Assembly: GCF_011769525.1 (NCBI RefSeq)
Contig: NZ_CP050440.1
Span: forward strand, 7,922,001-7,986,000
Direction of reading: 5' to 3'
DNA length: 64,000 nucleotides
Origin: Tolypothrix sp. PCC 7910
GTDB taxonomy: Bacteria > Cyanobacteriota > Cyanobacteriia > Cyanobacteriales > Nostocaceae
Shown here: positions 1 to 64,000 of the stretch, piece after piece
How positions within the stretch are numbered: position 1 is the stretch's first letter
Layout of the letters: every line of letters begins with the position of its first letter
Position numbers and translations under genes: made by a program
The notes under the pieces: generated by a model
Databases searched by the model: none
The model's input: the letters and a program-made list of their open reading frames with translations, nothing else
Told to the model about the DNA's origin: nothing

Positions 1-489
1 CATCTGCATTGGTTTCTTTTCCATTGCATCAGCCAGTCCCACCATTGCCAAATGTTCGCGGACGATCGCTCTTTTTTCCTGTTCTGGCTTTTCAGGATAC
101 ACTGCGTTGACAGCGAGATAAATATTTTCAAATGCTGTGCGCCAGGGAAGCAAAGCATAGTTTTGGAACACCACCATTCTATCTGGGCCTGGTTTGGTGA
201 TGGGTTGTCCTTCTAGCAATACTTGTCCTGATGTGGGAAAGTTAAAACCCGACACCATATTTAATAGAGTGGATTTGCCACAGCCAGAGTGACCAATTAC
301 ACAAATAAACTCACCTTTTTCTACGTTGAGGTTAACGCCATCCAGTACGGTGAAGGGGCCTGTTTTGGTGGGGTAAACTTTAGAAACGTCTCTAATTTCT
401 AGGAAAGGCTGACGGGTAGTTACGCTTCCATATCCTGTTCTTTGTGTATCTCTGGGAGTTTCGGCTAGTCTTAAATTGCGGTTTTGCAT
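1..489 (-). CDS. nrtD: Nitrate ABC transporter ATP-binding protein NrtD, 5' part (cut by window edge)
   Basis: This is the ATPase subunit that powers nitrate/nitrite import together with NrtC at the inner face of the plasma membrane. The first 163 codons are visible, from an ATG at 489; the frame stays open to the edge of the window. The Walker A motif GHSGCGKST is present, followed by a Q-loop stretch VVFQNYALLPWRT very like the one in the neighbouring NrtC. The signature motif and Walker B lie outside the window. NrtD lacks the substrate-binding-like tail of NrtC in known operons, but the C-terminus cannot be checked here. It is the fourth gene of the nrtA-nrtB-nrtC-nrtD order, 132 bases after nrtC. 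The gap carries a short repeat-like insertion around 520-552. Confidence 0.93.
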   Translation of the reverse strand, partial: MQNRNLRLAETPRDTQRTGYGSVTTRQPFLEIRDVSKVYPTKTGPFTVLDGVNLNVEKGEFICVIGHSGCGKSTLLNMVSGFNFPTSGQVLLEGQPITKPGPDRMVVFQNYALLPWRTAFENIYLAVNAVYPEKPEQEKRAIVREHLAMVGLADAMEKKPMQM

Positions 490-621
490 AGGGATGGAGA
501 AAAGATGAAGGGTGAAGGGTGTAGACGCGTAGCAACTTGTTGCAGGCTAGGGTGAAGATAAAGGGAAATTAAGTTTTCAAAGGATAAAGTTTTAGCCTTT
601 ATCCTTTAGCCTTTAACCTTT

Positions 622-2625
622 TTACGCTGCTGTTCTGCGCGGTGCATCGAGGATGACTTCAGCAATGGAGAAGTCACGCTTGATCTGCAAGCTATTGAGG
701 TAGGAGATAGGATCATCAGCGTTAAAGGGAGTGCCATCAAATAGCTGAATCGGTTGGCGAGTATAGCTAATATCCAAACCTAATTCTCTAGCTGCGGTAC
801 TAAAGACGCGGACTCGACAAACTCTTTCTACAACTTCTACCCAGTTTCTCGGGAAAGGTGTATCACCCCACCGCGCGAGTTGACTCATGATCCAAATTTG
901 TTCGGTACGGCTGGGGCGGTTAATTGCCGACTCGGAATAAAATTGGTGGTGGGCATAATCCCGTAGTGGATGGTCTAAGTCACAAGTTAAATTATCAGGA
1001 TCTTCGAGTTGAATATACTCTACATCGGTGCTGACATATTCACGCCCGGCTGTAATCCTTCTAATTTCCTCGGCATTTTTGGGATCTGCACAGTAAACGC
1101 AAGCTTCTAGTAGGGCTTTGGTTAAAGCAATATGAGTATTGGGATAAGCTTCCGCCCAGTCTTCCCGCACACCCAGAACTTTACCGGGGTGTCCTAGCCA
1201 AACTTCTAAGTCTGTCGCCACGGTGAAGCCAACACCTTCAACAGCAGCGCGGTAGTTCCAAGGTTCGCCCACACAGTAACCGTCAATACTGCCATTTTGT
1301 AAGTCGGCTACCATCTGCGCTGGGGGAATGGTCGACATATCCACATCAATATCGGGGTCAACTCCCCCAGATGCTAGCCAGTAACGCAGCAGCAAGTTGT
1401 GCATGGATGCGGGATGCACTACGCCCATTGTGTGGCGTTGTTCGCGGGTACGTAGCAGATATTTTTTGAAATCTGATAAGCTTTGTACACCTTGGTCGTA
1501 AAAGCGTTTCGCTAAAGTAATAGCGTTACCGTTACGAGTCATGGTGAGAGAACTCACCACTGGTAACGGTTGGTTTTTACGTCCGCCCAATGTTAACCAC
1601 ATTGGCATACCCGAAGGCATTTGAGCAGCATCTAAATAACCACCAGCAATCCCATCTTCAATCCCACGCCAGCTGGTTTCCCGGACTAAGTTAACTTCAT
1701 CTAAACCATGCTTGGCAAAAAAGCCTTTTTCTTTGGCAATCGCTAGAGGGGCGCAAGCGGTGAGGGGTAAGAAACCAATTTCTAAGTTGACTTTTTCTAA
1801 GCCATGACGGGAAATATTCGCAGTTTTCCGCGCCCGAATTTTCTTAATGCGTTTCTGCTGGTTGAGGAAGTAAATCATCTCACTCCGCAGACGGTAGTAG
1901 CTAGGATGTTCTACTACTTCCATGCGCTTGCGGGGTCTGGGGATATCTACTTCTAAGATGTCACCAATTTTCGATTCGGGGCCATTGGTCAACATCACAA
2001 TTCTGTCAGATAGCAATACTGCTTCATCTACGTCATGGGTAACCATTACCGCCGTGACTTGATTTTCTTCGCAGATTTGCATTAATTGTTCTTGCAAGTT
2101 CCCCCTAGTTAATGCATCCAAAGCACCAAAGGGTTCATCTAGTAATAATAACTTAGGACGAATTGCCAAAGCCCGCGCGATCGCGACCCGTTGTTTTTGT
2201 CCCCCCGATAACATTCCCGGCTGTTTATCTGCATGGGGACGTAAACCCACCATATCTATATGTTTATCGACAACAGCTTTGCGTTCCGCAGCCGGCATTC
2301 CTTTCATGACTGAATCTACAGCCAAGGCGATATTTTCTCTCACTGTCCGCCAAGGTAGTAGGGAATAATTTTGGAATACCACCATCCGGTCTGGGCCTGG
2401 TTTGGTAATTCTTTGTCCTTCCAAAGTAACCACACCGTCAGTTGGTAAATCCAACCCAGCAATCATATTTAGCAGAGTAGATTTACCACAACCGGAGTGA
2501 CCAATTAAAGAAACAAACTCACCTTTTCTAATTTGTAAGTCAATTCCTTTGAGGGCAATATACTGACCACCACCAGTTAACTCAAAAACCTTATCAATTT
2601 GATCAACAGCAACGAATACGCTCAT
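622..2625 (-). CDS. nrtC: Nitrate ABC transporter ATP-binding protein NrtC with NrtA-like C-terminal domain
   Basis: This 667-residue protein fuses an ABC ATPase (about residues 1-265) to a domain resembling the substrate-binding protein NrtA (about 280-667). Walker A (GHSGCGKST, residues 42-50), the signature LSGGQKQR (about 139-146) and Walker B ending LLLLDEP are all intact. The C-terminal domain begins near VNLEIGFLPLTACAPLA and parallels NrtA, including the PxIDVDMSTIPPAQMVADL-type region. In the family this domain binds nitrate or signals and mediates ammonium-promoted inhibition of transport. The length is that expected for NrtC. It lies 101 bases after nrtB; the gap is a run of heptamer repeats. 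Co-transcription with nrtA and nrtB is inferred from order and strand. Confidence 0.96.
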   Translation of the reverse strand: MSVFVAVDQIDKVFELTGGGQYIALKGIDLQIRKGEFVSLIGHSGCGKSTLLNMIAGLDLPTDGVVTLEGQRITKPGPDRMVVFQNYSLLPWRTVRENIALAVDSVMKGMPAAERKAVVDKHIDMVGLRPHADKQPGMLSGGQKQRVAIARALAIRPKLLLLDEPFGALDALTRGNLQEQLMQICEENQVTAVMVTHDVDEAVLLSDRIVMLTNGPESKIGDILEVDIPRPRKRMEVVEHPSYYRLRSEMIYFLNQQKRIKKIRARKTANISRHGLEKVNLEIGFLPLTACAPLAIAKEKGFFAKHGLDEVNLVRETSWRGIEDGIAGGYLDAAQMPSGMPMWLTLGGRKNQPLPVVSSLTMTRNGNAITLAKRFYDQGVQSLSDFKKYLLRTREQRHTMGVVHPASMHNLLLRYWLASGGVDPDIDVDMSTIPPAQMVADLQNGSIDGYCVGEPWNYRAAVEGVGFTVATDLEVWLGHPGKVLGVREDWAEAYPNTHIALTKALLEACVYCADPKNAEEIRRITAGREYVSTDVEYIQLEDPDNLTCDLDHPLRDYAHHQFYSESAINRPSRTEQIWIMSQLARWGDTPFPRNWVEVVERVCRVRVFSTAARELGLDISYTRQPIQLFDGTPFNADDPISYLNSLQIKRDFSIAEVILDAPRRTAA

Positions 2626-2727
2626 TTGTCAATTGTCCTTTGTTATTTGTCAATTGTCCTTTGTTATTTGTCCTTGGTCATTTGTCCTTTGCTAATGACT
2701 AATGACTAATGACCAATGACTAATGAC
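2626..2727. repeat. Heptamer short tandem repeats between nrtC and nrtB
   Basis: The gap consists of degenerate repeats of TTGTCNN/TTTGTCC type passing into ATGACTA units (TAATGACTAATGACTAATG). Such STRR heptamers are characteristic of heterocystous cyanobacteria. They fill the space between two genes of one operon and encode nothing visible. Confidence 0.8.
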
Positions 2728-3566
2728 TATTTCTGTTCTGCAGGTAAAATCAGGTTTTGCAACCAAGCCATTAATTTATCGAGGATTAAACCGACAACAC
2801 CGATATAAACTAGAGCTAAAATTACTTCGCTGACGTTGTTATTTTGATAAGCATCCCAGATGAAGAAGCCAATTCCCACAATACCGGACATGACAATTTC
2901 TGCGGCGATAATCGCTAACCAAGCCAAACCAATCGCAATTCTTAAACCTGTGAAAATGTAGGGTAAAGCAGCAGGAATTAAGATGTTGGTGAAGTATTCT
3001 TTACGGCTCAATTGTAGAACTTTAGCAACGTTGTTGTAATCTTGGGGAATTTGAGTTACACCCACAGCGGTGTTAATTAATATCGGCCAAATTGCGGTGA
3101 TGAAGATCACGAATAAAGCTGCTGGTTCGTTTTGGCGTAATGCTGCTAAGGAAATTGGTACCCAAGCTAGAGGAGGTACAGTCCGTAATAGTTGAAAGAT
3201 GGGGTCTAAAGCTTTAGACATGGTTTTATTAACCCCAATCAAAATACCCAACCCAATACCAACAAATGCCGCTAGTGTGTAACTAATTGCAACCCGTTGT
3301 AAGCTTGCCCAAATCTGCCAAAAAAGGCCTTTATCTGTGCCACCTTTATCGTAGAAAGGATACAAAATCAACAGCCAAGTATCTGAGATCACCTGAATTG
3401 GCCCTGGTAAGGTTGCGCCAGGAGTCAAAGCAAATAGTTGCCACACAACCAGAAAGATAATAATTGCGATCGCAGGTGGGACAACATTGGGAAATTGCTT
3501 TTGCAGACGGGATATAAAGCTGTTATCTAACCTAGGACTTGCAGGGCGCTTTTGGGCAATAGTCAT
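2727..3566 (-). CDS. nrtB: Nitrate ABC transporter permease NrtB
   Basis: NrtB is the integral membrane subunit of the NrtABCD nitrate/nitrite importer. The 279-residue protein has several hydrophobic segments, starting with PPAIAIIIFLVVWQLFAL near residue 32, and belongs to the BPD_transp_1 family. The cytoplasmic coupling (EAA-type) loop is recognisable around LPYIFTGLRIAIGLAW. It lies between nrtA and nrtC in the standard operon order. The start ATG at 3566 gives a normal length for the family. Confidence 0.95.
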   Translation of the reverse strand: MTIAQKRPASPRLDNSFISRLQKQFPNVVPPAIAIIIFLVVWQLFALTPGATLPGPIQVISDTWLLILYPFYDKGGTDKGLFWQIWASLQRVAISYTLAAFVGIGLGILIGVNKTMSKALDPIFQLLRTVPPLAWVPISLAALRQNEPAALFVIFITAIWPILINTAVGVTQIPQDYNNVAKVLQLSRKEYFTNILIPAALPYIFTGLRIAIGLAWLAIIAAEIVMSGIVGIGFFIWDAYQNNNVSEVILALVYIGVVGLILDKLMAWLQNLILPAEQK

Positions 3567-3681
3567 AAGATTTTATCTCCTCTAAATCGGGTACTTGGCG
3601 TTTTGTGTTTGGTGTTTGGTGTTTGGTTTTTGATATTTGTTATTGGTAATCAAGAAAATTCACCAATAACTTTTGACTGTT

Positions 3682-3701
3682 AGACGCGATTAATCGCGTC
3701 T
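3682..3701. repeat. 20-bp perfect palindrome AGACGCGATTAATCGCGTCT (copy 1)
   Basis: A perfect inverted repeat 14 bases downstream of the nrtA stop codon. Near-identical copies lie at 9783, 43592 and 55486. The unit could act as a transcription barrier or RNA hairpin, but no T-run follows directly. Confidence 0.85.
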
Positions 3702-3714
3702 CTCTAACTTTTGA

Positions 3715-5091
3715 CTAGATGCTTACTTTTTTAATTTTGAGGCTCTTGATATATTCTTCTGGTTTTTCAGGGTCAAACTTGGTGCCATCAAAAAATTCTT
3801 CCACACCACGAGATGTATTTGTAGGAATATCTGCTGCTGCAATTCCTAATTCTTTCGCAGCTTCTTTCCAAATATCTTCGCGGTTAACTTTATTAATTAA
3901 TTCTTTGGCTTTTGCACCATTATTCGCAATGTAATCTTTGGGTAAGAATCCCCAGCGAACGTTTTCTGTGATAAACCATAAATCATGGCTCTTGTAGGGA
4001 TAAGAAACGTTACCTTTTTCATCTTTCCAGTAGTAAGCCGCCATTGTTTTATCATCAATTTTGCGGCCATCACCCATATCATATTTACCTTGATATGGAG
4101 CTGCCAAAATTTCTGGTGAGGGAAGGTTGAAATAATTTCTACCGGCGAGAATTTGCGCTGCTTCTTTGCGGTTGTCAAAATTATCCAACCACTGCTGCGC
4201 TTCCATGATACCTTTGAGTATTGCTTTGGTGGCTTTAGGATGTTTGTCTACCCAATCAGCTCTTATCGCCAAGTATTCTTCTGGATGATTTTTCCAAATC
4301 TCTGCGGTTAATGCTGCCATGTATCCAATTTTGTCTGTGACAATGCGGTAAGGCCAGGGGTCACCAGTACTGAATGCATCCATAGTTCCAGTCTTCATGT
4401 TGGCGACAGTTTGCGCCGCAGGTACGGTGAGCAACTTCACGTCTGCATCGGGGTCGATACCACCAGCTGCTAACCAGTAGCGAATCCATAAATCTTGGTT
4501 AACGTGGGGGAAAGTGAAAGCTGCGGTGAAGGGTGTAGAAGATTTCAGTTGCGTAAATATAGACTTAGCGCTAGCCAATTGTAAAGTAATACCTTTACCT
4601 TGGTGCTTATTGGCGATCGCAATTCCATTCCCATGTGTAATTAATTGACACAAAACATACATGGGAATTTTTTGATTTCCCTTGGTAATTAGGCCTTCTG
4701 TAATTAAATGAGGCATTGGCATTTGCCATTGACCACCATCAATCCCACCACCAGCAGAACCAATTTCCAAATTATCTCTTGCTGCACCCCAAGAAGCTTG
4801 TTTGGCAAGTTCTACGTTCATGCCATATTTCGTAAATAAGCCTTTTTCTTTAGCAATAATTAGCGGTGCAGATTCCACAATGGGAATATATCCCAGCTTG
4901 ACTGTTGTAGTTTCTGGCTTTTGTTCGGAGCCAGTATTAGCTACTTGCTCTGCTGTCGGTTGCGCTGTGCTACCACCACCAGCGCTTTCAGGAGGATTAC
5001 CTAAACAGCCTTTCAAGAATACAGCACCCGCAGAAGCTCCGGCTGTTACGATAAATTTACGGCGAGAAAACTGATTCAGAAATTCTGTCAT
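3715..5091 (-). CDS. nrtA: Nitrate/nitrite-binding lipoprotein NrtA
   Basis: NrtA is the membrane-anchored periplasmic protein that captures nitrate and nitrite for the NrtBCD transporter. The 458-residue precursor begins with a twin-arginine stretch (SRRKF, residues 9-13), a hydrophobic segment, and a lipobox-like LKGC ending near residue 29, followed by a Ser/Gly/Gln-rich linker. The mature part matches the NrtA/CmpA family ([22 protein letters not shown]). It opens the nrt operon on the minus strand. No gene for nitrite reductase (nirA), which precedes nrtA in several Nostoc-type genomes, lies upstream here. A clean GTAN8TAC NtcA site was not found within 300 bases upstream. Confidence 0.95.
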
Positions 5092-5940
5092 GGGGTCTCC
5101 TTAAAAGTGCAATTTAAGTTTTTTCGTACGGCAATTAAGACAAGAAAAGAAACTATTTCTTGCACGTCCTAATTGTTAATCTCTTTGTTTTTGGGTACAC
5201 AGATTTTCGTCATTCCTGAAAGAAATGGCGATTACATGTACTGTATTTATCAGAAAGATTTTGGAAATGGATAGACTAGAATCTAGGCAACCGGGGAACC
5301 ATCACTTAACTTGTTAAAATTAGTTTACAGGTATTAAGGTCTAAATGGTTAACTCTGAATCAAAAGTATTAAATAAATATTAGATTGGTTATATAAGTAA
5401 AATTTTATCTAACTGCCCTCAAACCGCCGCAAAGTTCTAATATATCAATTCAAATTTATACATTTTATTGTTTAGAAGCTATGAATGCACATTTTTAGCA
5501 AGGTTATATTGCTTCTTTAATCATCATTTACGCAAATTTCTTATAGAAACCATTGTATGAATCTATGATAGGTAATGTGATTCATTAGCTTATCTAAAGT
5601 CATAGAACAGGCGATAGGTTTTGTTATCTGCTGCTTCGGTAGTAACGCACCATATTCTAGATATTGATACGGTGTTTGGTGACAAAATAATCCCAGATCG
5701 CTTAAGTCGATCCAGCCGCTTGCGGGAGTTTCCACGCCACTTGCTCCACTTAGGAAACCCACTTAAGCAACTTGGTTCCCTAGGTATATTTCTAAAATCA
5801 ATATGAATCCTATAGTAGGTGTGATTTTAGGTTGCTTCAGCAAAAAATTTGAAACAAGAATGAAATAGATGGGTAGAGAACACTACTGCACTCTCCGAAT
5901 AATTTATTTGTCGCAAACATTATTTGAATTGGTACAACCA
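5092..5940. other. Intergenic region upstream of nrtA
   Basis: About 850 bases without a convincing gene. It should contain the nrtA promoter. A degenerate NtcA-like match (TTAGACCTTAATAC on the minus strand, near 5330) is too weak to call. Around 5694-5760 there is a block resembling short dispersed cyanobacterial repeats (GCTTGCGGGAGTTTCC and following). The 73-codon open frame across it is not supported as a gene. Confidence 0.5.
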
Positions 5941-5968
5941 TAAAAAATAAAGCCCGCGTGGGCGGGCT
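5941..5968 (-). terminator. Rho-independent terminator
   Basis: On the minus strand AGCCCGC-CCAC-GCGGGCT forms a 7-bp GC-rich stem with a 4-base loop, followed at once by a T-rich run (TTATTTTTTA). It lies 38 bases after the stop codon of the minus-strand remnant at 6007 and is oriented to end that transcript. Confidence 0.85.
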
Positions 5969-6006
5969 AACAGAAAAATTACTATTAAGTTGTTTGAATA
6001 GAATAA

Positions 6007-6264
6007 TTATCTAAGTAAATCAGCTTGTTCTATTGTTTCTTGGGGTTCAACTGGCTGTTTAAATGCAAACCGTAATAAAGGCGGTGCGAGAAAAGTTGTG
6101 AGAATCACCATAATTACGATCGCAGCTTGCAAAGATTTATCTAAAGTCCCAATAGCAACAAACATTGCAGCGGCGGAATAAAGGTTATTGTTAATCTCGG
6201 CGGTTAGACCACCGAATAAGTCACCTTGCAGGTTTCTGAAATTGATAGTATTGGTTACAGACAT
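6007..6264 (-). pseudogene. Probable deletion remnant: BicA/SulP N-terminus joined to cation/proton antiporter C-terminus
   Basis: An 85-residue frame can start at the ATG at 6264; an upstream ATG at 6387 adds a Cys-rich 41-residue extension without clear merit. The first residues, MSVTNTINFRNLQGDLFGGL, strongly resemble the conserved start of SulP-family bicarbonate transporters of the BicA type. After the junction LTAEINN the sequence becomes a hydrophobic stretch ending VILTTFLAPPLLRFAF, which resembles the last membrane helix of KefB/Nha-type cation:proton antiporters, then a short polar tail. Neither part could transport anything alone. In some cyanobacteria bicA and a Na+/H+ antiporter gene are adjacent, so an in-frame deletion between them would produce exactly this. 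The family resemblance is from memory; the deletion is inference. A strong terminator follows. Confidence 0.6.
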
Positions 6265-7155
6265 ATTATCAATGCTTTCAACGCAAGAACTGTTACATGA
6301 AAATTCGCAACAACTAATGATGTGCGCTTGGTAAATTGTATTTTTTAAGCCAATACAAAATAGGCACAGAAAATATTTTTCTGGCATTAATTCAGAAAAA
6401 TTATGCCTTTCTCAGTAGTGCAAATCTCAAATAGAGATAGGCTTGGGACAAGACTCATCAAAATCTAGATGATAAACATTTATCGCAAGTTTAAGCTTTA
6501 CTTATGAATAGCATTGAAAATCGTTTCAATTAGCTTACAGCTTTTTGAACCAATGTTGATCATTGGGATAACCAATTATTAAATCAATATTTAGATTCTC
6601 ATCATAGAGAAAAACTTATATATTTCACTAAAGTAACGAATTATGCTTGATATTACATTAAATATATAGCTATATAAATAGCTATCATAGATTTATATCT
6701 ATGGTATTTATTATTTATACTGATATATCTTATATAAGAGATAAGTGCGATCGCGCTTTAGTAACTGTGGCGTTCAAAATTCCAAAAGCTTACCTGTAGG
6801 ATAGACATTTTGAATTTTGGGAATGGGCGGTTAACTTAAAAATTACTGTACTATTGGTTGAAAGCAGAAGTTTTAATAAGTTTTTAGTAAGCAATACTTT
6901 AGGATTAGCCGTTAGCATAGAATGCGTAGCGCCAACAGAAATTCAAAATTTATAATTGAAGTTCTGATTACAAATTTATTCATACATCACAATAAATGCA
7001 ATAAAGCAGTAGGGGCTAGTATTTTTACTCAGCAATATATTCAAGGGATCATCAGACAAATAGGATCTGAAAATATCTCTTCTCTAGCCCCTAACTCCTT
7101 TTTGCAGCTAGTCTCAGTTGAACGCAAAGAATAGAACATTAGCGTTGATATTTTA
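6265..7155. other. AT-rich intergenic region
   Basis: Roughly 890 bases with no supported gene. It would hold the old promoter of the transporter remnant on the minus strand. The stretch around 6650-6740 is very AT-rich with many TATA-like steps. A 70-codon frame on the plus strand (6922-7134) has no recognisable features or ribosome-binding site. Confidence 0.5.
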
Positions 7156-7227
7156 TTACTCAACACTAGAAATAAATAAAGTAGATAGCGCAGCGTAACC
7201 AGCAAAGAAAACTATAGCAGTCAGCAT
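7156..7227 (-). CDS. 23-residue single-helix membrane peptide (hypothetical)
   Basis: The minus strand reads a complete frame from ATG at 7227 to TAA: MLTAIVFFAGYAALSTLFIS followed by SVE. A strong ribosome-binding site AAGGAG (7234-7239) sits six bases before the ATG. The product is one hydrophobic helix, like the tiny subunits of cyanobacterial photosynthetic complexes (PetN, PsaM, Ycf12 and similar), but it matches none that I recognise. The excellent initiation context and hydrophobic content argue for a real gene. The role is unknown. Confidence 0.6.
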   Translation of the reverse strand: MLTAIVFFAGYAALSTLFISSVE

Positions 7228-7457
7228 ATGTAACTCCTTGTATAACTTGGTTTTAGGTGATAATTGATGCTATTAATATATGACTAATAGTCAGTACTAA
7301 CATCTGCTTACAAGACTATTTCTACAGTATCTTTTGGTCAAAAATTGTTCAAATTTAACAGAGGGAATTATACCTAGAGAATTACCTACAATACATTAAG
7401 TTTTTCTCACCTTTGTTTTCTCTGCAACACGGATTTACTGCTTACCCAAGCAGTACG

Positions 7458-7790
7458 ATGGCAAGCCACCAAATGCAACTGTACGATAGATATTTTTGTA
7501 GTTCTATTGGTTGGCAGATGAACATTGGAATAATCGAGCCTTACAGTAGCGGATTTTTGGAAGTTCTACCAGAGGGTGAAAGTAGCGACTATTGGCATAT
7601 TGCAGCGATACATATTAATGGCAAAGCCTTTTGCCCTAGTCCTAAGCTTTATCGTTCTGAACGGGTGGCTTTAGCCAAAGCTGCACAATTATATGATTGG
7701 ATAGCGGAGCATGAGCAAGAAATTAGTGAAGGGGATTGCTACTGCTCAACTTTGAAGCTAATGCTGTGGTATCAGCCTAAAGCCTCATAG
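7458..7790 (+). CDS. Conserved-looking hypothetical protein (110 aa)
   Basis: I do not recognise a family. The longest frame opens with a TTG at 7413, but the first ATG at 7458 gives a 110-residue protein and is preferred. The protein is soluble, rich in Tyr, Trp and Cys (CYCSTLKLMLWYQP near the end), with an acidic helical stretch (YDWIAEHEQEISEGDCYC). Charge distribution and a stable mixed composition suggest a genuine protein. It stands alone, with about 230 bases on each side free of genes. Confidence 0.6.
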   Translation: MASHQMQLYDRYFCSSIGWQMNIGIIEPYSSGFLEVLPEGESSDYWHIAAIHINGKAFCPSPKLYRSERVALAKAAQLYDWIAEHEQEISEGDCYCSTLKLMLWYQPKAS

Positions 7791-8017
7791 CTATGTAGCA
7801 TCAAGTAGGGCTATTTAGTCAAGATGCGATCGCCTTTATTGTAACGCTACACTAACCAACCTCTGGTGCGATCGCCTAGATTAGTTTTGACACGCAACTA
7901 TCATTAACAATACATCGTCTAGAAAGATGCAATCTAGCCGTAACAAGATGTTGCGTGTCTTTGCTTATCATATTCAAGTCACTAAAATTAAACTGATCAA
8001 AGGATTAGGGGATACAA

Positions 8018-8899
8018 GTGAAAAAAATCTGGCTGCTGGGTTTGACACTAGTGAGCTTTGGCATACTGCTATTATTTAAGTTGCATTCTTCTATATCGGT
8101 AGTCCCAACCGTTCCATCTTCACCACCAAAAACCATCCGCTACGAGCAGCGCAGCCTACCGCAAAGTATAGTTCATATTCTGTCAATTCCCACTGATAGC
8201 CGATTTGTGGTTACTCCGGCAATATCGCCAAAAGCGGCTACTGTCCAACAATTTGCCCAGCAGCATCAAGCCAAGGCAATCTTAAACGCAGGCTTTTTTG
8301 ATCCAGTTAACCAAAAATCTACATCCTATGTAGTTATTTCTGGTCGTGAAGTAGCCAACCCCAAAGACAACGAACGGTTGGTGAATAATCCCAACTTAAA
8401 ACCTTACCTCAGTAAAATTTTCAATCGTGCAGAATTTCGCCGGTATCAATGCGGGGACACAGTTACTTACGATATTGTCTTGCACAATGAATCACCTTTA
8501 GCTGGGTGTCAGTTACTTGATGCTGTAGGGGGTGGCCCAGGACTCTTACCCGAAATCTCCTCAGAACAAGAAGGTTTTGTAGATAAAAGCAATGGACGAG
8601 ATGCAATTGGTACTAATCAACCCAGTTCTAGAAGCGCCGTAGGGATTACTGATGATGGCAATATTGTGTTGGTAATGGTAGCTCAAAAGCCAAACGTCCG
8701 TCTGGCTAAATCTGGAATGACCTTACCAGAATTGGTAGATTTCATGAAAACCCTTGGTGTGAAAAAAGCCATGAATCTGGATGGCGGAAGTTCGTCTTCA
8801 CTTTATTACAATGGCAAAACTGTTTATGGGAAGCTAAATATTCTCAGAAAACCTATTCAGCGACCTGTGAAGTCAGTTTTGTTGGTTAAGGAAAGTTAG
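8018..8899 (+). CDS. Phosphodiester glycosidase family protein (NAGPA/DUF2233-like), exported or membrane-anchored
   Basis: This 293-residue protein carries the phosphodiester glycosidase (NAGPA, PF09992-type) fold. Characteristic elements are AKAILNAGFFDP (about 87-98), VGGGPGLLPE (about 174), RSAVGITDDGNIVLVMV and the C-terminal LGVKKAMNLDGGSSSSLYYNG. The N-terminus has a hydrophobic segment (IWLLGLTLVSFGILLLF) expected to be a signal or anchor, so it probably acts in the periplasm. Family members remove GlcNAc from phosphodiesters or act on cell-wall glycans; the substrate here is unknown. The start is GTG at 8018, preceded by an AGGATTAGGGG purine run. It has its own transcription unit. 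Confidence 0.85.
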   Translation: MKKIWLLGLTLVSFGILLLFKLHSSISVVPTVPSSPPKTIRYEQRSLPQSIVHILSIPTDSRFVVTPAISPKAATVQQFAQQHQAKAILNAGFFDPVNQKSTSYVVISGREVANPKDNERLVNNPNLKPYLSKIFNRAEFRRYQCGDTVTYDIVLHNESPLAGCQLLDAVGGGPGLLPEISSEQEGFVDKSNGRDAIGTNQPSSRSAVGITDDGNIVLVMVAQKPNVRLAKSGMTLPELVDFMKTLGVKKAMNLDGGSSSSLYYNGKTVYGKLNILRKPIQRPVKSVLLVKES

Positions 8900-9192
8900 A
8901 ACCTTACTCTGGCAAATAAATAAAAAAATTTGCTTATAAATATTGCAAAATTAATAATTTAACTTAATATGATAAGCAGATTTTTATCTCTTCTATACTG
9001 ATTAAGTTATGAATGCTAAATTATTGCTAGACAGCCAAAGGCTTGAGTGTAGATCCTCTTAAAGGAAGCTAGCGTTAACTATGAAATGATAAGAATGCTT
9101 TTTCCCAATTCCCCAATTCAGCTTATTAGTATTGAGAACAACAATCTATCTCCGACTAATTAGCAAGAATAGACAAATATAGAATTTTAGAG

Positions 9193-9266
9193 GGCGAACG
9201 ATGGGACTCGAACCCACGAATGGTGGTACCACAAACCACTGCCTTAACCACTTGGCTACGCTCGCC
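9193..9266 (-). tRNA. trnH: tRNA-His (GTG)
   Basis: On the minus strand the sequence folds as a complete cloverleaf. The acceptor stem has eight pairs including the extra G-1 paired with C73, the hallmark of tRNA-His. The anticodon stem GTGGT/ACCAC closes a loop TTGTGGT with anticodon GTG, and the T-loop reads TTCGAGT. No CCA is encoded at the 3' end. The 5' and 3' ends were placed by counting back from T8 and forward from the T-stem. Confidence 0.97.
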
Positions 9267-9382
9267 ATTAACTATCTGAGTATAGCACTCTTTTTGCTAT
9301 TTAGTCCAGAAAATTTTTATTCTCGCAACGGACTCAGTTTATTTCAAGTCTCATGACTAAAACAAATCATAGCTGATAAAAC

Positions 9383-9763
9383 ATGAAATCCACAACAATT
9401 ATTGCATATTTAGCAGCTGCAGGACTAGCCGTATTGGGCATAGCAATGTCTAGCACGAATCCTAACCAAACGCAATATGAAGATTATGCATCAGAGAGGT
9501 TGTCACAATATTTAAAAACGGATGTTTGTAAGAAAACACAAGGAATATTGCAAAATTTAATCAATTTCAATTGCGAAAAAACGGTAGATTCTTTTAATCC
9601 TCAAATGCGGGGAATTATCGCAGGAACTACACAAAGGCAAGATTTTCTGCTGTTTAGCATTTACCGTACAAATTTGAAACTAAATTCAGTTATACCTTCT
9701 TACAGTTTTGAGACAGTGGGAGCGTTTAATAGCTTTTATACTTACTCTGCACAGCAGCAATAA
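9383..9763 (+). CDS. DUF4359-like hypothetical protein
   Basis: The 126-residue product has an N-terminal hydrophobic segment (IIAYLAAAGLAVLGIAMSSTNP, residues 6-27) and a small soluble domain with two cysteines in CKK and NCEKT. The layout, NPNQTQYEDYASERLSQYLK followed by the Cys pair, resembles a small cyanobacterial family that I recall as DUF4359. It is probably tethered to or exported across a membrane. The function is unknown. It lies alone between tRNA-His and the kinase-GUN4 gene. Confidence 0.65.
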   Translation: MKSTTIIAYLAAAGLAVLGIAMSSTNPNQTQYEDYASERLSQYLKTDVCKKTQGILQNLINFNCEKTVDSFNPQMRGIIAGTTQRQDFLLFSIYRTNLKLNSVIPSYSFETVGAFNSFYTYSAQQQ

Positions 9764-9782
9764 GGAGAGTCAAAGGTCTGAG

Positions 9783-9802
9783 AGACGCGATGAATCGCGT
9801 CT
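9783..9802. repeat. AGACGCGAT-GA-ATCGCGTCT palindrome (copy 2)
   Basis: A near-perfect copy of the 20-bp palindrome seen at 3682. The two arms of nine bases are separated by GA. It lies 20 bases after the stop codon of the DUF4359-like gene. Confidence 0.8.
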
Positions 9803-9921
9803 GTACAAAAGTCAAAAAATTGGTTGGGGATGGTGGCTTGATATTCGTCCTAAGTAGGGAAGAAGCAGGTATGAGTTGGGAATACTGCATAATGTAGACC
9901 CAGGCAAAGCTCTACTTTGTA

Positions 9922-11304
9922 ATGAAACTCTGTCCTAACATTGGCTGTTTGTATGCTTATAATTCTGACACAGCAAGGTTTTGTACCAAATGTGGTAAAC
10001 CACTATTGCTCAAAGACCGCTATCACTTGCTGCAATTGATTGGACGTGGTGGTTTTGGCATAACTTTTTTAGCGGTGGATGAACACCATCCACAAAAACC
10101 CAAGTACGTTATTAAACAATTTTGTTTTCCAGAAAACAACGGGAAAGGCTTTGAAAAGGCTGTGGAATTATTTCGCCAGGAAGCAGTGCGCCTGAGTGAG
10201 TTGCAGCATACCCAAATCCCCGAACTGCTGGATTATTTTGAACATGAAAATCAACTGTACTTGGTGGAAGAGTGGATTGCAGGACAAACGCTAGCACAGG
10301 AATTGCAACAGCAAGGGGTTTTTAGCGAAACACAAATTTGGGAACTGCTAAAAGACTTGTTACCAGTTTTGCAATTTATCCATGTCCGACAAGTGATTCA
10401 CCGTGATATTAAGCCAGAAAATATCATGCGTAGAGCATCGCTGGCGGGTAAAGGGAAGGATTTAGTTTTAATTGACTTTGGAGTCGCCAAACAGATTACA
10501 GCCACAGCTTTGCTACACACTGGTACAACGGTAGGAAGTCCAGGCTATATGGCTCCTGAACAAATGCGGGGTAAAGCATTACCAGCTAGTGACCTTTACA
10601 GCTTGGGTGTGAGTTGTATTTACTTATTAACAGGAACTTCTCCCTTTGAGTTGTTTGATGTGACAAGCGATCGCTGGGTGTGGCGGGATTATGTGTCCAA
10701 TAAAGGTAAAATCAATACTCGCCTGGGTAACATTCTCGATAAACTGCTACAAAATGCCCTTCCCCAACGCTACAAAACTGCTGCTGAAGCTTTGCAAGCG
10801 CTAAATTCGGCTATAAAACTTGAGTCTTCTCAGGCTGTACAGAAAAAACCAGCTTCTAACTTAAATTCTGAGGTAGGAGTGGATTACCGCCAATTACGCG
10901 ATTTATTAGCGGCGAAACAATGGCAATCTGCGGATAAACTAACTTGGGTATTGATGTGTGAAGCACTGAAAAAGCCTAGTGGTAGTTATCTATTTACTAG
11001 CGATATTGAGAATTTGCCTTGTGAGGATTTACAAATAATTGACGAGTTGTGGCTAAAGTACAGCAAAGGGCGTTTTGGTTTCAGCGTTCAAAAGCAAATT
11101 TACGAAAGCGTTGATAGTGACTATGGACAGTTTTGCGCCTTGATTGGCTGGAATCTACCCCGCGCTACTTCTCCCATCCTGCTGCAGCAATTATCTTTTA
11201 ATTTGTCCGCACCTATTGGACATCTCCCCTCTCACATTTGGGCTGGTGGTACTCAAGTGGGGCGACAGATTAGTGCGTTAGTTGAGAAATTGGGGAGATG
11301 TTAG
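9922..11304 (+). CDS. Zinc-ribbon serine/threonine protein kinase with C-terminal GUN4 domain
   Basis: This 460-residue fusion has three parts. Residues 1-26 form a zinc-ribbon-like CPNIGC...CTKC pair. Residues about 33-300 are a Hanks-type kinase with GRGGFG (41-46), the ATP-binding Lys in YVIKQF (K65), HRDIKPEN (160-167), DFG (185-187) and GSPGYMAPEQ, all intact. Residues about 320-455 are a GUN4 domain (YRQLRDLLAAKQWQSAD..., LWLKYSKGRFGFSVQ). GUN4 binds Mg-porphyrins and stimulates Mg-chelatase in chlorophyll synthesis, so the fusion may couple tetrapyrrole status to phosphorylation; that is inference. The next two genes make siroheme, a competing tetrapyrrole branch. There is no membrane segment. 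Confidence 0.92.
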   Translation: MKLCPNIGCLYAYNSDTARFCTKCGKPLLLKDRYHLLQLIGRGGFGITFLAVDEHHPQKPKYVIKQFCFPENNGKGFEKAVELFRQEAVRLSELQHTQIPELLDYFEHENQLYLVEEWIAGQTLAQELQQQGVFSETQIWELLKDLLPVLQFIHVRQVIHRDIKPENIMRRASLAGKGKDLVLIDFGVAKQITATALLHTGTTVGSPGYMAPEQMRGKALPASDLYSLGVSCIYLLTGTSPFELFDVTSDRWVWRDYVSNKGKINTRLGNILDKLLQNALPQRYKTAAEALQALNSAIKLESSQAVQKKPASNLNSEVGVDYRQLRDLLAAKQWQSADKLTWVLMCEALKKPSGSYLFTSDIENLPCEDLQIIDELWLKYSKGRFGFSVQKQIYESVDSDYGQFCALIGWNLPRATSPILLQQLSFNLSAPIGHLPSHIWAGGTQVGRQISALVEKLGRC

Positions 11305-11405
11305 GGATTGGGGACTGGGGACTGGGGATTGGGGATGAGGGAGATGAGGGGACAAGGGGAGAATAGCAATTACCCATTCCCACATGACAAATGACAAATG
11401 ACAAT
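11305..11405. repeat. STRR heptamers (GGGGANT and ATGACAA types)
   Basis: Tandem GGGGATT/GGGGACT units run into a GAGATGAGG stretch and then ATGACAA units. Similar arrays occur at 49589 and 51308. No coding content is visible. Confidence 0.8.
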
Positions 11406-11463
11406 TACCCCACAACTATTTATTAAGATATTTAAACAACTATAAAAATTCTTACCTTTGCCC

Positions 11464-12186
11464 ATGCCTTCTGCGTATCTTTTGGTATCTCATGGAAGTC
11501 GCGATCCGCGTCCAGAAATTGCTATGCAGCAGTTGGCGAGGTTGATGCGTGACAAGCTACGAAGCAGCTACAACCAGGAGCCTTTGTTAGATGTAGCTTA
11601 CTTAGAGCTGAGTCCGGAACCTTTGCACGAGCAGATTAAAAAATTTGGTGAAAAGGCTTTGGCATCTGGTTGCGATCGCATCAATATATTACCTATATTT
11701 CTGTTGCCGGGAGTTCATGTGATGAAAGATATTCCCGATGAAATTGCTCTGGCTCAACAGGCTTTAGGTCAAGATATGAAGATTGAGCTAAAACCATATT
11801 TAGGTAGTAACCCCAACTTACAAACTTTACTCGCTAAACAAATAGCTGAAAAAAAGACAGCTGCATGGATTTTGTTGGCTCATGGAAGTCGCCGTCCTAA
11901 TTCTTTAGAGCCTGTGGAAGCAATGGCGCAAAATTTGGCAGCAATTGCAGCTTATTGGGCTGTACCTCCTAGTTTAGAATCGCGGGTGAAAGAGTTAATT
12001 GCTGTGAGTAAGTGGGAGATTGCGATTTTGCCATATTTTTTATTCGCTGGTGGCATAACCGATGCGATCGCGCAATCAATAGAAACGTTAAAATTACAGT
12101 TTCCTCTGGTAAATTTTCACATGGCCCAACCCCTAGGAGCCAGTACAGAATTAGCCGAGCTAATTGGGGATTTAATAGATAGATGA
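11464..12186 (+). CDS. Sirohydrochlorin chelatase, long CbiX/SirB type
   Basis: The enzyme inserts Fe2+ (SirB role) or Co2+ (CbiX role) into sirohydrochlorin in the cytoplasm. The protein of about 240 residues has two repeated half-domains, each opening with a catalytic-His motif: YLLVSHGSRDPR near the start and WILLAHGSRRPN at about residue 140. That is the two-domain long form. I chose ATG at 11464; a TTG two codons earlier is also open. The last codons overlap cobA by four bases (ATGA), a strong sign of translational coupling. With CobA it would turn uroporphyrinogen III into siroheme, the cofactor of nitrite and sulfite reductases. Whether iron or cobalt is the real metal cannot be told from sequence. 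Confidence 0.88.
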   Translation: MPSAYLLVSHGSRDPRPEIAMQQLARLMRDKLRSSYNQEPLLDVAYLELSPEPLHEQIKKFGEKALASGCDRINILPIFLLPGVHVMKDIPDEIALAQQALGQDMKIELKPYLGSNPNLQTLLAKQIAEKKTAAWILLAHGSRRPNSLEPVEAMAQNLAAIAAYWAVPPSLESRVKELIAVSKWEIAILPYFLFAGGITDAIAQSIETLKLQFPLVNFHMAQPLGASTELAELIGDLIDR

Positions 12187-12965
12187 ACCGCACAGCAATA
12201 CAACAGGAGAGCAAATTTTTGGGCAAGGTTTATTTAGTAGGTGCGGGGCCAGGAGATCCTGGACTGATGACACTCAAAGGCAAAGGTTTACTGGAATGTG
12301 CCGATGTTGTCATCTATGATGCTTTGGTAAGTCCAGCAATCCTGGAGATGATCAACCCCCAAGCAGAAAAAATTAATGCGGGTAAGCGGATGGGGCGACA
12401 TTCTCTGTTGCAAGATGTTACTACCCAACTGCTAATTGAAAAAGCACAAGATAATGCGATTGTGGTGCGACTTAAAGGGGGCGATCCGTTTATTTTCGGT
12501 CGTGGTGGCGAAGAAATGGCGGAATTGGTAGCCGCTGGTATTGATGTGGAAGTTGTGCCAGGAATTACATCGGGTATTGCGGCTCCAGCCTATGCAGGTA
12601 TACCTTTAACCCATCGCTTGTATAGTTCTTCAGTTACCTTTGTTACTGGTCATGAATCAGTAGGTAAGTATCGACCCGCAGTCAATTGGGGTGCGATCGC
12701 TCACGGTTCGGAAACCATAGTAATTTATATGGGGATTCACAATCTGCCCTATATTATTGAACAGTTGACTGGGGCTGGTTTGAGTTTAGAAACACCAATT
12801 GCCTTAGTGCGTTGGGGTACGCGACCAGAGCAGGAAGAATTAATTGGTACAATTGCCACAATAATTGAGCAAGTAGAAAAAACTGGATTTGAAGCACCTG
12901 CGATCGCAGTTATTGGCTCTGTAGTCAATTTGCACGATATTCTATCTGGTTGTCGTCCAGTTTGA
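12183..12965 (+). CDS. cobA: Uroporphyrinogen-III C-methyltransferase (SUMT)
   Basis: SUMT methylates uroporphyrinogen III twice with S-adenosylmethionine to give precorrin-2, the branch point to siroheme and cobalamin. The 260-residue protein has the family landmarks: VYLVGAGPGDPGLMTLKG near the N-terminus, VVRLKGGDPFIFGRGGEE at about 96-113, and VEVVPGITSGIAAPAYAGIPLTHR. It is a stand-alone SUMT without the CysG dehydrogenase/chelatase part. Its ATG overlaps the cbiX-like stop (ATGA). Upstream lies the kinase-GUN4 gene on the same strand, 160 bases before cbiX. Confidence 0.95.
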   Translation: MNRTAIQQESKFLGKVYLVGAGPGDPGLMTLKGKGLLECADVVIYDALVSPAILEMINPQAEKINAGKRMGRHSLLQDVTTQLLIEKAQDNAIVVRLKGGDPFIFGRGGEEMAELVAAGIDVEVVPGITSGIAAPAYAGIPLTHRLYSSSVTFVTGHESVGKYRPAVNWGAIAHGSETIVIYMGIHNLPYIIEQLTGAGLSLETPIALVRWGTRPEQEELIGTIATIIEQVEKTGFEAPAIAVIGSVVNLHDILSGCRPV

Positions 12966-13344
12966 TAGTTGGTAGGGTAGAATCTTGCTGACAATTTAGC
13001 GTTGATTTGTCACTTATTAAAGAAGCCAGAAGAATTGGGGGATTCTCCCCCAAACCCCCGATTGGGTGACGGTTGCGTCCCCCAAACCCCCTCCAAAATG
13101 ATTGTTCTGTTTTTTTGTTGAGTGACTAGTTTTTTGGTTTTGTTATCAATTAATTTTCTTAACTGAACTGTATTTGCTGATAATGACTAAGTATATTAAA
13201 AAACGTAAATAGGCTTGAAATCCTTACCAATGTCGCCACTTGCTTCTCCCAAGGGGAGACGCTACGCGAACAAGCCGGGGAACCCGTCCAACGCAGTGGC
13301 TCACCAATGACCAAGGACAAATGACATTAATTTCGCCGACATAC
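12966..13344. repeat. Intergenic dispersed repeats between convergent genes
   Basis: At 13035-13100 a G/C-run block (TTGGGGGATTCTCCCCCAA hairpin followed by ACCCCCGATTGGG and CCCCCAAACCCCC) matches a common cyanobacterial repeat. At 13233-13304 a second block has GCTTCTCCCAAGGGGAGACG followed by CTACGCGAACAAGCC. The core GCTTCTC...GAGACGCTACGC recurs inside the IS1-like remnant at about 14382. The hairpins may serve as terminators for both flanking genes. Confidence 0.65.
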
Positions 13345-14022
13345 TTACTGCTGTGGATTAAGCACAACAATGATTTGCGATATATGTATTCCCAAAGGTT
13401 TCCAGTGGGGGTTGCTAGCAGAAAGAGTTTGATCGCCTGATACTGCTTGGTAATCGTTTGGGTATTTCTCGTAAGCATTAGAAGCAGCATCTACACTGAA
13501 GATAATTTTGCCCTGGTAGCGAGATAATCGGCTAGTCTCTAAGAAAATTGCGCCGCCATAATCCCAACCTAAACCGGAGAGTTTGAAGTCGCCTAGTTTT
13601 TTGCGTAACTCATTTAAAGAAGTACCAGTACCTAAACCTTCAGGCGTTTTCCAAGCGGAACCGAGATCGCGCACATCTAGGGGTTTGGTACGAGTTTTAT
13701 CGCTCCACACTACCAGAAATGAGCGCTCTTTACCCAGGTTTACTTGAGTAGCAGCAAAACTACCAATTCCTTCTGGGCCAGATATAGTTTTATCAATTAA
13801 ACGTGATTTACCATACAGTTTGACTAAATCTTGTTTGGTAGTTTTACGCGTTACAAAACCCACCCTTTCCCCAGGAATAATTAAATTGTCTGCGGCTTTT
13901 TTAGCTTGGGCAACGGTAACTGACTGATGGCTTGTCTGCGGTACGGCGAATACTGGGTTTAGTGAATAGCTGAGTATTAAAGCCAACGTCGTTGTAGCGA
14001 TACGTGTGATAGAGGATTTCAT
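13345..14022 (-). CDS. Secreted protein of unknown function (225 aa)
   Basis: I do not recognise a family. The N-terminus is a clear Sec signal peptide: basic start MKSSITR, a hydrophobic core TTTLALILSYSLNPVFA and a likely cut after VFA (about residue 27). The mature protein lacks cysteines and carries GERVGFVTRKTTKQDLVKLYG, which resembles a small repeated fold in which a Gly-initiated strand leads to a helix. A second similar helix occurs at TSLNELRKKLGDFKL. It probably resides in the periplasm or outside the cell. It is convergent with cobA and shares no operon. Confidence 0.75.
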   Translation of the reverse strand: MKSSITRIATTTLALILSYSLNPVFAVPQTSHQSVTVAQAKKAADNLIIPGERVGFVTRKTTKQDLVKLYGKSRLIDKTISGPEGIGSFAATQVNLGKERSFLVVWSDKTRTKPLDVRDLGSAWKTPEGLGTGTSLNELRKKLGDFKLSGLGWDYGGAIFLETSRLSRYQGKIIFSVDAASNAYEKYPNDYQAVSGDQTLSASNPHWKPLGIHISQIIVVLNPQQ

Positions 14023-14232
14023 AGATTCTACGCTGGAAGCTGAGAAATAAACAGACGCGATCGCTCGCGCCTGTGCTGAAGTTAGGAGTGTTCAATGAAC
14101 ATAGTTTCGCTTCATTGCTTTTTTGTTCTACAAATTCTCAGATGTTAATTCCAGATTTGTCATTGGTATTTGCTATTCTCCCCTTATCTCCCCAGTTCCC
14201 AATCCCGAGGAGTTCTTTAATTTTAAATTTTG

Positions 14233-14257
14233 GGCGTTGCATAATGGCGGTATGAAT
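14233..14257 (+). repeat. Left terminal inverted repeat of the IS1-like element
   Basis: GGCGTTGCATAATGGCGGTA followed by TGAAT. It matches the reverse complement of 15900-15924 at 24 of 25 positions. Confidence 0.9.
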
Positions 14258-14556
14258 TGAGGTAAAACTGGATAGAATGTCCGTGTTGTGGGTCGTCCCA
14301 TATCCGTAAGAACGTAAAGAAAAGAGCTAAACAGAATCACATTTGCTGTAATTGCGACGTGGGTTCCGCCTCGCTTCTCTACGAGACGCTACGCCAACGC
14401 TAACGCCAATTCATTGAACCACTTCACCAAGGTATTTTTGCGTGGGTTTTGGGCGACCATAGCGCCGCAAGTTTTCGACCGTTATGGGATATTGTAAGTA
14501 CTTGGCAGTGCCATTTCTATGTCACCGATGGATGGTTGGTTTATCCTGGCTTTATT
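14233..14556 (+). pseudogene. Left part of a degraded IS1-family-like element, split by a later IS
   Basis: The fragment starts with a 25-bp terminal repeat (14233-14257) and then encodes transposase pieces in one frame. An InsA-like zinc finger CPCCGSSHIRKN...HICCNC begins near 14278. A small repeat carrying a TAA stop interrupts it (about 14372-14409), RQFIEP follows, and then GIFAWVLGDHSAASFRPLWD and FYVTDGWLVYPGFI resume after an internal deletion. The reading stops exactly where the inner element begins; the protein continues at 15709 with PEGDQIVSKTYMTRVEGE. The transposase must be non-functional. Confidence 0.85.
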
Positions 14557-15705
14557 AGACACGTCCGGAATATGAATTGGGTACAAAAAAATGGTAGAAA
14601 GTAAAATTGACCCTCTACCAAAATTTAATTAAATGATTAGTATATTTGATTATATACAAAAGTATCCACGAAGAGCAAAGCAACTTTTGGGGATTAGTTA
14701 TGACCAATTTACTGACCTTGTAAACTATGCTAAAAACAGTCATGAAGAAGAACAACTCAAATTGGAACAGAAGAAAGTTAGAATACATCGTCGTGGAGGT
14801 GGACGCAAAGAATTATTATCCATCCCAGAACAAGTATGTTTGTGCTTGTTTTATCTGAGACAAATACCCACATTTGAAGTTTTAGGAATAATGTTTGGTA
14901 TATCAAAAACTTTATCTAATGATACTTTTCATTACTGGAGAAAAATATTACGTAAGATTCTCCCTTCTAGTTTAATAGAGCAAGTAGAAAATAAAGAAGG
15001 AGATTTGCTCATTATACAAGAAATATTAACGAATTTTAAGTTGCTAGTTGATAGCGTAGAACAGCCTATAGATAGACCATCTGACAACGAAGAACAGAAA
15101 AAGTTCTTTTCGGGAAAGAAAAAACAGCATACTATAAAAAACCAGATAGTTTCCTTGCCAGAGGGAAAAGATATTATTGATGTTACAGTAGGCTCTCCAG
15201 GGCCAACAGCAGACATAAAATTATTTAGAGAGCAACAAACAAAATTTGATGAAAAACAAGAATTTACGGGAGATAAAGCGTATCAAGGTGGGAATAATAT
15301 TACTACCCCTCATAAGAAGAAAAGAAAACAACAATTAAATGAACAACAAAAAGAAGAAAATAAAGCTCTATCAAGTAAGCGTATATTTGTTGAGCATTTA
15401 ATACGTATTGTAAAAATTTTCCAAGTGGCATCACAAAGATTTAGATTAAATGCTGATGTTTATAATGAAATAGTTTTGTTAGTTTGTGGTCTAGTAAAAC
15501 TGCGAATTGGCACTTTCGTATTACCGAATAGCGCCATAAATTAGTATCAATTAAAAATTGTGTTTGCGTTAGGCAAGATTATGTATTTTTCTGCTCTAAA
15601 CTATCAGTAACTATATCAAACACTTATTGTTCCATTGCAACAGAATCTGCAAGGACTGGTCTCAAAGCCTTGTAAATATAGGCTTGCGAGTTTTCGGACG
15701 GGTCT
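14557..15705 (+). mobile_element. Intact IS5-family (ISL2-like) insertion sequence, 1149 bp
   Basis: The ends are terminal inverted repeats: AGACACGTCCGGAAT at the left and the reverse complement of the right end, AGACCCGTCCGAAAA, agreeing at 12-13 of 15 positions. The element is flanked by a direct repeat ATT at 14554-14556 and 15706-15708. A 3-bp duplication of form ANT is what the ISL2 group of IS5 leaves. Removing the element and one ATT restores an uninterrupted IS1-like transposase frame (PGFI joined to PEGDQ), which confirms both boundaries. It encodes one transposase. Confidence 0.92.
14633..15544 (+). CDS. IS5/ISL2-type transposase (DDE_Tnp_4 superfamily)
   Basis: This 303-residue transposase catalyses movement of the surrounding 1149-bp element. 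The N-terminal third contains the helix-turn-helix region typical of the group (IPEQVCLCLFYLRQIPTFEV and following GISKTLSN). The DDE domain shows a first Asp in LLVDSVEQPIDRP (D140), a second in FTGDKAYQG (D214) and Glu in FVEHLIR (E254), with GSPGPTADIKLFRE between them. All three catalytic residues and a full-length frame suggest it could still be active. Its codon use is far richer in A and T than the surrounding genes, consistent with recent acquisition. Confidence 0.92.
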   Translation: MISIFDYIQKYPRRAKQLLGISYDQFTDLVNYAKNSHEEEQLKLEQKKVRIHRRGGGRKELLSIPEQVCLCLFYLRQIPTFEVLGIMFGISKTLSNDTFHYWRKILRKILPSSLIEQVENKEGDLLIIQEILTNFKLLVDSVEQPIDRPSDNEEQKKFFSGKKKQHTIKNQIVSLPEGKDIIDVTVGSPGPTADIKLFREQQTKFDEKQEFTGDKAYQGGNNITTPHKKKRKQQLNEQQKEENKALSSKRIFVEHLIRIVKIFQVASQRFRLNADVYNEIVLLVCGLVKLRIGTFVLPNSAIN

Positions 15706-15708
15706 ATT

Positions 15709-15924
15709 CCAGAGGGCGACCAGATTGTGAGCAAGACTTATATGACACGAGTTGAGGGGGAAAAAACCCGGTTGCGCTACTATCTGCAAGGATTGCATCG
15801 CAAAACGTTATGTTATTTCAAATCAGCACAAATGTTGAAATACTCGATTCGATTGCTACTTCATTATCTCAAATTTTGGGATGTTCCAGTTCCGGTATGA
15901 TTCATACTGCCATTATGCAACGCC
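15709..15924 (+). pseudogene. Right part of the split IS1-like transposase and its terminal repeat
   Basis: In frame with the left part, this fragment encodes PEGDQIVSKTYMTRVEGE, LRYYLQGLHRKTLCY and LLLHYLKFWDVPVPV, then TGA at 15898-15900. This is the conserved C-terminus of a cyanobacterial IS1-like transposase. The right terminal inverted repeat (15900-15924) ends the element. No 8-9 bp target duplication is evident outside the two ends, so the original insertion is old or its flanks have changed. Confidence 0.85.
15900..15924 (-). repeat. Right terminal inverted repeat of the IS1-like element
   Basis: Its reverse complement GGCGTTGCATAATGGCAGTA plus TGAAT matches the left end at 24 of 25 positions. 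Confidence 0.9.
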
Positions 15925-15988
15925 GGTTTTTTCTTGCCCCTTTTCCCCTTCCCCTTTAGCCGTTAACCGACAAGTATTGTCACTACTC

Positions 15989-16165
15989 TCACTCCTCCTC
16001 TACTTTACCTGGCTCATCTTTCCAGCGTCCTGCTTTTTTGACGGCTTCTGCTAACAAATACTCAATCTGAGCATTGACGCTGCGGAGTTCGTCAGAAGAC
16101 CATTTTTCTAGCCTTTCATAGAGTTTTTCATCCAGACGTAGCAAAAATCGTTTTTTTTGTCCCAT
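15989..16165 (-). CDS. Small Arc-like (ribbon-helix-helix) protein, 58 aa
   Basis: A complete frame starts at ATG 16165, three bases after the stop codon of the SPFH gene, and ends TGA at 15989. The protein begins MGQKKRFLLRLDEKLYERLE, the strand-helix pattern of Arc/MetJ-type ribbon-helix-helix proteins, continues with a helix containing VNAQIEYLLAEAVKKAG, and ends in an acidic tail GKVEEE. It may bind DNA as a dimer. The tight spacing makes an operon with the SPFH gene very likely. No toxin partner is adjacent. Confidence 0.8.
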   Translation of the reverse strand: MGQKKRFLLRLDEKLYERLEKWSSDELRSVNAQIEYLLAEAVKKAGRWKDEPGKVEEE

Positions 16166-16168
16166 TTC

Positions 16169-17107
16169 CTAGTTGTATAGGGTGCCAGTATTGATCACGG
16201 GTTGGGCGGTTTGTTCAGATGTTAAGACAACCAACAAATTATTAATCATAGAGGCTTTACGCTCATCATCTAATTCCAGCATTTGTTCTTGACTCAAACG
16301 GTTCAAAGCTTCATTTACCATACCTACTGCTCCCTCGACAATCTGCCGGCGTGCATCGATTAAAGCTTTTGCTTGTTGTCGTCGTAGCATCATTTGCGCG
16401 ATTTCTGGTGCATAAGCAAGGTGAGAGAGTCTGGCTTCAATCACTTCCACACCTGTAACTTCTAGCCTGGCTTGGAGTTCTTTTTGCAAAGCCTGAGCAA
16501 TTTCATCGGGGATTCCCCGCAGCGATGGTGTGGCTGTGTCATCTGTGCTGTCATAAGGATAGCGAATCGCTAACGCCCGGATGGCAGTTTCACTTTGAAT
16601 CGCTACAAATTCTTCATAGTCATCCACTGCAAACTTAGATTTAGCGGAATCAAAAACCTGCCAGACGACAACCGCAGCAATTTCAATGGGGCTACCTTCG
16701 GCATCGTTGACTTTAATAATTTTGCTATTGAAGTTGCGTACCCGCAAGGAAATTTTTTTCTTGCTAGCAAAGGGATTTGTCCACCAAAAACCTGATTCGC
16801 GAACCGTTCCCATATATTTGCCAAATAACACCAAAACTACCGCTTGGTTCGGCTCAACGCTAAAGAATCCTGATATTGATGGAATGACAACTGCAATTAA
16901 TACCGCCGCTAAGGGAGCCAGAAATTCTGCGGCGCTATCTTCACCAATAAAGTCAGTAACTTTCAAACCTCTTGCCAGTAAAGCTTCTAGCCCCTGTACC
17001 CTAGACCAAAGATACCACCCTCCGAGCAAAGCGATCGCAATTACTACAGCCAACATAATAAAGCCGTTGACTTTGAACGCCGGAAATTCCTTGATTTTCG
17101 GTTCCAT
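16169..17107 (-). CDS. SPFH/Band 7 (stomatin-like) membrane protein
   Basis: SPFH proteins form membrane-associated oligomers linked to membrane microdomains and protease scaffolding. The 312-residue protein has two N-terminal hydrophobic segments ([19 protein letters not shown] at about 16-34 and [19 protein letters not shown] at about 64-82). The Band 7 domain follows ([19 protein letters not shown], then [19 protein letters not shown]), with the typical helical region [19 protein letters not shown] and a coiled-coil-prone [20 protein letters not shown]. The start is ATG 17107. The Arc-like gene follows three bases downstream. The cellular role cannot be specified from sequence. Confidence 0.9.
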
Positions 17108-17325
17108 AATCTTTGCAATAGTAATTTAATATCTCGATGATATCATCGCAATATCAAAAATTTGGAACCGCCCAAATTTAGATTGGGGAAAGGTTAAAGG
17201 GAAAAGGGTAAAGGACAAAAACCTTTCTCCTTTACCCTTTCCCCTTTTCCCCGCCAAGGCAACTTGGCGTACTACTAGATTCCGTGGGCATAGGAAATGC
17301 CCAATGCCCCATGCCCAATATTAAT

Positions 17326-18924
17326 TCAAACTCCCAACACAATCTTGGAGTCGTTGGAGGAAGCTGTACTTACCATTGCTGAATATTCGCCGTTATAGTT
17401 AGTAAATTCTGATGGCGCTCTGCGAATATTAGACAGACGAATTTGCCAATCAGAAACCTCCTCGTAAGTAAGATGACGAGTATTGGAAGTAGTTGTCCAT
17501 ACCCCCCAAAGACAAGTATCTTCAAACTGCAGCATTCCTGTTTTACGTAAGTTACAAGATTGCGGAGTTCCGGGTAAGGGAATAATGCTGTAGCAGGAAG
17601 TTTGAAATTCTAATTGTGGGTTAATCTCTACCAGTTCATCCACAAGTTCCGAAATTGCTTCCTCCAGGCGCAACAAGTCATCATGGTCATCATCTGGTAG
17701 CCCGATGATGATGCCATAAGTCACGACAGGTACACCAGTGCTAACTACAGATTTCATCAAAGTACAATGCTCCTGCCAAGGTAGCAGTTTCTTATATGCT
17801 TCTCGTCCAAAAACAGGACGTTCAGCAGGGATATAAGCCAAAGGACAACCAACTTTACCATTCCAACCAAACAAGGCTGCAATTAACTCTTCATCTGGTC
17901 TGAGGTCGGTGCTGTCATAGTTGCGTCCAGCGCCGAGAGTTGTTTTCCGCAGCTCTAAACCATTGGGCCACATGAGAGTGATTCCCATCTCCCTCGCCCC
18001 ATTGGTAATTTCCAATATCTCTTCTCGCCCTCCAGGGAAGAGTCCACGGGCGAGGAATTGATCGGAACCGATATTGATCGACACAGCCCCCGCTTGTTTC
18101 TGAATCTCTAACCATTTGAGGGCTGTGGCTGGGGACATTCTGCGAAAGCCAGTCCCGTAGGTAGGTGTCATGCAAAAATCACAGGTGCGATCGCATCCAA
18201 TGTCTGCAACTAAGGAACCAACAGGTACAAATCCTTGGACGTTGGGAAGTGTCCCTAAACATTCTTTCGCCACTTCCAACGAGGGTAGCGCCCACTCATC
18301 AGGACTTTTAGCTTTAGTTTTCCGAGGATACTGTTTACCATCAGCGAGAATCACACCCGTGAGTTCTTCCCGTGGAGTTCTTCCCAGGACATAGTCGAAA
18401 ATCGCCCAGTTTGCTCCCCCGGATTTATCCTGAACCACTGCTGTTGCGCCAGCTTTGAAGTAGTGGTGTGGTTCCGCTAGCGCATCCGAACCGCCAACGA
18501 CAATGGGGCGATCGCCTTTCGCTAAATGCTCAATCACCATACAACTGACTTGGCGGTCTTGGGAGAAATTGACTGTAATACCCCAAGCATCATAGGCTTG
18601 GGGGTCGAGGGTGGAAATTTTGCCCCCGACATATGTTTTCCGCAGAGTCATCCCTTTCCAGACAATTTCTCCAAATTCTTCACTATAATTGTCATCTCTG
18701 AGGTTGACCAAGCGGGCATCAAAACCACCAGCTTGCAAGTCAGCTAGCAAAACTTGCTTACTAATTAAAGAGCGATGTCTATATAAAGAAGTCCAATTTT
18801 TGCCTTCTGTATCGTAGAGTCCTGTTGCTGGCGGTTCAATCAGCCCAATTGTCGGACGCTTCTTGTTTGCCATAGTCGAGCGTGCAGTATGGGGGATAAA
18901 TGCAGAATTGTTTTGCTGTGTCAT
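17326..18924 (-). CDS. B12-binding-domain radical SAM protein, function unknown
   Basis: The 532-residue protein starts with a cobalamin-binding-like Rossmann region (about 20-160: RPTIGLIEPPATGLYD, GGFDARLVNLRDD, RPIVVGGSDALAEPHHY). The radical SAM core has the 4Fe-4S cysteines in CDRTCDFC (C244, C248, C251; CX3CX2C spacing). The barrel continues with SINIGSDQF and VPVVTYGIIIGLPDD. Relatives include methylases of lipids and natural products, but I cannot assign a substrate. The first ATG at 18924 may be too far upstream; M18 (MANKKRPTIGLIEPP) is a good alternative. No biosynthetic partners lie beside it: the gap upstream is nearly 1 kb and the downstream neighbour is SPFH. Confidence 0.87.
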   Translation of the reverse strand: MTQQNNSAFIPHTARSTMANKKRPTIGLIEPPATGLYDTEGKNWTSLYRHRSLISKQVLLADLQAGGFDARLVNLRDDNYSEEFGEIVWKGMTLRKTYVGGKISTLDPQAYDAWGITVNFSQDRQVSCMVIEHLAKGDRPIVVGGSDALAEPHHYFKAGATAVVQDKSGGANWAIFDYVLGRTPREELTGVILADGKQYPRKTKAKSPDEWALPSLEVAKECLGTLPNVQGFVPVGSLVADIGCDRTCDFCMTPTYGTGFRRMSPATALKWLEIQKQAGAVSINIGSDQFLARGLFPGGREEILEITNGAREMGITLMWPNGLELRKTTLGAGRNYDSTDLRPDEELIAALFGWNGKVGCPLAYIPAERPVFGREAYKKLLPWQEHCTLMKSVVSTGVPVVTYGIIIGLPDDDHDDLLRLEEAISELVDELVEINPQLEFQTSCYSIIPLPGTPQSCNLRKTGMLQFEDTCLWGVWTTTSNTRHLTYEEVSDWQIRLSNIRRAPSEFTNYNGEYSAMVSTASSNDSKIVLGV

Positions 18925-19882
18925 ATTGGCACTCTTGAAGAAACAGTTTACAAGTTCAACATTCAGGCGATCGCTAAAACTTTTATTTATTTCTCATCAA
19001 AAAAATAACCAACTATGAGGCTATTAACATCATAAATTTTGAATTTTGATGCATAAATTAACATAAACAAACATATAATTATCAAACTTGAATGACATCT
19101 GCACCATCTTGATTCATCAGATAATGGTGATGCTTAAGACTTATTAAAGATGTAACCGACATTTGTGATTCTGAGGTAATGAATGTTGAACAAAATTCTA
19201 GTTTTGGCTACTTTTCCATAGGAAAGTAGACCCAAAATGAGGTCAGCTAAAAACTTGGAGTTTTTATAGCAATCTATGCAGAACTTGCAAAATTACTTAT
19301 GAAGCTAGGAAACAACCAACAAGTAACAGCCAATCGCAAAAAAACTTACAAATGTACTCTAGCTTTAAAAAATAAAATAGTATTCTTAGATAAGCTAGAG
19401 TTAATACCCGTAATAGTATATTCACATCCAAGAGATAAGGTCAAGTCAAAAATAACCACACTTACCTGAAAAAACAGGTCTGAATTTTGATTTATGTAAA
19501 AGTATCATTGAGTGGTTATTTATAAAGTAAAAATAAAATTTTCGTAGAGTGTGTTATGTGCAAACTTTAGCTCTAGGTTGTCACGAAAAATATGATATGA
19601 GCGACTAACGCACCCTACTTAAGATTTACTTAATAAATCCTCTCTGAGAATGAGATTCAACTAATATTTATCAAGCCATTCTTTTTCACAAAAAAATCTA
19701 ACGTAATTGGGGGATTCAATCCTCTTAGCAGTCCCAAGGAAAACAATTTCACAAGCCTTGCATAAAATTTGGAATAGGATTTTCATCCAGAACTCAATAC
19801 TCAGCACTTTCAAGCTAGAGGGAAGAATTATTCTTTCTTGCCTTTTGCCTCATCCCAACTACAAATATTTACGCTGTCCTAT
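18925..19882. other. Long intergenic region (958 bp)
   Basis: It separates the 3' end of the sucrose-phosphate synthase gene from the start of the radical SAM gene, both on the minus strand. It is AT-rich with no supported open frame or RNA gene. A short inverted repeat ACCTGAAAAAACAGGT lies near 19468. It should include the promoter of the radical SAM gene. Confidence 0.5.
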
Positions 19883-22141
19883 TTAAGAAGGTAAAGCTCC
19901 TTCCATAGCTAACTCTTCCCTTCTTTGCATTACCATTTCGATTTGTGCATTCATTTCCGAGTCTGTCTGAGATAAAGTCCCAAAAAAGTCGTAATGATTC
20001 AATGCTTCCAAAATGCCCCAAGTATAATGCCCCTGAGCAAAGTAAACTTGTGGATAGCTACGCAACTTTTCCAGTTCTTGACTGTAGTTCCCCACAACGA
20101 CACCTAGGGTATTACCGGCAAGCATCGTTTCATCATTACCTGACGCACCTGCGACTAAAAACCGTTTAATTGGCAATCCCCACTTCAAGGCACAATAACG
20201 TATAGCATCGCCTTTAGAAGCGCGGATTGGTAACAAGTCGAGATACATATTGTGGCTATAAATACCTTTGACATGGAGATTATGCCGTCGCAAATGACGC
20301 ATAATTTCTCGGTAGCTCATAGATTTTTCTTCATCAATAAAGTAGCTAATCTTGAACTTACCTTGACATTCAGAGGGTTGTAGCATCACTCCTGGTAATT
20401 CTGCCATTGCTTGGCGCACTGCGTCTGGTTGCCAACGATAGCTAATATGTCGTTGCCAGTTCATATCCGGAATTATCTGGGGGCCATAGTAAATCTCGCT
20501 CCCTGTAGAGACAATTAGCAAATCTGGCATGGGAAAGCGATATTCCTCTAACATCTGTAAGGAACTGTCGAGGTTGCGTCCGGTAGCAATACCTACTCCA
20601 GTGGTGTGTCCCTCATTGTTTAATCGATCAATTAACTGTTGTAGTGCCTCTGGGTCACCTAAGAGAGTATTATCAATTTCACATACTAAGAAGCGATCGG
20701 CAGTTGGTAAGCGATTGGTTTCGGGTATGTTCCAATCAGTGATGTTACTAGCTGGCCCTTGCCGCAAAGGACTGAGTAAAGATTGGACTCTTCTTTGCGG
20801 TAATTGACGCACGTTTTCTAGATAGCGTTCTACGTGGGTATCCCAAGAAAAATTTTCCCGTACCCTACTTAAACCATTACTAGACCAACCCTGCCATTGT
20901 TCAGTATCAGTTAATGCTGTTCGCAAAGCATCTTGAATCTGTTTAATATCGAGGGGATCGATGAGCAGACCATTTTCGCAAGCGGCTAGAATGTCCCTTG
21001 GCCCCCCATCTGATGTGGCAATAATGGGTACACCACAGGCTGTTGCTTCAATTAAAGTTAAACCAAATGGCTCAGTTAATGCTGGATTAATAAAGACTCC
21101 CCGAGTTTTTGCCAATAATCGATAGAGTTCCGGTACTTCATCAGATCCGTGGTGCTTGGGATAGGCAATATAACCATAAAGGTCGTAACGGTCTATCAAC
21201 TGGAAAATTTCTGTAAGTACCTGACGCGGCCCTGATTCCATCGTGGTGATGTCATCTCGGTTACCTAAAACCAAGACTAAATTGGCAAGGTGACGCAACT
21301 GTGGATCTTCCCCATAGGCTTTTACCAACGTACCGACATTTTTCCGAATCGCCGGACGGGAAAGCGCCATAATCATCGGCTTTTGCGGATTTTGGAGAAA
21401 TCGTTGCAAATCTTTATAGATAGGCGGTTCTTGCCAATTTTCGGGAACTGGGTAGAAGCGTTCGAGTGCTACTCCTGGCGCAATTACAACCATCCGTTGC
21501 GGTTGATAGTGGTCGTAAATGCCATACTGCTGTGTTACTTCTTGATTAGTACTAGCAATAATTAATGCTGCACTAGCAAGTGTGGTTTCTTCAGCTTCAA
21601 TTCTTGTAGCCATATGAAAATAATTTTCAATGACTTCCGGCTTAGTTCCCTGTTCTAACAATCGTTGTTGTTTCACACGTCCTAGGGAATGACCAGTATG
21701 CACTAGGGGGATACCTAACCACCCCGCCACTCGACAACCCACGTATCCCGCATCAGCATAATGGCTATGAATCACATGAGGTAATTTACCAATTTGACGC
21801 AGATGTTTAAGTAACTCATCTGCGAAGTTATCCAAATGTGGCCAAAGAACTTCTTTGCGGAGATAGCGACGCGGGCCGCAGTTCAGACGAATAATTTGAG
21901 CTTTGTCAGAAAGAACTTCTACAGGTTTGGCGTAGTCAGCACTGACTTTTGGGTCGTTAACTAAACGAGTAACTAAGTCTACACGTTCAACTTGAGGGTG
22001 TTTCGCTAAGGCTTGAGCCAGTTCCAGCACATATTTTATTTGCCCGCCTGTATCAGCATCTCGTCCTAATTCTAAATTGTGACCTCGAATTAACCCATGA
22101 ACGCTGACTAGTAGAATATACAACCCTGAGCTATGTGACAT
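19883..22141 (-). CDS. spsA: Sucrose-phosphate synthase, two-domain (glycosyltransferase plus SPP-like)
   Basis: SPS joins UDP- or ADP-glucose and fructose-6-phosphate to make sucrose-6-phosphate in the cytoplasm. Residues 1-460 form the GT-B glycosyltransferase with the sucrose-family start LLVSVHGLIRGHNLELGRD and DTGGQIKYVLELA, HSHYADAGYVG, and the nucleotide-sugar motif EPFGLTLIEATACGVPI (358-374). Residues 482-735 form an HAD-type domain like sucrose-phosphate phosphatase. Its nucleophile motif reads CEIDNTLLGD: Glu488 stands where the catalytic Asp of DxDxT would be, while Asp490 is kept. The phosphatase half is therefore probably inactive, so a separate SPP would be needed. The gene is monocistronic, with 405 bases upstream. 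Confidence 0.93.
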   Translation of the reverse strand: MSHSSGLYILLVSVHGLIRGHNLELGRDADTGGQIKYVLELAQALAKHPQVERVDLVTRLVNDPKVSADYAKPVEVLSDKAQIIRLNCGPRRYLRKEVLWPHLDNFADELLKHLRQIGKLPHVIHSHYADAGYVGCRVAGWLGIPLVHTGHSLGRVKQQRLLEQGTKPEVIENYFHMATRIEAEETTLASAALIIASTNQEVTQQYGIYDHYQPQRMVVIAPGVALERFYPVPENWQEPPIYKDLQRFLQNPQKPMIMALSRPAIRKNVGTLVKAYGEDPQLRHLANLVLVLGNRDDITTMESGPRQVLTEIFQLIDRYDLYGYIAYPKHHGSDEVPELYRLLAKTRGVFINPALTEPFGLTLIEATACGVPIIATSDGGPRDILAACENGLLIDPLDIKQIQDALRTALTDTEQWQGWSSNGLSRVRENFSWDTHVERYLENVRQLPQRRVQSLLSPLRQGPASNITDWNIPETNRLPTADRFLVCEIDNTLLGDPEALQQLIDRLNNEGHTTGVGIATGRNLDSSLQMLEEYRFPMPDLLIVSTGSEIYYGPQIIPDMNWQRHISYRWQPDAVRQAMAELPGVMLQPSECQGKFKISYFIDEEKSMSYREIMRHLRRHNLHVKGIYSHNMYLDLLPIRASKGDAIRYCALKWGLPIKRFLVAGASGNDETMLAGNTLGVVVGNYSQELEKLRSYPQVYFAQGHYTWGILEALNHYDFFGTLSQTDSEMNAQIEMVMQRREELAMEGALPS

Positions 22142-22546
22142 AGTGCATTCCTCGTCATGACTGCATTCCAGCCTAAGAACAGCATCTACTGCAGATAACT
22201 GTTAATCGCTACAGGTAAATAAAATTATCCAGGTATTTGCAGATTATAGAACAGATTTCCTCTAAGGATATTAGGGGATGCGGCAACTCGGGTGTCTTTA
22301 ACTGGAAATTGCTAACTCTTTGACCGACGGAATATATTTAGACAAGCAGTCTCAACACTCAAAATCCACGACAAAAACAGCCCAAACAAGCTCTGAGCAT
22401 AGAAGTATAGAGAAACCCATAATGATATTCATAGAGTATTCTCAATGATTCACTGTGGAGATTTCTTAGCCAATTCATCATTAATTAGATGACACCAAGT
22501 AGTTAGAATGTTATCTCGGCAGCATTAGATCAGGCTTATCTAAAAC
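22142..22546. other. Divergent promoter region spsA/comB
   Basis: About 400 bases between divergent start codons; both promoters should be here. No distinct regulatory site could be named. Confidence 0.5.
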
Positions 22547-23284
22547 GTGAAGCTATTTGTTTATCACACCCCGGAATTGACTCCAACAGATCAAGCCCCA
22601 GAATGTGCGATCGCAGTTGATGTTCTGCGAGCTACTAGCACAATGGCTACAGTTTTGGCGGCTGGAGGCGAAGCTGTACAAGTGTTCAGCGATTTAGATC
22701 AACTCATGGAAGTCAGCGAAAAATGGCCCCCAGTGAAACGACTGCGAGCCGGAGAACGTGGCGGTGCAAAAGTCGCTGGTTTTGAATTGGGTAATTCTCC
22801 CCTAGATTGCACACCAGAACTTGTACAAGGGAGGCGCTTATTTATCAGTACCACCAATGGTACACGTGCCTTAAAGCGGGTACAAGATGCTCCAACTGTC
22901 ATAGCAGCAGCCTTGATCAACCGTGCTGCAGTAGTTAACTTTCTCCTAGAAAAGCAACCTGAGACAGTCTGGATTGTGGGATCGGGTTGGGAAGGCAGTT
23001 TTTCTTTAGAAGATACAGTATGTGCAGGTGCGATTGCCCATAGTATTTTGCAACATACTCAATTATCACCAGATGACATAGCTGGTAATGATGAAGTGAT
23101 TAGTGCGATCGCGCTCTACTCTCAATGGCAAGATAACTTATTAGGACTTTTACAACACGCCAGTCACGGCAAACGTTTACTGCGCCTAGAATGTGATGAA
23201 GATCTAAAATACTGTTCCCAAACCGATATTTTAGATGTATTGCCTATACAGCAAGAACAGGGAGTATTAAAATCTCTCAGTTAG
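22547..23284 (+). CDS. comB: 2-phosphosulfolactate phosphatase family protein (ComB)
   Basis: ComB enzymes hydrolyse 2-phosphosulfolactate in a Mg2+-dependent reaction first described in coenzyme M synthesis. Cyanobacteria keep the gene although they do not make coenzyme M, so the true substrate here is uncertain. The 245-residue protein shows the family blocks [20 protein letters not shown] (21-40), [18 protein letters not shown], and [13 protein letters not shown]. The start is GTG at 22547. It is transcribed away from spsA and is followed by a hairpin at 23328. Confidence 0.9.
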
Positions 23285-23327
23285 TCATTATACCAATTTT
23301 GAATTTTAGATTTTAGATTTCGGATTT

Positions 23328-23351
23328 AGAGACGTTGCCTACAACGTCTCT
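23328..23351. repeat. Hairpin AGAGACGTTG-CCTA-CAACGTCTCT
   Basis: A perfect 10-bp stem with a 4-base loop, 44 bases after the comB stop. Its outer arms (AGAGACG/CGTCTCT) are those of the dispersed palindrome family, with a different centre. No T-run follows, so termination is uncertain. Confidence 0.75.
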
Positions 23352-23559
23352 AATACTATGGCAACCTGATTTTGCTTTTGCTCTACAATACCAAAGCCAG
23401 AACTCGTGCCAAATATTACGTGTTAATAAGTAATTTATAGCATAAAATAATACAGATTTATTGGCTAATTGAATCAATATTACAAAGCATCTTCCACAGA
23501 TGTCGTGCTATTAGCCAACAGTTAGACTAGAACCACAGGGTAACAATCAAAGGGATACT

Positions 23560-24165
23560 ATGATGAGTGACCGTGACTATACATTAATCATTGACAAAAG
23601 TGGCAGTATGTCCACTCCTGACCAAGCGGGTGGCAGAAATAGATGGGAGATAGCTCAAGAATCAACTTTAGCCTTGGCGAGAAAGTGCGAGCAATTTGAC
23701 CCAGATGGCATTACTGTTTACGTGTTTTCTGGCAGATTTAAACGCTATGATGATGTGACATCAGCAAAAGTAGCGCAGATATTCCAAGAAAACGATCCGG
23801 CTGGGACAACAAATTTAGCTGGTGTACTCCAAGATGCGCTCAATAATTACTTTCAGCGGAAAGCTGCGGGTAAAACCAAACCCAATGGCGAGACAATTTT
23901 AGTCATTACGGATGGTGAACCTGACGATCGCAAAGCCGTATTTGAGGTGATTATTAATGCTACTCGTAAGATGGAGCGAGATGAAGAATTAGCCATTTCG
24001 ATGATTCAGGTTGGTTCAGATCCCCAAGCTACTAAGTTTCTCAAAGCTTTAGATGACCAGTTACAAAGTGTTGGTGCTAAATTTGATATCTGCGACACCG
24101 TAACTTTAGACGACTTAGAAGAGATGAGTCTTGCAGATGTATTAATGAATGCGATCACAGATTAA
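23560..24165 (+). CDS. VWA-domain protein, tandem copy 1
   Basis: This 201-residue protein is essentially one von Willebrand factor A domain. The metal-ion-dependent adhesion site is complete: DKSGSMS supplies DxSxS near residue 12, the loop Thr lies in GTTNLAG, and the Asp in VITDGEPDDRK. Such domains bind partner proteins through a metal ion; the partner is unknown. There is no signal peptide, so it is probably cytoplasmic. It is the first of three paralogues on the same strand, all 201 residues, followed 62 bases later by copy 2. Copy 1 is closer to copy 3 than to copy 2 (both share FDPDGIT, YVFSGRFKRY and TDGEPDDRKAV). Confidence 0.92.
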   Translation: MMSDRDYTLIIDKSGSMSTPDQAGGRNRWEIAQESTLALARKCEQFDPDGITVYVFSGRFKRYDDVTSAKVAQIFQENDPAGTTNLAGVLQDALNNYFQRKAAGKTKPNGETILVITDGEPDDRKAVFEVIINATRKMERDEELAISMIQVGSDPQATKFLKALDDQLQSVGAKFDICDTVTLDDLEEMSLADVLMNAITD

Positions 24166-24227
24166 TCATATTTAATTCTGCCAGGGTTATCTAAATAAAT
24201 TATGAGTAATGATTGGAGTTATCAGCC

Positions 24228-24833
24228 ATGCTAGAAAATCGGGATTACACCTTAATTATTGATCAAAGTGCTAGCATGGCTACCACAGATCAAAAAAATG
24301 GCACAAGTAGATGGGCAGCATTACAGGAATCAACATTTGCCTTAGCAGCTAGATGTGAAGAGTTCGACTTGGATGGTATTACTATTTATCTATTTGCCAA
24401 AGGCTTTAAGCGCTACGACTACGTTACATCAGCCAAAGTAAAGCAAATTTTTACAGAAAATATTCCTGGAGATACGACCAATTTAGCAGGTGTACTGCAA
24501 GACGCAATTAATAACTATTTTAAACGTAAAGCAGAGGGAAAAACCAAGCCAGCAGGAGAAGCAATTCTAGTTGTTACAGATGGTACACCAGGCGATCGCC
24601 AAGCAGTATTTGAGGTAATTATCAATACAACTAAACGTCTAGAAAATTCTCAAGAATTAAGGATTTCGCTAATTCAAGTTGGTGCTGATAGTAAAGCAAC
24701 TAAGTTTCTCCATGCTTTAGATGATGAGCTACAAACTGTTGGTGCTAAATTTGATATTTGTGACACCATTACTTTAGAGCAATTAGAAGATATGAGCCTT
24801 ACCGACGTATTAATTCAGGCAATAAATGATTAA
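24228..24833 (+). CDS. VWA-domain protein, tandem copy 2 (most diverged)
   Basis: The middle paralogue keeps the adhesion-site Asp and Ser residues (DQSASMA), the Thr loop (DTTNLAG) and TDGTPGDRQ. It differs from copies 1 and 3 at many positions: FAKGFKRY for FSGRFKRY, NIPGDTTN for the NDPxGTT loop, and TPGD for EPDD. The frame can be extended to a TTG at 24213, but the ATG at 24228 has GGAG nine bases upstream and gives the same 201-residue length as the others, so I use it. It is probably co-transcribed with its neighbours. Confidence 0.92.
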   Translation: MLENRDYTLIIDQSASMATTDQKNGTSRWAALQESTFALAARCEEFDLDGITIYLFAKGFKRYDYVTSAKVKQIFTENIPGDTTNLAGVLQDAINNYFKRKAEGKTKPAGEAILVVTDGTPGDRQAVFEVIINTTKRLENSQELRISLIQVGADSKATKFLHALDDELQTVGAKFDICDTITLEQLEDMSLTDVLIQAIND

Positions 24834-24983
24834 ATAATCAGTATTTTTCTCTCGGATGTATACAAAAATCTCAATGCAAATAAATGAGAAATTAATCATC
24901 AGAGAGAAATCATAAATTTAACAAAGAAGCTTTAGCTTACCTAGTAAATTAAAAGTTTTTACTACATACTTGGAGACTTAGAA

Positions 24984-25589
24984 ATGCTAGAAAATCGTGA
25001 TTACACTTTAATTATTGATAAAAGTGGCAGTATGGCTACCCCAGATCAAAAAGGTGGTAGAACCCGATGGCTAGCTGCACAAGAATCTACTTTAGCCCTA
25101 GCTAGTAAATGTGAACAATTTGACCCTGATGGTATCACTATTTATGTCTTTTCTGGTAGATTCAAACGCTATGAAAATGTGACATCAGCGAAGGTTTCAC
25201 AAATTTTTCGCGAAAATGATCCATCTGGAACTACTGATTTGGCAGGAGTCCTCAAACACGCAACTGATGATTACTTTCAACGCAAGGCTGCTAATCAAAC
25301 TAAGCCCAATGGTGAGACAATTTTAGTTGTTACTGATGGTGAACCAGACGATCGCAAAGCTGTGATGAAAGTAATCATCGAAGCTTCTCGCAAAATGGAT
25401 CAAGATGAAGAGTTAGCTATTTCTTTCATTCAAGTCGGTACAGATGCTAACGCTACTCGCTTCCTCAAAGTCTTAGATAATGAACTCCAAGGAGCTGGTG
25501 CCAAGTTTGATATCTGCGACACAGTTACAATGGAAGATATGGAAGACATGAGTCTTTCGGAAGTGCTACTAAATGCCATTAATGACTAA
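24984..25589 (+). CDS. VWA-domain protein, tandem copy 3
   Basis: The third 201-residue VWA paralogue has an intact metal site (DKSGSMA, GTTDLAG, TDGEPDDRK). It starts at ATG 24984 after GGAG at about 24971. It follows copy 2 by 150 bases and precedes the Slr1339-like gene by about 120 bases. High similarity to copy 1 and the shared MLENRDYTLIID start with copy 2 suggest two rounds of duplication with possible gene conversion. The function is unknown. Confidence 0.92.
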   Translation: MLENRDYTLIIDKSGSMATPDQKGGRTRWLAAQESTLALASKCEQFDPDGITIYVFSGRFKRYENVTSAKVSQIFRENDPSGTTDLAGVLKHATDDYFQRKAANQTKPNGETILVVTDGEPDDRKAVMKVIIEASRKMDQDEELAISFIQVGTDANATRFLKVLDNELQGAGAKFDICDTVTMEDMEDMSLSEVLLNAIND

Positions 25590-25708
25590 AGCCAAGTAGC
25601 CATCATTCCTGGTGTATACCAATCAGGGATGAAACAGGACGAGGAACTATGGGCTAGAGACTAGTATAAGCATAAAGTGGTGTTACTCTTGTTTACAGGA
25701 ATCAGACA

Positions 25709-26104
25709 ATGGATGCCATTGATAAGCTGTTAGCTGAACTCAAAAATGAATATCAGGAACCAAAACCCTCTCAACCTCAGCCACAGCTAGGTATAGCCCA
25801 ACCTGCAATCCCAACATCACCAAAAGCAGCCTCATTAATTGATAGCCTTTTGGACGAAGTGAAAGCTGATTTTGCCCAAGTCGATGCAGCTGAAGAATTG
25901 CAACGACAGCAAGAATTAGAGCAAGAACGTATTCGCCAAGAACAACTGAAAGCAAAACAACTAGCAGCTTTGGAAAAACAGGCAGAAGAATGGCTAGCTA
26001 AATTAGATCCATTTTCACCTGAAGGGCTGTGGTTTGAAAGATTTGCTGAAGGATATCCTTCAAAATTAGCAGCAGCAATTGAATATTTGCAAAACAATTT
26101 GTAG
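25709..26104 (+). CDS. Slr1339-family-like protein with coiled coil
   Basis: The 131-residue protein has an N-terminal helix (MDAIDKLLAELKNEYQ), a Pro/Gln-rich linker, a second similar helix (LIDSLLDEVKADFAQ) and a long charged coiled coil (about 60-95, rich in Gln, Glu and Arg). The C-terminus is LDPFSPEGLWFERFAEGYPS. That end resembles a cyanobacterial family named after the salt-stress gene slr1339; I am only moderately sure of this. It lies downstream of the three VWA genes and is followed by a strong terminator, so the four genes may form one operon. Confidence 0.75.
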   Translation: MDAIDKLLAELKNEYQEPKPSQPQPQLGIAQPAIPTSPKAASLIDSLLDEVKADFAQVDAAEELQRQQELEQERIRQEQLKAKQLAALEKQAEEWLAKLDPFSPEGLWFERFAEGYPSKLAAAIEYLQNNL

Positions 26105-26140
26105 GATGCGTTATTAACGCATCCTACATTTTTATATTTT
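26101..26140. terminator. Strong hairpin terminator shared by convergent genes
   Basis: GTAGGATGCGTT pairs with AACGCATCCTAC over 12 bases around a 3-base loop (26101-26127), followed by ATTTTTATATTTTT on the plus strand. The stop codon of the coiled-coil gene lies inside the left arm. It could also stop transcription from the minus strand. Confidence 0.85.
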
Positions 26141-26190
26141 TATTCCTGTTCCCTTCCTACACAAATAATTTCATAAATCAAAGCTGATTC

Positions 26191-29100
26191 TTATATTGCA
26201 CTGCAAGTAGGTGCAGAATTGCTAGATACGGGAGGAATAGTATTTGGAGAATTCGCTATTAGCTCTAATTGTCCATTACTATTGATTTTCCATCCTTGAG
26301 CCTCAATAATTACGGATGGCGTATTTTGAGATATTTGCGGCAACAGTTGTTGTTTTTTGCCTTCTGCTTTTTGGTCTACTCCTACTTTTGGAGACAACTC
26401 ACGTAAATCTGTCCAAATAGTCTTGCCGATAATAGCGTCAGTAGGGTTTTCTGGTAATCCACCCCTTCCTGTGACAACAAAATTATTGGCGCGATCGCCT
26501 CGACAACTAGCAGCAATTTGCTGGTTAGAGTCTATGATATTTTCTGATAATTCTATGTTGGCAATATTTTTACTGGTTTCTAAGTTAGTAATTTTGACAA
26601 TACCATTCAATCCAAATTGTGAACTAGCATCAATTTTGCTATCTGTCGAAAAGAAAATACCTTGAGTTTGTATTTGAATATTACCTCCTGGCCCAAATAC
26701 AGCATTAGCTCTAATATCACTGTGATTGTGAGCTAAAACAAAATCAGAATTAATATAAATATTGCCACCGCCACCATTACTATCTAACACACTAGTACTA
26801 ATTAAGCTATTGTTATTGAGCAACAAGAAATTACTAGTTAAGTTTAAATTCCCACCACCAGTTTGAGTAGAAGTTGCAACAATCTTTCCTTGATTATTTT
26901 GTATTTGTCGAGAGTTAATCGTAATATTCCCCGCTTGACCCAATCCTGTACTATTAGTAGATATGCGAGCTTGATTATTCAACTTCAAAATATCACTTGT
27001 AACTTGAATATTGCCGCCATTGCCTTGTGATTCTGCTTTAGCTTCGCTAAAAGCACCCGTAAATGATCCATTACTATAACCATCAAAAACAATAGAACGG
27101 GCATCAATATTAATCAAACCTGCATTGCCTTTGCCTGCAGTACTGGTAGTTAAGTAAGCACCAGTCGTAAATTCTAGAGAGTCAGCATTAATGTTAATAC
27201 TGCCACCATCACCACTGCCTTTAGTGTCAGCAGATATTTGACTAGCATTGCGAGCAGTTAATGATTGTTGCACATTTAAAAATATATTACCGCCACCGCC
27301 AGATAATGTAGATGCGGTGATGCTAGCGGGATTTTCCGAAGAGGTGTTATCTAGTAAAATAGCACCAGCTTCAATTTGAATATTCCCAGCTTTTCCTTGC
27401 CCTGGGGAAATATTAGAGTTAATGCTGTGGAAATTACTAGCACTAATAATGCCCCCATCTTTCAGAGTTAAATTGTCAGTTGCGATCGCTAAGTTACCGC
27501 CATCACCATTTCCCTGAATTGCACTAGCAAATAAACCACTGCGTCCTTTTTCGCTAAATCCTACAGCTTCTATATCAGTAGCTTTGACTATCAAATTCCC
27601 TGCATTTCCAGAGCCAGCAGTACTACTAGCAATTTGACCTCCATCTATCAAGCGCAAGGTTCCAGTATCTAGGTTTAAATTTCCTCCCTTACCTGTAGCA
27701 TTGGAGGTAACAGTAGTAAATATCAGGCTGGACGCACTACTAGAACTACCTATTAGCTCTACATCATTTGCCTGAATATTTAAATCTCCAGCATTTCCAG
27801 AACTAAACGTACCTGTGCCAATTTGAGCGCCATTTATCAACCTTAAACTTTGAGTATCAATGAATAAATTGCCACCATTACCTGTAGCGCCTGATTCCAC
27901 ATTTGCTAATAAACCAGTGGGTAACCCTCCAGGAGAATTACCGCTTAGTTGCATCTGATTTGCTCTCACTTGCACAGTTCCCGCATTTCCTGAACCAAAG
28001 GTTAACGCTGCTATCTGTGCGCCACCAGCCATTCGCAAGCTGTCGGTATCAACCAACAATTGCCCACCATTACCTGTGGCTCCTGATTCCACATTGGCAA
28101 ATAAGCCACTGGAACCAACATTAGCTGCGCCTCCTACTAACTCTATATCTTTTGCCTTAACTGTTAAAATTCCCCCATCTTTTGAGTTGAAGGTGCTGAC
28201 TGCCATCCTAGCGCCATCAGCAACATATAAGTTTTGCGTATCAATAGTTATATTACCGCCAGCGCCTTGGGTACCAGATTCTGAATTAGCAAATATGCCA
28301 CTGGGAATCCCGCCTCGAGAAGCACCAATTAACTTTATATTTATCGCGTTTAGTTGAATATTCCCGGCATTTCCCAAGCCAAAGGTATTAGCAAATGCCT
28401 GTCCGCCATTAGTAATTAATAAGTTATCTGTTTCAATTATTAAGTTACCACCATTACCCGTGGCTCCCGGTGCAACTGGTGTAAACAAGCCGCTAGAACC
28501 CGCAACACGCGAACCACCAGTTAATTCTACTTCTTGGGCTTTAACTGTTAAAGTTCCGGCATTACCAGAACCAAAGGTGCCACTAGAAATTTGAGCGCCA
28601 CCAGCAACCAACAAACTTTTTGTATCAATAAATAAATTGCCGCCATTACCTGTGGCTCCTGGAGCCACATCGGTAGATAAATAAGTGATAAAAGGAATTG
28701 GTGATACCGAACTGCCACTGACTGCTACAGAATCTCCCTTAATGTTCAGTGCTCCGCCAGAACCATTACCCAAAGTATTTGCCAACATCGCAGAGGCATT
28801 TTTTACTTGGATATTACGCCCCTGTACCTGGATATTACCGCCACTATTGCCGCTGACTTCTAGAGAGGCTGCTTGCGAAAGACTAATATCTTGAAAACTA
28901 TTAACATTCTCATAACTCAATGCCCAACCTGAGCTAATAGGATTGAGTTTGACGAAACTGTTTGTGCCAACACTTCCTAACTCAATTCGTCCTTCTTTTG
29001 CAGTCAGATTACCCCCAGCGATCGCAACATTTCCACCTACTAAAGCCAGGGTTTTCTGTGACTGTACCTGAAGTCCCACAGGTCTATTGTCTGTAATTAC

Positions 29101-29748
29101 AGAAAAGTTATTTTGATTAAAACCTGTATTATTTCCTGGGCCATTAACAGTAATCATGCCTGTATTAGTAGGCCCATATTGCAACCCCAGCGGCAAACTA
29201 ACTGTAAGCAAGGGGTGTGCTTGAGGACTGGTAGCACTAAACTCACTACCATCAGTAAACTTGATGCTGTTGGCTGTTGAGGCAATAAAAGAACCACCAA
29301 GATTTAGAGAAGCATTAGCACCAAAAACAATACCATTAGGGTTAATGAGAAATAGGTTAGCTGTGCCTTGGGTGCGAATTAAACCATCAATATTGGAGAT
29401 AGAGCTGCCAGTGACGCGACTGATAATATTTTGAATATCAGTAGGATTATTGAAAGATGATGTTTGCCCTGTAAGCAGGGAAAACTGTTCAAAGCTGTGA
29501 AATAAATTATTACCTACTCTAGTGCCACCATCGATGTTAAAAGTGGCACCATTGGTAGTGACAATTGTATTAATAGGTAGAGTATTATCTGGAACTACTT
29601 GTGCCGCAGCATTCAACCTGATATTTGCCAACGACCATACAACAAGAGGTAAGCCCAGCAATGTTTTGAGGTTGAAAATTCTGCTCTGTTTTTTGATTGC
29701 TGACATGGTTTTTGCAGTTCTCTTGTTGGACGACATGATCTTAGCCAC
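26191..29748 (-). CDS. Large two-partner-secretion exoprotein (filamentous haemagglutinin N-terminal domain)
   Basis: This 1185-residue protein is predicted to be secreted and to fold as a long beta-helix. A signal peptide occupies roughly residues 17-49 (basic start, then LLGLPLVVWSLANIRLNAAA). The TPS domain follows, with SSFNNPTDIQNIISRVTG, NLFLINPNGIVFGANASL and the GGSFIAST block. Residues about 364-747 are six tandem repeats of about 64 residues (GATGNGGNLFIDTxSL, then SGNAGxLxVKAxxVEL). The C-terminus has CRGDRANNF...GRGGLPENP and IWTDLR, typical of cyanobacterial members. A later start at M15 would also keep the signal. The TpsB outer-membrane transporter is not in this window. It lies beside the double-glycine peptide genes on the same strand. 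Confidence 0.88.
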   Translation of the reverse strand: MAKIMSSNKRTAKTMSAIKKQSRIFNLKTLLGLPLVVWSLANIRLNAAAQVVPDNTLPINTIVTTNGATFNIDGGTRVGNNLFHSFEQFSLLTGQTSSFNNPTDIQNIISRVTGSSISNIDGLIRTQGTANLFLINPNGIVFGANASLNLGGSFIASTANSIKFTDGSEFSATSPQAHPLLTVSLPLGLQYGPTNTGMITVNGPGNNTGFNQNNFSVITDNRPVGLQVQSQKTLALVGGNVAIAGGNLTAKEGRIELGSVGTNSFVKLNPISSGWALSYENVNSFQDISLSQAASLEVSGNSGGNIQVQGRNIQVKNASAMLANTLGNGSGGALNIKGDSVAVSGSSVSPIPFITYLSTDVAPGATGNGGNLFIDTKSLLVAGGAQISSGTFGSGNAGTLTVKAQEVELTGGSRVAGSSGLFTPVAPGATGNGGNLIIETDNLLITNGGQAFANTFGLGNAGNIQLNAINIKLIGASRGGIPSGIFANSESGTQGAGGNITIDTQNLYVADGARMAVSTFNSKDGGILTVKAKDIELVGGAANVGSSGLFANVESGATGNGGQLLVDTDSLRMAGGAQIAALTFGSGNAGTVQVRANQMQLSGNSPGGLPTGLLANVESGATGNGGNLFIDTQSLRLINGAQIGTGTFSSGNAGDLNIQANDVELIGSSSSASSLIFTTVTSNATGKGGNLNLDTGTLRLIDGGQIASSTAGSGNAGNLIVKATDIEAVGFSEKGRSGLFASAIQGNGDGGNLAIATDNLTLKDGGIISASNFHSINSNISPGQGKAGNIQIEAGAILLDNTSSENPASITASTLSGGGGNIFLNVQQSLTARNASQISADTKGSGDGGSININADSLEFTTGAYLTTSTAGKGNAGLINIDARSIVFDGYSNGSFTGAFSEAKAESQGNGGNIQVTSDILKLNNQARISTNSTGLGQAGNITINSRQIQNNQGKIVATSTQTGGGNLNLTSNFLLLNNNSLISTSVLDSNGGGGNIYINSDFVLAHNHSDIRANAVFGPGGNIQIQTQGIFFSTDSKIDASSQFGLNGIVKITNLETSKNIANIELSENIIDSNQQIAASCRGDRANNFVVTGRGGLPENPTDAIIGKTIWTDLRELSPKVGVDQKAEGKKQQLLPQISQNTPSVIIEAQGWKINSNGQLELIANSPNTIPPVSSNSAPTCSAI
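27508..28659 (-). repeat. Six in-frame ~192-bp repeats inside the exoprotein gene
   Basis: The translated units are about 64 residues, each beginning near GATGNGGN and containing an SGNAG-type turn halfway. Nucleotide conservation is partial, so the array is diverged rather than freshly amplified. The limits are approximate. Confidence 0.75.
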
Positions 29749-29844
29749 TGAGTAACTAAAATGTCTTCCCTTGTTCCGAAATGTGGGTAATTGATTAACA
29801 CCATCTTTCCATCAGTTCGTTTTCAGGGTAGTTGATGGTAGAAA

Positions 29845-29873
29845 AACCCCGCTTTCTTGAAGAAACCGGGGTT
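29845..29873 (-). terminator. Hairpin terminator after the peptide genes
   Basis: On the minus strand AACCCCGGTTTCTT-C-AAGAAAGCGGGGTT is nearly perfectly complementary and is followed by TTTC. It lies 111 bases after the stop of the 59-residue peptide gene. The same sequence type is a common cyanobacterial hairpin. Confidence 0.7.
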
Positions 29874-29983
29874 ATAGGTTGTTACTAATCCGAACTGCAT
29901 TGACATCAAGATTTTTAATCAGTCCGCTATTGTTGCAAAGGTTTTTCTACCAGTTCTTGCCAAAAGTTTCTTAAATCGTGGCA

Positions 29984-30163
29984 TTAGGTACGAATAGACC
30001 AAGTACCATTACCAGAACCATTACCGCCAGTACTTCCATCACCCCAACCACCTACAACTATTTCAGCTTCGCGATCGCTGAGTTCTGTCAATTCTGAGAT
30101 CTGGCTTATTTTGCTATTTTGTGAATTTTTGTTGTAATTATTTCTTTGAATTTTTGCCTTCAT
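29984..30163 (-). CDS. Double-glycine-leader precursor peptide B, 59 aa
   Basis: The frame runs from ATG 30163 (preceded by GAGGAAAG) to TAA at 29984. The first 39 residues form a leader ending in SELTELSDREAEIVVGG, the pattern of bacteriocin-type leaders cut after Gly-Gly by C39 peptidase transporters. The predicted core is 20 residues, rich in Gly, Ser and Asn with two Trp (WGDGSTGGNGSGNGTWSIRT). The leader is clearly homologous to that of the peptide at 30528. No transporter or modifying enzyme is next to it, so export would rely on genes elsewhere. Confidence 0.75.
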   Translation of the reverse strand: MKAKIQRNNYNKNSQNSKISQISELTELSDREAEIVVGGWGDGSTGGNGSGNGTWSIRT

Positions 30164-30253
30164 CTTTCCTCTTTAACATTTAGATAGAACTTCTATACTT
30201 TATGCTCATGAAAGTTTGGTGTTTTCTAATAGCATAATGAGTTACTCAAACAT

Positions 30254-30385
30254 TCAAAACCCACCGCCAGCAGCACCTCCTCCTCCAGAGCCCCAACAGG
30301 TTTGCTCTAAGCAAATACCAACTTCTATTATTGCAGTACTGCCACGAACTACTACCTTTTCAGCTTCACAATCACTAAGTTACAT
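30254..30385 (-). pseudogene. Broken precursor peptide C (leader truncated by stop)
   Basis: The minus strand reads LSDCEAEKVVVRG, aligned with LSDREAEIVVGG of peptide B, then STAIIEVGICLEQTC and WGSGGGGAAGGGF before TGA at 30254. A TAA stop (30380-30382) precedes LSD directly after an ATG, there is no full leader upstream, and the Gly-Gly site has become Arg-Gly. The core keeps two cysteines and a Gly-rich tail. It is best read as a decayed third member of the family. Confidence 0.65.
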
Positions 30386-30527
30386 AAAGTTATCTTTCTG
30401 GCTATGATTAATATCTGGATGAAGATTTTTAAACAAAATTACTCTAATTATATGCTTCAGATTTTATTTTTAAATCTAGAGTAAAAATCTTCCCAATTTT
30501 GGACAAATGGCATTAATCATACCAAAA

Positions 30528-30794
30528 TTACCAACCACCAGAACCACCAGAACCACCGCCAGAACCGCCAGTGCTACCACCACCAGTACTAGTCCAAGCT
30601 GCTGAAATCACATCATTTATGACACCAGAGTTTGGTTTTATAGCAATTGTAACACTAGCATTTACATCTAAGATATCTGTACCTCCTACTACTAATTCCA
30701 TTTCTTGGTCGCTGATTTCTGTTAATTCTACTAGTTGCATAATTTTGCTATTTTCCTTTGATTTTATAGATGTATCTGCTTTTATAGCCTTCAT
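30528..30794 (-). CDS. Double-glycine-leader precursor peptide A with Gly/Ser-rich tail, 88 aa
   Basis: The leader (residues 1-39, MKAIKADTSIKSKENSKIMQ onward) ends in LTEISDQEMELVVGG, a textbook double-glycine cleavage motif. The predicted 49-residue core begins TDILDVNASVTIAIKPNSGV and ends in a low-complexity run of Gly, Ser and Thr finishing GGSGGW. There are no cysteines. It is the most upstream of three related sequences on the minus strand and is probably the first gene of a small transcription unit. The genetic setting suggests a secreted peptide; antimicrobial or signalling activity is not shown by sequence. Confidence 0.75.
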   Translation of the reverse strand: MKAIKADTSIKSKENSKIMQLVELTEISDQEMELVVGGTDILDVNASVTIAIKPNSGVINDVISAAWTSTGGGSTGGSGGGSGGSGGW

Positions 30795-31444
30795 TTATTC
30801 TCATTCCGCATTGATAAACAGATTTATATATTAACGGTATTTTTATGTATTAAAACACTCTTCTTTAGCTTCTTGACGTAATTTTAATATTTTAGGCAAT
30901 CTTCATAAAAAGTATTTGATTTTACCGTATAAATACTTTGCATTCTTAACTTGATTATTTAGATGATTTTCATAAATAAAAATTAAATATTTTGGCGATT
31001 GAGGATAATTAACAGTATTTTTTCGTAATTTGTTAAAATAACTTTATTTAAAGTAAACAGTACACACTCAAACCTGAGCCAAAATATCTAGTCTGGTGCA
31101 GGAAATTATTACCAGTTTGGTATTTGATGATATTGATAAGCTGCAAAGTATTGCGACAGAAGGATTTTATGCTTGGTGATGCTTAACATAAGCGATCGCA
31201 TATTGCAAAATGGATGAGATAAATCTGACTTTAGTTACCTCAACCGCTTTTACCTGTAATGCGTCAATTGGTAGTGGGATACCTGCGGTGATCTGACGGA
31301 AAGTTTGTTCATATCCCCTAACCGCCAACCCCTGTACTGTTATTAATAAAATTAAATTGGCAAAGCAGCAATTATATTGTCGTAATCCGACAAACTACTC
31401 AAGTAAAATAGCTTTACTTACCAATTTCTTAATGTTCCTATTTG
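30795..31444. other. AT-rich divergent intergenic region with a gene fragment
   Basis: The first 280 bases are very AT-rich and should include the promoter of peptide A. At about 31083-31180 the plus strand reads AKISSLVQEIITSLVFDDID followed by KLQSIATEGFYAW and a stop, with an upstream stop and no start: it looks like the C-terminal remnant of a lost gene. The rest precedes the phosphopantetheinyl transferase gene. Confidence 0.45.
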
Positions 31445-32179
31445 ATGAACTCTTCTAAGTATTTATGGTTACCAGCACCAAAAAACTTAATTTTATTACC
31501 AGATAATGTCCATGTTTGGCGTATAAATCTTGACCAATCAGCAGCAGAGTTACAATACTTGACCACAACCCTCTCTAGCGATGAATCTGCTCGTGCTCAA
31601 AGATTCTATTTTCCAGAACATCGCCAACGTTTCATTGCGGGTCGTGGTAGCCTAAGGACTATATTAAGTCGTTACTTGGGTATCACTCCTCAAGAAGTAC
31701 AGTTTGATTATGAACCACGGGGGAAACCATTCTTAGCGAGTAGATTTTCTCACAGTGGATTATCGTTTAATTTATCGCACTCCCAAAATTTAGCCTTGTG
31801 TGCAGTTAGTAAAAATCGCCAAATCGGGATAGATCTGGAATATATTCGCCCCATGTCAGATTTGGAATCTCTGGCTCAAAGGTTCTTTTTACCAAGAGAA
31901 TATGATTTAGTGCGATCGCTACCTGATGAGCAAAAATCTTCAGTATTTTTTCGCTACTGGACTTGTAAAGAAGCTTACTTAAAAGCTACAGGCGAGGGCA
32001 TAGCGCAGTTAGAGCGAATTGAAATTTCCCTTACTCCCACAGAAGCAGCTAAGTTACAAACCGCGAAAGGCTGGAGTCTACTAGAACTATTACCTGCTGA
32101 AAATTATGCGGCTGCTATGGTGGTAGCTGGTTTTGGCTGGGATGTGAAATGCTGGCAGTATGGGGAAGTTAGAGATTAA
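31445..32179 (+). CDS. 4'-phosphopantetheinyl transferase, Sfp/HetI type
   Basis: The enzyme transfers phosphopantetheine from coenzyme A to a serine of carrier proteins in fatty-acid, polyketide or non-ribosomal peptide synthesis. The protein is 244 residues, the size of two-domain Sfp types. Motifs: LSFNLSHSQNLALCAV (about 106), IGIDLEYIRP with the Mg-binding Asp and Glu, and WTCKEAYLKATGEG. ATG at 31445 is preferred over the TTG just before it. In Anabaena the homologue HetI sits by heterocyst glycolipid genes; those are not here. Its last four bases overlap the stop of the convergent TspO-like gene. Confidence 0.92.
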   Translation: MNSSKYLWLPAPKNLILLPDNVHVWRINLDQSAAELQYLTTTLSSDESARAQRFYFPEHRQRFIAGRGSLRTILSRYLGITPQEVQFDYEPRGKPFLASRFSHSGLSFNLSHSQNLALCAVSKNRQIGIDLEYIRPMSDLESLAQRFFLPREYDLVRSLPDEQKSSVFFRYWTCKEAYLKATGEGIAQLERIEISLTPTEAAKLQTAKGWSLLELLPAENYAAAMVVAGFGWDVKCWQYGEVRD

Positions 32180-32946
32180 CGGCTGATTTTAATTATAGTA
32201 ATCAACACAAGGGCAATGACCAAAGCTAATGCCACATTTCTAAGTATAGGATTATTCCAGTGCTTGATAGCGATCGCTAAGATTGCCCATAGTGTGACTC
32301 CGGTGTAAGCAATGTCTTGGCGTTGGATGAGCATAACTACAGTAATTGCAGTTGCTATCAACAATAGGGTGATAGTCCAGGCTTCTGCAGAAATACCCCA
32401 ACCATTCCAACCCTGAAAATTTAAAGCACAGGCAACATTAACAATAGTTGCTACGCTAATCCAACTTAGATAAATGCTAATAGGTCTGTAGATCAACCAT
32501 TTTTTTTGTCTAGGTGCAAGTTGGTTACCAATATCTAATCGCAGATATACAACAATTAGAGGTAGCAAAATCAACAACATTGCTACAACAGAAAAGATAA
32601 ACAGCCTGGAAAGAAAAAGGTATACCCAAATACTTTGAGCAATAGAGGCAATTACTAAAAGATATCCTGTATCGCGTAAATCTGAATCATGTTTGTGACT
32701 AGGTAGAAATTGGTAAATGCCAAAAGCAAATAAACCAAGGTAAATCAATCCCCAAATAGCAAATGCATAGTTAGCAGGGATAATCAAGACATTTTTGAAC
32801 AATGTATTGGAAATCTGTCCAATACTCAGCCCATTGAGCGGAAAAATATTTGATACTACATTAACTACAAAAGCGCCAATAATTGCAGCTAGGGTTACAA
32901 TCTGGCGGAGAAAATCATGATTATTGTCTTGAGTGGACTGCTGCAT
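32176..32946 (-). CDS. TspO/MBR-like integral membrane protein
   Basis: The 256-residue protein is almost wholly hydrophobic, with about seven membrane segments. The region PANYAFAIWGLIYLGLFAFG matches the start of the TspO/MBR (tryptophan-rich sensory protein) family, but the protein is longer than classical five-helix TspO. Typical TspO proteins bind porphyrins; whether this variant does is unknown. It is convergent with the phosphopantetheinyl transferase and overlaps its stop codon by four bases. Confidence 0.75.
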   Translation of the reverse strand: MQQSTQDNNHDFLRQIVTLAAIIGAFVVNVVSNIFPLNGLSIGQISNTLFKNVLIIPANYAFAIWGLIYLGLFAFGIYQFLPSHKHDSDLRDTGYLLVIASIAQSIWVYLFLSRLFIFSVVAMLLILLPLIVVYLRLDIGNQLAPRQKKWLIYRPISIYLSWISVATIVNVACALNFQGWNGWGISAEAWTITLLLIATAITVVMLIQRQDIAYTGVTLWAILAIAIKHWNNPILRNVALALVIALVLITIIKISR

Positions 32947-33079
32947 GGGATGGTGAGATAACTTGAAATCTGCTGTGTTTTTAGCTTACACAACTTCCAA
33001 ATGGCGTTCTCAATCAAAATTATCAATCAGGCGATCGCAAACAACTAACTTCTCCTCAACCATCTCACAAATCTCAATC

Positions 33080-34141
33080 CTAATATTTCCGCTGCTGCTC
33101 AATCCACTGCAAAACTCTATTCCACGCCCACCAAGGGTCTGGATCTTGAGCTTGAAGTTGACCTTTGGCACTATTCAAGTAGCCAATATGTCCGCCATAG
33201 CGGGTGAGCATCAAATCTATCATCGAATTGCTAGCACAAGCCGCTTCTAAATCAGGAATAATTTCTGGGTCAAAAAATGGGTCATCAGCCGCATAAACGA
33301 TCAAAGTAGGTTTTGAAAGATGGGGTAGAAACGGTAAAGGACTGCTGGCTTGGTAATATGCCTCCACAGAAGAAAAACCTAATTTTTCAATTACTAGTTC
33401 CCGATCAAAATTCCAGATGGTTTTTGCCCGTTTAATCGCTGCTGGATCAAGGCTACCAGGATGAGCCTCATGTATCTGCCATGCCATCTGTTCTAATTTT
33501 CGAGCTATGTTAGCCTCTAAATACCTGCCAAATGGATATTGAACTAAATAAGCCAGCGATCGCGCAGAATCCAAATTTGGGCAAATAACCGCAGTACCGC
33601 CAATATCGCTGGCTGTGATTCCTAAATCTTCATTGCTAGTACTTAGCTCCATAGCAGCTTTTAAACCCCACAGCGCTAATTGTCCGCCTAAGGAAAACCC
33701 TACAAACCAAAATTTCTTGGGACATCCCATTGCAGCAGCGGCGGCGGCTAGACGGACAAAATCTTCTCCCTCATATAACCCATCGGACATCAAAGCCGGT
33801 GACAACTCACCTGTCTTGCCATGAGCACGCCAATCAAATAACACTACAGCATACCCTTCGGCATATGCTTTACGACCTAAAATTCTTAAAAACCATTGCG
33901 TACCTAACTCTCCTGTAATACCATAAGTGCCAATAATCGTACTACGAGCATTTTTTGGTATCGCTACCCAACAAAAAATTGGTACACCTTGCCCACCAGC
34001 TAAAACTGTTTTATGATATTGCGGCTCAGGATTTTTTATTGTGCTTTCCCAATAGCGGCTTCCCCACAAAGCCGCACATATAGTCATTGCTATACCATTT
34101 TGTAGGAACCAAGGTGGATTGTAGGGAGCGTAACACATCAT
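33080..34141 (-). CDS. Alpha/beta hydrolase, YheT-like
   Basis: The 353-residue protein has the catalytic set of an alpha/beta hydrolase: nucleophile elbow GFSLGG (Ser at about 148), an Asp in IVYAADDPFFDP and His in RYGGHIGYLN. The block VVLFDWRAHGKTGELSP precedes the elbow. The overall layout matches the YheT/embryogenesis-associated EMB8 group, whose substrates are mostly unknown, probably lipids or esters. The start is the first of two consecutive ATG codons at 34141. It stands alone, divergent from rpaA. Confidence 0.87.
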   Translation of the reverse strand: MMCYAPYNPPWFLQNGIAMTICAALWGSRYWESTIKNPEPQYHKTVLAGGQGVPIFCWVAIPKNARSTIIGTYGITGELGTQWFLRILGRKAYAEGYAVVLFDWRAHGKTGELSPALMSDGLYEGEDFVRLAAAAAAMGCPKKFWFVGFSLGGQLALWGLKAAMELSTSNEDLGITASDIGGTAVICPNLDSARSLAYLVQYPFGRYLEANIARKLEQMAWQIHEAHPGSLDPAAIKRAKTIWNFDRELVIEKLGFSSVEAYYQASSPLPFLPHLSKPTLIVYAADDPFFDPEIIPDLEAACASNSMIDLMLTRYGGHIGYLNSAKGQLQAQDPDPWWAWNRVLQWIEQQRKY

Positions 34142-34296
34142 ATAGACTATTTCGTGTACATTAAGGGAGATTTCTTCAGCTTGCTTATTTTAAGATTTAT
34201 GTTATATTTCAAATCTTTTTTATAATCAATACAGAAATCTTTGTATCTACCAAAGGTTCTTATTTATCCTTAATAAGTAGTAATAATTTTTTAAGA

Positions 34297-35040
34297 ATGC
34301 CGAGGATTCTTGTCATAGACGATGACCCAGCAATTTCAGAACTCGTTGCCGTCAACTTGGAAATGGCTGGCTACGATGTTAGTCAAGCAGAAGACGGGAT
34401 AAAAGGTCAAGCGCTAGCTCTCCAGCTACAACCAGACTTGATCATGCTCGATTTGATGTTGCCCAGAGTAGATGGATTTACCGTTTGCCAACGGCTGCGT
34501 CGGGACGAGCGCACCGCTGAAATTCCCGTGTTAATGTTGACCGCTTTAAGCCAAACACAAGATAAGGTGGAAGGCTTCAATGCCGGGGCTGATGACTATC
34601 TTACCAAGCCCTTTGAAGTCGAAGAAATGCTGGCACGAGTGCGGGCACTATTGCGGCGCACTGATCGTATTCCTCAAGCAGCAAAGCACAGCGAAATTCT
34701 GAATTATGGCCCCCTTACCCTCGTTCCTGAAAGATTCGAGGCCATATGGTTTCATGAGACAGTAAAACTGACTCACTTGGAATTTGAGTTACTTCATTGC
34801 TTGCTCCAGCGCCACGGACAGACAGTCTCTCCTAGCGAAATCCTGCGGGAAGTTTGGGGCTACGATCCAGACGATGACATCGAGACGATTCGAGTTCATA
34901 TTCGCCACTTAAGAACCAAACTCGAACCAGATCCTCGTCATCCCCGCTATATCAAGACAGTATACGGAGCAGGGTATTGTCTTGAGTTACCTAGCGTGCC
35001 TTCATCCGCTGAAGGAGCTTCAACATCAGTGGTTGAATAA
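34297..35040 (+). CDS. rpaA: Response regulator RpaA
   Basis: RpaA is the OmpR-type regulator that transmits circadian-clock output and affects phycobilisome energy transfer to photosystem I. The 247-residue protein has a receiver with the acidic pocket IDDDP, phospho-acceptor D52 in LIMLDLMLP and Lys in YLTKPF, then a winged-helix DNA-binding domain ([39 protein letters not shown]). The sequence is nearly the same as I recall for RpaA in other cyanobacteria, including the linker [20 protein letters not shown]. It is followed by a terminator hairpin, so it is probably monocistronic. Its partner kinase SasA is not in the window. Confidence 0.93.
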
Positions 35041-35043
35041 CCT

Positions 35044-35086
35044 ATCCACACCTACCCACAGGCACAGGGTCAGGTGTGGATTTTTT
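35044..35086 (+). terminator. Terminator of rpaA
   Basis: ATCCACACCT and AGGTGTGGAT form a 10-bp stem (35044-35053 with 35072-35081) followed by TTTTTA. It lies a few bases past the stop codon. Confidence 0.85.
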
Positions 35087-35305
35087 ATTACCCGTAAAAT
35101 TATTAATTTTGGTACTTCTATAAATTCTAAAGAATACCAAAAACTTTTTTTATATTATATTTACGATTTACAGACAATAATTTTTTTTACTACCTTTGAT
35201 AGGGATTAGGGGCTGGAGACAAGGGAGATCAGGAGAAATTCCTATTACCCATTAGCAATGTCCAAATACTCCATGCCCGATTTTCTCATCCCTAATCCCT
35301 AGCCT

Positions 35306-36562
35306 CTAGCTCCTAGTTCCCATTCCTACTACTACTGAGTTCTTCGTCAAGATTTCCACTGCTGCTTGATATTGTGGATCGGCTTCTGTGCCAATCTGTT
35401 CACGGGTAATTGCGTCTAGAGGAATGATTTTGTCTGGTTTTATACCTAATTTATTAATATCTCGATGTTGTGGGGTTTCGTACTTAGCAATTGTGACTGC
35501 CAAACCGGAACCATCGGATAATTCAAATAAGGATTGAATTAAGCCTTTACCAAAGGTGGTTTCGCCGACTAATTGGGCGCGACCGTTATCTTGGAGTGCG
35601 CCGGCAAGAATTTCGCTAGCGCTGGCAGTTCCTTGATTGACTAGAATCACTAATGGGTCTGATGTAAGTGCCGGGCCAAATGCCTCAAAACTGCCTTGTA
35701 TGCCTTGGCGATTAACGGTGTAGACGATGGTGCCAGAGTCTAACCACAGGCGGGCAATTTCAATTCCCGCTTGCAGTAATCCACCGGGATTATTGCGTAA
35801 ATCGAGAATGTAGGCAGCTGCGCCCTTTTTTTCTAAACTAGTAATGGCGTGTGCTAGTTCCATTGAGGCATTGGCATTAAATTGATTCAGACGGAGGTAG
35901 CCAATGGGCGTACCTTGTGGGGTAACGCGCAAGTCTGAGACTACAGGATTTAAAGCAATGCGATCGCGCACTATCCTAATTTCCTTCTCTTGTGTACCAT
36001 CTCGCTCGATTAATAAGGTCACGAGGCTGCCAATCGGCCCGCGCATTTTAGCTGCGGCTTCATCCAAGGTAAGATTTTCTGTAGAGATACCTTCTATTTT
36101 GATGATGCGATCGCGTGGTTGAATTCCTGCTTTATCTGCTGGCGAACCTGCGATCGGTGCTACTACTTCCAACTTACCAGTTTTGGGGTCTAGGGCAATT
36201 TGTAAGCCTACCCCTGTAAGTTCTCCAGAAGTGTTTACCTGTAAGCTGCGGTACTGTTCTGGGTCTAAAAAGCGGGTAAAAGGGTCGTCCAAGCTTTTGA
36301 GCATATTTTGAACTGCTGCATAAGCTTCCTCCGGATTTTTAAGCGGTTTCTCTAAAGCTTTTTGCCGCACCGTTGACCAATTTTGATGATTAAACGTTTC
36401 ATCTAAATAATTTCGATTGACAATTCGCCAAACTTCCGATACTAACTTTTGCTCCTCTGTCAAAGCCGCAGCTGGTTGGATAGATATGCCTAGTGCCAAC
36501 CAAACCGCCATTAGCAATGATAATCCCCGTCGAAAAATTTTTTTGTCCATGAACAAGCCCAT
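35306..36562 (-). CDS. ctpA: Carboxyl-terminal processing protease CtpA
   Basis: CtpA is a lumenal or periplasmic S41 serine protease that removes the C-terminal extension of the photosystem II D1 precursor. An N-terminal signal peptide (GLSLLMAVWLALGISIQPAAA) is followed by a PDZ domain (about 95-185, with ELTGVGLQI and PADKAGIQPRDRIIKIEG) and the protease core. Counting from ATG 36562, the catalytic Ser is S314 in NQGTASASEIL and the Lys is K339 in TFGKGLIQ, the expected 25 residues apart. I prefer ATG 36562, which has GAGGTGG eight bases upstream, over the GTG at 36574. It is divergent from petB, an arrangement seen in other cyanobacteria. Confidence 0.95.
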   Translation of the reverse strand: MGLFMDKKIFRRGLSLLMAVWLALGISIQPAAALTEEQKLVSEVWRIVNRNYLDETFNHQNWSTVRQKALEKPLKNPEEAYAAVQNMLKSLDDPFTRFLDPEQYRSLQVNTSGELTGVGLQIALDPKTGKLEVVAPIAGSPADKAGIQPRDRIIKIEGISTENLTLDEAAAKMRGPIGSLVTLLIERDGTQEKEIRIVRDRIALNPVVSDLRVTPQGTPIGYLRLNQFNANASMELAHAITSLEKKGAAAYILDLRNNPGGLLQAGIEIARLWLDSGTIVYTVNRQGIQGSFEAFGPALTSDPLVILVNQGTASASEILAGALQDNGRAQLVGETTFGKGLIQSLFELSDGSGLAVTIAKYETPQHRDINKLGIKPDKIIPLDAITREQIGTEADPQYQAAVEILTKNSVVVGMGTRS

Positions 36563-36931
36563 GTTGAATTCCACCTCAACCCAAATTGCCTAGAACTGCC
36601 CAGTTGCTTTGTTTTTGATGAAATCTATCTCTCGATTATGTTACTTTTTTTATAGAAGTGGTGCATTAGTCTTAATCAAGTTGTTAAGTCAGCTGATTGG
36701 CGTACATCCCACTCAACACACGATAAGATCTACTTTGTGTCCATAATTTGTCGTGTTGGTTTGCCCCAAAAACGCAATACATCACATGTTTACAGAGTGT
36801 TAAGTTTATTAAAAGTCTTATCACTCTGAAGCCTTAAAAGCAAACGACTAAAATCCTCTTTGCTAAAATCCCAAAATTGTTACTTGGGAGATTTATCAAC
36901 CGCAACCGATTTTTTAGGAACTTGAGATTGT
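36563..36931. other. Divergent promoter region ctpA/petB
   Basis: About 370 bases that must carry promoters for both genes. No specific operator was recognised. No open frame is supported. Confidence 0.5.
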
Positions 36932-37579
36932 ATGGCCAACGTTTACGACTGGTTTGAGGAACGCTTGGAAATTCAGGCACTCGCTGATGATGTCACAAGC
37001 AAGTACGTTCCTCCCCATGTCAACATCTTCTACTGCTTGGGTGGCATTACCCTGGTTTGCTTTCTCATCCAGTTTGCTACTGGATTTGCCATGACGTTCT
37101 ACTACAAGCCAACTGTGGCTGAGGCTTATTCCTCAGTGCAGTACATCATGACAGAAGTAAACTTCGGCTGGCTAATTCGCTCCATCCACCGCTGGTCTGC
37201 CAGCATGATGGTGTTGATGATGATTTTGCACGTCTTTCGGGTTTACCTCACTGGTGGTTTCAAAAAGCCCCGCGAATTAACCTGGGTAAGTGGTGTCATC
37301 CTAGCCGTAATCACAGTTTCTTTTGGCGTGACTGGCTACTCACTACCTTGGGACCAAGTGGGCTACTGGGCTGTGAAAATCGTTAGCGGCGTTCCCGAAG
37401 CAATTCCTGTGGTTGGTGTGCTGATCTCTGACTTGCTACGTGGTGGTTCTAGCGTCGGCCAAGCGACCCTTACCCGCTACTACAGCGCCCACACCTTTGT
37501 TCTGCCCTGGTTGATCGCGGTATTCATGTTGTTCCACTTCTTGATGATCCGCAAACAAGGCATTTCTGGTCCTTTGTAA
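36932..37579 (+). CDS. petB: Cytochrome b6 (PetB)
   Basis: PetB is the haem-binding core of the cytochrome b6f complex in thylakoid membranes, passing electrons between plastoquinone and plastocyanin/cytochrome c6. The 215-residue length is exactly standard. It begins [20 protein letters not shown]. The haem-ligand histidines are in the second and fourth helices ([20 protein letters not shown] and the [12 protein letters not shown]...[10 protein letters not shown] region). The covalent c-haem cysteine lies in FYCLGG near residue 35. It precedes petD by 373 bases. Confidence 0.98.
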
Positions 37580-37952
37580 TTTAAGCCAAAACGCTAACAG
37601 GCAAACTGCATTCAGTTTCAAAATGAGGACAGGGTGATGGTTGATGGGTAATGGGTAATACGAACTAGTAATTAGTCATTAGCAACTAAGATTTTGACTC
37701 AAAATTCATAAATCAGTACTTTGAGCTATTTCCCTAGTCTCTAGCCCCTAAACTCTACCCCATCCCCTAACCCTCAGCTTTCAAGGCCGAGTTGTTTGTT
37801 TTAAACTGATGAACAAGAACAACCACAACTTGATATCTGAAGCTGAAAGCTGTAAAACCCTACTGGCATCTGGCTGCTGTTGAGGTTTGCCTGGTAGCTT
37901 AAGGCTTTTAGCAATGCTTTAACTCAACTTAAGCAGGAGAGCATATTTAAAA
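37580..37952. other. petB-petD spacer with STRR-like repeats
   Basis: An unusually long spacer for this gene pair. Around 37636-37780 it holds degenerate heptamer-type repeats (GGTAATGGGTAATACG, TCTAGCCCCTAAACTC). No gene is visible. An AGGAG ribosome-binding site at about 37934 precedes petD. Confidence 0.6.
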
Positions 37953-38435
37953 ATGTCAACACAGAAAAAACCTGATCTGAGCGATCCTATCCTAAGAGCC
38001 AAACTCGCCAAAGGCATGGGCCACAACTACTATGGCGAACCTGCTTGGCCTAATGACCTACTTTACGTCTTTCCAATCGTAATCATGGGATCATTCGCTT
38101 GTATTGTGGCTCTAGCAGTACTAGATCCAGCAATGAACGGTGAACCAGCGAATCCTTTTGCAACACCATTGGAAATTCTACCTGAGTGGTACTTGTTCCC
38201 TGTATTCCAAATTTTGCGATCGCTCCCTAACAAACTGTTAGGAGTATTAGCAATGGCTTCAGTACCCCTAGGACTTATCCTCGTTCCTTTTATCGAGAAC
38301 GTTAATAAGTTCCAAAATCCTTTCCGCCGTCCAGTTGCAACCACAGTTTTCCTATTTGGAACACTTGTAACTCTATGGCTAGGTATTGGTGCTGCTTTAC
38401 CATTAGATAAATCCTTGACCTTAGGATTGTTCTAA
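37953..38435 (+). CDS. petD: Cytochrome b6f complex subunit IV (PetD)
   Basis: Subunit IV forms the C-terminal half of the split cytochrome b and contributes to the plastoquinol oxidation site. The protein is 160 residues, the standard length, beginning [20 protein letters not shown]. It has three membrane helices and the conserved [20 protein letters not shown], which includes the PEWY motif of the Qo site. The start follows AGGAG by about ten bases. Confidence 0.98.
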
Positions 38436-38762
38436 TTCAGCCAGAAAAAACAGTACTCTTTGATGAGTGCTGAGTCATGGGTAATGAGTTATGAGTAATA
38501 AGTTTTGATAAACTAAGTACTTAGTACTTAGAAAGACTTAAGTCGTGAGCTATTACTCAGCATTCGGCGCTCAGCGAGAAGTTAGAGATAGGGTTTCCTT
38601 AGATCTGCACTTCGATGACTCAGCACTTTTCCTCATCCAGGTTGCATCGTGGATATTTAGTTTTGGATTTAATAGCTATTCCAAAATCAGAAATTACACA
38701 AATACCACAAACAGACGCATTTGTTACCTACCGATCACTTACTTATATTTAAGTCAAGGTCA
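38436..38762. other. Intergenic region after petD
   Basis: No gene is supported. An 82-codon frame starting with GTG (38545) overlaps the next gene and lacks family features. Contains short repeat-like text (GATGAGTGCTGAGTCATGGG). Confidence 0.45.
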
Positions 38763-39206
38763 ATGCTTAGCACCATGCAGCAAGACCATCTGACGGTGAA
38801 GAGCGATCTCAAGCTCCTCAACCACGTGCAACAATGGTTTGAGAAATTTTGTCGGCAACATTTGTATCAACTTGGCTGGTCGGAAACTCAGCTTTATCGC
38901 CTGAACTTAGCATTAGCAGAAGGCTTCACTAACGCAGTGCGTCATGCTCATTCTGCTTTACCACCAGAAACAGGCATAGATATTGAAGTCAGCTTGTGGA
39001 TTGACAGATTGGAAATGAGAATTTGGGATTATGGCAAACCTTTTAATCCCGATGCGATCGCCGAGCCAGAGCCAGGTACTCTTCAAGTAGGAGGATACGG
39101 ATGGTTTCTTCTGAGACGCTTGGCAGATCGTGTTGTCTATGAACGCGCTACGGAAAACAGAAATTGTTTGCTGATCGTTAAATATGCTCTAGATGGTCAG
39201 CATTAA
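38763..39206 (+). CDS. RsbW-like anti-sigma regulatory factor / serine kinase ATPase
   Basis: The protein of about 147 residues is a single HATPase_c_2 domain like RsbW/SpoIIAB. The ATP-binding N box is ALAEGFTNAVRHAHSALPP, the G1 box is WDYGKPFNP, and a GGYGWFLLRRL loop forms the lid. Such proteins bind sigma factors or phosphorylate STAS antagonists. The frame extends to 38721, but ATG 38763 (MLSTMQQDHL) or 38775 (MQQDHL) fits the domain better. It stands alone, followed by a terminator hairpin. A paralogue lies at 53360. Confidence 0.85.
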   Translation: MLSTMQQDHLTVKSDLKLLNHVQQWFEKFCRQHLYQLGWSETQLYRLNLALAEGFTNAVRHAHSALPPETGIDIEVSLWIDRLEMRIWDYGKPFNPDAIAEPEPGTLQVGGYGWFLLRRLADRVVYERATENRNCLLIVKYALDGQH

Positions 39207-39305
39207 AAAATTCTTAATTAATAATTTGGAATTTCAATGCAGTACGAATTATTAATTAATAAGGATTTGACAAGCTAGAACAAAAAACGTGAAAACCCAG
39301 CCATA

Positions 39306-39337
39306 GCACCCTGAAGTTTTGTGAAATTTCAGGGTGC
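39306..39337 (+). terminator. Hairpin after the anti-sigma-like gene
   Basis: GCACCCTGAA pairs with TTCAGGGTGC over ten bases around a 12-base loop, followed by ATAATTTTGATT. It lies 100 bases after the stop codon, in a gap of about 350 bases with no gene before the glycosyltransferase. Confidence 0.65.
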
Positions 39338-39560
39338 ATAATTTTGATTACAACCAATCTAAGTAGAATCTCATTTTGTTAAACTCTCCAGAGTCAAAGG
39401 TCAAAATCCCAATTTTTCCTTGACTCTTGACCTTTGACAACCCAAACAAGATTTAGATGCAATTTAGATGTAGATCAGCTTACCTCAAAAATGCAACTAA
39501 ATACCTGTGGCGTATGTTACAACTGGATGAGCTAGAAACATACGTAATTGCACAGGTAAA

Positions 39561-40703
39561 GTGGGCGAAAATCTTAATGTGACTAATAAATTTCCCCAAA
39601 AAACCAACCATGTATTCGTGTTCTTAGAAATTTTTGTACACGAAGGTGGGATTCAGTCCTATGTCAAGGATATTTTTCGTGCCTATCAAAGATTGATTCC
39701 AGGCTATAAAGCAGAAGTATTTGTACTGCGAGATAGCCCAAATGTATCAAATCCCTGGGAATCAAAAAATTTAAAATTTTATGGTTTCAAAAGTAATTCC
39801 CCCCAAATCGGCAGATTGAAAATGGTAGCAGCATTGCTGAAGTGTTTGTTACTAAAGCGTCCCCAGCACGTTTTTTGTGGTCACATTCTCTTAGCAAGAC
39901 TGATACAAACTCTTTGCCAGCCTTTGGGAATTCCTTACACTGTCCTAACTTATGGTAAAGAAGTTTGGGAACCGCTAAATACTAAACAACGTCACGCACT
40001 CACATCGGCATCAGGGATTTGGACAATTAGCCGTTACAGTCGCGATCGCAGCTGTGCGGCTAATTTTATCGACCCCAATTTAGTAAAAATACTGCCTTGT
40101 GCAATTGACGGAAATAAATTTACACCAGGTGAAAAGCAACTAGAACTGATTGCCAAGTATGGTTTAAATGATGCCAAAGTGTTAATGACTGTAGCGCGGC
40201 TATGGTCAGGGGATATTTACAAAGGCGTTGATGTCACAATTCGCGCCTTACCGCAAATTCTCGAAGTATTCCCAGAAGTTAAATATTTAGTCATCGGTCG
40301 TGGCGACGATCAACCACGGTTGGCGCAACTTGCACAAGATTTAGGTGTCAGCGATCGCGTAATTTTTGCTGGTTTCGTTCCTACAGAAGAACTAATAGCA
40401 CATTACCGCTTGGCTGATGCCTACATTATGCCTTCCCAAGAAGGCTTTGGCATTGTTTATTTAGAAGCAATGGCTTGTGGTGTACCCGTGCTATCTGGTG
40501 ATGATGACGGTTCAGCAGACCCCTTACAGGATGGACAACTTGGCTGGCGAGTTCCCCACCGCGATCCCCATGCTGTAGCAGCAGCTTGTATAGAAATACT
40601 CACAGGCCATGACCAACGATGTGATGGAGATTGGCTAAGACAACAAGCGATCGCACTTTTCGGGATGGATGCTTTGCAAAAACGGTTACAAGAGTTAATT
40701 TAA
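39561..40703 (+). CDS. Glycosyltransferase family 4
   Basis: The 380-residue protein has the GT-B architecture of GT4 enzymes. The C-terminal donor site carries VARLWSGDIYKGVDVTIRAL, LVIGRGDDQPRLAQLA, GFVPTEELIAHYRLADAYI and the EGFGIVYLEAMACGVPVLSG motif with the expected EX7E spacing. The sugar and acceptor cannot be told; an extracellular polysaccharide or glycolipid is likely. The start is GTG 39561; another GTG at 39579 is possible. It is followed by repeats. Confidence 0.9.
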   Translation: MGENLNVTNKFPQKTNHVFVFLEIFVHEGGIQSYVKDIFRAYQRLIPGYKAEVFVLRDSPNVSNPWESKNLKFYGFKSNSPQIGRLKMVAALLKCLLLKRPQHVFCGHILLARLIQTLCQPLGIPYTVLTYGKEVWEPLNTKQRHALTSASGIWTISRYSRDRSCAANFIDPNLVKILPCAIDGNKFTPGEKQLELIAKYGLNDAKVLMTVARLWSGDIYKGVDVTIRALPQILEVFPEVKYLVIGRGDDQPRLAQLAQDLGVSDRVIFAGFVPTEELIAHYRLADAYIMPSQEGFGIVYLEAMACGVPVLSGDDDGSADPLQDGQLGWRVPHRDPHAVAAACIEILTGHDQRCDGDWLRQQAIALFGMDALQKRLQELI

Positions 40704-40849
40704 TGAGCATTGGGCATTGGGCATAGGTAATTAGTCATTGGTAATTGGTAATTGGAATTGATTTTAATGTCCCCTTGTCCCCCCATCTCCCTTATCTCCT
40801 CATCCCTAAACTCGCTATCCTAGAAATAGAGCAACATGACATTTTAAAA

Positions 40850-41218
40850 ATGAGCCTTAAATCTTTTCCTTTGCTTGAAAATCTTCGCCCTTGGCTCACT
40901 GTGTTAGCAGTTACTTGGTTGCTAGCATCCTTAGGCTTGGGTTGGTTGGTTAATTCGATACTGTTTATTGTTGGGTTGTTGCTATTGGCACCCGTGATTG
41001 CATTTTTTGGGTTTCGCTGGTGGCTACAACGTAACTTGGTTGTAGATCAATGTCCTGTATGTCGATATGAATTTACAGGTTTAAATAACAGCCAGTTGCA
41101 ATGTCCTAACTGTGGAGAGCAATTATTAGTACAAAGTGGCCATTTTCGCAGGTTTACCCCCGATGGCACAATTGATGTCACAGCTGTCGAAGTCCCAGCA
41201 AAATCAATTGAAGACTAA
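40850..41218 (+). CDS. Small membrane protein with zinc ribbon
   Basis: The 122-residue protein has two close hydrophobic segments (PWLTVLAVTWLLASLGLGWL and SILFIVGLLLLAPVIAFFGF). A cytoplasmic-type zinc ribbon follows, CPVC...CPNC, ending in GEQLLVQSGHFRRFTPDGT. The frame runs further upstream to 40745 through repeat-derived sequence, so ATG 40850 is the better start. The zinc-ribbon end is clearly related to that of the protein at 47424 (CPYCQEKLVVCQSGHYVRDP). The function is unknown. Confidence 0.75.
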   Translation: MSLKSFPLLENLRPWLTVLAVTWLLASLGLGWLVNSILFIVGLLLLAPVIAFFGFRWWLQRNLVVDQCPVCRYEFTGLNNSQLQCPNCGEQLLVQSGHFRRFTPDGTIDVTAVEVPAKSIED

Positions 41219-41271
41219 GCTTTGCCATATATAGCGATTGTTGATTGAGTGGATCTGGTCGTAGTTTTTTG

Positions 41272-41314
41272 AACGCAGAGTCACACAGAGTCAGCGCAGA
41301 GGGACGCAGAGTGT
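41272..41314. repeat. CGCAGAG-type dispersed repeat
   Basis: GAACGCAGAGTCACACAGAG followed by TCAGCGCAGAGGGACGCAGAG: a degenerate tandem array of ACGCAGAG units common in cyanobacterial intergenic DNA. Confidence 0.7.
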
Positions 41315-41499
41315 TTTCAAAGGTTATTCACTACCAAGCACGGAGAAAGAAAAGTTAAACTTTGATAAATTGGTAGTTCATCTGGATGATAAAAGCTACA
41401 TATCATCCATTATCAAAATTTGAAAGCGTCTGTCGTCCCTAATGTTGTCGAAATCACAATTATTTTTTGCCATTTCTCAACACCATTGGCGAATTGTTG

Positions 41500-41770
41500 T
41501 AAGTTTTAAATTGCTAAATCCGCATTTGCTATTCAGCCATCACAACAGGCTTTGTCATACCAGACTTTGCGGTTATCTGGTGTAATCAGTAATGCTTGGT
41601 CGTAGGATGCGATCGCATCTTGGTATCGTGTAATTAAGTCAGCGCCAATCGGCGATTATACCAGGCTTCGAGTTTATCTGGTGCGATCGCTAATCCTTGC
41701 TCATATCTGCCTAAGTTAAATAAGGCATTTCCCAATTATTCCCAGCTTCATCTTTTTGATACTCATTTCC
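41500..41770 (-). pseudogene. Degraded tetratricopeptide-repeat gene
   Basis: The minus strand carries recognisable TPR text in broken frames: GNALFNLGRYEQGLAIAPDK, LEAWYNRRLAL, then after a frame change RYQDAIASYDQALLITPDN and RKVWYDKACC, with stops between. These match consecutive TPR units (A-WYNRG-AL--L-RY-DAI-SYDQAL). No start or complete frame exists. Limits are approximate. Confidence 0.75.
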
Positions 41771-41797
41771 TCAAAGCGTTCTTGTCAGATACAAAGG

Positions 41798-41824
41798 TGC
41801 GTTAGGCAAAACCTAACGCACCTC
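41798..41824. terminator. GGTGCGTTAGG hairpin downstream of pyrR
   Basis: GGTGCGTTAGG and CCTAACGCACC pair over 11 bases around a CAAAA-type loop. On the minus strand the hairpin is followed by TTTGTATC. It lies about 90 bases past the pyrR stop and may end that transcript, although this sequence is also a common dispersed repeat. Confidence 0.55.
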
Positions 41825-41912
41825 CAATCATCTCAAAAATTTTGCATTAACGAAGTGTAACTAAAGATGGGATAGTTTATTGTTTTGTCTTCTCTTAACC
41901 CCTGACTTATAA

Positions 41913-42446
41913 CTAATGTGCAATTAACTCTACAGCATCTTTTCCATCCGAATCTTGGAAATAAACTTTGACAATCTCCTCTTTAGCGGTGGGTAGCTGC
42001 TTACCAATAAAATCTGGGTGAATTGGAACTTCACGATGGCCCCTATCTACCAAAACAGCTAAGCGAATTACCTCTGGTCTACCGTACTCATTGACTGCAT
42101 TTAAAGCAGCACGAATTGTCCTACCTTTAAAAATGACATCATCTACAAGCACCACTGTTTTGCCTGTGAGGTCAAAAGGAATATCAGTTTTGGCTGGAGT
42201 TCGTAACCCAATTTGGTCAAGATCATCTCGATAAAACGTAATATCTAATGCTCCCACTTCTACAGATACACCTTCCAATGTCTCAATTTGACGTGCCAAT
42301 AATTCGGCTAAAAATACGCCCCTAGTATAAATACCTAAGAGTACTAGCTGAGATAAATCACGCGTCCTCTCCACAATTTGAGAAGCAAGACGAGTGACAG
42401 TACGACGAAGTTCTTCCGATGAGAGAATTTCAACTACTTTTACAGA
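41913..42446 (-). CDS. pyrR: PyrR bifunctional pyrimidine regulator / uracil phosphoribosyltransferase
   Basis: PyrR proteins bind pyr mRNA in response to UMP in some bacteria and have uracil phosphoribosyltransferase activity. The PRPP-binding motif [20 protein letters not shown] is complete, and the family blocks [28 protein letters not shown] and [19 protein letters not shown] are present. The frame extends to an ATG at 42467, but ATG 42446 ([14 protein letters not shown]) gives the usual family start. It is not next to pyrimidine biosynthetic genes here, so a regulatory role cannot be inferred from context. Confidence 0.92.
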
Positions 42447-42514
42447 CATAACCATAGACCGATACACCTGAGTAATGCATGATACCAGACATTTGAGGCA
42501 AGAGGAGATAATAT

Positions 42515-42597
42515 GGCAGGGGGCAGGGAGCAGGGGGAAACAACAGATGACAAATGCCCAATGCCCAATGCCCTATTACCCATTCCCCATATTCATC
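42515..42597. repeat. STRR-like repeats between pyrR and cbiB
   Basis: GGCAGGG/GCAGGGGG units are followed by ATGACAA and CCCAATG heptamers. Open frames on the plus strand across this stretch are repeat translations, not genes. Confidence 0.7.
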
Positions 42598-42598
42598 A

Positions 42599-43570
42599 TT
42601 ACCTGTTTAGGATTAGAAAGAATAGAGCGATCGCAACCCCTAACCACAGTAAAAAGCAATATCTAGTTAATTGCAAAGCCGATTCAATACTTTTGGGAGT
42701 GATGGGATGAATGTTATCTCCTAGCAGTGGTTTGTGTTTAGCTACGCCGCGATACCAATTTGTACCTCCTACTTGCACGCCTAAAATTGCTGCATAGGCG
42801 CATTCACTCCAGCCAGAATTGGGACTTGGATCGATAATTGCATCTCGGCTACAAATACGCCAAACATAGAGTGGTTTACCTGATAACAACGCCAGCGTAA
42901 TTACTGTTAAGCGGCAAGGAACCCATGTGAGGTAATCTTCTAAGCGCGCACTAAACCAACCTAAATAAGTGTATGGTGCTTCTTTATAGCCCACCATTGA
43001 ATCTAGAGTACTACTGGCTTTATATGCTAAAGCTAAAGGCACAGCTCCCACAAAGGGAATGAATCCTCCCAAAATTGCATAAAACAACGGAGCCATCACT
43101 CCATCAGTAGCATTCTCCGTTACCGTTTCTAGAATGGCGCGCAAAATTTCTGCTTCGGAAAGATTTTTGGTATCGCGACCAACGTAATTACTTAAGCTAT
43201 CACGAGCCTCTACTAAATTTCCAGCAGTTAAAGGTTTTAAGACAGTAACAGCTGCGGTTCTCAAACTTCTACCAGCAAAACAACTAGCTAAGAGAATGCT
43301 TTCTAAAGCAATTGCCAACAGTGGATGCAACCACCTAGCACTTTGAATTATTAACCAGCCAACAAGTCCGCTACCAATTATTAGAAAGATGCATAGGAAA
43401 ATTCCCGCAATTCTTTGTGTTAGAGAATCATGACAATATTTCAGAGACAGTTTGGAAAGGTGAGAAATAACCCACCCCATAACTTGCACTGGATGAGGCC
43501 AACCCCAAGGATCGCCAATTAGATAATCTAAAAATGCAGCAAAAATCAAGATATAAATGTTGTGAGTCAT
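42599..43570 (-). CDS. cbiB: Adenosylcobinamide-phosphate synthase CbiB/CobD
   Basis: The enzyme attaches the aminopropanol linker to adenosylcobyric acid in late (pseudo)cobalamin synthesis at the membrane. The 323-residue protein has the family start FAAFLDYLIGDPWGWPHPVQ, followed by VGRDTKNLSEAEILRAILET, TENATDGVMAPLFYAILGG and YKASSTLDSMVGYKEAPY, with several membrane helices. It ends at the window's repeat tract at 42598. Upstream lies a palindromic repeat and then the Rrf2 gene on the same strand; 115 bases of gap make an operon uncertain. Confidence 0.93.
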   Translation of the reverse strand: MTHNIYILIFAAFLDYLIGDPWGWPHPVQVMGWVISHLSKLSLKYCHDSLTQRIAGIFLCIFLIIGSGLVGWLIIQSARWLHPLLAIALESILLASCFAGRSLRTAAVTVLKPLTAGNLVEARDSLSNYVGRDTKNLSEAEILRAILETVTENATDGVMAPLFYAILGGFIPFVGAVPLALAYKASSTLDSMVGYKEAPYTYLGWFSARLEDYLTWVPCRLTVITLALLSGKPLYVWRICSRDAIIDPSPNSGWSECAYAAILGVQVGGTNWYRGVAKHKPLLGDNIHPITPKSIESALQLTRYCFLLWLGVAIALFFLILNR

Positions 43571-43591
43571 TGGTCAAGAGTCAAAAGTTGG

Positions 43592-43615
43592 AGAGACGTG
43601 ATTAATCGCGTCTCT
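43592..43615. repeat. AGAGACGTGATTAATCGCGTCTCT palindrome (copy 3)
   Basis: A 24-base inverted repeat with one mismatch, between the Rrf2 and cbiB genes. Same family as copies at 3682, 9783 and 55486. Confidence 0.85.
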
Positions 43616-43685
43616 ACTCAAGGGTCAAGCATAAATATTCTGACTCTGGTATTGTGGCTCTGGACTATAGACTTTTGACTGTTGA

Positions 43686-44129
43686 CTAAACTACAAAATT
43701 AGCTTCTTCTCCCAACGAAGCCTGCCAACTCCGAGCATCGTAATAAAGGTCAGCCAGGGTAATACTATATAAAGCTTCTTTCAGTTTTTGGTTAAGTCTC
43801 TGCCAAAGGGTAAATGTTACCCAATCTTCAGCTTGTGCTGATGTTGGAGTATGGTTAGGCAAATAAGTAATCGTTTCACCTACAGACTCTAAAATTTGTC
43901 CTATAGATATTTTGGCAGGCTCTCTTGCCAATTGGTATCCTCCAATGCTGCCGCGAATTGATTTTACTAAACCAGCACGACGCATTTCTATTAATAATTT
44001 TTCTAGATAAGGAGCAGGAATATCTTGGCGTTTAGCAATTGCTCTTACAGATACAGGGCCATAAGCTGGCTGTAAGCTTAAATCGAGCATCGCTTTCACA
44101 CTATAATGTCCTCTCGTTGTTAGTTTCAT
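43686..44129 (-). CDS. Rrf2-family transcriptional regulator without cysteines
   Basis: The 147-residue protein is a typical Rrf2/IscR-type winged helix: MKLTTRGHYSVKAMLDLSLQ, VSVRAIAKRQDIPAPYLEKL and SIRGSIGGYQLAREPAKISI. Iron-sulfur members such as IscR bind the cluster with three cysteines near residues 90-105. This protein contains no cysteine at all, so it cannot sense that way by the usual route. Target genes are unknown. It has a 380-base upstream gap shared with the divergent calA gene. Confidence 0.9.
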   Translation of the reverse strand: MKLTTRGHYSVKAMLDLSLQPAYGPVSVRAIAKRQDIPAPYLEKLLIEMRRAGLVKSIRGSIGGYQLAREPAKISIGQILESVGETITYLPNHTPTSAQAEDWVTFTLWQRLNQKLKEALYSITLADLYYDARSWQASLGEEANFVV

Positions 44130-44512
44130 GCTGGATTTTTTGAGTTGTCAGTTGTCAATTCTTTTTTCATGACCATTGACTAATGACTAAGGATCAGCTT
44201 TGCTTATCATTCTGTACTCCAATTATCCATATTGGCAAGTAGACAACTTTTTTTTGCGCTACTTTAGAAAACTTAAACAACTATAGTCTACCAGTAATTC
44301 AGAAACTATATATATAGTTATCAGTATGGACACCATTCTAGAAAATAAATTGTTTTAGCAATATTTAGAAATCAAGTAACAATTTTGCCTATGAATGTAA
44401 TATACTTGGCAAGGCTGAAATAAAAACTAAAGGATTCTGTTCCTACTAGCTCAATGTCAGCTAAAATAAAATCGATTCAAACACTTCAAACATTCGTTTT
44501 CGACCTAAGTTG
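44130..44512. other. Divergent promoter region Rrf2 gene/calA
   Basis: No gene is visible. It contains short repeat-like stretches near 44150-44200 (GACCATTGACTAATGACTAA) and AT-rich DNA (ACTATATATATAGTTAT near 44306) that may belong to promoters. Confidence 0.5.
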
Positions 44513-44926
44513 ATGGCTAAACAGAAAAAAATTGAACCCCTAGTCGGTGAAGATCTGCTCAGAAAAGTTAAAGAGCTAGAGAACGAGAGCAAAGAAGACA
44601 AGGCTAAGAAGTGCGGCTACTATACCGTTACCAAAAATGGTATAGAGCGCGTCAATATGATGAAGTTCTTAAATGCCCTAATTGATGCTGAAGGCATTCA
44701 ATTAGATAGCTCTCCTAGTGCTAATGGACGTGGTGGACGTAGCGCCAGCTATAGAATTAGCGTGCAATCGAATGGGAACTTGTTGATAGGTTCCGCTTAT
44801 ACAAAACAAATGAATCTTAAACCAGGTGATGAGTTCCTCATCACTTTAGGTAAAAAGCACATTCGTCTTAGACAGGTAGATCCAGAAGATAGGGAAGACC
44901 TGGAAGCTATAGAAGCTACTGCTTAA
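44513..44926 (+). CDS. calA: cyAbrB transcriptional regulator, CalA (cyAbrB1) type
   Basis: cyAbrB proteins are cyanobacterium-specific DNA-binding regulators of carbon/nitrogen metabolism and, in Nostoc, of hydrogenase genes and stress responses. The 137-residue protein starts MAKQKKIEPLVGEDLLRKVK and contains CGYYTVTKNGIERVNMMKFL and the C-terminal AbrB-like domain SYRISVQSNGNLLIGSAYTK, LKPGDEFLITLGKKHIRLRQ. This pattern fits the cyAbrB1/CalA branch rather than cyAbrB2. ATG 44513 is chosen over the TTG before it. CalA has been reported to affect hyp and hydrogenase genes in Nostoc, and hypF lies 19 kb away in this window. Confidence 0.9.
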   Translation: MAKQKKIEPLVGEDLLRKVKELENESKEDKAKKCGYYTVTKNGIERVNMMKFLNALIDAEGIQLDSSPSANGRGGRSASYRISVQSNGNLLIGSAYTKQMNLKPGDEFLITLGKKHIRLRQVDPEDREDLEAIEATA

Positions 44927-45040
44927 TAATATAGTTAAAAGTCAAGAGTCAAAAGTCCCAATGAGCCAGTGCATTGCGCGGGTTTCCCGCGTTGTAGCAA
45001 CTGGCGTTCAAGAGTAGAAAAATGACTATTGACTATTGAC

Positions 45041-46945
45041 TTAATGGCTAATAACTACATCTGTTGTGGGTAGCACTGCTAAACATTGGCGCAGTGCCTT
45101 ACTTGTAAGTGTTAAATTGCAGGTTAAGGCAATTTGCTCTCTTTCTAGTAGACCTAAAATGCGCTCATGGTTGTCTCTTGCTACCACTGGTAACTGATGT
45201 AAACCTCGGAGTGCCATGCGGTCTAAAGCTTCAGATAAAGGTTCATCTCTCCAAGCATAAAGAATTTCAGTGGTACAAATATCTAAAAGAGTTTGACTAG
45301 ATAAATTACTCTGAATTTCAGTTGGCAAATTTTGGTAATTTTGCCATAGACGGAGATTGCGGTTAATATCTTCTAGAGAGATAATACCAACTAATTGCTC
45401 AACTTCATCAATTACTAAAGCACTAGAACAGCGATCGCGAAGCATTTCCTTAGCAGCTTCTAATACTCCTAACTTTGCTGTCAACTTTTTTGGACAAGTT
45501 AGCATTGCATCTTCTACTAAAATTTCCTGCAACATATCTGTCTTCTCATCTTTTAATTCCGAAAGACCGATCTGTTGCAGATTAGAATTAGAATTAAAAT
45601 TTGGCTTGATCTGTTCTATCAACCAAACACTTAAACCCACCGCTGCCATTAAAGGTAAAACAATACGGTAGTCGCGGGTTAATTCAAATAGCATAATAAT
45701 TGATGTTAATGGCGCTCTGACACTAGCTGCCAAAACTGCAGCCATACCTACCATTGCGTAGGCGGGAGGCGCAGCCATCTGTGCGCCAATTGTGGGAGCG
45801 ATCGCAGCGACAATTTTGGCATAAGCCGAACCAAAAGAAGCACCCAGAAACATGGCGGGAGCAAATACACCACCAACAAAACCACTACCAGCAGAAATTG
45901 CTGTCATCAGCAATTTGATGACTAACAGTATCAGTAATAAAGGTAGAGAAAACTCCACATCTTGCAGCATGGCCTGTACAGTGCCATAACCGATGCCCAA
46001 AATTTGGGGAAAATATATAGCCACTATGCCAACAATCACGCCACCAATAATTGGATGTATGGGTTTAGGAATTTTTCCGATAAAGCCCAACATAGGAATA
46101 CGCCCAGCAAAGCAAGCTTTTGCTAACCGCATAGATTCTGTATAAGTTAAAGAAACTAAACTAGCTCCTAAACCTAAACCTAAATAAATTGGCAACTCTA
46201 AAGGACTGCGGACTTGATATACAGGTAAAGCAAAAGCAGGTTGTGCGCCTAAACCAATTTGAGCAATTAACGCTGCTACCACTGCCGCTAATAACACCAC
46301 ACTCACAGCAGAGGTAGCAAAAGATGTAGCGCCCATCACCACCTCTAAAGCAAAAAACACTCCTGCAATGGGAGCATTAAAGCCGGCTGCTAAACCAGCC
46401 GCCGCACCAGCGCTTAAAAGCAAACGCTGTTGCTCTTGAGATACTTGTAAAACTAGAGATAATAACATCCCAAAATTGGCACCAATTTCTACACTCGGCC
46501 CCTCAGGCCCCAACGAAGCACCACTCCCCAAAGACACCGATGCTGCCAACATTTTGGTGACTGGGCGTAGTGGCTGCCTAATTTCTTTGCCTTGAGAAGC
46601 TGCAATCAAAGATGAAAGTCCAGGGCCAAAATCTTGAGTGCGCCAGCGCATCAAGCCAACAATCAAGCCGCCAACTGTGGGAACGCAAGCTAAAGTCCAA
46701 GCACCCCAGACCCCAATAGTGCCCATAAAATTTTCCAGCATCAAATCGTGAATCAGCTGGATTAAATAGTGAAAGGTCACTATACCCATACCCGTACCGC
46801 TACCAATTAGTACTGCTAAAAGTAGCACTATGGTTTCTATAGATGGTTGAAAACGGTTAATTAAGTGAGCTAAACGAGTAGTCACAGAAGGAAAGGCAGG
46901 TGTTTCCGTTACCTTCCTCAGTTCAGTAGGAGGCAAGAGAGTCAT
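45041..46945 (-). CDS. ClC-family chloride channel/antiporter with two CBS domains
   Basis: The 634-residue membrane protein has a ClC core (about 40-440) and paired CBS domains at the C-terminus (about 475-630: LVEDAMLTCPKKLTAKLGVL, SSALVIDEVEQLVGIISLED, RGLHQLPVVARDNHERILGL). ClC landmarks are GSGASLGPEGPSVEIGANFG, with the gating Glu, and GSGFVGGVFAPAMFLGASFG. The first selectivity motif, usually GSGIP, reads GPGLSS, which departs from classical chloride-selective members. CBS domains suggest control by adenine nucleotides. The direction and ion cannot be settled from sequence. Confidence 0.92.
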   Translation of the reverse strand: MTLLPPTELRKVTETPAFPSVTTRLAHLINRFQPSIETIVLLLAVLIGSGTGMGIVTFHYLIQLIHDLMLENFMGTIGVWGAWTLACVPTVGGLIVGLMRWRTQDFGPGLSSLIAASQGKEIRQPLRPVTKMLAASVSLGSGASLGPEGPSVEIGANFGMLLSLVLQVSQEQQRLLLSAGAAAGLAAGFNAPIAGVFFALEVVMGATSFATSAVSVVLLAAVVAALIAQIGLGAQPAFALPVYQVRSPLELPIYLGLGLGASLVSLTYTESMRLAKACFAGRIPMLGFIGKIPKPIHPIIGGVIVGIVAIYFPQILGIGYGTVQAMLQDVEFSLPLLLILLVIKLLMTAISAGSGFVGGVFAPAMFLGASFGSAYAKIVAAIAPTIGAQMAAPPAYAMVGMAAVLAASVRAPLTSIIMLFELTRDYRIVLPLMAAVGLSVWLIEQIKPNFNSNSNLQQIGLSELKDEKTDMLQEILVEDAMLTCPKKLTAKLGVLEAAKEMLRDRCSSALVIDEVEQLVGIISLEDINRNLRLWQNYQNLPTEIQSNLSSQTLLDICTTEILYAWRDEPLSEALDRMALRGLHQLPVVARDNHERILGLLEREQIALTCNLTLTSKALRQCLAVLPTTDVVISH

Positions 46946-47423
46946 TGAGCGGCCAGGTAAATGTAAGAAAAAATTTAAATTTTTATCTGTTACTTCTTAT
47001 TGTGAGCCATGATTTAGCAACCAGACAAGTATGCTTAATCAGCTTCATTTACAAATTTTTAGTTAAAAAAATTTCACTGTGCAAAATTTTGATGAGGAGA
47101 ATGGTTAAATAGGACAGAATTATTATTTAATGGTCAACTAGCGGTGGTGCAGTGCTATTCAGTCAGAACTCATTCTCAGGAAAAAATAGGTTCGGTGTAG
47201 GCTTGGTGGTTGAACCAAGTTAGATAGTCGTGAGGGGTCATCTTCCACTAAATCTAGCTATACTCGTGTTGCGACCATAATAACCATCCTGAGTAAGAAG
47301 TACACTATATGTATGATTAATGACTGATGTCAGAGCACAAGGGTGAGTCTACTAAGTATTGATCGGGAATTCAATATAACTATTGTTTATAGAGCGAGTC
47401 AACGGACTAGGCGGTAGTACTAA
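46946..47423. other. Divergent intergenic region
   Basis: About 480 bases between the ClC gene and the zinc-ribbon gene. No open frame, RNA gene or clear repeat was recognised. Confidence 0.45.
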
Positions 47424-47801
47424 ATGAATATACACACTTTTGATAATCATTATGTTACTTGTCCCATTTGCCAAAGAAATGCCACGCCGAAAAAGATTAA
47501 GACGTGCATTGGCTTATTTAGTTGTCCCTATTGCCAAGAAAAACTTGTAGTTTGCCAAAGCGGTCATTATGTACGCGATCCGTTTACTCTTAAACAGATG
47601 ATGGTTTCTTCGGCGCTACGTCGTCAAAGTAGTCCTTTAGCAAGAATTATCCGAGATTTCGTCTTCCTAAAGCGTCCTGTAGTAGCAATGGCTGTGGGCA
47701 GCATGATTCTCTTGAGTATGCTTGCTATTACTCAGCAGAATACAAGTAGCGGACAGGAAAATCTTCCCCAGGTAGAGAAAATAGATAAAAAATTTCAGTA
47801 A
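47424..47801 (+). CDS. Zinc-ribbon membrane protein (125 aa)
   Basis: The protein has an N-terminal zinc ribbon (CPICQRN and CPYCQEKLVVCQSGHYVRDP, about residues 14-52), a basic linker and one membrane segment (VVAMAVGSMILLSMLAI, about 90-106) with a short polar tail. The second half of the ribbon is closely similar to the end of the protein at 40850, but the order of ribbon and membrane segment is reversed. The function is unknown. A terminator hairpin follows. Confidence 0.75.
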   Translation: MNIHTFDNHYVTCPICQRNATPKKIKTCIGLFSCPYCQEKLVVCQSGHYVRDPFTLKQMMVSSALRRQSSPLARIIRDFVFLKRPVVAMAVGSMILLSMLAITQQNTSSGQENLPQVEKIDKKFQ

Positions 47802-47873
47802 AGTTATTTACTGGTATAAATTATAGTATTATATACTTCTGGTAATCAGAAAATCAAGTATAACATTAATCAC

Positions 47874-47914
47874 ACCGTATACTATACCAACCAGGGAGTA
47901 TACGGTTTAATTTT
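47874..47914 (+). terminator. Hairpin ACCGTATACT...AGTATACGGT
   Basis: A 10-bp stem (47874-47883 with 47897-47906) with a 13-base loop, followed by TTAATTTT. It lies 73 bases after the zinc-ribbon gene stop. Confidence 0.7.
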
Positions 47915-47924
47915 GGTGAGAGGT

Positions 47925-48065
47925 TCGGGATTGGGGAACTCGGGGCCCCACGACCCCAGGGAGTGGGGATTAGGGGTAATGAGGACTGGGGATAAGGGAG
48001 ATGAGGAGGATAAGGGGGCAGAGGAGAAATTCCCATTACCAATGCCCAATGCCCCATGCCCATTG
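47925..48065. repeat. STRR and dispersed-repeat tract between convergent genes
   Basis: GGGGATT/GGGGACT heptamers flank a GC-rich block GGGAACTCGGGGCCCCACGA, then CCCAATG units follow. Non-coding by appearance. Confidence 0.7.
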
Positions 48066-48154
48066 TCATAAGTAAAAAGCTAATGACTAATTGCACCTTT
48101 AGCCATTAGCAAGTCTTTATTACCTGTTATCCATTGCTGGTATGACTACAAGTT

Positions 48155-49510
48155 TTAACTGGCGAATTCCGCACGCAATTGATTAACAACCCGATCTAGC
48201 CCGACAGAATGGGCAGCTTTGAACAATAAACGATCGCCTTCTTGGACAAATGTCTTTAATCTGGCTACTAATTCCGCATGGCTGGTAAAACATTCTGAGG
48301 GAATGCCTTCTGCGCTTTTGGCGATCGCTTCGGCATCCTGTCCATCAACTAAAACTAACAAGCCGTCTAATTTTAACTTTTGCACTGTCTCACCAACTCG
48401 CTGGTGCAATTGTGGCGATCGCTCTCCTAATTCTTTCATTGCACCTAAAACCGCTATTTTGCGTTTTCCGGGTGTGTCTGCTAATAATTGCAATGCTGCT
48501 AACATAGCTTCCGGCGCGGCATTGTAAGTTTCATCTAAGATTACCACGTCATTGGGCAAGGCAAAACGTTGCGATCGCCCTGTGGGCATATCAACATTTA
48601 CACCCGCTTGCAAAGATGCCCAATCAATTCCTACTACCTTAGCTACAGCTAAAGCTGCCAAGAAATTTGTGACATTGTGACGGCCTGGGAGGGGTAGAGG
48701 TAGCTGGAAATTTTCTATTGCCAGTGTCTCATTCTCAATTAGTTGCCCGGAAATATCTCCGCCAGATAAGCCGTAAGTGATGACTTTTCCTTGCCAAACT
48801 TTGGCGGCTGTGGAAATTAATAGTGGATTATCTTGATTGAGAATAGCGATGCTATCTTTGGGCATTTCGGCTAATAACTCGCATTTTGCCTGAGCGATCG
48901 CAGCTTCGGAACCAAGTAATTCAATGTGTGCTGTGCCGACATTGGTAATAACTCCAATTGTAGGATTGGCGATGTGGGTTAATTCTGCAATCTGTCCTTG
49001 ACCCCGCATAGCCATTTCAATCACGGCATAATCATGTTCTAGGCTAAGTTCTAGGAGAGTTTTCGGCACACCAATTTCGTTATTAAAATTCCCGTAAGTC
49101 TTGTGCACACGTCCCTTTGTCGCCAAAACTGCGGCAATTAGTTCCTTAGTTGTGGTTTTACCCACAGAACCAGTTACCCCAATCACCGGAATTTGAAAGC
49201 GATCGCGCCACCAACGAGCAATTTTCTGATAGGCTTCTAGAGTATTTTTGACCTGTAATGCCGGAAACCCAGGATTTTCATAATCAAAATCAACAATAGC
49301 CGCAATCGCACCTTTAGCGATCGCAGTAGCAACAAACTCGTGCCCATCAAACTTTTCACCTCGCAAAGCCACAAACACTTCACCTGGCTTAATCAGCCGA
49401 GTGTCTGTTTGGATACTGCTGCCTAATTGTGTTAAAGCGGCTGCTGATAAGTTGACAGGCTGGGCTAAAAGAATTTCAACCAGTTGATTTAAAGTGGCAG
49501 AACAAGGCAT
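48155..49510 (-). CDS. murF: UDP-MurNAc-tripeptide:D-Ala-D-Ala ligase MurF
   Basis: MurF adds D-Ala-D-Ala to UDP-MurNAc-tripeptide, the last cytoplasmic step of peptidoglycan precursor synthesis. The 451-residue protein has the Mur ligase N-domain (QTDTRLIKPGEVFVALRGEK), the ATP loop VIGVTGSVGKTTTKELIAAV, the NFNNEIGVPKTLLEL block and the C-domain (LDETYNAAPEAMLAALQLLA, KRKIAVLGAMKELGERSPQL). The longest frame begins at a TTG (49531); ATG at 49510 is more likely. It is monocistronic here, away from a mur/fts cluster, as is usual in cyanobacteria. Confidence 0.95.
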   Translation of the reverse strand: MPCSATLNQLVEILLAQPVNLSAAALTQLGSSIQTDTRLIKPGEVFVALRGEKFDGHEFVATAIAKGAIAAIVDFDYENPGFPALQVKNTLEAYQKIARWWRDRFQIPVIGVTGSVGKTTTKELIAAVLATKGRVHKTYGNFNNEIGVPKTLLELSLEHDYAVIEMAMRGQGQIAELTHIANPTIGVITNVGTAHIELLGSEAAIAQAKCELLAEMPKDSIAILNQDNPLLISTAAKVWQGKVITYGLSGGDISGQLIENETLAIENFQLPLPLPGRHNVTNFLAALAVAKVVGIDWASLQAGVNVDMPTGRSQRFALPNDVVILDETYNAAPEAMLAALQLLADTPGKRKIAVLGAMKELGERSPQLHQRVGETVQKLKLDGLLVLVDGQDAEAIAKSAEGIPSECFTSHAELVARLKTFVQEGDRLLFKAAHSVGLDRVVNQLRAEFAS

Positions 49511-49588
49511 AAAAGTGGAAATTGTTCCCAAGAATAAATTATTGAAATTTTAGTAGTAAAAAGTCTGAAGGTGACAAATATTTTTTGG

Positions 49589-49704
49589 TCTGGGGACTGG
49601 GGACTGGGGATTGGGGATTGGGGATTGGGGACTGGGGTAAAGGGGAATAACAAACAGCAAATGACGAATGACGAATGACAAATGACAAATGACAAATGAC
49701 AATT
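49589..49704. repeat. STRR heptamer array
   Basis: At least six consecutive GGGGACT/GGGGATT units (starting near 49594), a short spacer, then at least five ATGACGA/ATGACAA units. It is the longest heptamer array in the window. At 49825-49882 a separate block CCAGCGGCGGGGCGG...TTTCCCGCCGC can form a GC-rich hairpin. Confidence 0.85.
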
Positions 49705-49892
49705 ACCCATTACCATATCCGAAAAAATGATACTATGCTGTCGGAAGGCTGTGACTCCGTGTGTGCATTGATTAATGAAAAACTCCAGCCAGGAGGGAAA
49801 GAAGTTTCCAATGCCCAATGCCCAATGCCCCCAGCGGCGGGGCGGCTATTCCTCTCTATTCCCGGATAGGAGTTTCCCGCCGCTTTCCATGA

Positions 49893-51308
49893 ATGTTAGC
49901 GAAAGGTAGCGGAATTATGCTTTGTATAGAAGATCTGCTGACTCTGGAACTATTTCAAACTTTGCCACGGAACCGTCTGGATTGGATATGCGATCGCTCT
50001 CAAATACTTGACCTCAGTACTGATGAAATATTGGTATCCGAAGGCGATCCTGCAAGTGGCTTTTTTATTATGTTGTCTGGGCGCATGGGATTGACTAGGC
50101 GCAGTGATGGTATGGAAATGCCTATCGGACAGCACGAAGCACCTAGCTTTTTTGGGGAAATTCCCATACTGACAGGCGATCCTAACCCAGTGACAGTACG
50201 CGCCCTCACTGACTGTCATCTATATAAACTATCAAGTGAAGATTTCCTGACATTGCTGCATGAGTGTCGCAACTTTGAGCAGGTAATTTTTAAAACTGTT
50301 GCCAAGCGATCGCGTGGATTAGAATCTTTCATCCGCAATCGGGAGAAAATGGCAGCTTTAGGCACTCTAGCAGCAGGACTAGCCCACGAACTCAATAATC
50401 CAGCCGCCGCCTTGGTTCGCGCTTTGCGAGATATCACCCCAGCATTACTAGAACTGCAACGCATGAATCTGGTGTATGGACAGCATCAAGTTGATGCAGA
50501 ACACACTACACAATGGATTAAAGCGCGTGATGAGGGGTATGAGACAATTACCCACAAGCGGGTTGATCCGATGACTTTGAGCGATCGCGAAGATGAATTG
50601 CTTGATTGGTTAGAAGATTATGGTGTGGAGGATGCTTGGAAACTAGCTGGGCCTCTAGCCGAAGGGGGTGTCGCAATTGCCACACTAGAAGAATTAACTG
50701 AACGCTGGCAGGATGATAAGACAGAAATGGGTAGCATGGGCTTGCGTTGGTTAGCCCTTTCCTTTGAAGTCATGTCTATGATTACCAGTGGCTTACGCGG
50801 TGCAGAAAGAATTGCTGAACTGGTGCAATCGATGAAGTCTTATTCCCATTTAGATCAGGGCGCAAGACAACTAGTTGATGTGCATGAAGGTTTAGAAGAT
50901 ACCCTACGATTATTCTCATATAAGCTGAAGCAAGGCGTAGAAATCCGCAGATCCTATAGTCTGGAAATGCCTAAAATTTTAGCTTATGGCAGCGAATTAA
51001 ATCAGGTTTGGACTAATTTGATTGACAATGCCATTGATGCAATGGATGAAAAAGGCATATTAGAAATTATTACTACATCGTATAGCGATCGCATCGAAAT
51101 CCAAATTACAGACTCTGGATCGGGTATTCCTCAAGAGATTAAATCACGAATTTTCGAGCCATTTTTCACAACCAAAGCTGTTGGTAAAGGTTCCGGCTTA
51201 GGCTTAGAAGTAGTACGCCGAATCGTAGAAATCCGCCACCAAGGAAGTATTACAGTAGATTCCCAACCAGGGAAAACGCAATTTACTATTTGTCTCCCGA
51301 TTGCTTGA
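49893..51308 (+). CDS. Histidine kinase with N-terminal cyclic-nucleotide-binding-type domain
   Basis: Residues about 12-135 form a CNB/Crp-type sensor domain (LFQTLPRNRLDWICDRSQIL, EGDPASGFFIMLSGRMGL, APSFFGEIPILTGDPNPVTV). The kinase follows, with phospho-acceptor His165 in LAAGLAHELNNPAAAL and the catalytic boxes NQVWTNLIDNAIDAMDEKG, ITDSGSGIP and GKGSGLGLEVVRRI. There is no membrane segment, so it senses a cytoplasmic signal; whether the CNB domain binds cAMP is not shown. A 24-base shorter start (ATG 49917) is possible. No cognate response regulator is adjacent. Confidence 0.92.
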   Translation: MLAKGSGIMLCIEDLLTLELFQTLPRNRLDWICDRSQILDLSTDEILVSEGDPASGFFIMLSGRMGLTRRSDGMEMPIGQHEAPSFFGEIPILTGDPNPVTVRALTDCHLYKLSSEDFLTLLHECRNFEQVIFKTVAKRSRGLESFIRNREKMAALGTLAAGLAHELNNPAAALVRALRDITPALLELQRMNLVYGQHQVDAEHTTQWIKARDEGYETITHKRVDPMTLSDREDELLDWLEDYGVEDAWKLAGPLAEGGVAIATLEELTERWQDDKTEMGSMGLRWLALSFEVMSMITSGLRGAERIAELVQSMKSYSHLDQGARQLVDVHEGLEDTLRLFSYKLKQGVEIRRSYSLEMPKILAYGSELNQVWTNLIDNAIDAMDEKGILEIITTSYSDRIEIQITDSGSGIPQEIKSRIFEPFFTTKAVGKGSGLGLEVVRRIVEIRHQGSITVDSQPGKTQFTICLPIA

Positions 51309-51372
51309 GACTGGGGATTGGGGACAACGGGAAATAAGTAATTACCAATTACCAATTACCAAATGACAAATG
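51308..51372. repeat. STRR heptamers running into a start codon
   Basis: GGGGATT units, then CCAATTA and ATGACAA heptamers. The ATG of the next gene at 51363 is itself part of an ATGACAA unit, so the first codons of that gene (Met-Thr-Asn-Asp) derive from repeat sequence. Confidence 0.75.
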
Positions 51373-52241
51373 ACAAACCTGTAAAATTTCTGATTGGTTG
51401 TGCCGTTTGGGCATATAAAGGATGGGTGGGTGAACTATATCCTTCAGGTACTCGCACAGCTGAGTTTCTTTCTCTCTACAGTCGCCGCTTCACTACTGTG
51501 GAGGGAAATACTACTTTCTACGCTATACCTAACCAGGAAACTGTTACCCGTTGGGCGACGGAAACACCCCCAGGTTTTGAATTTTGTTTGAAATTACCAC
51601 GTGATATCACTCATCAGGGGTTGTTGCAACCATATATCCCTGCGGCTTTACAATTTCTGGAAGGGATGCGTCCTTTGGGTAAGCGTCTTGGCCCAATATT
51701 TGCTCAATTACCACCAAGTTACGCACCTATATTAATGGAAGATTTGGCTAGCTTTCTAGAAGCTTGGCCGCGTACAGATGCACCCCTAGCGCTAGAAGTT
51801 CGCCATCCAGATTGGTTTAAGGAACCCCATGCTAGTAATTTGACGGCGCTGTTAGAAAAACTCAATGTTGGCAGAGTACTGTTAGACTCGCGCCCAATCT
51901 ATACTGGAGATGATGACCCTCAACTAAATTCAGAACGACGCAAACCAAAATTACCAGTACAATTTAGCGTCACAGCACCTTTTACCCTAATTCGCTTTAT
52001 CTCACACCCAAATTTACCCGTGAATCAGCCTTTTATGGAAGAGTGGGTAATGCAGATTCAGCAGTGGTTAAAGGCAGGAGTGCAAATTTATTTCTTTGTT
52101 CATTGTCCTATAGAAGAGCGATCGCCCAGCACAGCCCGTCACTTTCAAAATTTACTGGAACAGAATGGTATAAAAGTTCCTCCCTTACCTTGGAATAACC
52201 TCGGTCAGCCACCCAATCAGCTCAGTTTATGGGATTTGTAA
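51363..52241 (+). CDS. DUF72 (YecE-like) protein
   Basis: DUF72 proteins adopt a TIM-barrel fold of unknown activity. The 292-residue protein shows the family start FLIGCAVWAYKGWVGELYPS, then RFTTVEGNTTFYAIPNQETV, WATETPPGFEFCLKLPRDIT and GPIFAQLPPSY. There is no signal peptide. It follows the CNB-kinase gene by 54 bases of repeat sequence on the same strand; joint transcription is possible. The catalytic role is unknown. Confidence 0.9.
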   Translation: MTNDKPVKFLIGCAVWAYKGWVGELYPSGTRTAEFLSLYSRRFTTVEGNTTFYAIPNQETVTRWATETPPGFEFCLKLPRDITHQGLLQPYIPAALQFLEGMRPLGKRLGPIFAQLPPSYAPILMEDLASFLEAWPRTDAPLALEVRHPDWFKEPHASNLTALLEKLNVGRVLLDSRPIYTGDDDPQLNSERRKPKLPVQFSVTAPFTLIRFISHPNLPVNQPFMEEWVMQIQQWLKAGVQIYFFVHCPIEERSPSTARHFQNLLEQNGIKVPPLPWNNLGQPPNQLSLWDL

Positions 52242-52335
52242 AGCATAGGCTAGGCACTAGTTATCATTTAGGTGAGAACGAAAGATTTTACATTGCTGAC
52301 CCTAAAAACTAGTCCCTAGCCCCTATTTGCAGATC

Positions 52336-52908
52336 TTAAGTTGAGAACATTCCTTTATTTGGTTTTTCTGGAATTACCGCGTAAGCATCTATTTCAAATA
52401 ACATCCGGTCAAGTGCCAATCTAGGAACAGGGATGAGAGTGTTTGCTGGTGGTTTATTCCCCCATAAATTAGCAATTTCACGTCCTAAGGGTATTAATTT
52501 ATCTTGAGTGTGATTAACTATAAGCACAGTAGTTTTGGCTACATCTTCTGGTCTTGCGCCCACCGCTTGTAAGGCAAAGCGGAGGTTCTGAAAAGCCCTT
52601 ACTAACTGCTCTTCATAATCATCAGAAATCACATTGCCTTGCAAATCTGAACCAAATTGACCAGAAATATAAACAGTTTTTGCCTTTGCTGGTGTAACAG
52701 CTATATGACTATAGCCATTTTGGGGCGCATTATATAGCGTTGGTGGGTTTACCAGTTCCACATCTTTTTTTTCTTGAGCATTCACTTCAGTTTGTGTTCC
52801 TGCGATAAAGGTGGTGCCTAAACCTGCACCACCAAGCCACAAAAGTGCATTGCGTCGCGATAATTTACTTACTAGTGAATTTACTGTACTGGTAATACGC
52901 TGAGACAT
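52336..52908 (-). CDS. Exported RidA-family protein with Tat-type signal
   Basis: RidA proteins deaminate reactive enamine/imine intermediates and are normally cytosolic trimers of about 130 residues. Here a RidA domain (about 55-180: YNAPQNGYSHIAVTPAKAKT, VYISGQFGSDLQGNVI, NLRFALQAVGARPEDVAKTT, PRLALDRMLFEIDAYAVI) follows an N-terminal extension. That extension contains SRRNALLWLGGAGLGTTFIA, a twin-arginine signal, with a likely cut near NAQ (about 45). The protein would therefore act in the periplasm. The conserved family Arg is seen in VPRLALDRMLFEIDA. The neighbours give no further clue. Confidence 0.85.
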   Translation of the reverse strand: MSQRITSTVNSLVSKLSRRNALLWLGGAGLGTTFIAGTQTEVNAQEKKDVELVNPPTLYNAPQNGYSHIAVTPAKAKTVYISGQFGSDLQGNVISDDYEEQLVRAFQNLRFALQAVGARPEDVAKTTVLIVNHTQDKLIPLGREIANLWGNKPPANTLIPVPRLALDRMLFEIDAYAVIPEKPNKGMFST

Positions 52909-53359
52909 TAAAGCTCCTTAAATAAATACTTCAGTAAGTCAGCAATTGAACATAACAATATTCAAAAAGATAAATTGAAAAAGCTTTACTTTTTCTTCCT
53001 TAAAACTTTATATATTGCTTGAATCAAGTGTACTTACTTACGAAAAATCAATTACATATTAAGCATAAAATGAAACTTGCTAATAGTAAAGTAAAACCTG
53101 AACAACGGATAGTTTAAAAATATAATTTCAGGAGCTAACAAATTTACTAAAAAATTCAAACTTTTCGTGACTAAATCACTCTGATAAAAGAAAAATAGCG
53201 TTCCATATTTGCGCTGAATTTACCAATTTCTAGAATTAGTAAATTCAGGGATGTCATTATAATAGATTTGCGCTAGAAATGTGGAGCTTATACTAAAATT
53301 TTCAACTGATGCCAAAAACCATAATTATATTGTTAAAACAAGATTCTGGGGCGGTCTAA
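52909..53359. other. AT-rich divergent intergenic region
   Basis: About 450 bases between the RidA gene and the anti-sigma-like gene. It should hold both promoters. No gene or repeat is recognised. Confidence 0.45.
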
Positions 53360-53830
53360 ATGTCATCGGAAACCAGTTTCCTGATTTATAACTCTAGTTT
53401 GCAAGTTGCCAGTGATATTAATGCAATGACAACAGTATTAGAGTGGTTTGATCAATTTAATTGCTCACCGTTAACTGATCGGGTATGGATAGAAGGACAA
53501 ACAGCTTTGATTGAAGGCTTTACAAATGTAGTTCGCCATGCCCATAAACACCTTAGTCCTCAAACTCCTATTGATTTAACAGTCCAAATTTCCGCTGATT
53601 ATTTTCAGCTTTGTATCTGGGATCAAGGCGATATTTTTAATTTAGAAGTGGCTTTAGAAAATCTCAGCCAACAAACCAGCGATTATACATTCAATCCTTT
53701 AAATCATGAAGCTCATTGGGGGTGCATCTTCTTACTTAAGCTGAGAAACAAATATAGCTGGAAAATTAGCTATACCCGCGAATCAGACGCTAGAAACTGT
53801 TTATTGCTAAAGAAAAAAATAGTTGCTTAA
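53360..53830 (+). CDS. RsbW/SpoIIAB-like ATPase (anti-sigma factor or serine kinase)
   Basis: This 156-residue protein is one HATPase_c_2 domain. The N box is IEGFTNVVRHAHKHLSPQTP and the G1 box WDQGDIFN; the end reads SDARNCLLLKKKIVA, as in the paralogue at 38763. The glycine-rich lid seen there (GGYGWFLL) is replaced by HWGCIFLLKL. In partner-switching systems such a protein either binds a sigma factor or phosphorylates the STAS antagonist. The STAS gene follows 64 bases downstream on the same strand. Confidence 0.87.
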   Translation: MSSETSFLIYNSSLQVASDINAMTTVLEWFDQFNCSPLTDRVWIEGQTALIEGFTNVVRHAHKHLSPQTPIDLTVQISADYFQLCIWDQGDIFNLEVALENLSQQTSDYTFNPLNHEAHWGCIFLLKLRNKYSWKISYTRESDARNCLLLKKKIVA

Positions 53831-53894
53831 ATAGATTACTAGCTGATTTAGTCTTGTCATTTATTTTTACCGAAACATTTTTGTAACTAAAATT

Positions 53895-54224
53895 ATGGCT
53901 TACCAATTAAAAGTAATTCAGCCTCAGGGAACTTTTGATGGAAGAAATGGGAGAAAAGTTTGTGAGGAAATGGTCAAAATTATGGGTTCGGGTGTCAAAA
54001 CTATTTTGATTGATTTTCAATATATTACTTTTATGGATAGTTCTGGATTTGGTACCTTGTTATTGACACTAAAAACTGTGCGGCAACAACAGGGTAGGCT
54101 GGTACTGTGTTCCATAAACGAGCAAATTAAAATGATTCTAGATCTGAGTGATACAACACAGGCTTTTGAAGTATTTCCCAACCAAGCATCATTTATGCAG
54201 GAAGTTACTCAGCACCAAACTTGA
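53895..54224 (+). CDS. STAS-domain anti-anti-sigma factor
   Basis: The 109-residue protein is a stand-alone STAS domain like SpoIIAA/RsbV. The phosphorylation-site region FMDSSGFGTLLLTLK carries the conserved Ser pair, preceded by the strand VKTILIDFQYIT. Phosphorylation by the RsbW-like kinase would inactivate it, and a SpoIIE-type phosphatase would reactivate it. Both such genes flank it: the ATPase upstream, and the phosphatase gene convergent with a 20-base 3' overlap. That arrangement strongly suggests a complete partner switch. Confidence 0.92.
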   Translation: MAYQLKVIQPQGTFDGRNGRKVCEEMVKIMGSGVKTILIDFQYITFMDSSGFGTLLLTLKTVRQQQGRLVLCSINEQIKMILDLSDTTQAFEVFPNQASFMQEVTQHQT

Positions 54225-55395
54225 TTTCAATTAAAGAGCAGTCATCTGTAAATATTTGACTGCCCGTACTAATTTTTACATATTCTAAAATTGAGTCTAT
54301 ATCTAATTGTAATGATTGATGATTTTCAGTTAATAAATCGATAAAACCATTCAAGTTCAACAGTAAACCATCACGCTTTTCAACTTCATAAACTCCATCA
54401 CTAAAAACATAAAGTTTACTAGTAGGTTTAACATCACATACATCATTATAATATTTTGGTTCGGGAGACACGCCAATTGGTAGACTACGGGTAACGAGTT
54501 TTTTCACCTCTAAACCAGTATCACATCCAGCAGATTTAGAAAGCATTAAAGCCGGAGGGTGCCCAGCGCTAGCGTATGTTAGTTGATAAGAACTACGGTT
54601 AAAAACTCCATACCAAATGGTAAAGTACTGAAAATTTTGCTGATCCATTTGAAAGAAATTATTCAAATCTTGCAGCACTTGACATGGATCATAAAGACTA
54701 GCATGGGGCAAAGAATGCGATCGCAACATATTATGCACCGAAATTGAAGGCAGCGCCGCAGCTAATCCATGTCCAGAAACATCTAGGAGATAAATTACCA
54801 AGTGATCGTCATCTAGCCAGTAGTAATCAAAGCAATCGCCACCCAATTGACTAGAGGGTAAAAATCTCGAGTTGATTGTGACTAATCCCGTCATCGGTGC
54901 AGGTAACAGAGATTTGACGTAATCAGCAGCTTCGCTCAACTCTGTTTCTAAAAGCTGTTTTTGGATCTGTAAATCTTTAGCTAATTTCTGCAGTTCTTGA
55001 TTAGCTTGATATAGCCTCAATCCGGCTCTGACTCTGGCTTTTAATTCGCTCACCTCAATAGGTTTACTCAAAAAATCATCTGCACCAGTATCTAAACCTT
55101 GTACTCTGTCTTCAACTGCTTTGCGTGATGTTAGCAGAATAAAAAAGCTATTAGATAGCGATGGTTCAGATTTAATTTTGCGACATACTTCTAAGCCATC
55201 CATTTCCTCCATTTGCCAATCACAAATGATGAGTGCTGGACGGTATTTTTCAGCTTGTTCTAGTCCCTGTTCACCACTAGAGGCAAGAATAACTTCATAT
55301 TCCTGATCTTGCAGGGCTTGCCTCAAAATCAGTTGGATCACCCGATCATCATCAATTACTAATATTTTGATTTTGGTATTAGATATTTCATCCAT
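54205..55395 (-). CDS. Response regulator with SpoIIE/RsbU-type PP2C phosphatase domain
   Basis: Residues about 10-125 form a receiver (KILVIDDDRVIQLIL, acceptor Asp in LIICDWQMEEMDG, Lys in DFLSKPIEV). A coiled linker (about 135-175) leads to a SpoIIE-type PP2C phosphatase (about 190-395: LGGDCFDYYWLDDDHLVIYL, LDVSGHGLAAALPS, TYASAGHPPALML, SDGVYEVE). It should dephosphorylate a STAS antagonist when the receiver is phosphorylated. The open frame continues to 55533, but that extension translates repeat DNA including a palindrome; ATG 55395 gives a normal receiver start. It lies downstream of the hybrid kinase on the same strand. Confidence 0.92.
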   Translation of the reverse strand: MDEISNTKIKILVIDDDRVIQLILRQALQDQEYEVILASSGEQGLEQAEKYRPALIICDWQMEEMDGLEVCRKIKSEPSLSNSFFILLTSRKAVEDRVQGLDTGADDFLSKPIEVSELKARVRAGLRLYQANQELQKLAKDLQIQKQLLETELSEAADYVKSLLPAPMTGLVTINSRFLPSSQLGGDCFDYYWLDDDHLVIYLLDVSGHGLAAALPSISVHNMLRSHSLPHASLYDPCQVLQDLNNFFQMDQQNFQYFTIWYGVFNRSSYQLTYASAGHPPALMLSKSAGCDTGLEVKKLVTRSLPIGVSPEPKYYNDVCDVKPTSKLYVFSDGVYEVEKRDGLLLNLNGFIDLLTENHQSLQLDIDSILEYVKISTGSQIFTDDCSLIEIKFGAE

Positions 55396-55485
55396 TTGTG
55401 TATTTGGGACTGGGAACTGGGTAATGGGTAATGAGTAATGGGGAATAAGGAAATAAGAATAATCAATAATCTTTGACTCTTGTAC

Positions 55486-55505
55486 AGACGCGATTAATCG
55501 CGTCT
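55486..55505. repeat. AGACGCGATTAATCGCGTCT palindrome (copy 4)
   Basis: Identical to the copy at 3682. It lies between the hybrid kinase gene and the receiver-phosphatase gene, flanked by degenerate heptamers (TGGGTAATGGGTAATGAG). Confidence 0.85.
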
Positions 55506-55602
55506 CTTTGACTCTTGACAAATCTTCCATCATTCCTGGCGTTTGTGGGATGATGGCTGGAAAAGTTGCTGAGTAACGAGTAAAAATACTAATTTCTAGT
55601 CT

Positions 55603-58600
55603 TTACTTAGTTAGTATTCCCTGAAGTACTGCGATCGCACTCTGATATTCAGTTTCTAGTTGATTAACTAGCCCAGATAGTTGCTCCCATGATTGCTCTT
55701 TGGCAGATGTTTCTAAGGTTTCACAAATTTTGCCCAAATTAACAGCACCAATACTAACACTAGGCGATCGCAAAGCATGAGCTGCTTTTTGTAACTTGGC
55801 GCGTTCTTGTTGAACCAGAGCATCTTTCATTGTCTGGATTCTTGTGGGGGTATCTTCTAGGTAAACCTCGATTAGTTCCGCGACTAGGCGATCGCCTTCA
55901 CTACCGCCTAGGATTTGCAATTCTTGCAGAATACTTAAATCAATAGCCGCGACTAAATTCATCTCCAGGGGTGGAGGCGGTAAGACTAACTCAGCAGGTA
56001 GAGGAGTAGGCACAGAAGGCTGGGAAACTTGATAATGCTGAGTCACAAACTTGTTGAGAACTGCTTCTAGCGCCTCTAAATGAATCGGCTTACTGACATA
56101 ATCATCCATACCCACAGATAAGCATTCTTGCCTATCTTCAGGTCGAGCATGGGCAGTCATGGCAATTATCCAAGGTTGAGTCGCCTGTGAAAAATCCCCA
56201 CGAATCCGGGAAGTTGTCTCCCAGCCGTCCATTTCTGGCATTTGGATGTCCATAAACACAACATCATAGAGTTGCCGTTGCAAGGATTCTAAAGCTTCTC
56301 GTCCATTATTGGCGACATCTGCCCGATAACCTAGCCGATCCAACATCTTGAGGGCTATTTTCTGATTCACCAACACATCCTCAACCAGCAGAATCTTCAA
56401 GTTTGAGCTTTGAGCAACCTGGGTATCAATTGTTGAGATATGGGATGCAGACAAGCGGGAGTAAGAAGGTATATTAACCTTGCCATCAACCAGGCGTGTA
56501 GACCAGCTACCACGGACAATTTGTAGTAATGTGTTATGCAACTGATACTGGCGCACAGGCTTATTCACAAAGGCAGTAAACTCAGAAGCTATCTCCTTCA
56601 CCTCTAAAGTTTGCTTGCTTTTGGCACTCAACATTACCAAAGCTAAATCCTGCTGTTTGTGTAAACTGCGAATTTTACTCGTGAGTTCGAGGGTGTTAAT
56701 GTTAGGGCTATCAATATCTAATATCGCTATGTCAAAAGGATCTTGCCGCAGTAAATCTAGTGCAGCATCACTCGATTCTACAGCTTGGACATCGACTCCT
56801 AAAGTCTGAAGTTGCCAAGTTAAGCATTTCTTTAAATTATTATTATTGGCTACTAATATTAATTGCTTGCCTACCAGTTCTGGATACAAGAAAGTGCTTT
56901 CGACAGTAGAAGGATCGACTTGTAATTTGGCTGTGAAATAGAAAGTAGAACCTCTACCTGCTTCACTTTCTACCCACATTCTGCCGCCCATAATTTCGCT
57001 CAGACGCTTGCTAATAGCTAATCCCAAGCCAGTACCGCCATAACGTCGAGCCATAGAAGCATCAACCTGGCTAAAAGGTTTGAATAGCCGATGTAAGCGA
57101 TCGCCTGGGATACCAATACCTGTATCAGTGACGGCAAATTGAAATTCGTAATACACATGATCGGGATTTTTGCCTATCCGTTTCGGTATCTGTCTTTGCA
57201 CGGCGATGGAGACAACTATTTCACCATTATTGGTGAATTTGACGGCATTGCTAACTAAATTCCAAAGAATTTGCCGCAGACGCGTAATATCACCAATAAT
57301 TAAAGTTGGCGTATGCCATGCCAGTTGATACATCAATTCAATACCTTTGGCAGCAGCCTGAGGCGCTAGTAAATCTAAAGCTTCTTCCACACAGACTTGC
57401 AAGTCAAAGGGCTGTTCTTCTAACTCTAAATTGTTAGACTCAATTTTAGAGAAGTCAAGAATATCATTAATAATTGTCATTAACGCATCGCCACTATTGC
57501 GGATAGTTTCCACATAGTCGCGTTGCTCTGGTTTAAGGGGAGTATCTAACAACAATCCCGTCATTCCAATCACCGCATTCATTGGAGTACGAATTTCATG
57601 GCTCATGGTGGCGAGGAAATTACTCTTCGCCATATTCGCTGTTTCTGCAGCTTGCTTAGCAATAGTTAACTCTTCATTCTGCTGTGCTAACAAATTGGCT
57701 TGATGAATTTCTTGATCAAGCAATTGTGCTTGAGTGAGAGCAATACCCATTTGATCTGCAAGGTGGGTGAGCAAATCTAACTCTAATTCCGTCCATTCTC
57801 TGGGGCGATCGCACTGATGAATGATTAATAATCCCCATAAATCTTCTCTAAGCAGAATTGGCACAACTAGATTCGCCTTGACTGGACAATCCTTTACGCA
57901 GCAGGGTTTAACTTCCGTCTGTGCCAAATCGGAAATGATCGTTATTTGCCCTTGACGATAAAATTCTAAGTATTTCTGCTGCAGACAAGTATCGCAAATA
58001 TCGTTGTCTAAAATAGCTGCCCACTCGGGTACTACAGCTTCTTGAACAACTTTGCCAGAACCATCAGGCTTAATTTGGAATATCAGGACGCGATCGGCCT
58101 GTAAAATTCGTTGTACTTCTGTTACCGTTGTCTGGAGAATTTTTTCCCATTGCAAGGACTGACGGATTTCTTCTGTAATTTGCTTGAGCAGCAGTACACG
58201 TTGATATTGCTGCTGTAGTGCGGCTTCTGCGTTTTTGCGTTCGGTAATATCGAGATGTGTTCCTACCATTCTCAAAGGTTTTCCTTGAGAATTACGGCTT
58301 ACCAATTTACCCCGATCTAGAATCCACTTCCATGCTCCAGATTTCGTTAAAAAGCGGATTTCTGACTCATAAACAGGGGTTCTACCCTTGAAGTGGGCTA
58401 TGAGTCGTTGGCGCATTATCGGTAGATCATCTGGATGAATCAACCTATTTTTGACTTTAATAGTATTTTCGATTTCTTCTGGCTCATAGCCGAGCATTGT
58501 CGCCCAGCGTGGGCTACGATACACTTCTCCAGTTACTAAATTCCAATCCCAAAGCCCTTCGTCTACCGAATCCAGAGCCAATTTTAAACGTTCTTCACTC

Positions 58601-59496
58601 AGTCGGAGAGCATTTTCCGATTGTTTGCGTAAAGTGATATCGCTGTATTTCCACAAATGACCATAAAATTTTTGATCGACAACAATCGGAATGTACTCTT
58701 GTTCAAAAGTCCTTCCATCCAAAAGTTGCCATTCTTGATTGAGAACTATTTCACCCTGGCTGACGATCTCATCTAAGCGTTGGGCAAATTTTTCTGGTTC
58801 TGTAAATAGTTGTTTGGCTGTTTGTGCTACTTGGCGACAGTCGATTCCTACTAAAGCTTCTGGGGATTGGGGAATACCAAATTGATGACACAATTCCCGA
58901 TTTGCTAGTACAACCTGTCGGTTATCGTCTTCTAATAGCACACCCAGCTGTAAACTATCAATTAGCGTTCGCAATCGAGATGCTGTAGCTCTTAATTCAG
59001 CGCGCTGAGATGTGAGTCTTGTAGTGAGTTTTTGGGCATCTGTCAGGGCTGAATTCTTGGCTTGTAAAAGAAATAAATAATCAGAAACAGAATCGTATAG
59101 AGGAAAATCGTTAAGGGTGAGATCGAGCTTTTTGATATTAGCAATATCAGTAATCCAAGGAGAACCTAAAAAGAGCAGATGATTTGATTTCTCGAGATAT
59201 ACCATCTGCCCCTTGAGCTGCATTTCTCTGTGATGAGATTGCAACAAAAATAGCGATCGCGTTTGCTGACAAATGGCTGTAAAGTTACTTGGACATTTGG
59301 GGCGATTAATTTGAAAATGTTCTTCTAGGGAACTATCTAAAATTGCGATCGGTTCTAAAATGCGCTGCAGCACCTTACCCACCTGGACAATCTTCATATG
59401 TTGATCGATTACCAGATGAAAGGGAAATAATGCGGCAATTTGTTCAGGAGGAAGACTAAATTGTTCTAACTCAGTAGCCCGATCATTTGTCATAGG
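55603..59496 (-). CDS. HNOBA-type hybrid histidine kinase (HNOBA-PAS-PAS-GAF-HisKA-HATPase-REC-REC-HPt)
   Basis: The protein is 1297 residues from ATG 59496, which overlaps the H-NOX gene by 14 bases; the frame could begin at 59571, but that seems unlikely. In order: an HNOBA-like domain (about 20-150: [40 protein letters not shown]), two PAS domains (about 172-290 and 300-420), and a GAF domain (about 445-590) with clustered cysteines (CDTC, CCVKDC). HisKA (H632 in [10 protein letters not shown]) and HATPase (to about 860) follow. The first receiver (about 875-995) lacks the acidic pair; the second (about 1032-1150) is complete with D1082. An HPt domain ends the protein (H1239 in AAHALRSPS). 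It has no membrane segment and is likely a cytoplasmic phosphorelay hub for H-NOX. Confidence 0.92.
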
Positions 59497-60052
59497 TGTG
59501 AGAATTGTCGTATTCAACAGAGAAGATATCGTGGTTAGCTCCTTGTTCCTTAAAACTGGTTTGGGTAACATCTACCTTGGTACCAAAGCGTTTTCCTAAA
59601 CCGTGGAGTAACCCAATTACCATAGGAGCCAACCCCATCCTTGTAGATTGGTAATGCAGCTCAACAGACTTATCTGTGGCTTGTTCGCAGTCAAAAGATG
59701 GTGGACGCAGTTGAGAGAAACTCAAGCCTACCCGGGCATGGAGATTGTCGAGGTTTTCCATAAACTGAGGTAAGGAATCACCAGCACTGTCTAATAAGTC
59801 ACCATAGCCTTCTTCTGCTGTGTATGTTACCCAGTATTCTCCAAAAGCCATCAGCAGTTCTTCTGGTGGTGTTTTCAACACCTCACTTGCAGCTGCGACT
59901 AAACGATAGGTAACATCATCAGAGTAACAATCCATACCTATAAAAAAGTCTATGTCTTCCAGGTCAGCTTTCTCCTTGATGGTTTCCCAGGTATCTTCAC
60001 CGTGGTATTTGCAAATCATGTCTTGAACTGCTTTGTTAACTAGACCATACAT
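59483..60052 (-). CDS. H-NOX haem nitric-oxide-sensing protein
   Basis: H-NOX binds haem and senses NO, passing the signal to a partner enzyme. Starting at ATG 60052 ([12 protein letters not shown]), which has AGGAG eight bases upstream, the protein is 189 residues. Proximal haem ligand His105 ([10 protein letters not shown]) and the propionate-binding Y134-x-S136-x-R138 (HYQSTR) fall exactly at the numbers known for Nostoc H-NOX. Trp74 and Met144 of the distal pocket are also as in that protein. It lacks the distal tyrosine of O2-binding members, which favours NO over O2. A 45-base longer frame exists upstream. The hybrid kinase overlaps its 3' end. Confidence 0.95.
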
Positions 60053-60945
60053 CGGCTTAACTCCTGGATACAAAAAATACTTTAATTTGGATGCCATAAA
60101 TCGTCAGAATAGCAGACAGACTATTGGTTTTTTGACGATAAGTTGGGAATAAAAAATTAACATAACCACTGTTTTATAAGCTTTTCAGCTTTGTTGATAG
60201 ACATTGCTGCTCATGGTTTTACTTCAACATTTTCAGTGTATATACTTAAAAATATTTGACTGGCATTGATATGTTATTTTATACAAAAAACTTGCGATCG
60301 CCTACTTCTTTCACGTAGAAGTGTACCTAACCTTTCCCTTTCACCTAACAACACTTGACTTAATTTGCTTTCAGCACGCTTATCTGAAAAGGAAGCAGGG
60401 AACTATAGAGAATCGAAAAATCAAATCTGATCATGAAAAAAATATAGGAATAATGGTGCCGTACTCTCAGCGTTCACGCACCATACATCTATTTAAAAAA
60501 TTTGATATGAGTTTTGAAATTCCTTTTTGAAGCTTTTAACAGAAAACTGCAACCAATTAGATTTATTAATTTTTCCCTGTTCCCTGTTCCCTTCTCAGGC
60601 AATAATTTCATTAAGCTAATCAAATAACGACATATTAATAAATAATATTTATTTAATTTATTTAGCTCTCAATGTGTGCAATTGCATCAAACAATACAGA
60701 TAATCATTTAATATCAATCTACTAAGATCATGTAGCGTATTTATCAGTATATTTTAAAGATATAAATTAAGAATTAAATTGTGTATATTTTGATTAAAAT
60801 TAGCTTGTGATTTCTAGAATTGACGCAGTAAAGTACTTTAAAGTTGAAGCAAATTACCTGATGAGATAAATTGCAGCTACACTGACCATCTCTAGGACAA
60901 AATACTTGCAACTATGTGTACACCAATCATTGCAACCGTGTTGAG
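60053..60945. other. Divergent intergenic region upstream of H-NOX and the TPR gene
   Basis: Almost 900 bases. It must hold the promoter of the H-NOX/kinase unit. A 69-codon frame at 60321-60530 has no recognisable features. The stretch 60600-60850 is very AT-rich. No NtcA-like or other named site was identified. Confidence 0.5.
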
Positions 60946-61929
60946 ATGACCCTAAGCATTACAGATTCAACAGTTAAGGCCGCGATCGCAGCTATTGCAT
61001 CGGAGTCAGCAACGACACAAGAGAAAATCGAAATGTTGATTGAGTTGGCACAGGGTTTACAGAAAAAACCCAAAACTGCTCAAGATTTATGGAGTACAGT
61101 GGATCTGTATAAACGAGCTTGTGAAATGTGTGGGGAAGATTATCCTCTACTAAAAGCTAGGGCTAAGGTGGGTATAGCTAGTGCGTTGAGATCCATTCCT
61201 GATGAGGGGACGGAATTACTACTACAAGCAAAAGTAGCTTATACAGAAGCACTCCCAATTTTGCAACAATTAGCTTCTAAAGAAGAAATAGCGGAAGCAC
61301 AGATGAATTTGGGGCTAGTGTTGCAATCTCTCGTACCTTTTAATTTAGCCCAAATTGCCGATAGCATCAAAGCTTATCAAGACGCATTGCGGGTATTTAC
61401 TCCCCAGAATTACCCAGAAGAATACGCAATTTTACACAATAATATTGCAATTGCTTACCTTTCAATTTCGACGGGAATGGAACAAAAGCAATTGTGTGAA
61501 GGTTTAGCTGTACAGACATTTGAAGCAGCACTGAAGCAGATAAACCTGATTGAAAATCCCCGAGAATATGCGATGTTGCAAAATAACTTAGGTAATGCTT
61601 TGCAATATCTCCAGAGTACCCATCCTATAGAGAATAATTTACGAGCGATCGCGGCTTACGATGAAGCATTAAAAGTGCGTAACTCTCATGATACACCGTT
61701 GGAATACGCTAACACAATTTCTAACAAAGCTAATGCCCTGTTTAATCTACCAGATGACCCAGAAAAACCAGAAAAGGGGAATCCTCAAAATCTCTTAAAA
61801 GCACGTGGTTACTATCAAGAAGCTTGGGAAATATTCACGGAGTATCAACAATTAGAACAAGCACAAGTTGTAGCTCAAGCCCTTCAAGAACTTGAAATCG
61901 AACTGAAAATGCAACAGGAGAAACTTTAG
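60946..61929 (+). CDS. TPR-repeat protein of the extended hyp region
   Basis: The protein is 327 residues from ATG 60946; a GTG at 60916 would add ten. It contains several TPR-like helical pairs, e.g. EEIAEAQMNLGLVLQSLVPF, EYAILHNNIAIAYLSISTG, EYAMLQNNLGNALQYLQS and IAAYDEALKVRNSHDTPLEY, and no signal peptide. In Nostoc sp. PCC 7120 a TPR gene and an NHL-repeat gene lie upstream of hypF and have been proposed to assist hydrogenase small-subunit maturation. The position here fits, but no direct role is shown by sequence. Confidence 0.82.
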   Translation: MTLSITDSTVKAAIAAIASESATTQEKIEMLIELAQGLQKKPKTAQDLWSTVDLYKRACEMCGEDYPLLKARAKVGIASALRSIPDEGTELLLQAKVAYTEALPILQQLASKEEIAEAQMNLGLVLQSLVPFNLAQIADSIKAYQDALRVFTPQNYPEEYAILHNNIAIAYLSISTGMEQKQLCEGLAVQTFEAALKQINLIENPREYAMLQNNLGNALQYLQSTHPIENNLRAIAAYDEALKVRNSHDTPLEYANTISNKANALFNLPDDPEKPEKGNPQNLLKARGYYQEAWEIFTEYQQLEQAQVVAQALQELEIELKMQQEKL

Positions 61930-62000
61930 AATAATTGTAAATATTCACTCCTGCAATATTTAATGTTCGCCTCAGGCTTTCTTAGTGATTAATTGTTTAT

Positions 62001-62037
62001 CTACCCTAACGCTTAAGCAAGCTTAAGGGTAGAATTT
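62001..62037 (+). terminator. Weak hairpin after the TPR gene
   Basis: CTACCCT...TTAAG and CTTAA...GGGTAG arms (62001-62032) pair with an internal bulge, followed by AATTTTCT. Possible terminator 70 bases past the stop codon. Confidence 0.4.
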
Positions 62038-62207
62038 TCTATGCTTACAAACAAAAATGCAATATTATACATTAGAGCAAAGTTGCTAGTGCTGATACAG
62101 CAGGACTAAATTATTGATGAGAAAATACAAATGACAAAATGATTTGTAATTGTTGACGCTGTTATACTAATTCAAATAATGTTTGCGACACATCAATATA
62201 TTCTAGA

Positions 62208-62228
62208 GGGCAAGGCAATGCCTTGCCC
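62208..62228. repeat. GGGCAAGGCA-A-TGCCTTGCCC palindrome
   Basis: A perfect inverted repeat with ten-base arms, a familiar cyanobacterial dispersed element. It is in the 453-base gap before the NHL gene. Confidence 0.8.
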
Positions 62229-62272
62229 CTACAATCTGTCACATTCTTTTTTCAAATTGGTATTACAAATGT

Positions 62273-62307
62273 AATTACGAATTACGAATTACGAATTATT
62301 AATTACG
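62273..62307. repeat. Five tandem AATTACG heptamers
   Basis: Units 1-3 and 5 are exact AATTACG; unit 4 is AATTATT. It is a short STRR array 76 bases before the NHL-repeat gene. Confidence 0.85.
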
Positions 62308-62382
62308 TAGCTTGCTTCTCTCCAGAGGTGGGTATTACGAGTTAGCATTTTGTCAACAACTATCAGCATCCATCTGCGGTTA

Positions 62383-63600
62383 ATGTACAACTCGATTAAT
62401 ATTACTCCTAACTCTTCATTACCGACAGAAGCCACAGGAATTACACCAAAATTACCTTTATCACCCGCAGGTGCAGAAGTGATTTTAGGTGCAACTCTAG
62501 AACCAGAAAAATTTGTGATGCCTTTAGCACCGAGTCCCATGACAATGTTTGGCCCTCGTGGTGCTTGTTTAATCTCAGAAACCGGGGCATTGTGGGTATC
62601 TGATACAGGACATCATCGATTATTAGGATGGCGAAATTTACCGACTACAGATAATCAAAGTGCTGATTGGGTAATTGGACAACCAGACTTTTACCATGAA
62701 GGACAAAATGCTAAAGGAATACCAGGAAGGGCAACTGTTAGCGTCCCAACGGGGATTTGTCGCTGCGGTTCTGGATTAGCTGTTGCTGATGCTTGGAATC
62801 ACCGAGTATTAATTTGGAAAAATTTGCCAGAAGATAGCAATGTTCCAGCAGATTTAGTGTTAGGACAAGCTAATTTTACTGACAATGAACCTAATCGAGG
62901 TAGTCAATTACCAGATGCAAATACTATGCACTGGCCCTATGGGGTTTTATATCATCAAGGTAAGCTATTTGTAGCTGATACTGGTAATCGCCGGCTGCTA
63001 ATTTGGCAACAATTACCTACAGAAAATGGTCAACCAGCCGATTTAGTGTTGGGGCAACCAAATATGATATCTCGTAATGAAAATTGTGGTGCTTCTCCCA
63101 CTGCTGTGAGTATGCGCTGGTGTCACGATATTACCTTTTGGGGAGACAATTTAGTTGTTAGCGATGCGGGTAATAATCGTGTGATGATTTGGCAAGGAAT
63201 GCCCACAGAAAATAATACTCCTTGTGCCGTAGTGTTGGGACAAAAAGACTTTAATAATGTCGAAATAAATCAGGGAGTGTATTTTCCTAGCGCCAGTAGT
63301 TTAAGTATGCCTTATGGAGTGGATGCGGCTGGTGATTGGTTAGTAGTTGCGGATACCGCTAACTCTCGCTTGCTAGGATGGAAAAAGCCAGAATCAATCC
63401 TATCACTTCAAGGTGCGGTGGCAGATGCCTTGGCAGGGCAAGCCAATTTTAAAAATAAAGGTGAAAATCGAGATTTTGGATTACCGACAAGAGAAAGTTT
63501 AAATTGGTGTTACGGTATCAAAATTTGTGGTCAAACTGCGGTAATAGCTGATTCTGGAAATAACCGAATTTTGCTGTGGCGGTTTAATTATGGCGACTGA
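62383..63600 (+). CDS. NHL-repeat beta-propeller protein upstream of hypF
   Basis: The 405-residue protein (ATG 62383; the frame extends to a TTG at 62350) consists of about six NHL-type repeats forming a beta-propeller. Typical units are VSDTGHHRLLGWRNLPTTDN, VADTGNRRLLIWQQLPTENG and VSDAGNNRVMIWQGMPTENN, each followed by a conserved VLGQ block. There is no signal peptide. Its last 11 bases overlap the start of hypF, which implies coupled translation. In Nostoc the equivalent gene precedes hypF and is proposed to help hydrogenase maturation; the biochemical role is unknown. Confidence 0.9.
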   Translation: MYNSINITPNSSLPTEATGITPKLPLSPAGAEVILGATLEPEKFVMPLAPSPMTMFGPRGACLISETGALWVSDTGHHRLLGWRNLPTTDNQSADWVIGQPDFYHEGQNAKGIPGRATVSVPTGICRCGSGLAVADAWNHRVLIWKNLPEDSNVPADLVLGQANFTDNEPNRGSQLPDANTMHWPYGVLYHQGKLFVADTGNRRLLIWQQLPTENGQPADLVLGQPNMISRNENCGASPTAVSMRWCHDITFWGDNLVVSDAGNNRVMIWQGMPTENNTPCAVVLGQKDFNNVEINQGVYFPSASSLSMPYGVDAAGDWLVVADTANSRLLGWKKPESILSLQGAVADALAGQANFKNKGENRDFGLPTRESLNWCYGIKICGQTAVIADSGNNRILLWRFNYGD

Positions 63601-64000
63601 AGAAATTAGAGTTCGTGGTACTGTTCAGGGTGTAGGTTTTCGCCCTACCGTTTATCGTATTGCTAAAGCTTGCGGTTTACGGGGTGATGTTTGTAATGAT
63701 GGACAAGGTGTGTTAATTCGCCTATCTGGTAGCGAAGCAGCCTTGGCAGAATTTATCGTCAAATTACAGCAAGAATGTCCACCATTAGCGAGAATTGAAG
63801 AAATCATCAGAACACCGATTACAGAAGAATTGAATTTTGATGATTTTGCGATCGCCCATAGTGTTACTAATAAAATTAAAACAGCCATCTCCCCTGACGC
63901 TGGGATTTGTCCCCAATGTCAACAAGAAATTTTTGACCCTTTTAGCCGTTATTTTCGCTATCCCTTCACCAACTGTACCCATTGCGGCCCCAGATTGAGT
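63590..64000 (+). CDS. hypF: Hydrogenase maturation carbamoyltransferase HypF, 5' part (cut by window edge)
   Basis: HypF converts carbamoyl phosphate and ATP to the precursor of the CN ligands of NiFe hydrogenase, working with HypE. The first 137 codons are visible. An acylphosphatase-like domain comes first (IRVRGTVQGVGFRPTVYRIA, about 6-25), then the start of the zinc-finger region (ISPDAGICPQCQQEIFDP and NCTHCGPRLS). The frame stays open to the edge. ATG 63590 lies inside the end of the NHL gene. It indicates that further hyp genes follow outside the window. Confidence 0.95.
   Translation, partial: MATEEIRVRGTVQGVGFRPTVYRIAKACGLRGDVCNDGQGVLIRLSGSEAALAEFIVKLQQECPPLARIEEIIRTPITEELNFDDFAIAHSVTNKIKTAISPDAGICPQCQQEIFDPFSRYFRYPFTNCTHCGPRLS

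What the first reader, a model, noticed from the sequence alone, without database searches (positions are those of the whole stretch)
53360..60052. A possible complete NO-to-sigma-factor pathway: H-NOX, HNOBA hybrid kinase, receiver-PP2C phosphatase, STAS and RsbW-like ATPase
Five neighbouring genes supply each step of a chain: haem NO sensor (His105, YxSxR), an overlapping hybrid kinase with an HNOBA-like N-terminus and an HPt tail, a receiver-linked SpoIIE phosphatase as next gene, and a convergent ATPase/STAS pair whose 3' end overlaps the phosphatase gene by 20 bases. H-NOX with HNOBA kinases is established; linking it to a partner-switch output in one locus would be a notable circuit. The functional linkage is inferred from gene order.
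Basis: partly seen in the sequence, partly recalled or inferred. Interest (0 to 1): 0.8.

Follow-up and report, generated by a model that had tools for sequence, protein, structure and literature searches.

The report
Likely nitric-oxide switch for polysaccharide synthesis
Five neighbouring genes in a Nostoc-like cyanobacterium look like a nitric-oxide sensor wired to a protein switch; in relatives the same switch sits in a gene cluster for secreted sugars, beside an enzyme that starts the sugar chain, which suggests that it controls this enzyme and not a gene-expression factor.

Summary
In detail: H-NOX, HNOBA hybrid kinase with HPt, receiver-SpoIIE phosphatase, STAS and RsbW-like ATPase are there, key residues largely intact. 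The genes belong together: in 192 Nostocaceae genomes window-type H-NOX (20) and RsbW (18) co-occur in 13 (1.9 expected; not corrected for relatedness), within 13 kb in 12; RsbW and PP2C are linked in 18 of 18. The set recurs in picocyanobacteria. The sigma-factor output is not supported. In 14 of the 18 genomes, and 5 of 6 picocyanobacterial ones (the sixth is cut by a contig end), the gene directly before RsbW encodes a SpoIIAA-like STAS domain fused to a WbaP/PglC-like initiating phosphoglycosyl transferase (STAS-PGT), in most loci seen within a polysaccharide cluster. Best reading: an NO-input partner switch on exopolysaccharide initiation. The window's clade (4 of 4 genomes) lacks this STAS-PGT, yet its five genes are under purifying selection (dN/dS 0.07-0.18), so the target here is presumably encoded elsewhere, perhaps the near-universal STAS-PGT paralogue 313 kb away. 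A near-copy (96%) of the structural model Alr2278 sits in such a locus. Every biochemical step is inferred.

The parts
59483..60052 (-). H-NOX (haem NO-binding) protein, 189 aa; 79% identical to the Nostoc parmelioides protein that differs from Alr2278 at 8 of 188 positions
   Evidence: Pfam HNOB E 3e-52; PDB match Alr2278 E 1.9e-100; identity to L038; L038 against Alr2278; His105 and YxSxR. An upstream in-frame ATG at 60097 exists.
55603..59493 (-). Hybrid histidine kinase: HNOBA - PAS - PAS - GAF - HisKA (His632) - HATPase - degenerate receiver - receiver (Asp1082) - HPt (His1239)
   Evidence: Pfam; residues; starts inside the end of the H-NOX gene (11-base overlap). An in-frame ATG at 59571 would lengthen it.
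54205..55395 (-). Receiver-SpoIIE (PP2C) phosphatase; probable start 55395 (open frame begins at 55533)
   Evidence: Pfam Response_reg E 2e-28 and SpoIIE E 3e-39; motifs; start chosen by comparison with L043 and with the ranges matched in relatives.
53895..54224 (+). Free-standing STAS protein (anti-sigma-factor-antagonist family), D48-S49-S50
   Evidence: Pfam STAS E 4.5e-14; TIGR00377 57.5 bits, cut-off 53.45; profile matches SpoIIAA-type structures.
53360..53830 (+). RsbW-like GHKL serine kinase/ATPase, of the kind that adjoins STAS-PGT in other genomes
   Evidence: Pfam HATPase_c_2 E 8e-13; profile matches RsbW 6m36 E 8.5e-5; AlphaFold model (mean pLDDT 61) best matches SpoIIAB 1tid, E 2e-3, TM 0.41-0.46 (weak).
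54205..54224 (.). 20-base overlap of the 3' ends of the convergent PP2C and STAS genes
   Evidence: Coordinates; the same 20-base overlap in L032, L033, L034, L043 and L046; 14 bases in L040; a gap or another order in the other loci measured.

Best explanation
The five genes are one signalling unit with an NO input and a partner-switch output whose ancestral target is exopolysaccharide initiation, not a sigma factor. Proposed chain: H-NOX binds NO and, through the HNOBA domain, changes kinase activity (inferred from known H-NOX/kinase pairs). Phosphate runs His632 -> Asp1082 -> HPt His1239 -> receiver of the PP2C (inferred). The phosphorylated PP2C dephosphorylates the serine of the free STAS protein (inferred from RsbU/SpoIIE systems). 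Unphosphorylated STAS captures the RsbW-like kinase and so releases a second STAS domain, the one fused to an initiating phosphoglycosyl transferase (STAS-PGT), which can then start repeat-unit synthesis; when free, RsbW binds or phosphorylates STAS-PGT and shuts it off (inferred; the sign could be reversed). Shown here: the parts, their motifs, their co-inheritance, and the STAS-PGT/RsbW gene pair. In the window's own clade the cognate STAS-PGT is absent, but the five genes are still under purifying selection, so the switch presumably acts on something encoded elsewhere, most simply the near-universal STAS-PGT paralogue.
For: Co-inheritance in 192 Nostocaceae genomes: H-NOX-A 20, RsbW-A 18, both 13 (expected 1.9; Fisher p 1e-11, not corrected for phylogeny), 12 of 13 within 13 kb; RsbW-A with PP2C-A 18 of 18, all within 7.5 kb. 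STAS-PGT of block type in 14 genomes, beside RsbW-A on the same strand in 14 of 14. STAS-PGT is STAS + Bac_transf by Pfam and matches WbaP/PglC and SpoIIAA structures; its D-S-S is kept in 12 of 12 rows and 7 of 7. Neighbours: pyruvyl transferase, GT4, Wzx-type, GT2, Alg14, Alg13-like and a Wza-like gene (Pfam on L035; other loci by similarity). In 6 of 6 picocyanobacterial genomes STAS-PGT lies on the same contig about 15-17 kb from the block's STAS gene, RsbW directly after it in 5 of 6, the sixth being cut by the contig end. Class-wide, of the 25 best RsbW hits 20 adjoin a PGT, against 1 of the next 31. L035 and L036 have the switch, H-NOX, kinase and most sugar genes on one strand. HPt motif in 24 of 28 distinct group-A and picocyanobacterial kinases, 0 of 60 group-B ones. 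dN/dS 0.07-0.18 for the five genes in the window clade.
Against: The window's genome and its three relatives lack the block-type STAS-PGT, and their best Wzx match is 48-55% identical against 85-87% in two cluster-bearing genomes, so the target here is not shown. 7 of 20 H-NOX-A genomes have no RsbW-A (one of them, G443, keeps PP2C-A); kinases of three of the seven still carry HPt (L041, L045, L064). 5 of 18 RsbW-A genomes have no intact H-NOX-A: three keep the HNOBA kinase without H-NOX beside it, in G444 another frame stands where the kinase would be, and in G445 the H-NOX gene is split. In G252 the H-NOX is 1.4 Mb from the switch and no free STAS was found beside RsbW. In picocyanobacteria RsbW is some 11-17 kb from the free STAS. 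L046's tandem STAS has DSAG in place of DSSG. The RsbW G2 box is reduced (HWG), so kinase activity is uncertain. The PP2C tree does not settle whether the picocyanobacterial PP2C is the true orthologue. Patchy spread fits co-transfer of a gene cluster as well as function.
Confidence: 0.55

Rival explanations
1. One reading: the RsbW-like protein is an anti-sigma factor and the chain ends in NO-controlled transcription by an alternative sigma factor.
For: Fold family and partner-switch gene set; PMC6495340 (passages) leaves open that a related switch (HmpU-W) may act on sigma factors.
Against: No sigma-factor domain among five flanking window genes or the ten cluster genes scanned; the conserved neighbour of this RsbW is STAS-PGT. 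Far below the curated RsbW equivalog score. The other neighbours of the loci were not scanned for sigma factors.
Confidence: 0.12
2. HmpV-like output: the free STAS protein itself is the effector, acting on some other protein; RsbW and PP2C only set its phosphorylation. The linkage to STAS-PGT is a side branch.
For: PMC6495340 (passages) says HmpV, a STAS protein, is the output of the Hmp switch with an undefined effector; the window clade lacks the linked STAS-PGT but keeps the switch under selection; related cassettes with kinase, RsbW, PP2C and STAS but no PGT seen beside them exist (L205, L209-L211, L191).
Against: Does not explain why a PGT adjoins this RsbW in 20 of the 25 best class-wide hits, including genomes with no H-NOX nearby.
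Confidence: 0.2
3. Neighbours but not a single chain: H-NOX and its kinase regulate something else, and the PP2C/STAS/RsbW/PGT module answers to other kinases; the whole moves as part of a polysaccharide island.
For: 7 of 20 H-NOX-A genomes without RsbW-A and 5 of 18 the other way round; PP2C, STAS, STAS-PGT and RsbW occur together with no H-NOX or HNOBA gene in the stretch fetched (L186, L192, L216, L217); separate PP2C-STAS pairs exist in Nostocaceae (L200-L204).
Against: HNOBA kinase and PP2C are kept together where the H-NOX gene is gone (L175-L177); one-strand order in L035 and L036; HPt motif marks the H-NOX group that holds the switch.
Confidence: 0.18

Closest known systems
Nostoc H-NOX Alr2278 (PDB 2o09 and others)
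   Same: Same protein family and same sub-group: the window protein is 79% identical to that of L038, which differs from Alr2278 at 8 of 188 positions (counted from the alignment).
   Different: Known as a structural and haem model; four searches of the held library listed no pathway for it. PMC6963936 (passages) cites a paper asking whether it is an NO sensor or a redox switch. L038's genome (G451) carries PP2C, RsbW and STAS-PGT 5-14 kb from H-NOX.
NosP-NahK-HptB of Pseudomonas aeruginosa, and the HptB-HsbR-HsbA partner switch
   Same: Haem NO sensor and co-cistronic kinase feeding an HPt protein (PMC11784011 passages); HptB -> HsbR (receiver-PP2C) -> HsbA (STAS) is recalled, not read here.
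   Different: NosP is not H-NOX; to my knowledge the parts are not in one locus; output there is flagellar/RsmY control (rsmY in the passages; the rest recalled), not a sugar transferase.
HmpU-HmpV-HmpW partner switch of Nostoc punctiforme
   Same: Cyanobacterial Rsb-like switch in which the STAS protein HmpV is the output and the effector is undefined (PMC6495340 passages).
   Different: Described for hormogonium development; no H-NOX mentioned in the passages seen. I did not identify the hmp genes by sequence, so their relation to the cassettes is open.
B. subtilis RsbU/RsbV/RsbW and SpoIIE/SpoIIAA/SpoIIAB
   Same: PP2C phosphatase, STAS protein and GHKL kinase families.
   Different: There the kinase holds a sigma factor (recalled); here no sigma factor was found linked and a STAS-fused transferase is.
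WbaP/PglC phosphoglycosyl transferases
   Same: Catalytic domain of STAS-PGT (E 1e-44 to 1e-33).
   Different: N-terminal STAS domain. The search for 'phosphoglycosyl transferase' with 'STAS' found 0 papers in the held library.
SypE/SypA of Vibrio fischeri (recalled, not looked up)
   Same: Partner-switch proteins controlling a polysaccharide, not a sigma factor.
   Different: No STAS-PGT fusion and no H-NOX in that module, as recalled.

Membership tests
H-NOX (haem NO/O2-binding) | HNOB domain, proximal His and YxSxR | tested here: met
H-NOX (haem NO/O2-binding) | Binds haem and NO | not testable with these tools
   Needs spectroscopy.
H-NOX-associated (HNOBA) kinase | HNOBA domain and a place beside H-NOX | tested here: met
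   Pfam HNOBA E 2.8e-32; genes overlap. A gene matching HNOBA is in the locus in 80 of 80 loci (in L078 no H-NOX frame passed the threshold).
Partner switch (PP2C, STAS, GHKL kinase) | PP2C of SpoIIE type with metal-site Asp residues | tested here: met
Partner switch (PP2C, STAS, GHKL kinase) | STAS with phosphorylatable Ser (DSS) | tested here: met
   D48-S49-S50 in the window; DSSG in 13 of 13 rows. L046, which has DSAG twice, was left out of that alignment. Phosphorylation itself not tested.
Partner switch (PP2C, STAS, GHKL kinase) | GHKL kinase with N-box and ATP-lid glycines | tested here: inconclusive
   N-box E52/N56 and D-x-G present; the G2 box is reduced to HWG.
SigB-type anti-sigma system (RsbW) | Reaches the curated RsbW equivalog score | tested here: not met
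   26.6 against 145 bits.
SigB-type anti-sigma system (RsbW) | Linked sigma-factor gene | tested here: not met
   None in five flanking window genes or the ten cluster genes; other neighbours not scanned.
SigB-type anti-sigma system (RsbW) | Binds a sigma factor | not testable with these tools
   Needs pull-down.
STAS-PGT-linked RsbW pair | RsbW gene beside a STAS-PGT gene | tested here: not met
   Not in the window or its three relatives; met in the 14 other family genomes with RsbW-A.
STAS-PGT-linked RsbW pair | RsbW groups with PGT-linked sequences | tested here: met
   Window RsbW lies with group A, picocyanobacteria, L182 and L189, all PGT-linked except the window clade (SH-aLRT 87). PGT-linked sequences are not one clade: L187 and L188 fall near the type-II set.

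The most novel reading that the evidence does not exclude
Cyanobacteria control the first committed step of exopolysaccharide synthesis after translation, by a partner switch in which an RsbW-like kinase holds or phosphorylates a STAS domain fused to the initiating phosphoglycosyl transferase, and in one branch NO sensed by H-NOX drives it. The same logic with the near-universal STAS-PGT paralogue could be the unknown effector of the Hmp switch.
Probability: 0.4. Interest if true: 0.9.

Novelty: new variant of a known kind. Interest (0 to 1): 0.74.

Why it matters
It gives a testable pathway to the H-NOX type with many solved structures (Alr2278), whose physiological role I did not find in the held library, and it proposes a direct link from a gas sensor to the enzyme that starts a sugar polymer, without a transcription step. 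It also offers a candidate for the undefined effector of STAS outputs in cyanobacteria. NO is known to control biofilms in other bacteria by other routes (for example NosP/NahK, PMC11784011 passages); this would be a separate one.

Tried and rejected
Sigma-factor output: no linked sigma gene among the genes scanned, and the conserved neighbour is a sugar transferase. Chance adjacency: rejected by linkage in many genomes, with the caution that related genomes are not independent. Decayed remnant in the window clade: rejected by dN/dS 0.07-0.18 and open frames. A relocated block-type STAS-PGT in the window genome: the copy at G000:C1:7661950-7662951 is 62% identical, like the near-universal paralogue (a match at E up to 1e-110 in 191 of 192 genomes; the rows listed there are 57-62% identical apart from the 14 block-type ones at 76-86%). 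HPt only where PP2C is beside the kinase: not so, L041, L045 and L064 keep HPt without a PP2C within 10 kb. PP2C phylogeny did not settle orthology with picocyanobacteria; its outlier row L039_b was left in. Two neat RsbW sub-families: the adjacency counts suggest it, the tree does not give PGT-linked RsbW as one clade. AlphaFold of RsbW was poor (mean pLDDT 61) and its best fold match weak. A fold of STAS-PGT was not obtained. Literature searches for STAS with sugar transferase and related terms listed nothing to the point; most subscription journals are not held. Two papers I wanted (Iyer 2003 on H-NOX gene neighbourhoods; Riley 2018 on HmpU-W; contents recalled) are not held, so earlier notice of the H-NOX/PP2C linkage cannot be excluded.
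Full report
OBSERVATION. Key residues are present: H-NOX His105 and Y134xS136xR138; kinase His632; receiver-2 Asp1082; HPt His1239; PP2C metal-site motifs; STAS D48-S49-S50; RsbW N-box E52/N56. H-NOX and kinase overlap by 11 bases; PP2C and STAS converge with a 20-base overlap. The PP2C probably starts at 55395, and the first receiver of the kinase is degenerate. The RsbW-like protein is far below the curated RsbW score.

RELATIVES OF THE H-NOX. A scan of named genomes found 176 relatives and kept the best 80 H-NOX loci, with up to 10 kb on each side; some end earlier at a contig end. On a tree of 79 of these and the window (L078 gave no H-NOX frame) they fall into three groups: A, 16 loci plus the window; picocyanobacteria, 5 rows; B, 58 rows (unrooted; A plus Pico against B, SH-aLRT 93). 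A gene matching HNOBA is in the locus in 80 of 80. A full-length or nearly full-length PP2C lies in the flank in 12 of 16 group-A loci (L042 has a partial one; L041, L045 and L064 none), STAS plus RsbW in 10 of 16 (L038 has them just outside), PP2C plus STAS in 6 of 6 picocyanobacterial loci (the PP2C frame is in pieces in L078), and STAS or RsbW in 0 of 58 group-B loci. HNOBA kinases of group B have no HPt motif (0 of 60 proteins); of group A and picocyanobacteria 25 of 29 rows have it, which is 24 of 28 since L038 and L190 are the same locus (a strict motif, so misses L040, L177 and L078 may be false; L212 has no Hpt by Pfam). Not all of these group-A kinases have the switch beside them.

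FAMILY-WIDE TEST. In 192 Nostocaceae genomes: H-NOX-A (73% identity or more, intact) 20; RsbW-A 18, with a clean gap in E-value (1.5e-69 against 8e-30); PP2C-A 19; block-type STAS-PGT 14. H-NOX-A with RsbW-A 13, expected 1.9, Fisher p 1e-11; genomes are related, so the p-value overstates. Distance 13 kb or less in 12 of 13. RsbW-A with PP2C-A 18 of 18. STAS-PGT with RsbW-A 14 of 14, next to each other and on one strand by the printed coordinates. The four RsbW-A genomes without it are the window's and three others of its genus. Exceptions: seven H-NOX-A genomes without RsbW-A (G303, G394, G414, G422, G436, G443, G464; G443 has PP2C-A), five RsbW-A genomes without intact H-NOX-A (G107, G129, G408, G444, G445). 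Three further group-A-like H-NOX genes are broken or fragments (G445, G416, G319).

THE UNEXPECTED NEIGHBOUR. Directly upstream of RsbW in these 14 genomes lies a gene for a STAS domain fused to a bacterial sugar transferase (Pfam on L043). Profile searches with seven such proteins match the STAS half to SpoIIAA structures and the other half to WbaP and PglC. Its D-S-S is kept in every row aligned. In L035 Pfam finds pyruvyl transferase, GT4, Wzx-type flippase, GT2, Alg14-like, Alg13-like (GT28 C-terminal) and a polysaccharide-export gene; other loci show the same genes by similarity. Genes labelled Wzz- and Wzy-like had no Pfam hit, so these two labels are guesses from place and size. In L035 and L036 all of this, except the export gene, and RsbW, STAS, H-NOX, kinase and PP2C are on one strand. 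In L044 few of the sugar genes are recognisable beside the pair. In picocyanobacteria STAS-PGT is on the same contig as the H-NOX block in 6 of 6 genomes, and RsbW follows it in 5 of 6; a seventh genome, G119, shows the same with a shortened PGT frame.

HOW SPECIFIC IS THE RsbW/STAS-PGT PAIR. Class-wide (291 genomes) I took the best 56 RsbW hits in order. Of the first 25 (E up to 7.3e-36), 20 adjoin a PGT; the five misses are the window, G168, G016, and two at contig ends (G288, G270). Of the next 31 (to 2.3e-32), 1 adjoins a PGT (L248), one more has a STAS-PGT in the same stretch but not adjoining (L233), and 22 have a PP2C in the stretch. Weaker hits were not examined. On the tree the window's RsbW lies with group A, picocyanobacteria, L182 and L189 (SH-aLRT 87); two other PGT-linked ones (L187, L188) fall near the type-II cassettes, so PGT linkage is not one clade. 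Some lineages have PP2C, STAS, STAS-PGT and RsbW together with no H-NOX or HNOBA gene in the stretch fetched (L186, L192, L216, L217), so the sensor looks like the variable part. In G129, G107 and G408 the cluster and HNOBA kinase are there but no H-NOX gene is upstream of the kinase.

THE WINDOW'S OWN CLADE. Block-type STAS-PGT is absent from 4 of 4 genomes, and their best Wzx matches are 48-55% identical against 85-87% in G252 and G357. The genome keeps the near-universal STAS-PGT, 62% identical, 313 kb away, with no RsbW in the 19.5 kb around it. All five block genes show dN/dS 0.07-0.18 against three relatives, so they are in use. Which protein the switch acts on here is unknown.

ALR2278. 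The H-NOX of Nostoc parmelioides FACHB-3921 (L038 = G451) differs from Alr2278 at 8 of 188 positions (counted from the printed alignment). In that genome PP2C is 5 kb, RsbW 12.6 kb and STAS-PGT 13.6 kb from H-NOX. I did not see the Anabaena PCC 7120 genome itself.

MECHANISM AND WHAT IS INFERRED. The chain in the best explanation is inference from families. By analogy with H-NOX/kinase pairs in which NO inhibits the kinase (recalled), NO would lower PP2C activity, leave STAS phosphorylated, free RsbW and stop STAS-PGT, that is, less polymer; the opposite sign is not excluded. Rivals are listed with their evidence.

LITERATURE. Seen as passages only: PMC6495340, PMC11784011, PMC6963936. Seen as search listings. 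Not held: Iyer 2003 and Riley 2018. HsbR/HsbA, Syp and the general H-NOX signalling logic are recalled.

VERDICT. The likely ancestral output, a STAS-tagged initiating sugar transferase, makes this a new variant of a known kind (partner switching) with a directly testable prediction.

Noticed in passing
G000:C1:7661950-7662951 (L128 11918-12955); matches in 191 of 192 Nostocaceae genomes: A near-universal STAS-PGT paralogue (about 60% identity to the block type) with DSSG intact; in the four loci seen (L128, L206-L208) no RsbW passed the threshold in the stretch fetched. Candidate effector of other partner switches such as Hmp.
   Followed up: partly
L175, L176, L177 (G129, G107, G408): HNOBA hybrid kinase beside the polysaccharide cluster without an H-NOX gene upstream; these genomes have a 58-60% identical H-NOX elsewhere.
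   Followed up: partly
L205, L209, L210, L211, L191: Recurrent cassette hybrid kinase - RsbW - PP2C - STAS without HNOBA or PGT; and a separate convergent PP2C-STAS pair in L200-L204.
   Followed up: partly
L046 11771-12457: Tandem STAS domains in one frame, both with DSAG in place of DSSG.
   Followed up: no
G445:C1:612514-614241, G416:C1:5479915-5480467, G319:C1:2573533-2573622: Broken or fragmentary group-A-like H-NOX genes.
   Followed up: no
window 55396-55533: 5' extension of the PP2C frame encoding a low-complexity stretch (SYFLIPHYSLPITQFPVPNTQ), probably a repeat and not protein.
   Followed up: partly
window 53214-53248: 15-base inverted repeat with a 5-base loop, about 110 bases before the RsbW start; an exact 12-base piece of it lies at the matching place in L032 and L033, none in L034.
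   Followed up: partly
window 49893-51308: Protein with a cyclic-nucleotide-binding domain followed by a histidine-kinase ATPase domain.
   Followed up: no
L042 14932-20355, L175 17649-19904, also L038, L045, L046 (cluster c15): Very large proteins beside several of these loci that look like Ser/Thr kinase - ATPase - GAF - histidine kinase fusions (read by eye, no domain search).
   Followed up: no
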